Below, one piece after another: positions 1 through 21,755 of a stretch of 21,755 bases of DNA. Within the stretch, counting starts at the first letter, position 1. Each line of letters opens with the position of its first letter. Source of the DNA: a virus. Below the pieces are notes generated by a model. That model had not been told where the DNA came from, searched no databases, and was given only the letters and a program-made list of their open reading frames with translations. The position numbers were made by a program, and so were the translations under genes. The stretch lies in the IMG/VR virus record IMGVR_UViG_3300007276_000361, positions 1-21,755 of that record. One strand, 5' to 3'.

Positions 1-735
1 CATACTTGAAGGCTGATGACCTTCACCGCCAGCGGCTTTGGTTTGACTTGCAAAAGGATTGGCACCAGATTGAGGAGCAGAAGTGACTGGTTTATAAGTA
101 TCAACAACCTGTCCAGCAAATGTTTCAGACCATTTATCAATAAACTTGGCTTCAGTATTAGCTTTAATTTCAGTACTAGTTTTACCAGTTTCACTATCAA
201 AGTACTTGTCAACTTCATTAACGAGCTGCTCTTCATTACTAGGTTGGTAATTGTTACCAACTTTAACTTGTTTATTTTGACGAATCTGTTTAATACCAAT
301 TTTAGAAGTTAAACCACGTAATTCAGGATAAGTAGTGACCAGTGTTGGTACTTCTTTACTTTGTGCTCCGTCATACAGTTTGATAGTAGCTTCTTGTTCT
401 TCCAAATCAAGCAAACCCTTACCTAGTAAGAGATTACACATGAAATCTACGTGCGAAAAGCCAGGTAATGGCAGTTTTTTACCTTCTTTCTCGTAGTAAG
501 GTTTATTACCTTTTGCGTTACCAGAAGTAATGTACTGACGGTCAGTAATTTTACGACCTTTACTATTGGCCCATACTGTAAAGAAGCCAAGTGCACCACT
601 GCCAGATTTTTGACTGTAAGCTACTTCAAGACGCATATCATAGATACCACCATCAAGTACTGAACCACCTACAGAATCTCTTTCTTCAACTGACTCAGTT
701 TGAGCCATATCACTTTTTAAATTTGCTAAGGACAT
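1..735 (-). CDS. Single-stranded DNA-binding protein, N4 gp45-like (partial, runs off left edge)
   Basis: An open minus-strand frame of 245 codons starts at 735 and continues past the window edge, so the C-terminus is missing. The N-terminal half resembles phage ssDNA-binding proteins of the OB-fold type: a GGxYDM strand near residue 30, then SGNAKGNKPYYEK around residues 70-82 and LPGF shortly after. The later part is polar and rich in Q, S and G (GANPFASQTKAAGG), like the flexible tail of an SSB. It would coat single-stranded DNA during replication and recombination. The start has GGAG seven bases upstream. It follows the RecA-like ATPase gene but is separated from it by a terminator-like hairpin, so it may have its own expression level. 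N4 gp45 has this place and, from memory, a similar length. Confidence 0.82.
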   Translation of the reverse strand, partial: MSLANLKSDMAQTESVEERDSVGGSVLDGGIYDMRLEVAYSQKSGSGALGFFTVWANSKGRKITDRQYITSGNAKGNKPYYEKEGKKLPLPGFSHVDFMCNLLLGKGLLDLEEQEATIKLYDGAQSKEVPTLVTTYPELRGLTSKIGIKQIRQNKQVKVGNNYQPSNEEQLVNEVDKYFDSETGKTSTEIKANTEAKFIDKWSETFAGQVVDTYKPVTSAPQSGANPFASQTKAAGGEGHQPSSM

Positions 736-760
736 TTTATGTCTCCGTTGTTTTACTCAG

Positions 761-781
761 AAAAGCCCTACGAAGTAGGGC
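761..781 (-). terminator. Hairpin with T-tract between the RecA-like ATPase gene and SSB
   Basis: Perfect 7-bp stem (765-771 with 775-781, GCCCTAC/GTAGGGC) with a three-base loop, TTC when read on the minus strand. It is followed in the direction of transcription by TTTT (764-761). It lies 9 bases past the upstream stop codon and 30 bases before the SSB start. A rho-independent-like terminator or RNA-processing hairpin is the simplest reading. Confidence 0.65.
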
Positions 782-789
782 ATTAAGGG

Positions 790-1527
790 TTATTTTTCTT
801 CTTCTGCGTAATAAGTTTCAAGTTTATTAAAGACTGACTGAAGGTCATTATCAATAAATGTCTCGCTACGTTTCCACATACCTAATGGTGCTCGCATACG
901 TTCATTTACTGTGTCTTTAGTTAGGCGAGTCTGGAAGCAGTGTTTAAATCCTACCTCTTCTTCGTCCTCAGTAATCTTTAATAAATCACTGGCTTGGTTT
1001 TGAGCTTCTAACTTTTTAATTGGTACTTTTTTAGTACTAATTACATTAGAGAAGTAAGACTCGATGCCTTGAGCCATTAAGGAACCTTTAACTTTTACTA
1101 AGGTTTCAGTGACTAATTCACCTTCATTAAAGATGTCAGCAGTATGAGCCAAAATAGCTATTTTCTTGTCAGTTTTAGCAACATACATTTGCATTAAACG
1201 TTTCCAGAACTGAGCGTAGTCACCCCAAGCAGACCGACCATCAGCAGCCGTAGCGACATATACTGATTCGTACATATCCATTAGGAATGTAGCGGTATCA
1301 ATAATCACACCTTCATAATCATCTGGCTTACTGAGCATGTGGTCAAAACCAGCGAATACATCCATTGGGTCTGTAAGGTTATAAGACTCAAATTTGTTTT
1401 TGAATGGTAAAGCCTTATTGTTTTCGCAATTAAGATACATCCACTTGGATTGGTTCTCTAAATTACGAAGACTAAGACTCTTACCAGTGCCAGTTTTACC
1501 TGACACTAGGATAAGATTGTTGTTCAT
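790..1527 (-). CDS. RecA-like P-loop ATPase, N4 gp44-like
   Basis: 245 residues. A Walker A motif, GKTGTGKS, sits at residues 10-17, right after a short beta strand. A hydrophobic strand ending in aspartate (EGVIIDTATF) fits Walker B, and KKIAILAHT fits the later core strand of RecA-like folds. The single small P-loop domain next to SSB is like phage AAA_24/Sak4-type proteins, which load on ssDNA and promote annealing together with SSB. That functional link is inference from fold and context; I see no DNA-binding motif. The start codon overlaps the stop of the primase gene by one base (TAATG), with GAGG upstream, so the two are probably translationally coupled. Confidence 0.72.
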   Translation of the reverse strand: MNNNLILVSGKTGTGKSLSLRNLENQSKWMYLNCENNKALPFKNKFESYNLTDPMDVFAGFDHMLSKPDDYEGVIIDTATFLMDMYESVYVATAADGRSAWGDYAQFWKRLMQMYVAKTDKKIAILAHTADIFNEGELVTETLVKVKGSLMAQGIESYFSNVISTKKVPIKKLEAQNQASDLLKITEDEEEVGFKHCFQTRLTKDTVNERMRAPLGMWKRSETFIDNDLQSVFNKLETYYAEEEK

Positions 1528-3695
1528 TATTTACCTCGTTTGACTATTGCTTTAGCAGCAGTAGATAGGATTGTAGAAGCAAGTTCAGACTCACTGAGAC
1601 CGTTAGGTAGTTTTTCATTAAGTTGCTTAAGAGCACGTTCTACCTCGTCATAAGACTTATTAGCATCTACTAACATCAGTGCATACTTAATAAGTTGATT
1701 ACTTCGATTACCTTCACCAGTATTATTCACAAACCATCGTTCAATATTAGTAAGATTCTCAAGATTAGCCATTTGGCTTTTAAGTTGCTCACTTTTACTG
1801 GTTTTAGGTATAAACAGAAGTGCATTTAATAAATCACCATCAAGGTTTTTATGGATTTCTCCATTATGGGTAAGCCATTTACGAGCACGTTGAAAGGTTT
1901 TGTCATCTACATTAATAGGAAGCCAATTAGCGATATTCTGCATAAACTGCCTAAACTCGTCTCTCGACATGCGAAGCGTGTGAGTAAGGGGTAACACTAT
2001 TCTGAATCGGTCTTCACCGTTACAGCCATCACCAACCGTTCTATGACGTTTTGTGGTGTACATATAGTATTTATATTCACCCATGAATACTTTGGCTTCA
2101 TCAAGAGTAGCAGTACCGTCTACATCTAATACGACAAGATTAAATCCTTCAATAGAATTATCTTCCATTCTGTGGCCATCCATCATGTGATGATTGACCC
2201 AGTTGTAAGATGGCATGTTTAAGAGCTTATCTAACTTATCAAATGGAGCGTAGTCAGGAGAGTATCCTTGAGCTAATCCAGCACTGTGAGCTACTATGGT
2301 TTTGCTTAAGTCTGTAACTTCTAAAGTCTCACCTTTAAAAAACTCTATACCGTCATTAAATTGACGTTTTATGACGATATTGTTTTTATAAGCCCAAGCA
2401 GTGGCCAGAGCAATAAGGTCACTCTTTTGACTAACTGAACCGCGATAAAATGGCAAGTCTTCTACCAAATCGACATTAGTAACTTCATGCTCAACAATAG
2501 CAATATATTTAGCTAATTTTACGTAATTACGGTCACGAGTAAGGATTTTAGCAAAATCTGCACCAGATTCCTCAGCACGTTTAATAGCAGAATATAAATG
2601 CTTCATTTCAATTTGATATGAGCCTTCAGTAAATGCATAAGCACCAGCTAATTTCATAGCTTTAAAGTAACGGTGAGCTATTTCAGCTTTACGTATTTCA
2701 TCATGTTCTGACAATGAATCCGCTTCAGCTTCACAATCCATACGATACTTAATCCACTCGATAGCTACGTCTTTGTCCATGACAAGTTCTTGACCAAAGT
2801 GAGTTGCATCAGCAAGTCTTTCAAACTGAGTAGCTAATAATTGCATAGCTCCTGCGGAGATTTGACTGGTAGCAGTTAGGTAAGCATCTTCAGGACTCAT
2901 ATCTATACGTTTATTGGTATTGTTAGTAAATGCACAAAAACATCTACGAGCATAACCAGTTTCTTGCATAGACATGAATTCGTCTTCTGTTTTACCTCCA
3001 TTAAGTAGCTTAGACGGAGTACCAAACAACATAAGATTAGTAGGTGTTTTACCTTCAATCTCTTCACCACGAATATTTTCATTGGTGTTTTTAGTAAGTT
3101 TGGGTTTGATTTTACCTACATCGAATAACTCTAGAAAAGCAGTTAAAACTTCTTGGTTACTAAGTAAATTAGAGCCAATTTCATCTATCTCCATGTTTAC
3201 AGCACCTGCACCACACATAAGTAATTTATGTCGCATTTGCTTTACTGCTGGGGTGGTTGCACTATCAAAGTTAAAAACAAAAGTACCTAAACGGTCGAAC
3301 TCAGCTTTCACAAGCTCATGTTCTGTATCTGGGTCTCTATTCTTTTTAGTGGCTCGTTTATCTGCAAGTTTTGCCAAACTTTCTTCAGCAACAGAAGGTA
3401 AAACATCTTCTAAATATCTTTCTCGGAAGCCTTTCATAATGACTTCTTCCATAATATTAGTAGCATGTCCTTTACCTGTCCCAGAAGGGGCTAAAGCAAT
3501 CGCATACATGTTGACTGGTATTAGTCCTCTATCATGTGTAGATATTGATATACGCATAACAGAGGCCATTTTACATAGGTTATAATCAACCAAGACGCGA
3601 AAGAATGAAGCACTGGTACTTTGGGTTTTTTCACAAAGGAATTGTGTTAAATCTTCTGCTGGTTTGAAGTACGGCTCAAGTTTGAAATTAGCCAT
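1527..3695 (-). CDS. ATPase-primase, N4 gp43-like
   Basis: 722 residues with two recognisable parts. The N-terminal half carries Walker A (APSGTGKG, 69-76), Walker B (NMEIDEIG, 167-174) and a paired arginine (RR, 250-251) after a sensor-like strand (LMLFGTPS), as in helicase-like DUF3987-type ATPases. The C-terminal part has LDVDG (523-527), TTKRH (547-551) and DRFRIVLPL (562-570). That pattern recalls the metal-binding DxD, the S/TxH and the basic RFR strand of archaeo-eukaryotic-type primases. The likely role is unwinding and priming at the replication fork. The order, ATPase first and primase-like domain last, is the reverse of many phage primase-helicases. The start has AGAGGA upstream. 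The helicase activity is inferred; the primase assignment leans partly on N4 gp43 being described as the primase. Confidence 0.72.
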   Translation of the reverse strand: MANFKLEPYFKPAEDLTQFLCEKTQSTSASFFRVLVDYNLCKMASVMRISISTHDRGLIPVNMYAIALAPSGTGKGHATNIMEEVIMKGFRERYLEDVLPSVAEESLAKLADKRATKKNRDPDTEHELVKAEFDRLGTFVFNFDSATTPAVKQMRHKLLMCGAGAVNMEIDEIGSNLLSNQEVLTAFLELFDVGKIKPKLTKNTNENIRGEEIEGKTPTNLMLFGTPSKLLNGGKTEDEFMSMQETGYARRCFCAFTNNTNKRIDMSPEDAYLTATSQISAGAMQLLATQFERLADATHFGQELVMDKDVAIEWIKYRMDCEAEADSLSEHDEIRKAEIAHRYFKAMKLAGAYAFTEGSYQIEMKHLYSAIKRAEESGADFAKILTRDRNYVKLAKYIAIVEHEVTNVDLVEDLPFYRGSVSQKSDLIALATAWAYKNNIVIKRQFNDGIEFFKGETLEVTDLSKTIVAHSAGLAQGYSPDYAPFDKLDKLLNMPSYNWVNHHMMDGHRMEDNSIEGFNLVVLDVDGTATLDEAKVFMGEYKYYMYTTKRHRTVGDGCNGEDRFRIVLPLTHTLRMSRDEFRQFMQNIANWLPINVDDKTFQRARKWLTHNGEIHKNLDGDLLNALLFIPKTSKSEQLKSQMANLENLTNIERWFVNNTGEGNRSNQLIKYALMLVDANKSYDEVERALKQLNEKLPNGLSESELASTILSTAAKAIVKRGK

Positions 3696-3724
3696 GAATT
3701 TCCTCTTTCTAATTGGGGAACTGA

Positions 3725-4201
3725 TTAATATATATAGGTTTTTGGCTTTTTGCTATACATTCTTCGATAAGTATTTACGCTTTTTGTAGCTGCAAAAATC
3801 TTATTTAAATGTTCAGTTAGGTCTCCCTCAGAACTAGCATAGAAAACAAAAGTATCTCCTACATGGTTAGTTATAAGGATTTCAGCCTTACCTGTGGTAC
3901 TAAGAGGTTTCTTCTTGTGGTACTGATTAAAGAAAGTTCTAACAACGTACTGCTGTCCGTCAGTTAATTTAGTTAAATCTCTACCTGACTTACTAACTAC
4001 ACGCTCTGATTCAGGAGTTTTATAGTTCAAACTATGGCCTAGCTTTTCTGGGGATTTGAATGTCGGGGAGTGCAGCGTTCTAACTTTTCTTGTTTGTTGA
4101 TTCAAACCCCTATTAATTTTTACTGCTGCACGTACTATCACTATGGATAAAATTAATATAACAATAACCATAATAAATATAAATGGATGCTCTGTATTCA
4201 T
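3725..4201 (-). CDS. Unknown protein with N-terminal membrane anchor
   Basis: 158 residues, no family recognised. Residues about 7-27 form one strongly hydrophobic helix (IFIMVIVILILSIVIV). A basic, proline-containing linker follows, then a soluble C-terminal domain of about 90 residues with alternating strands and helices ending in KKPKTYIY. The positive residues after the helix suggest that the soluble part lies in the cytoplasm. The start has GGAG seven bases upstream. It sits between the nuclease and the ATPase-primase genes in a tight run, so it is expressed with the replication proteins and could tether something to the inner membrane. That role is speculation. Confidence 0.7.
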   Translation of the reverse strand: MNTEHPFIFIMVIVILILSIVIVRAAVKINRGLNQQTRKVRTLHSPTFKSPEKLGHSLNYKTPESERVVSKSGRDLTKLTDGQQYVVRTFFNQYHKKKPLSTTGKAEILITNHVGDTFVFYASSEGDLTEHLNKIFAATKSVNTYRRMYSKKPKTYIY

Positions 4202-4213
4202 ACCTAAACTCCG

Positions 4214-5218
4214 TTAAATTTCAAGTTGACCACTAAGTAGTAAGCGGTCTTTCTGTGTACAAAGTGGAAAAGCTTTACAGTATTTACAGGCTTTGACTTT
4301 ACCTAATACTGTTTTAACAACACCTTTTCCACCATCTTTAGCTAACCGAAGGTTGGCTTCAGTGATGTTATCAAAGTTTTTTGTAGAACGAGCAGTACTG
4401 GCAGGATTTTTGTAGTATTTCCATACGTCCTTATCTTTCCACAATTCCTCTGAATTACATTCTGGTAAAGCTGATTCATCAGCGTTGAAATACGTATGAA
4501 TATCTGTGAATTTTTGTGTGATAAATTGTTGAGTTTGAAACTTACTCATTAAGGGGAAGATTTTGCTATCAATAGCTACAGTAGGATAATCACCATAGGC
4601 TCTAGAAGCCATCCAATCACCAAATAAGAATGAAATTCTAGTAGTATCCTCTATTATCTGGTCAGGGAAGATAAACTTATAACAACTACCTTGTTTAATG
4701 TAGTAGTCATCATTAACACCTGACATTATGGCATACGTTTTAGTAAACTTAAAATCTTCTAATTGACCATCAAAGTTAAAATCATACTGTCCTGTCAGAG
4801 AGTACTTCTTATTAATTTTTACTGTGCGTCTTTGTTCCATATAGAGCTTGAATGCATCAGGATTAGAATTACTTGGGTCAGGGTTAACTTCAATACTTTT
4901 ACCTACATGTTTAGAGATACCTAACATATGTAGTAAATCAGGAAGTTTTTCAGACATCCAAGCATTCTCAATAGCACTGTGAACAGATTGACCTACACGA
5001 GCATTGAATAAACCAATAATGTCAGGTTGCATTTGTTGTTCGGGAGGTAGAGCGTTAACTCTGCGGCCTAGAATGATTTGTCTTACTGGCTTAATAATCT
5101 CAGTAACTGAAAATGTATAAGGGTCAGAGACAGCAGCATGGTCATAACCATCATCTAATAGCCATACAGCTAGTGATAAGGGTAACCCATAATTATTTGT
5201 GTACTTTGGTTTATTCAT
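4214..5218 (-). CDS. PD-(D/E)XK nuclease with Fe-S cysteines (RecB/Cas4-like), N4 gp42-like
   Basis: 334 residues from the chosen start. The RecB-type nuclease signature is present: histidine in GQSVHSAIE (H80), aspartate in LTGQYDF (D146), then E154/D155-F-K157 in LEDFKFTKTY. Near the C-terminus CKYCKAFPLC (C311, C314, C320), plus an upstream cysteine (C254), gives four cysteines able to hold a 4Fe-4S cluster, as in Cas4 and AddB. It probably acts as a DNA exonuclease in recombination, end processing or host DNA turnover. The frame is open up to 5272, but the ATG at 5218 overlaps the stop of the upstream membrane protein gene (ATGA). Starting at 5218 also gives a more family-like N-terminus, so I prefer it. 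The position between polymerase and primase matches N4 gp42. Confidence 0.75.
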   Translation of the reverse strand: MNKPKYTNNYGLPLSLAVWLLDDGYDHAAVSDPYTFSVTEIIKPVRQIILGRRVNALPPEQQMQPDIIGLFNARVGQSVHSAIENAWMSEKLPDLLHMLGISKHVGKSIEVNPDPSNSNPDAFKLYMEQRRTVKINKKYSLTGQYDFNFDGQLEDFKFTKTYAIMSGVNDDYYIKQGSCYKFIFPDQIIEDTTRISFLFGDWMASRAYGDYPTVAIDSKIFPLMSKFQTQQFITQKFTDIHTYFNADESALPECNSEELWKDKDVWKYYKNPASTARSTKNFDNITEANLRLAKDGGKGVVKTVLGKVKACKYCKAFPLCTQKDRLLLSGQLEI

Positions 5219-5430
5219 TTTGGTAATTTTCCTAATACGATTACAGAGGCTTTTTGGTTTGAAATTAAACACAATCTAAAGATTAGTATTAATAACCAAA
5301 AAGAGATTATATGCCCAAAACTAAACATAGCAGGTGTATCAAATAGTTGAGCCATACATAGTACAAAAGCAAGTGGGGTAAATAAAATTACTAATACTAT
5401 AATAGAGATTTTACCTAAAAACTGAAACAT
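5215..5430 (-). CDS. Small membrane protein, two predicted helices
   Basis: 71 residues. Two hydrophobic stretches, about residues 8-27 and 40-58, are joined by a short loop (AQLFDTPAMFS), which suggests a hairpin inner-membrane peptide. The tail SNQKASVIVLGKLPK is basic. Its start follows the stop of the 54-codon ORF by one base, and its stop overlaps the nuclease start by four bases, so it is embedded in a coupled chain. The Shine-Dalgarno is weak (GAG). No homology recognised. Confidence 0.6.
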   Translation of the reverse strand: MFQFLGKISIIVLVILFTPLAFVLCMAQLFDTPAMFSFGHIISFWLLILIFRLCLISNQKASVIVLGKLPK

Positions 5431-5431
5431 G

Positions 5432-5596
5432 TTATTTTCTCGACTTTTTATTAAGGTTTTGCATTACACGTATTGCATGAAGTTTTTCAAAGTAACAAGC
5501 AACGTAAAAACTAAAAAATATAAAGTAGCTTTTACGTACTTCCCAAATACGTCCTTGATATGGGTCAAAGTAGGTATAAATAAAATATTTATTCAT
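5432..5596 (-). CDS. Tiny ORF (54 aa) overlapping the HNH stop codon
   Basis: 54 residues: an aromatic-rich start (MNKYFIYTYFDPYQGRIWEV), then a hydrophobic stretch (SYFIFFSFYVACYF, residues 23-36) that could be a short membrane helix, then a basic tail (NLNKKSRK). The ATG overlaps the HNH stop as ATGA, with GGAG nine bases upstream inside the HNH gene. It fills almost exactly the gap between the HNH gene and the next gene, ending one base before its start codon. This fit argues for a real gene. No function can be given. Confidence 0.55.
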   Translation of the reverse strand: MNKYFIYTYFDPYQGRIWEVRKSYFIFFSFYVACYFEKLHAIRVMQNLNKKSRK

Positions 5597-5892
5597 TTTC
5601 TTCTTCTCCGTTTATCACGCAACCTACAATTCTTTTTATGACTCATAGGGGTTAAATGTTCTGGGTTACAGCAAGCTCTATTGCAGCATTTATGGTCAAT
5701 ATCTTTACCTTCAATGTTTCCACCAACAAGTATAATATAAACGATACGATGGGTAGCACTACGAACACCTTTGAACCAAGCACGTTGATAGCCGTTGGAT
5801 GAAGGGTCTTTACCTTCATAGTTCCAACAGCCAGTATGATTACAGATGTTTATTCGTTTTGAGATGTGGTCAGGGAGTAGAGATACCTGCAT
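5593..5892 (-). CDS. Free-standing HNH endonuclease
   Basis: 99 residues. The HNH_3-type motif is clear: H48-R-I-V-Y52, then DHKCCNRACCNPEHL (66-80) with D66-H67, N71, N76 and H79, then N88 before a strongly basic tail (RLRDKRRRRK). Such proteins cut DNA at one site and spread as homing endonucleases. No intron or DNA-binding repeat domain is visible, so it is free-standing. It sits between the DNA polymerase and the Fe-S nuclease and is flanked on both sides by tiny ORFs, which suggests insertion into an older arrangement. AAGGAA lies eight bases before the ATG. Its target site would most likely be in this same region of endonuclease-lacking relatives. Confidence 0.85.
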   Translation of the reverse strand: MQVSLLPDHISKRINICNHTGCWNYEGKDPSSNGYQRAWFKGVRSATHRIVYIILVGGNIEGKDIDHKCCNRACCNPEHLTPMSHKKNCRLRDKRRRRK

Positions 5893-5907
5893 AGGATTAT
5901 TTCCTTA

Positions 5908-6039
5908 TTAATCAAAATCAAATATGGCTCTTGGATAATGGTTTTTATCACATTCCCATTCGCCATTTCCTCGATAAGTAAATACAAAACGTTCACCACG
6001 CCAGAATCTTGTTACGGTTTCACCTATTGTCCTCTTCAT
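5908..6039 (-). CDS. Tiny ORF (43 aa) overlapping the end of the DNA polymerase gene
   Basis: 43 residues, from MKRTIGETVTRFWRG to a C-terminus ending in FDFD. The ATG lies 20 bases inside the polymerase gene in another frame, with AAGGA about nine bases upstream, a good site. The peptide is soluble, with three Phe, two Trp and a beta-like middle (ERFVFTYRGNGEWECD). It fills the space up to the HNH leader. Tight packing and the ribosome site support it, but there is no homology to lean on. Confidence 0.55.
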   Translation of the reverse strand: MKRTIGETVTRFWRGERFVFTYRGNGEWECDKNHYPRAIFDFD

Positions 6040-8662
6040 CTTTAATTTCCTTTAATTTTTGGTTTGCATATGTCCTTAATTCTTTCGCATCATGCATTCC
6101 GTTAGGAATGACGATTTCCGTCTTCCATGAAGGATAAAATATACTTAATTCACCACCTAGTTTTACAGTGTCGTGCTGAAGTTCAGGAAGCTCCTGCCAT
6201 TGCACACACTCAACTAAGTGTTTATTCATCCAAGCCAATACATGCATGTTGTCATCTACAATAAAGTATTGAGCATCATGTATGTGAGCTATAGGGAAGA
6301 TACCTATGCGATATTTAGAATTAAAAACTCGTTCTTGAAACTCGATACCAGCACGATTGTTTAGCATACCGTAAGACTGGCCAGCAGCATTACCCGCAGT
6401 TCTACCTTCAGCTTTGGCTTCATAAGGTGTATAACTACTACCCCATATTGATTTTTGGATTACAGGAGTTCTGACTCTAAGTCCAAAAGCAACTTCGACA
6501 TAACCTGTCTTAGAAGCTTCCTCAAGCTTTTTAGCAATGTACTCAACTGAGACTTTATATAAGTCTAGAAAGTTGCTCTCAATACGTCTAGCAGTGGTTT
6601 CATCGAAGCCACAGTTAGTCATCAGAGTTATATAAGTACCTTGATAAGTTAATGCAAAAGTAGGTGCTTTAGACATGCCACGAATATCTTCATGTAACTT
6701 TTTAATAGTATTAATACTAGTTACTGTATTTTCAATATGTGGAAACTTCTCAGGGAAATAGCTATAAGCTCTCAATGAGTGAGAATCATAACCATCAGTA
6801 TAAACTTTCAGTTTATTGGGGTCTTTAGTAGTCAGTGCAGATACATAATCTTCAAGTGAATTGAAATCTAAACCGACCATCAACTTACCTTTAGGAGCCA
6901 CAAAGCAATCTTTAATTAATTTTGCATAGGTAGAGCCAGAAGGTATTTGCTGTAAATTTGGATTCTTACAAGACAACCTACCAGACACAGTTCCACCGAT
7001 GTTAAAACTACCCATCAGATAATGCATATCTGTTTCTGGGTCATAATAAGCATCTAAGAATGCTGGTATGAATGATGTGAGTATCTTTGTAGCTTTAGTA
7101 AACTCAATAACAATATCGAGCATAGCTAAAATCAGAGGGTCTTCAGTGTGGTTTTTTAATTTCTTAAGTGTCTTACCACCAGTAGCAGGTTTTTTACTTT
7201 TTGTAAAATCTAATACAGGTAGTTCCAGCATAGTATATAGCAAGTTACACAACTGGACAGATGAGTTCATATTAAATAAATAATTAAATACATCATCAAT
7301 AAGTGGTGCTGTTTTCTTTTTCCACGCATTATGTTTCTCATGATATAAGTCACACCGTATAGTCTCATTAAATAACTGGATATATGGGTTTTTAACTATG
7401 TTATCCATGCAACGTTTTACGATAATTTCAAGCTGCTTTTCAGCATATTTAACTTTAGACATATCCAGTGGCATACCATGAAGCTCTGCTTGCATTAATA
7501 CACCTACAGATGGCTTTAAAATGGTCTCATACACCTTCAGTTGATTGTCAGCTACCATCTTAGGATAATAGGTCTCATACACATAAAACGTGCTTAAAGC
7601 ATCAATCAAGTTGTATTTGAGTAATACCTCTTTAGTTAACAGGGATACATCTTTAATATCTTCTTTATCTAGCGCATAATTACCTGCAAATGGTAAAGCC
7701 AGAGACTTAAGATTTAGCTCGTTACCAGCACAAGAGTTAGTAGCCACATAAGCAATAAGTTTAGTGTCTTCAAAACTGTTTATATCAGCAAATAGTTCAA
7801 GACCTTGAATCATTTCCACTTTGTTAGATAACGTAGATTCCATGATTAGTTCCCAAATGAGAACTTTTGCATCGTAATTGATGTTATGCCAAATGATTTT
7901 CTTTTTATCTTGTATTAAGAACCTACAGAAGAACTCTACTAAGTGATGTCTTGTAGTAGTGGCTTTACAGATTTTGCCAAGCACTTTAGTATCTACTATG
8001 AAAGCACCACCATCATGTTTAGTCCAAGCAAAACTAATAGATGCTAATGCAGCTCTAGTATGATTTAATGAGAAGGCTTCTATATCACAAGTCAGTACTG
8101 GATACTGATGTAGTGATTGTAAGAAGTCACGCTTCTCGTAAGTTAGTTCTGGATATACAGCAGTATTTACTATGTCATCAAAGAAAAGACTACCATCTAA
8201 AAAAGCAGAACAACCTTTATTACTCAATTCTATCTTTGCTTGGTTCTTATCATCGTAGAATATACTCTTGTATGACGGAGTAATAACTACTTTGATGTTT
8301 TCATACCCTTTATAGGTACAATCTACAGTACTACCAAACAGATGAGCTGTATTAGTAATACCAGATAGTATTTTAAAATAGTTAGTGTTAGTACATAATA
8401 GTAAGTCACACTCTATAATAGTAGCTAGAAAATCCAACCAAGGCTTAATAGTAGCATTTACTTTAGGGGTTTTAGCTCCACCAAAGTCTAATCCAACAGC
8501 AACAAAGTCACTCATAGTTAGATTAGGGGTAATATCAAGTATTGGTTGAATGTAGTATTTAATAAGCTCGTCTTTATTAAGGTCAGTATCTTTAGCCAGT
8601 ATTACTACTTTATAGCTAGCTTGAACTTCACCAAACTGGATAAACTTAAGCTTATCAATCAT
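6020..8662 (-). CDS. Family A DNA polymerase with 3'-5' exonuclease, N4 gp39-like
   Basis: 880 residues. The proofreading domain has Exo I (TCDIEAF, D193 and E195), Exo II (HNINYD, N260 and D264) and Exo III (YNLIDA, Y350 and D354). The polymerase domain has SGRLSCKNPNLQQIPS (560-575), motif A (GLDFNSLED, D599 and E604), motif B (K665-APTF-ALT-Y673-QG) and motif C (HIHDAQ, H795 and D796). It is the replicative polymerase. Motif C reads HDA where most family A enzymes have HDE, and motif A has N-S in place of the common S-Q. Both metal-binding aspartates are kept. The first ~185 residues are not typical of Pol I and contain no recognised 5' nuclease. AGGA lies seven bases upstream. The gene order with helicase and nuclease matches N4. 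Confidence 0.93.
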   Translation of the reverse strand: MIDKLKFIQFGEVQASYKVVILAKDTDLNKDELIKYYIQPILDITPNLTMSDFVAVGLDFGGAKTPKVNATIKPWLDFLATIIECDLLLCTNTNYFKILSGITNTAHLFGSTVDCTYKGYENIKVVITPSYKSIFYDDKNQAKIELSNKGCSAFLDGSLFFDDIVNTAVYPELTYEKRDFLQSLHQYPVLTCDIEAFSLNHTRAALASISFAWTKHDGGAFIVDTKVLGKICKATTTRHHLVEFFCRFLIQDKKKIIWHNINYDAKVLIWELIMESTLSNKVEMIQGLELFADINSFEDTKLIAYVATNSCAGNELNLKSLALPFAGNYALDKEDIKDVSLLTKEVLLKYNLIDALSTFYVYETYYPKMVADNQLKVYETILKPSVGVLMQAELHGMPLDMSKVKYAEKQLEIIVKRCMDNIVKNPYIQLFNETIRCDLYHEKHNAWKKKTAPLIDDVFNYLFNMNSSVQLCNLLYTMLELPVLDFTKSKKPATGGKTLKKLKNHTEDPLILAMLDIVIEFTKATKILTSFIPAFLDAYYDPETDMHYLMGSFNIGGTVSGRLSCKNPNLQQIPSGSTYAKLIKDCFVAPKGKLMVGLDFNSLEDYVSALTTKDPNKLKVYTDGYDSHSLRAYSYFPEKFPHIENTVTSINTIKKLHEDIRGMSKAPTFALTYQGTYITLMTNCGFDETTARRIESNFLDLYKVSVEYIAKKLEEASKTGYVEVAFGLRVRTPVIQKSIWGSSYTPYEAKAEGRTAGNAAGQSYGMLNNRAGIEFQERVFNSKYRIGIFPIAHIHDAQYFIVDDNMHVLAWMNKHLVECVQWQELPELQHDTVKLGGELSIFYPSWKTEIVIPNGMHDAKELRTYANQKLKEIKDEEDNR

Positions 8663-8663
8663 A

Positions 8664-9248
8664 TTAAAATCCTAGTACGTCAGTTAACATTCTGTATCTG
8701 TCATAAGATACTTTAAATTTTTCTTTGGTTTCTTGAACAAAAAGCATATCAGAAGTAGTAAGCATAGAACTTAACAAATCAGGAACACTAGTATATCTAC
8801 CAAAATCAGTATCGTATTCAAGGTCAAAAGCACGTATTTCATTTACAAACATCCCATCAAATACTATTTGAAAATCAAGTTTTGATTTAACAACACTAAG
8901 CATTCCATTGATTAAACCTTTAAAATGCATTCTATCAATTTCATTATTTCGTTTGGATTTAAGTAATTCAGCAGCATCTTTTAGGATATTATCGTGAGGG
9001 ATGTGTGTCTTACTTCTTGCAAAGTCTCTTTGTTGAAAAACATTATGTGTAACACTTGAATGAATGAAATTAACACCATCAAAAACAAACCCGTATGTTG
9101 ACTGCAAATCCAGTAACTCCATGTTTCTGATTACAAGCTTATCAACTTCAACTTGAAAAATTGTATCAGTTTTTTTAAAGATAAATTCAATAACAAAATT
9201 AGAAAAAATAATTTTATATTTAGGGGTCATTTGTTGTCCTCTCTTCAT
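8664..9248 (-). CDS. Unknown protein between helicase and polymerase (N4 gp38 position)
   Basis: About 194 residues, unrecognised. It is soluble, mixed alpha/beta, with repeated aromatic strands (KYKIIFSNFVIEFIF; YGFVFDGVNF; FQIVFDGMFV) and a middle basic helix (LLKSKRNNEIDR). Two GVNF/DGMF turns suggest internal repetition of a strand pair, but this is weak. Starts: an ATG at 9248 immediately follows the helicase stop and has AAGGA six bases upstream; a second ATG at 9230 has GAGAGGA upstream and would give 188 residues. Its place between helicase and polymerase suggests a replication accessory factor, by context only. Confidence 0.68.
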   Translation of the reverse strand: MKRGQQMTPKYKIIFSNFVIEFIFKKTDTIFQVEVDKLVIRNMELLDLQSTYGFVFDGVNFIHSSVTHNVFQQRDFARSKTHIPHDNILKDAAELLKSKRNNEIDRMHFKGLINGMLSVVKSKLDFQIVFDGMFVNEIRAFDLEYDTDFGRYTSVPDLLSSMLTTSDMLFVQETKEKFKVSYDRYRMLTDVLGF

Positions 9249-9250
9249 TA

Positions 9251-10540
9251 TCAATCCTTACAAATAAATACCTTATGTCTGGGTCTAGTGATTGCTACAT
9301 TGAACAATCTATAGAACAACAAAGGATTAGTGACAGTTTCTAAATCATTAAAGTCTACGATGGAATAATCATATGTGCTTCCTTGTGCTTTATGCACTGT
9401 AGAAGCCCAAGAATGACGTATATCCATTACTTGTTCTTTAAGTTTATAGAATTTAGGCCAATCTCTATCATTTTTAGCAGACTTAAGGAATGAGTTAAAT
9501 TGGTTGTAGTCAGCAGGTATGGGAAAAGATTTATTTCCAAATTCTTTGAACATAACATTACGAAGTTTTAAACCACTGTCTTGAATATATATTTCACCTA
9601 CGTTACTTATAGTAAGTTTGGCTTCATTGCGAATAACGGATTGACCAAACATGTAAAAAGCATTTGAACATACTTCTTGGTCTTTATGAAACCCTGTATC
9701 ACCATACTTCTGCTCACAAATCCAGTTATTGTAACCAATAACAGTTTTGTTAGTGTACGCTAGTATTTTTGAGTTAAAGTCATTATCAATACAATGATGC
9801 TTAATAACATCTTTCATTTCATTGCTGGTAATGCGCTCAAAGGTATTATCAAACAATAGTAAATCCATATTACCTGTATCAATGGCTCTTTCAGCCGCTA
9901 ACGAGTTCATATGTATAGCAGAGTTTACTGGATACCTAAATCGTTCCGTCAGGAGGTACTCAGGGATATGTGGCTCAAATATCGGAGATATACGAGAACC
10001 AACAGGAGTAGCTTGATAGAAATCTGCAATAAGTATTAAGTTAAGATTCATATCAAGTAACTGGTCTTTAATATGGTGCCAAAGTATTCCATCTGCATAA
10101 CTAGCTTCATCAACAATAATTAATGAATTAGTAGGGAATGACATACAGGACTGTTTTTTATTACGGCTTACTTTAGTTTCACCAGTGGTGTAGTCATTAA
10201 AGACTTTTAAAGTAAGTAAACTATAAATAGTTCTACACGTAATAGTACCGAAGTCTTTTTCTAATTTTTTACCTGCTAATTCATCTAATACAGCTAAAGC
10301 TTTATTAGTAGTAGCAGTTAAAAATACGTTAGCAGAAGACAGTACTTTTGTTTCTGGGTCAATAATACGTTGTATTTCATTAAACTTAAGAAAATGACGC
10401 ACTATCATCTCTACAACAGTAGTTTTACCTACACCAGCCCCGCCTTGGATACGTAACATCTCCTGAGTTGGGTCTGAAAACATCTTAGACAAGACAGGAA
10501 GTAAATCCTGCTTGTCTTGTGAAAGTTCTTTAAGTTCCAT
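9251..10540 (-). CDS. SF1 DNA helicase, RecD/Dda-like, N4 gp37-like
   Basis: 429 residues with the superfamily 1 motifs in order: Walker A (GGAGVGKTT, 33-41), motif Ia (TATTNKALAV, 75-84), Walker B (LIIVDEAS, 140-147), motif III (LILIADFYQATPVG), then HKAQGST (383-389) and AITRPRHKV (416-424) as motifs V and VI. The HKAQG and TRPRH forms are typical of the RecD/Pif1/Dda branch, which moves 5' to 3'. It probably unwinds DNA ahead of the phage polymerase. Its ATG overlaps the upstream stop by one base (TAATG). The substrate direction is inferred from the family. Confidence 0.88.
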   Translation of the reverse strand: MELKELSQDKQDLLPVLSKMFSDPTQEMLRIQGGAGVGKTTVVEMIVRHFLKFNEIQRIIDPETKVLSSANVFLTATTNKALAVLDELAGKKLEKDFGTITCRTIYSLLTLKVFNDYTTGETKVSRNKKQSCMSFPTNSLIIVDEASYADGILWHHIKDQLLDMNLNLILIADFYQATPVGSRISPIFEPHIPEYLLTERFRYPVNSAIHMNSLAAERAIDTGNMDLLLFDNTFERITSNEMKDVIKHHCIDNDFNSKILAYTNKTVIGYNNWICEQKYGDTGFHKDQEVCSNAFYMFGQSVIRNEAKLTISNVGEIYIQDSGLKLRNVMFKEFGNKSFPIPADYNQFNSFLKSAKNDRDWPKFYKLKEQVMDIRHSWASTVHKAQGSTYDYSIVDFNDLETVTNPLLFYRLFNVAITRPRHKVFICKD

Positions 10541-10917
10541 TAGAAAGGTAACTCCTCTGAATTATTGAGATAAGTCTCTAAAGCATTTCCATCAATCTTA
10601 AGAAAGTTAGCTACTTTGGCTCTATTGAATTTAACTGCATCAATCACTTTAAATCCTACATCTAACAATTCTGTTTTTTCAGGAAAAGAGATTTTATCGT
10701 TATAATCTACTTCAATTTCTTGAGCTTTATGAAGTGTCTGGATAAATTTAACAGCGTCTTCGTAAGGCAATACTAAAGAATTTCCATACCTCTGAAGTTT
10801 AACAATAGCCAATCTTTCTTGGTCTTTAAAGATGTCCTGCAATTTTCCACCTTGTATAAAAGCGTCTAGTTTACGCTTAATCTCTTCACCGTCTTTTGTT
10901 GGCTCTGATTCACTCAC
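10540..10917 (-). CDS. Unknown protein with GTG start upstream of the helicase
   Basis: 125 residues. I place the start at a GTG at 10917, which has GGAGG six bases upstream and lies just after the previous stop; an in-frame ATG at 10947 lacks a ribosome site and would give a 30-base overlap. The N-terminus is acidic (SESEPTKDGEE). A middle strand-helix region contains KLQRYGNSLVLPYEDAVKF, and the C-terminus ends in NNSEELPF. A short acidic tail ending in F resembles those used to dock on replication proteins, but that is a guess. It is coupled to the helicase by a TAATG overlap, so a helicase or replisome partner is plausible. Confidence 0.7.
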   Translation of the reverse strand: MSESEPTKDGEEIKRKLDAFIQGGKLQDIFKDQERLAIVKLQRYGNSLVLPYEDAVKFIQTLHKAQEIEVDYNDKISFPEKTELLDVGFKVIDAVKFNRAKVANFLKIDGNALETYLNNSEELPF

Positions 10918-10918
10918 A

Positions 10919-11119
10919 TTACACCTCCAAATTATCTTCACTTGCATTATGAATGAGCCATGCCTTATAAATGGCTTCTTGACTCATTGAAGTATGTTCC
11001 TGCAAAGCACTGATATATGCTTTTTGAATTAACTTAGTGACCTCTGTTTGAAGGGTATCAACAGTGTCCTCTAAATTGCTTATTGTTTTAACTAACTCAC
11101 TAGTCGATTTCAAGCTCAT
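10919..11119 (-). CDS. Small coiled-coil protein
   Basis: 66 residues. Residues about 6-40 form an amphipathic helix with heptad-like spacing (LVKTISNLEDTVDTLQTEVTKLI), a likely coiled coil. The rest is helical (SQEAIYKAWLIHN). The ATG is 20 bases inside the end of the VWA gene in another frame; the ribosome site is poorly spaced (GGGAG, more than ten bases away), so translation probably depends on coupling. Its end holds the strong site for the next gene. No family recognised. Confidence 0.6.
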   Translation of the reverse strand: MSLKSTSELVKTISNLEDTVDTLQTEVTKLIQKAYISALQEHTSMSQEAIYKAWLIHNASEDNLEV

Positions 11120-12305
11120 ATTCTATGACGCTCCCAAATTCAGGTTCAAATTTTTTATTATCATAGATAACCCAAATAACAGGAAAAGTTATTAGTTCTG
11201 GTTTATCGTATGGTCGAAAGTAACCATCAGTAAAAATGACAGCTACCTCTGGTGGGTTTTGTATCCAATGTTCTAACAAAGGATATACATTAGTACCACC
11301 AGTTTCATCAAAAGTAATGGTATCAAGACTCTGATAACGCTCTACTTTAGTGATGTCTGCTAAACTATGATGCCACTGAACAATTTCAGTCATGCTTGGA
11401 TTTAAAGCTTCTTTGATTTGCTCAATTTCACTCTTAAAAGCATTAAATTGGTCATCAGAAACAGACCCAGAAATATCAATACCACAGCCTATTTCCCCCA
11501 TACCTTCTGAATATAAGCTGGGGATAATAAGCGCAGGCATGTAACGCTTATTAGGTCTGCGATATGAATAATCATCACGACACAAATCAAACATATAGTT
11601 ACGAAGTAAAGTCCTCCAATCTATTTTTGGATTAATAAGTTCTTCAATTCTTCCAGCTATACAGTCAGGAACATCTTCAACTGAGCCATCAGCTTCTGGA
11701 TTCATTTTAGATGCAGTATTAGCTTTAACTATGATTTCATCTAGTTTTTGCTTCAACTGGTCTTGTTCTAATCCACTTGGGTCAGGATTACCATCACCAC
11801 TATTATTAGCAGCGGGAGTAAAATCAGGAATAAAATTGGGGTTTTGTGATTTATTTTTCATTAAATCAGCATAGACTTGCTCAGTAGACCAATTTGCATA
11901 TTTTGAATTACAACAAGCTTCTTGTGGTATTGAATAACCTTTATCCTTGAGCATAAGGTTAATAACATGGTCAGCAGCTTCATTATAAGTTTTAAAGCAA
12001 CTGCCAGTTGGCATATCAGTAAAACGAGTAATATGCTCAAATGCAATATGCCAAGCCTCATGAGCCAATAGAAACACTCTATACCCATTAGTAAAGTTCA
12101 AAAAGAACTCTGGATTAATTCTGAGGGTTATCCCGTCTACATTAGCAGTTGGAATTGACATATCCCATTTCAGTTTAAGACTGAATAAGATAGTAGTTGT
12201 GAAGACACTACGTTTAATTGAAATAAGCTGCAACTTAGCTTTATCTAAAGCAGCATTAGCTTGTTTAAGTACCGTAGGGTCTATTTTTATTACTTGTTCA
12301 GTCAT
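11100..12305 (-). CDS. VWA-domain protein with HExxH metallopeptidase-like domain, N4 gp25-like
   Basis: 401 residues. The N-terminal half has LLAHEAWHIAFEH (79-91), giving H82-E83-xx-H86 and H91, the zinc-peptidase signature of DUF2201_N-type domains. The C-terminal half has a von Willebrand A-like fold with the metal-binding site DISGS (277-281), a threonine in GGTNV (T338) and an aspartate in VIFTDG (D360). A polar, Pro/Asp-rich linker (about 158-185) lies between. It forms a pair with the MoxR-type ATPase gene directly upstream (8-base gap), the usual partnership of MoxR ATPases with VWA proteins in assembly or remodelling. In N4 this pair is conserved but I know no settled role. The HExxH histidines look intact, so protease or metal-binding activity is possible. 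TAGGAG lies upstream of the ATG. Confidence 0.83.
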   Translation of the reverse strand: MTEQVIKIDPTVLKQANAALDKAKLQLISIKRSVFTTTILFSLKLKWDMSIPTANVDGITLRINPEFFLNFTNGYRVFLLAHEAWHIAFEHITRFTDMPTGSCFKTYNEAADHVINLMLKDKGYSIPQEACCNSKYANWSTEQVYADLMKNKSQNPNFIPDFTPAANNSGDGNPDPSGLEQDQLKQKLDEIIVKANTASKMNPEADGSVEDVPDCIAGRIEELINPKIDWRTLLRNYMFDLCRDDYSYRRPNKRYMPALIIPSLYSEGMGEIGCGIDISGSVSDDQFNAFKSEIEQIKEALNPSMTEIVQWHHSLADITKVERYQSLDTITFDETGGTNVYPLLEHWIQNPPEVAVIFTDGYFRPYDKPELITFPVIWVIYDNKKFEPEFGSVIEYELEID

Positions 12306-12313
12306 GATAACTC

Positions 12314-13354
12314 CTAGAATAATTTTTTAGCGTTAACATCAAGCCAATTAATAAAAGCAGTGCTAGTTTTAAGCTCAGGCTTGTTTGCACCTATTTTCTT
12401 AATAGTTGATACCTGATGCTCTATTGGCAAACGTTCAACATATTGCATTACTGCAAGTATATTATCTTTATCAGTACGTTCACCTATAACACCAGACAAA
12501 GCAAATAAAGCACTAGGCTCTTCAGGGATTGGAGCACGTTTTGGATTGTTTGAGATTGTTTCAAACTTAATAAGTTCTTTGTAAATCTCTAAAAATGCAC
12601 GAAACTCAGTTCCAATACCGTCACCTACAGTACCTGCATACATTGGCATTAAACTATAATCATGTGCTGGGGTACTTGCTGGGACTTTGGCCAAAATCTT
12701 ACTTAAAAATTCCATTGTACGAGGACAACAGAAAGTTTTATCAGTATGTTTTGGGTCAAAAGATGAAAGTACATCTGGTCTGTGTTCTGCATAAGCAATA
12801 ACACGAGGGTCAAATTTCTTTTCAATAGCATGTTCTATCCATTCTTTAGCACTTACTACTAATTCAAAATGAACCATACGAGACTGCAAAGCAGTAGACA
12901 TCCTTGAAGCAACAGCATTATCTTTAACGCCATTACCAGCAGCCATCATCAACGCTCTGGGATGTAACTTATGGTTACCAATCATTCTATCAAGTATTAC
13001 TTTATAAGCAGCAGCCTGAATTGCAGGAGGTGCAGCAGTAATTTCATCAAAGAATATTAAGTAACCATCCTTACCTTCTGGTAATTTATCCATACCATCA
13101 ATAGGGAATACTGAAGGCGGTAAATAATCAGCACGACCAGTTGCAAGATTAGGAGCAATGAAGCCATTTAAATCAGTTGGGTCTACAGTACTAAGACGAA
13201 TATCAACCATTACTAAATTGAACTCTTCACAGATTTCAGTAGCAATAGCTGACTTACCAACACCTGGGCTTGAAGACATCATTGGACACAATCCAGCCAT
13301 TAAAACTGGGATGATAGAAGCTTTAGCACTCTTAGGAGTAACTGTATATTTCAT
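12314..13354 (-). CDS. MoxR-type AAA+ ATPase, N4 gp24-like
   Basis: 346 residues. Walker A SPGVGKS (29-35), Walker B LIFFDE (99-104) followed by the MoxR-style ITAAPPAIQAAAYKVI, sensor 1 around N141 (MMAAGNG), and arginines at 151 and 159 (ASRMSTALQSRM) in the arginine-finger region. These place it among the MoxR/RavA-like AAA+ ATPases, which remodel proteins together with VWA-domain partners; such a partner is encoded right after it. It is preceded by a hairpin after the rIIB stop, and the ATG has AAGGA about nine bases upstream. The substrate is not known. N4 gp24 is the probable counterpart. Confidence 0.87.
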   Translation of the reverse strand: MKYTVTPKSAKASIIPVLMAGLCPMMSSSPGVGKSAIATEICEEFNLVMVDIRLSTVDPTDLNGFIAPNLATGRADYLPPSVFPIDGMDKLPEGKDGYLIFFDEITAAPPAIQAAAYKVILDRMIGNHKLHPRALMMAAGNGVKDNAVASRMSTALQSRMVHFELVVSAKEWIEHAIEKKFDPRVIAYAEHRPDVLSSFDPKHTDKTFCCPRTMEFLSKILAKVPASTPAHDYSLMPMYAGTVGDGIGTEFRAFLEIYKELIKFETISNNPKRAPIPEEPSALFALSGVIGERTDKDNILAVMQYVERLPIEHQVSTIKKIGANKPELKTSTAFINWLDVNAKKLF

Positions 13355-13396
13355 GAGGGGATTTCCTTTATTGTATTTTTTTAAAAAGTCGAATTA

Positions 13397-13413
13397 ACCC
13401 TCCGAAGGAGGGT
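13397..13413 (-). terminator. Hairpin between rIIB and the MoxR-type ATPase gene
   Basis: Perfect 7-bp inverted repeat ACCCTCC/GGAGGGT with a three-base loop (TTC on the minus strand, GAA on the plus). It begins 5 bases after the rIIB stop. The run of T (CTTTTT) comes about nine bases further on rather than directly, so termination may be weak; RNA 3'-end protection or processing is an alternative. The rest of the 64-base gap (13355-13418) is AT-rich with the ATPase ribosome site. Confidence 0.5.
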
Positions 13414-13418
13414 CAGGA

Positions 13419-14558
13419 TTAACCTTTATAGACAGATACTACTTTGTACCTACAAGTACGAGCTTTGGTGAATTGATAGTCACTAGGGATGGATACGAAG
13501 TCTTGAGGACGTACTACAACCTTAACTATTTGATTTCCTTTATTACTACCACCGTAACCAGAACGGTCAAGATATTTAAGAGCACATACATGCAGACCAG
13601 CAGAACAAGTTTGGTATGGGTTATCATCTACTTCACTTCTACGCATTACTACAGTATCACCAACACGATTAAGTATCTTGCTAGTGAAGCAGTCAGTAAA
13701 ATCACTATTAACACGTTTAAAGCACTCTACGTTACCTTCAGGAGTTATAGTTACACCAGCATGTTTAATGAGTTTCCACAGGTGAGTATAAATATGCTCA
13801 GATGGAGTCATCATTAAGTTTTCAAAGAACTTAAGTAAATGTTCCATTGGCTCTTTACGTTCAAACATTACAAGTAAATCATCAACAATAGCATTATTTA
13901 TTAAATTACCATTAAAGGTAATACCTGTAGTGCTGACAACAAAATTACCAAATTCTAAATTAGCTATTTTGTGAACAACAGACATTAAACTAAGAGCATC
14001 TTTATGTTCACCAATGTCTAAATTATGAATAATTTCTGTGTAATTTTCGTGGTCTTTTTCTACGGACAACGTATTACCATCACTTAATAGAACACTAATA
14101 AAACGTGTTTTATCGACAGTCCAAGAGAGTATTTCATTGCTAACATCAGTAATGGGGGTTTCAACTTCAAAAATAGTACCACTAATTTTAGTTTCAGAGA
14201 CAGTCTCACCCTCCTCTTCAGGAGCTTCATTTGGCTCAGTAGAGTCAGTAGCATCTTGAGTTTCAGGAGTATTAAGTTCTGGAGGAGCTTTAGTTAATTC
14301 TTCAGGTACGGGGTCAAGAGCCGCTTCCACCACTTTAGCAGTCTTAACTGGCTTAGAAGCTTTTTTAGGAATTTCACCTAGAAATTTAGCATTTTTAAGA
14401 CCTGCTTCATCAAGAATACGATTAAGTGTACGCAATGATGTACCATGTTCTTCAGCAAACTTGGTTTTGTTTACAGGGGCTTTACTTAAAGCATGTTGAT
14501 AATCTGCAATAATTTTCTTATTACGTTGTTGTTTTTCAATTTCTTTATTCGTTGGCAT
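13419..14558 (-). CDS. rIIB-like protein with N-terminal helix-turn-helix
   Basis: 379 residues. The N-terminal 60 residues look like a helix-turn-helix (NKTKFAEEHGTSLRTLNRIL). A low-complexity acidic and Pro/Thr-rich linker (about 65-130) follows. The last ~105 residues carry the rIIB core: ECFKRVNSDFTDCFT, then VDDNP (310-314), TCSAGLHVC (317-325) and SIPSDY (356-361). In T4, rIIA and rIIB overcome RexAB exclusion; in N4-like phages the pair is common and its role is less clear. The start overlaps the end of rIIA by 14 bases with AAGGA upstream, so the two are coupled and likely act together. Confidence 0.85.
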   Translation of the reverse strand: MPTNKEIEKQQRNKKIIADYQHALSKAPVNKTKFAEEHGTSLRTLNRILDEAGLKNAKFLGEIPKKASKPVKTAKVVEAALDPVPEELTKAPPELNTPETQDATDSTEPNEAPEEEGETVSETKISGTIFEVETPITDVSNEILSWTVDKTRFISVLLSDGNTLSVEKDHENYTEIIHNLDIGEHKDALSLMSVVHKIANLEFGNFVVSTTGITFNGNLINNAIVDDLLVMFERKEPMEHLLKFFENLMMTPSEHIYTHLWKLIKHAGVTITPEGNVECFKRVNSDFTDCFTSKILNRVGDTVVMRRSEVDDNPYQTCSAGLHVCALKYLDRSGYGGSNKGNQIVKVVVRPQDFVSIPSDYQFTKARTCRYKVVSVYKG

Positions 14559-16878
14559 CAGGATTAAATCCTTTAAAGTTAAGTTTAAATAACTCTACAA
14601 TTAATGAACTATTGGTGTTACTAGATAGTAATTTTAATGTAGGGCGACGAGTTTGTAATAAATCTAAACGTTTTTTGATACGCTTAAAATTTATAGATGC
14701 TTCTTTATCTAGGTAGTCATACTCTTTTGATGTTATATGCATTGAAGCTAAGTTAGGAAAATCAGGTGCAAGCACATGTTTAGGAACAAATTTAAAAAAG
14801 TAATCTTTAATTTCAGGAATCTGAATTAAAAAGCATTCTAAAGATGAATAAGCAAAGTCACGTATTTTAGTAAATTTCATTCTTTTGATTGAACGATTTT
14901 TCCATTCAGTTTTAACACTATCTGGAATATTACTAAGCATTGTTTCCATGATAACTTTCATTTCTACAAATTTAACATTTTTACTGTTATGTAACCTTTC
15001 AGCAAAACCATAGGGTAAATCAAAAGTTACAACATTTATTTTATGATACTTACAAAGTTCTTTTAATTTCTCTGTATTGTAATAAGCATTTTTAGTTGTA
15101 GTAAATACTACTTCATGGTCATACTGTTCAGTGTATGCATCACAAGCTTCTTTAATAGCACTTATTGAATGCTTACAGTACTTAGTTCTCCTTATTCTTG
15201 TACCGTCCCACAGAAACACTTCAGTATCTACTTCACGTAAATTACCTGATGCATTAATTACTCGATTACGTTCTTTAACCTGCTTAGGTAAGTCTTCTAA
15301 TTCAACTACTTCAACATGCATAAATAACTTTTCAAGAAGTGCTTGGGTAGCATCTAAATCAGTATCGTTTACTACTAAATACTTAGGACAGCTTCCATTA
15401 ACTAGAAAATTTCTTTTATAGTAATTATCTTCAACACTTCGTTTATAGTAGGGGGAACAACCAGATACTTTATACTTACTAACTAAACCAGATTCAGCTA
15501 ATTTACCTTCGTCAAACCAGTGATTAAGTTTTTTAATGTACCCAGCATCACGCTTTATTAATACAATGCTACGACTAATGGTGTACCAAAATCTAACATC
15601 AGCGTTATCAAATTTTTTAGTTTTCTGACCATTACAAACAATAAATTCAATAGGAGTTTCTCTGTCTTTATTAAAATTTTTAATGGTCTGATAAGCAAAA
15701 TCTACGTAACTAAAAGGAACGTTAGTATATTTCATACGTACAGGACTGAAATCAGGTTTTGTAGAATATCTGCACATAATATACTTAGTCATATCTTCAC
15801 TAGGAGAGTTATTGAAGATATATTCTATTGCTTCGTTGGTAGGTAACAATCTTGCTTGATATGCAATAGTAATAGCTTGTGTGAGATAGTATTTGTTTAA
15901 ACTACTCATTACAGCAGTTAATACATTATTAGTTCTTTCTGTGTAGTCTAAATCCTCTCTAGAAGGTTTTATGTCTACAGTATCAACTGGTAAGTCAATC
16001 AAGATGTTATAAGCACCTGATATATTTTTAATGACTTTTAGTTTTTCTTCGTATTGGTTATAGAACTCTGATGTGACGTTAATAGGATATACTACACAAC
16101 CCATACGAATTGCTAATGTATGTTTAGTAGCCTCAAGGTAAACAGAGACTTCAGTAGAAGATTTAATTAAATCACCATTATCATCTGGTAAATACAAACT
16201 AGGTGTAATTTTAAAACTATCTGCTTTTGTAAGGTCGTACTGATACTCGAAGTCTATTGCAGAACTTAAACCTCTGATAATATTTGGTTTAACATCAAAT
16301 GGAGCTAATTGAATCTTAGCAGCATTAGTAAATCTATCAAAATCGTCAGATTTAATAGGTATTTTTACTTCAACACCATTCTTTTCATCAGTAAATCCTT
16401 CAAGTAATAATTCCAATGGAGATGAATTCTGTAAGCATGAGCTTTGATATATTCTTCTAACACCATCTTTATAAGTAGTGATGAAGAACGTATCTGTATA
16501 AGCAGCAGGAGACTTACCACCAACACCCCAGCCACCAATAGAGTTACTGGTTGAATTCTTAGTAGATTCACCTAGAACAGCATACACGTTGAATACAGTG
16601 TCATTATCCATACTGACTCCGTAATCCCGTACTATAAAGTAAGGTTTAAGAGGAGAAGGTAATGTAACATCAAAAGGTAATTCAGGAGTACCAGCAGCAA
16701 TGTGGCCATCTAAAGCATTAGTACAGATTTCCCGTACAATAGCTTCAATAGGACGAATGTACAGACCCTTGGTGACAATCCTAAAGATAGTATTGTTTAT
16801 CGAGGTCTTATGTACATTTGATTGGATTGGTTTAGCACCACCACGTATGGTCTGCTCATGGGATAAGTTAAGTCTCAT
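14545..16878 (-). CDS. rIIA-like GHKL ATPase
   Basis: 777 residues. The N-terminal domain is a GHKL ATP-binding fold: N-box AIVREICTNALDGH (E50, N54), G1 box VRDYGVSM (D85, G87) and G2 box GGWGVGGKSP (115-124), as in T4 rIIA, Hsp90 and MutL. The remaining ~550 residues are poorly conserved and rich in aromatic and basic residues (KYYLTQAITIAY, KKLNHWFDEG). The partner rIIB gene follows directly. Family knowledge suggests a membrane-associated or exclusion-resistance role. The start overlaps the upstream zinc-protein gene by 11 bases, with AAGG nine bases before the ATG. Confidence 0.87.
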   Translation of the reverse strand: MRLNLSHEQTIRGGAKPIQSNVHKTSINNTIFRIVTKGLYIRPIEAIVREICTNALDGHIAAGTPELPFDVTLPSPLKPYFIVRDYGVSMDNDTVFNVYAVLGESTKNSTSNSIGGWGVGGKSPAAYTDTFFITTYKDGVRRIYQSSCLQNSSPLELLLEGFTDEKNGVEVKIPIKSDDFDRFTNAAKIQLAPFDVKPNIIRGLSSAIDFEYQYDLTKADSFKITPSLYLPDDNGDLIKSSTEVSVYLEATKHTLAIRMGCVVYPINVTSEFYNQYEEKLKVIKNISGAYNILIDLPVDTVDIKPSREDLDYTERTNNVLTAVMSSLNKYYLTQAITIAYQARLLPTNEAIEYIFNNSPSEDMTKYIMCRYSTKPDFSPVRMKYTNVPFSYVDFAYQTIKNFNKDRETPIEFIVCNGQKTKKFDNADVRFWYTISRSIVLIKRDAGYIKKLNHWFDEGKLAESGLVSKYKVSGCSPYYKRSVEDNYYKRNFLVNGSCPKYLVVNDTDLDATQALLEKLFMHVEVVELEDLPKQVKERNRVINASGNLREVDTEVFLWDGTRIRRTKYCKHSISAIKEACDAYTEQYDHEVVFTTTKNAYYNTEKLKELCKYHKINVVTFDLPYGFAERLHNSKNVKFVEMKVIMETMLSNIPDSVKTEWKNRSIKRMKFTKIRDFAYSSLECFLIQIPEIKDYFFKFVPKHVLAPDFPNLASMHITSKEYDYLDKEASINFKRIKKRLDLLQTRRPTLKLLSSNTNSSLIVELFKLNFKGFNPDANE

Positions 16879-17332
16879 TTTTATTTACCTTAAATAAGGA
16901 GTTTTTTGGTTTCCATTTATCTATTTCTTTTTCTTTATATGCTGCGACTTGTAGTTGATTACAATATGAGTGCAATATTGAAATAGCTGAATGGCATTGG
17001 GCTTGGTTAAAATAACTAATATGGCAATCTTTAGTAGATATTTCCATTTGCTTAGCAAGCCAAAGATAAGCAAGACCTCTTGATTTAAAGTGGCCATTAA
17101 TCCATAAAGGGTCAAACTCTTTATGTGTTTGGCTTCTTAATAATCTGAGGGGAGCACCAGCCATTTTATAACTTAAAGGGTCTGTAGTATTCGGATGACA
17201 TCCTACTCTGGTGTCGTGTATGTCACAGACATAAAACCATTTATGATAGAGGTCAGGACGGTGAGGATATACTTCTTTACCAGAAGCAAGCATTCCTCTA
17301 TTACCACATTCAGGACATTTTGGTAAACGCAT
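16868..17332 (-). CDS. Small zinc-finger-containing protein (DUF3268-like)
   Basis: 154 residues. The N-terminus has CPEC (C6, C9), then KWFYVCDIHDTRVGCHPNT (C36, C45), giving four cysteines plus histidines for one zinc site. The middle (GAPLRLLRSQTHKEFDPLW, 59-77) is helical with a DPLW end, and the C-terminus is helical and basic. This fits the DUF3268 zinc-finger proteins of phages; I rely on the spacing and the DIHDTRVGCHPNT stretch. The function is unknown. GGGAG is five bases before the ATG, a strong site. It leads directly into rIIA with an 11-base overlap. Confidence 0.7.
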   Translation of the reverse strand: MRLPKCPECGNRGMLASGKEVYPHRPDLYHKWFYVCDIHDTRVGCHPNTTDPLSYKMAGAPLRLLRSQTHKEFDPLWINGHFKSRGLAYLWLAKQMEISTKDCHISYFNQAQCHSAISILHSYCNQLQVAAYKEKEIDKWKPKNSLFKVNKNET

Positions 17333-17341
17333 AATAACTCC

Positions 17342-17647
17342 CTAAATATTCATTATATGCATGAAGTTGTTCCTACGAGTTGCTTCAGCTACATGAATGA
17401 GTGCTAGACCTTCCGCTCTAGCCCTACGAGTAGCATAATCCTCAAGTCTTTTATAAAAAGGTATTTGAGTTTTTTTGTACTGGTAAGCTTTGTCACCATG
17501 TATAAAACGGGCACCATAAGTAGCACCTTTACAGACAGGACACTCTGCTTCATTGAGATATTCTTTTTGGCTAAATATAAACTCACATGAAGCACAGCAT
17601 CTTAAATCAGCACGTTGTTGGGGAGATAACCTCTTTTTCTTAGTCAT
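17342..17647 (-). CDS. Small zinc-ribbon protein
   Basis: 101 residues from the ATG at 17647, which has GGAGGGAG upstream and overlaps the previous stop by eight bases. The frame is open to 17803, but the extra 52 residues would lie wholly inside the upstream gene. Cysteines C17/C18, C21, C36 and C39 make a zinc ribbon (CCxxC, then CPVC). The C-terminal half is basic and helical (FYKRLEDYATRRARAEG). It could bind nucleic acid or a host protein; I do not recognise the family. Confidence 0.7.
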   Translation of the reverse strand: MTKKKRLSPQQRADLRCCASCEFIFSQKEYLNEAECPVCKGATYGARFIHGDKAYQYKKTQIPFYKRLEDYATRRARAEGLALIHVAEATRRNNFMHIMNI

Positions 17648-17942
17648 ATGGCTCCCTCCATTCAGGAATTTGAGGCTGAGCACAAGGATTTTTATGACCA
17701 CATCTACGACAAGTAGCTTGAGGCATTTGATAATAACTACCTGTAATAATACAGCCTCTGATTCTGCATCTAAATTCACGTACACGTTGTTGAGGTGTAT
17801 CACCTGTTACATTGTTCTTAGCAGGTGTTTTAATAAGATGTTTTAGACTAACATTAGTAATAATAGCTAACATTAAAGGCATATTAAGAACAAATATACA
17901 TCCAAAAACTATTATAAAAAATAGTTCAAAAATCTCTTTCAT
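17640..17942 (-). CDS. Membrane-anchored small Cys-rich protein
   Basis: 100 residues. Residues about 5-31 form one or two hydrophobic helices (IFELFFIIVFGCIFVLN, then MPLMLAIITNV). A basic linker follows, then a cysteine-rich tail (C59, C64, C78, C81, C87; CRRCGHKNPC) that could bind zinc on the cytoplasmic side. GGAG lies seven bases before the ATG, directly after a strong terminator-like hairpin. It is the first gene after the 125-base gap and leads a coupled run into the zinc-ribbon gene. The role is unknown. Confidence 0.68.
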   Translation of the reverse strand: MKEIFELFFIIVFGCIFVLNMPLMLAIITNVSLKHLIKTPAKNNVTGDTPQQRVREFRCRIRGCIITGSYYQMPQATCRRCGHKNPCAQPQIPEWREPYD

Positions 17943-18067
17943 AGCTTTTCTCCAGACATAAAAAAGCCACCCGAAGGTGGCTATAAACCAGTAGAAGTTT
18001 TAAAGATGTTGAAACAAGAACAGGAAGAAACTATTTCAACGATTCAAATATAATCGCTGAAAGCGAT
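17943..18067. other. 125-base non-coding gap, probable control region
   Basis: The longest gap in the window. In the direction of transcription it holds a 7-bp palindrome overlapping the thyX stop (18052-18068, AATCGCT/AGCGATT, loop TTC), a longer-range inverted repeat GTTGAAA/TTTCAAC (18034-18040 with 18008-18014), an AT-rich stretch and then the terminator at 17959-17982. I see no convincing sigma70 promoter. A promoter for the phage middle RNA polymerase is possible, but its consensus is not clear enough to assign. Confidence 0.5.
17959..17982 (-). terminator. Rho-independent-type terminator or leader hairpin
   Basis: 7-bp stem AGCCACC/GGTGGCT (17976-17982 with 17965-17971) closed by a C(TTCG)G tetraloop on the minus strand and followed by a short T tract. 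All textbook terminator parts are present. Its position is odd: only 22 bases before the start codon of the next gene and 85 bases after the thyX stop. It may terminate the upstream transcript, with a promoter overlapping it, or act as a leader hairpin. Confidence 0.75.
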
Positions 18068-18886
18068 TTAATCAAGTGGCGGTATTAAGTTACGTTCAAC
18101 ATAGAAACGATACTGTTTCCATTTTGTTGGAGCAAAGTTACCTGAACCACCAGATTTAGTGGCCCTAGTAGGATGTTCAAAAGGACTAGCATGTACAACA
18201 TCAGAATTAATTAGCAAATCAAATACTCGATGTACTTTTTCAATACTGGTGTCAAGAATACGGTAGCTTACTTGAGCACATGCAGTAGTAGATATTTTAA
18301 TTAAAGCATACTTACCATATTTTTTACGGTCTTCTTCAGTAACGTAAGGTAGATGCCACTCCCCCCAATCTAATACTCTTGGTTTAGATAGCTCCATAAC
18401 TTTACGCATTTGAACAGCTAATTGATGTATCTCAGGTTGAGCATCTTTGTGTTCACGTAATGCAAACCAATTATCAAAGTGAGTAGTAGTCATTACTACT
18501 TTAATATGAGACCAAGGCTCAAGCATACGATTAGCTACTTGCTTATGTAAGCCAAGACTATTCATAATTTGAACCATGTATGATACTAAGTAACCAGTAC
18601 CTTTCCAGAGCTTACGAGCTAACCATTTTTTAAAACCAGTTAACTGATTGTCAGCCTGCATACCAGATTGTTTGGCTCCCCAATGAATAGGGGTAGCCAT
18701 ATTACTACGCACAAGATTAAGCATCTTTTTAATTGGTATTGCACGAGAGCTAGAAGCATTACGTGAGAATACTCTATGAGTCATAAACTCAGAGTGAATA
18801 AAACGAGGATATTCCAACTCAAACGTAGTAATACGTTCATTATCTGGATTAATCGAGTCTGCTATTATTTTTGCACTAATTGTCAT
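18068..18886 (-). CDS. thyX: FAD-dependent thymidylate synthase ThyX
   Basis: 272 residues. It would methylate dUMP to dTMP using FAD, NADPH and methylene-tetrahydrofolate. The signature region reads THRVFSRNASSSRAIP (36-51); the classical ThyX motif is RHRxxSxxxxSxR, so the first arginine is a threonine here, while H37, R38, S41, S47 and R48 remain. RNRMLEPWSHI-like (ANRMLEPW) and EWHLPYV segments, and TTACAQVSYR near the C-terminus, fit the divergent phage/bacterial subfamily with HRVFSRN. The ATG overlaps the stop of the membrane gene (TAATG), with AAGGA about ten bases upstream. The dCMP deaminase two genes upstream would supply dUMP. Confidence 0.85.
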   Translation of the reverse strand: MTISAKIIADSINPDNERITTFELEYPRFIHSEFMTHRVFSRNASSSRAIPIKKMLNLVRSNMATPIHWGAKQSGMQADNQLTGFKKWLARKLWKGTGYLVSYMVQIMNSLGLHKQVANRMLEPWSHIKVVMTTTHFDNWFALREHKDAQPEIHQLAVQMRKVMELSKPRVLDWGEWHLPYVTEEDRKKYGKYALIKISTTACAQVSYRILDTSIEKVHRVFDLLINSDVVHASPFEHPTRATKSGGSGNFAPTKWKQYRFYVERNLIPPLD

Positions 18887-19152
18887 TAATTTTTTTCCTT
18901 TTTATCACTATATGGGTTGTGGTTAGGTTTACTTTTTTTAAATTTTGTTATTGTTGTAGCAAAAGATGCAGCAAACAGGGTCAATACTAAAGGACAAAAA
19001 ATAAAAAAGATAAAACCATATGTTGTCTTTAAATCAAAAACAGTTTCAACTCCTATTAAAGTAAAAAATAAAACTATTATGTAAGAGATTATTAAGCATA
19101 TGGATGACAGCATGTATTGAATGGATGACAGAATGTATTGAATTATATTCAT
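18886..19152 (-). CDS. Small membrane protein with a 7-residue tandem repeat
   Basis: 88 residues. Residues 4-10 (IQYILSS) and 11-17 (IQYMLSS) are a tandem duplication, coded by a 21-base repeat. Two membrane segments follow, about 17-35 and 46-68, and a polar basic tail (KFKKSKPNHNPYSDKKEKN). This suggests an inner-membrane hairpin with a cytoplasmic tail. GAGG lies seven bases before the ATG; the stop overlaps the thyX start. It separates dCMP deaminase from ThyX, but no function in that pathway is indicated. Confidence 0.65.
   Translation of the reverse strand: MNIIQYILSSIQYMLSSICLIISYIIVLFFTLIGVETVFDLKTTYGFIFFIFCPLVLTLFAASFATTITKFKKSKPNHNPYSDKKEKN
19102..19143 (-). repeat. 21-base direct tandem repeat, two copies
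   Basis: 19102-19122 and 19123-19143 are adjacent copies that differ at one base (GGATGACAG[C/A]ATGTATTGAAT on the plus strand). The unit is a multiple of three, so it keeps the frame and duplicates seven codons near the N-terminus of the membrane protein. Replication slippage is the likely source. Confidence 0.9.
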
Positions 19153-19163
19153 TATTTAGCCTC

Positions 19164-19619
19164 TTATTTATTAAAATTAATTACTTCTACGTCAGATTTC
19201 ATTAAAAATTTTGTTCCATCATCAGTACGATAGTGTTCATCATACAAAACAGTATGTATACCTACAGCAGCAATAGATTTTGCACATTCTACACAAGGTT
19301 CTGTTGTGGTAAATAAGATTGCACCGTTAGGAGATACACCTTCACGAGTTAACTTATCTAAAGCATTTCTTTCAGCATGAATTACTTCAGGTTTAGTAGT
19401 TAATCTTGGCACACCTGTACGTGTGCACATACGCATTTCTTCACATTCATTTTCAAATCCTGCTGGCATCCCATTCCACCCTAAGCCAATTAAACCAGAA
19501 GGTAATACAATGATAGCACCTACTTGTCTTTTCTTAGCTACAGACTGTTTAGCAGTCAATTTAGCTAGTTCCATGTAGTAATCAAAGTACTTTGGGTTAT
19601 GTGGATTAATCTTCTTCAT
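19164..19619 (-). CDS. Deoxycytidylate (dCMP) deaminase
   Basis: 151 residues. The zinc-dependent deaminase motifs are intact: HAERNAL (H81, E83) and EPCVECAKSI (P108, C109, C112). The length, the Cys-containing insert NECEEMRMCTRTGVPR (57-72) and the DYYMELAKLTAKQS start match the dCMP deaminase family rather than cytidine deaminase. The product, dUMP, is the substrate of the ThyX encoded two genes downstream. AAGG lies seven bases before the ATG, and the upstream stop is three bases away. Regulation by dCTP/dTTP is usual in the family but cannot be read from the sequence. Confidence 0.9.
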   Translation of the reverse strand: MKKINPHNPKYFDYYMELAKLTAKQSVAKKRQVGAIIVLPSGLIGLGWNGMPAGFENECEEMRMCTRTGVPRLTTKPEVIHAERNALDKLTREGVSPNGAILFTTTEPCVECAKSIAAVGIHTVLYDEHYRTDDGTKFLMKSDVEVINFNK

Positions 19620-19622
19620 TAT

Positions 19623-19976
19623 TTACCTTCTTAATTTATGTTTTATCCATGATTTGATGAAGTGTGTGATAGAGCCAAATAAGCCTTTAGAACAATGATA
19701 AGTAATTTCTTGATTGCAGATTAACTCTTCTTTGTCCCACCAGTATTGTTTATCGACAACTATTCCTAGACTCATTCCACCAGCAAGTGTAACTACAAAA
19801 CGGTCATAATAAGTATTATTCAAGGACATCTTAAGGAAACCAAGATAACCTTTTTCTAATACTTTGTTTAAATTAACAAAGTATTCACCATCTTTGTATT
19901 CACCAAATTCTTTAGTGAAAACTAGTGTTAGTGTTGCATTGCTTACTTTTCCTGAGATTTCAAATAAATAACTCAT
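19623..19976 (-). CDS. Unknown 117-residue protein
   Basis: Not recognised. The frame opens at 20039, but the first 19 codons lie inside the DUF1353 gene. Two ATGs follow its stop: 19982 (TGATG overlap) and 19976, six bases later; the second has GGTGAT at the right distance and is preferred. The protein has beta-rich segments (ATLTLVFTKEFGEYKDGEYFV, FVVTLAGGMSLGIVVD), a WWDKEELIC turn, two later cysteines, and a basic amphipathic C-terminus (FIKSWIKHKLRR) that might bind membrane or nucleic acid. Its neighbours are DUF1353 and dCMP deaminase. Confidence 0.65.
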   Translation of the reverse strand: MSYLFEISGKVSNATLTLVFTKEFGEYKDGEYFVNLNKVLEKGYLGFLKMSLNNTYYDRFVVTLAGGMSLGIVVDKQYWWDKEELICNQEITYHCSKGLFGSITHFIKSWIKHKLRR

Positions 19977-19981
19977 TAGCA

Positions 19982-20314
19982 TCACCGTTTTTTCCAATAG
20001 AAGTGACCATAGGCTCTTACACCTTGGTACATACACCATGATGAAATAACTCCACGATTCTTTTTAAGTATCTTGTAGAAGTACAAATCTCGTTGCTTAT
20101 AGTCCCACTTCACATAAATTAACCAGTCATGTACTAGACTCGCTTCTGCATTTTTAGCTGATAAGGCTCCACCGAAGAATGGCCTAAAGATTTTTGGTAT
20201 ATCTGCACCATTCCACGATGTGTTTTTAGGCAATGAGAATACTGTCTCTTCTATTTCAAAAGAGTATGGTTGTGTTAACACTAGTCTGTCTTTTACTCTT
20301 TTGTATTCGAGCAT
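19982..20314 (-). CDS. DUF1353-family protein
   Basis: 110 residues. The family pattern is visible: SLPKNTSWNGADIPKIF (27-43), then AEASLVHDWLIY (57-67, H62-D63), a DYKQRDLYFYKILKK helix and a WCMYQGVRAYG helix (93-103). DUF1353 proteins are frequent in phages; their function is not known to me, though the conserved HD pair and Trp-Asn-Gly-Ala-Asp turn suggest metal or ligand binding. GGAG is located about nine bases before the ATG. The stop is followed at once by the start region of the next gene. Confidence 0.72.
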   Translation of the reverse strand: MLEYKRVKDRLVLTQPYSFEIEETVFSLPKNTSWNGADIPKIFRPFFGGALSAKNAEASLVHDWLIYVKWDYKQRDLYFYKILKKNRGVISSWCMYQGVRAYGHFYWKKR

Positions 20315-20327
20315 TACTTATCTCCAG

Positions 20328-20423
20328 TTAATAACTAATCAGTACAAGTAACCCAATGATGGCTACTAAAGCTAATGTACATAGTACCAATAAAAGTTTA
20401 TCTATTTTATCGAGTTTTCTCAT
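20328..20423 (-). CDS. 31-residue membrane peptide
   Basis: The sequence is MRKLDKIDK followed by about 20 hydrophobic residues (LLLVLCTLALVAIIGLLVLI) and SY, a single membrane helix with a basic cytoplasmic N-terminus. The ATG lies inside the end of the previous gene (17-base overlap), with GGAGCAAGGTG directly upstream, the same kind of ribosome site used by three neighbouring genes. It fills the gap up to the leader of the DUF1353 gene. It is easily missed because of its size. The lone cysteine is not in a proper lipobox. Confidence 0.6.
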   Translation of the reverse strand: MRKLDKIDKLLLVLCTLALVAIIGLLVLISY

Positions 20424-20679
20424 CACCTTGCTCCTTTATTTCTTCACGATGTCTGTATACGGCCTCTGTCACTGTTCTCTCTGTCTGCGGCAGGTAAAAA
20501 CCAAACTTCTCCTTTACAAGCATTGTTTGTAAGTTATTAACTTCGTTTCTGTCTCTTTCATACCTACGAAGTTCTTCGAGCATCCCGCCACTTTCTGTCA
20601 GCCCGTAAAACAAAAAAGCGGCTAGTACTACAAAAAACACTAGAGCTACCGATAATATACATATTGTGATAACCATCAT
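20407..20679 (-). CDS. Small single-pass membrane protein
   Basis: 90 residues. The N-terminal hydrophobic helix (about 3-25, ICILSVALVFFVVLAAFLFYG) is followed by a charged helical region (LEELRRYERDRNEVNNLQ) and a soluble tail ending in EQGDEKTR. The shape, membrane helix then charged helix, resembles an inner-membrane spanin, but it is short and N4-type lysis genes lie elsewhere, so I do not call it one. Its ATG overlaps the stop of the gene upstream by four bases, with GGAGCAAGACGA upstream. Confidence 0.62.
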   Translation of the reverse strand: MMVITICILSVALVFFVVLAAFLFYGLTESGGMLEELRRYERDRNEVNNLQTMLVKEKFGFYLPQTERTVTEAVYRHREEIKEQGDEKTR

Positions 20680-20903
20680 TCGTCTTGCTCCTTCTTATAT
20701 CGCGTTACTTGATGCTCAAGAACAAGTGCTTCCGAACGTAACTCAGCTATTATAATTGCCATTTCATTACCTGATTTCTCAAGCTCTCCAATGCGTTCAA
20801 CCATCTCAGCAACTAACTGAGCACTAATGGCCATATTTGACCCGTAAGGCATACTTTTCGCTTTAGCTATTGCGCTAGCCATACCTAAAATTTCTTTACC
20901 CAT
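20676..20903 (-). CDS. Small helical protein
   Basis: 75 residues. It is nearly all helix, with an N-terminal AMASAIAKA-like stretch (GMASAIAKAKSM) and a coiled-coil-like second half (LVAEMVERIGELEKS, ALVLEHQVTRYKKEQDE). The ATG overlaps the upstream gene by eight bases, with AGG five bases away. Its C-terminal EQDE is coded by the repeated junction that also carries the next ribosome site. No family recognised. Confidence 0.6.
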   Translation of the reverse strand: MGKEILGMASAIAKAKSMPYGSNMAISAQLVAEMVERIGELEKSGNEMAIIIAELRSEALVLEHQVTRYKKEQDE

Positions 20904-21243
20904 AACCTGATAGCTCCCATTTAGCTATAAGCCTATCAACTGCTCTATAAGCTTCGGTTTTACTTTTAATAGTCCTAAACTTTATGTTCTCTACAGCTTG
21001 TTTATGTACAATATCCAACTCTCTAGCAGAAAGTTGAGCAGTAGTTTTACTACTGGGTCTATCTTCTTTTGTGGCAGTTTCACCTGAGTTTAAACACGAT
21101 TGTAGAAACGCTGTTTCGTTCTCAAGCTCTGCAATTTTCTTGTACAAACAGGAGTGGCAATGTAATGAGCCTTTTGGCGCAAGAAATTCAGTGCCGCACG
21201 AGCACTTTTGATAATAAGAGTTTTCTGGAAATAAGTTATTCAT
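20896..21243 (-). CDS. Small zinc-ribbon and coiled-coil protein
   Basis: 115 residues from the ATG at 21243, which overlaps the previous stop as ATGA and has GGAGCAAGACAA upstream; a longer version opening at 21294 has no ribosome site. C14, C16, C29 and C32 (CSC, then CHSC) form a zinc ribbon. A leucine/glutamate helix follows (IAELENETAFLQ), then a Ser/Thr/Lys-rich linker and a basic helix ending (TEAYRAVDRLIAKWELSGYG). It could be a nucleic-acid or host-protein binder; no homology is recognised. Confidence 0.63.
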   Translation of the reverse strand: MNNLFPENSYYQKCSCGTEFLAPKGSLHCHSCLYKKIAELENETAFLQSCLNSGETATKEDRPSSKTTAQLSARELDIVHKQAVENIKFRTIKSKTEAYRAVDRLIAKWELSGYG

Positions 21244-21518
21244 TTGTCTTGCTCCTGTAGTGCTTTGGCTTGTTCTCTTAAGCCCTCGGCACAATCACTC
21301 AACCACTCCTGTATCTCACCACCTGCCCACATTTTTCTTAGCATTGTAGGGAACCTTAAGCTTTCAACACCCTTAGCTTGCTGCTCTAGGTCACGAATAG
21401 CTAGTGCTTTATCACTTTGAGTTTCTGCATGAGATAGTTTTTTATTAAGCTCTGCAATTCTAGCTTCGTACAAATCTATTATGTCTCTCACTTGTGTCAT
21501 ACCTAAATCGTCAATCAT
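21240..21518 (-). CDS. Small coiled-coil protein
   Basis: 92 residues. Residues about 10-55 are a heptad-like helix (VRDIIDLYEARIAELNKKLSHAE, then DLEQQAKGVESL), followed by FPTMLRKMWAGGEIQEWLSD and a second helix ending in LQEQDK. The ATG has GGAGCAAGACG directly before it, a variant of the repeated junction. The neighbouring genes share the same EQD-type C-terminus, so duplication or cassette exchange is likely. Function unknown. Confidence 0.6.
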   Translation of the reverse strand: MIDDLGMTQVRDIIDLYEARIAELNKKLSHAETQSDKALAIRDLEQQAKGVESLRFPTMLRKMWAGGEIQEWLSDCAEGLREQAKALQEQDK

Positions 21519-21530
21519 CGTCTTGCTCCA

Positions 21531-21731
21531 TTATTTGTAAGTTATACCAATATAAATAAGACTAGATACTAGTAATGAAAATACTATAAAAAGTACAAAA
21601 CTAAGTTCATTATTTTGAGCTTGAAGTTTTTCTAACTTTATATTGAGCTTATGGAGTTCACGCCAATATTCTCTTATAGTATTTTCAGACTTTCTGTCAG
21701 AACTTTTGTTATTTTTTGTTAAGGTATTCAA
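21531..21731 (-). CDS. Tail-anchored coiled-coil membrane protein with TTG start
   Basis: 66 residues. A polar N-terminus, a coiled-coil helix (about 17-43, IREYWRELHKLNIKLEKLQAQ) and one C-terminal membrane helix (45-63, FVLFIVFSLLVSSLIYIGI) make a tail-anchored shape. I see no suitable ATG; a TTG at 21729-21731 with AAGGAG seven bases upstream is the best start. It is the first complete gene on the right. The 24 bases beyond it hold only that ribosome site and a possible stop codon of an unseen gene. Confidence 0.6.
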   Translation of the reverse strand: MNTLTKNNKSSDRKSENTIREYWRELHKLNIKLEKLQAQNNELSFVLFIVFSLLVSSLIYIGITYK

Positions 21732-21755
21732 AGGAATACTCCTTATTTATGCATA

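Follow-up and report, generated by a model that had tools for sequence, protein, structure and literature searches.

A conserved MoxR/Midasin-type ATPase and metallopeptidase-VWA protein pair in N4-like phages, probably an ATP-coupled remodelling or peptidase system

Described systems and the locus in the window

Two proteins of phage N4 are the natural reference for the locus described here: gp24, which carries the annotation of a putative AAA ATPase, and gp25, which is annotated only as a vWFA protein (PMC2784036). Both are middle transcripts of N4 and are among the 14 N4-like core genes, a core which is found in 25 N4-like phages with diverse hosts (PMC4193335). A pair of a MoxR ATPase and a metallopeptidase-vWA protein has also been described by Iyer et al. 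(2021) in group 2.2 jumbo phages, with virion assembly and proteolytic processing proposed as its role (PMC7824862). Elsewhere, MoxR-VWA couples are described mainly as chaperones (PMC7159879). In phage LIT1, for which 14 virion proteins are reported, the pair corresponds to gp33/gp35, which the text on these virion proteins does not name (PMC3715699). We have not found in the literature an assigned function for gp24/gp25, a described function for the bacterial and plasmid proteins with PF13203 and PF09967 domains, or anything on DUF2201 with MoxR, COG3864 or Schitoviridae transcriptomes.

The window, that is, the whole stretch of DNA analyzed (21.8 kb from an IMG/VR record), belongs to an N4-like phage, for which gene order and best relatives suggest the Schitoviridae. 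Its nearest relative is Alteromonas phage vB_AemP_PT15-A5 (A5 in what follows), the two proteins of the pair being 56% and 58% identical. Phage Jura has N4-type relatives that are divergent, sharing 38% and 31% identity with the proteins of the pair. The genes considered here are all on the minus strand. A rIIA-like gene (14545-16878) and a rIIB-like gene (13419-14558) are followed by the ATPase gene (12314-13354, 346 amino acids), the counterpart of N4 gp24, which matches phrog_1297 (1e-112) and Pfam AAA (4e-4). Then comes the gene for the metallopeptidase-VWA protein (11100-12305, 401 amino acids), the counterpart of N4 gp25, with a match to phrog_1314 (2e-111). Two small open reading frames lie between it and a helicase-like gene at 9251-10540; further on, at 6020-8662, is a DNA polymerase gene. 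The identity of these last two genes comes from synteny with A5. The window has the same pair as N4, in the same order and the same region. The jumbo-phage pair has the same architecture, a MoxR ATPase beside a vWA protein with an N-terminal metallopeptidase, but it has been proposed for virion assembly, whereas the pair in the window sits with replication and rII genes.

The preliminary description of this DNA had called the two genes adjacent, and both open reading frames are confirmed on the minus strand, 8 bases apart. On direct reading, the VWA gene is preceded by an AGGAG ribosome-binding site at 12311-12315 (minus strand), which overlaps the ATPase stop codon. This overlap and the 8-base gap make co-translation plausible, and the arrangement suggests that both genes are translationally coupled. 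Between the rIIB-like and ATPase genes there is a 9-bp GC-rich hairpin (13395-13415, minus strand; 13383-13415 with its T run), with five T after 7 bases and a folding energy of -16.6 kcal/mol (z -1.4). A terminator scan of the window did not call it: it is a weak candidate for a terminator-like boundary of a transcription unit. By eye, residues 30-55 or so of the protein encoded by the rIIB-like gene look like a helix-turn-helix, and those from about 70 to 130 like a long acidic linker.

It was already known that gp24/gp25 are core genes, and the MoxR and metallopeptidase-vWA pair had been described together with its domains. How far the residues are invariant, the revision of the third metal ligand and the predicted zincin fold are new here, as are the plasmid and bacterial distribution, the N4-like context which speaks against a purely late role and the finding that the label 'HNH endonuclease' is wrong.

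Domains, conserved residues and predicted fold

Residues 19-256 of the VWA protein match PF13203, 'Putative metallopeptidase domain' (2e-35; 123.1 bits, cut-off 23.2), and residues 275-395 match PF09967, 'VWA-like domain' (7e-21; 75.1 bits, cut-off 26.4). Both domains are matched in 20/20 diverse relatives (E <= 0.01). A search of the window proteins against NCBIfam gave no match. Our first alignment comprises the VWA protein and 19 relatives from full-length tblastn. Peptide patterns taken from one window protein alone retrieved no related loci; these were obtained after dividing the 20-row alignment into closer groups, with short peptide patterns around the HExxH and D112 motifs as the means of retrieving viral loci. 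The resulting alignment has 177 sequences, including 157 viral loci, with identities down to about 22%.

The HExxH active-site helix, H82-H86 (HEAWH; 12048-12062, minus strand), lies in a predicted helix covering residues 73-88, and H82, E83 and H86 are present in 177/177 sequences. The preliminary description had named a lack of HExxH conservation among close homologues as a refutation, and the motif is kept throughout. Further on there is an NxAxDxxIN motif, N108-N116 (11958-11984, minus strand), in which A110 and D112 are invariant (177/177), N108 is found in 172 and N116 in 174 of the 177 sequences; the motif falls within a predicted helix spanning residues 102/104-121. The C-terminal half is a VWA domain of the MIDAS type, with a Rossmann-like VWA fold and the DxSxS...T...D pattern: D277, S279 and S281 in the DxSxS motif (11463-11477), T338 (11292-11294) and D360 (11226-11228), all on the minus strand and all five in 177/177 sequences, in agreement with the earlier claim that the MIDAS residues are retained. 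The residue numbers given previously for H82, E83, H86, H91, D277, S279, S281, T338 and D360 are exact.

The retrieval of loci by motif patterns did not create this invariance, because loci retrieved from one side only keep the motif of the other side: 109 loci were obtained by the D112-side peptide alone, and all have HExxH, while all 35 loci obtained by the HExxH-side peptide alone have D112. The 19 full-length tblastn relatives also keep HExxH, D112 and the MIDAS residues, and the same catalytic and MIDAS residues are kept in the relatives from plasmids and bacterial genomes, which came from tblastn or a profile. As judged from these alignments, the conservation of the zincin-site and MIDAS residues is not due to chance.

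The site had been described as HExxHxxxxH, and only part of this description stands. H91, its third histidine, is replaced by D in 4/177 sequences and by Q in 1/177: the invariant unit is HExxH together with D112. D112 is a more probable third metal ligand than H91, since it is invariant and lies in the next helix, while H91 is variable. The position of D112 presumably matches that of the ExxxD in gluzincins, Asp replacing Glu, with N116 four residues on. Two other assignments have been considered and rejected. A metzincin site (HExxHxxGxxH) with H91 does not fit, H91 being 5 and not 6 residues past H86 and D or Q in 5/177 sequences. A gluzincin site with E109 as the third-ligand Glu does not fit either: position 109 varies freely (I/Y/Q/W/A/K/V/E), and the invariant downstream acid is D112.

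AlphaFold2 gives a model of the full VWA protein with a mean pLDDT of 90.3 and a pTM of 0.78. The VWA half resembles VWA and integrin I-domains, with Z 13-14.5 over about 130-157 residues. Structure searches with the full model were filled by such VWA matches, so the N-terminal domain was folded separately (pLDDT 93.7). Nearly all of its best 22 structural matches are zincins, with modest scores (Z 4.4-6.7, below 8) over 87-145 aligned residues. They include the BlaR1 protease domain, an Acidothermus zincin-like protein, selecase, ArdC, jannalysin, the aspzincin GfMEP, BepA and a SprT-type protease. Foldseek with the same model places selecase first (E 0.013). Single window proteins compared with the PDB by phmmer gave nothing useful; when a sequence profile of the N-terminal domain is used, all matches up to E 5 are HExxH metallopeptidases, although weak (M48 0.007, selecase 0.03, HtpX 0.05, BepA 0.2). 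In the model, HExxH is in helix 73-88, after three strands, and D112 is in the next long helix, as in zincins. The N-terminal domain is thus predicted to be a zincin fold. A fold in which the histidines could not meet at a metal had been named as a possible refutation of the site; the zincin fold, with its high pLDDT and zincins as best matches, speaks for the site and settles the matter at the level of the fold only.

Among the structural matches, the minigluzincins selecase and jannalysin and the aspzincin GfMEP are small zincin folds (Z 5.0-5.9), but they are free-standing peptidases, without a VWA domain or an ATPase partner. The minigluzincins use Glu as the third ligand, while the GfMEP group uses Asp.

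The ATPase has the features of an AAA+ protein. Its Walker A motif (P-loop) is S28-S35, SSPGVGKS (13250-13273, minus strand), with K34 in 137/139 ATPase relatives, the other two having an alignment gap at this position. Walker B is L99-E104, LIFFDE (13043-13060, minus strand), with D103 in 137 of these relatives and E104 in 133, replaced by D in 6. The sensor-1 residue N141 and two arginines, R159 and R212, are also conserved among the 139 relatives; from their position, these arginines would be the Arg finger and sensor 2. A profile of 20 ATPase relatives finds the AAA modules of Midasin as its best PDB match (5e-26), far above other AAA+ proteins; CbbQ, of the MoxR family, is matched at 4e-4. 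The dedicated MoxR models AAA_3 and bpMoxR match 3/20 relatives each, and in a Pfam search of the window ATPase neither was found. Because of the few matches to these models, and with Midasin as the best match, 'MoxR/Midasin type' is the safest name for this ATPase. Midasin (Rea1/Mdn1), like the pair in the window, links a MIDAS domain to AAA+ modules; it differs in that a single chain holds the MIDAS domain and all six AAA modules, that it lacks a peptidase and that it serves ribosome assembly.

Pairing, distribution and genomic context

The ATPase gene is found upstream of the VWA gene, on the same strand, in 165/178 loci, at 1.5 kb or less in 156 of them. It does not appear in 10 of the stretches that we fetched. 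Three of these come from records longer than 75 kb, in which the ATPase is present elsewhere; six come from records of 10-51 kb, which may be fragments, and the remaining one is L157. The Vequintavirinae (L018, L020) differ from other phages in having the ATPase and metallopeptidase-VWA genes on opposite strands and separated by several kb. The pairwise distances of both proteins appear to covary, with partial correlations of 0.44-0.84 given four control genes, but of only 0.14 when RNAP2 is the control. These alignments and loci support the earlier statement that a MoxR-type ATPase and a MIDAS VWA protein with a zincin-type site are conserved across N4-type phages.

Outside phages, the pair is found in plasmids of Burkholderia, Cupriavidus, Synechocystis and Sphaerotilus. 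In the plasmid and bacterial-genome relatives the ATPase gene is adjacent or one gene off. These DUF2201 (PF13203/PF09967) proteins have the same two domains, the same invariant residues and a nearby ATPase; it is the carriers that differ. In the Burkholderia and Cupriavidus megaplasmids (L182, L183), the pair has one intervening gene and lies downstream of PRTRC-system genes, and in L182 type IV secretion genes come after it. In Synechocystis pSYSA (L184) the pair is near toxin-antitoxin and CRISPR genes, and in the Sphaerotilus plasmid (L185) it is near Sir2 and DUF262 genes: these two neighbourhoods may hint at a defence setting. We should also note that a 75 kb record labelled 'Acinetobacter baumannii plasmid pRBH2-3' (L186) resembles an N4-like phage, with a phage-type RNA polymerase, the ATPase and the VWA gene. 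The sole match in a genome contig, from a Zixiibacteriota MAG (L178), is a phage contig to judge by its neighbours, which encode an RNA polymerase, ThyX and dCTP deaminase; PF13203 is found in 2/98 genomes of the Zixiibacteriota group.

Replication, RNAP, rII or nucleotide-metabolism markers are found in 89/157 viral stretches, and no capsid, portal, terminase, tail or vRNAP marker was found near the gene in any of the 157; the markers were proteins of close phages, which makes both counts minimum values, and distant structural genes could escape detection. In A5, the structural genes are on the strand opposite to the pair, more than 13 kb away. The N4-like context speaks against a purely late role. 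The opposite context is found in jumbo phage Kaldavass, where the pair is among virion structural genes; the family as a whole may therefore not share one phase of action.

Possible roles of the pair

Every catalytic residue is kept in all the relatives examined, and for this reason the pair has the look of a functional machine that remodels or cuts proteins. It is probably an active, conserved ATP-coupled remodelling and peptidase pair. We give about an even chance to a more specific reading, an ATP-driven remodeller and limited protease which acts in mid-infection in N4-like phages. The MoxR/Midasin-type AAA+ ring and its dedicated zincin-VWA partner would form one machine. Its zincin site would use HExxH, with Glu83 as general base, and D112 as third ligand, giving a putative peptidase. 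The MIDAS-bearing VWA domain would probably bind the ATPase or the substrate through a metal ion. ATP hydrolysis may then pull or remodel the target, and the peptidase domain would cut it once or a few times. In N4-like phages this would take place in the middle phase, on a target common to the family, the simplest candidate being a phage replication, transcription or membrane complex. Against this reading stand the modest Z values of the N-terminal domain, the weak covariation given RNAP2, the split genes of the Vequintavirinae and the location of the Kaldavass pair.

A role as a chaperone-protease in virion assembly, in which the pair would mature structural proteins or help them fold, appears unlikely to us. 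It has been published for this pair in jumbo phages of group 2.2 (PMC7824862), there is an analogy with the tail chaperones of archaeal virus ATV, and the location of the Kaldavass pair agrees with it, as does roseophage RPP1, whose middle region has the genes of four virion proteins close to the gp24/25 homologues (PMC4193335). The lack of nearby structural markers in the N4-like stretches argues against it, and so do the strand of the A5 pair, opposite to the structural module, and the middle expression of N4 gp24/25, although chaperones made early could still serve assembly. The same middle expression would suit a host-directed protease or counter-defence factor, which would cleave or disarm a host protein during takeover. 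The resemblance of the N-terminal domain to the antirestriction protein ArdC (Z 5.2) and the presence of relatives on conjugative plasmids, partly near defence-like genes, point in this direction. However, a host-specific weapon is expected to have a patchy distribution, whereas gp24/25 are core in 25 N4-like phages (PMC4193335), and neither protein matches a PADLOC model (E <= 0.1). We therefore regard a host-directed role as distinctly improbable.

It is also highly doubtful that the pair is a pure ATP-driven chaperone, with the zincin domain as a structural zinc module or a substrate clamp that does not cut. RavA-ViaA and Midasin do remodel complexes without known proteolysis (PMC7159879), but a general-base Glu83 would be superfluous in a structural zinc site, and it is invariant in 177/177 sequences. 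Against these alternatives, we prefer the limited protease and remodeller. If the cleavage is true, core genes of a whole phage family would encode an ATP-coupled protease of a new type. A wider proposal, which we put forward as rather speculative, is a class of ATP-dependent protease separate from those of FtsH, Lon, Clp, HslUV and the proteasome. In it, a MoxR/Midasin-type ring would feed a VWA-tethered zincin with an aspartate ligand (HExxH + DxxxN); the class would extend across phages, plasmids and bacteria, and every N4-like phage would need it. E83, D112, D277, K34 and E104 are sites for point mutants which could separate the ATPase, VWA and peptidase roles in phage N4.

Finally, phrog_1314 and many GenBank records carry the label 'HNH endonuclease', which is almost certainly mistaken: the predicted folds are zincin and VWA. 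We have rejected this identity, as no HNH family is among the Pfam matches of 20 relatives, 20/20 of which match PF13203 and PF09967. Correcting such a widespread label would aid phage annotation. Other labels found on phage records of the metallopeptidase-VWA family are 'homing endonuclease' and 'anti-sigma factor'.
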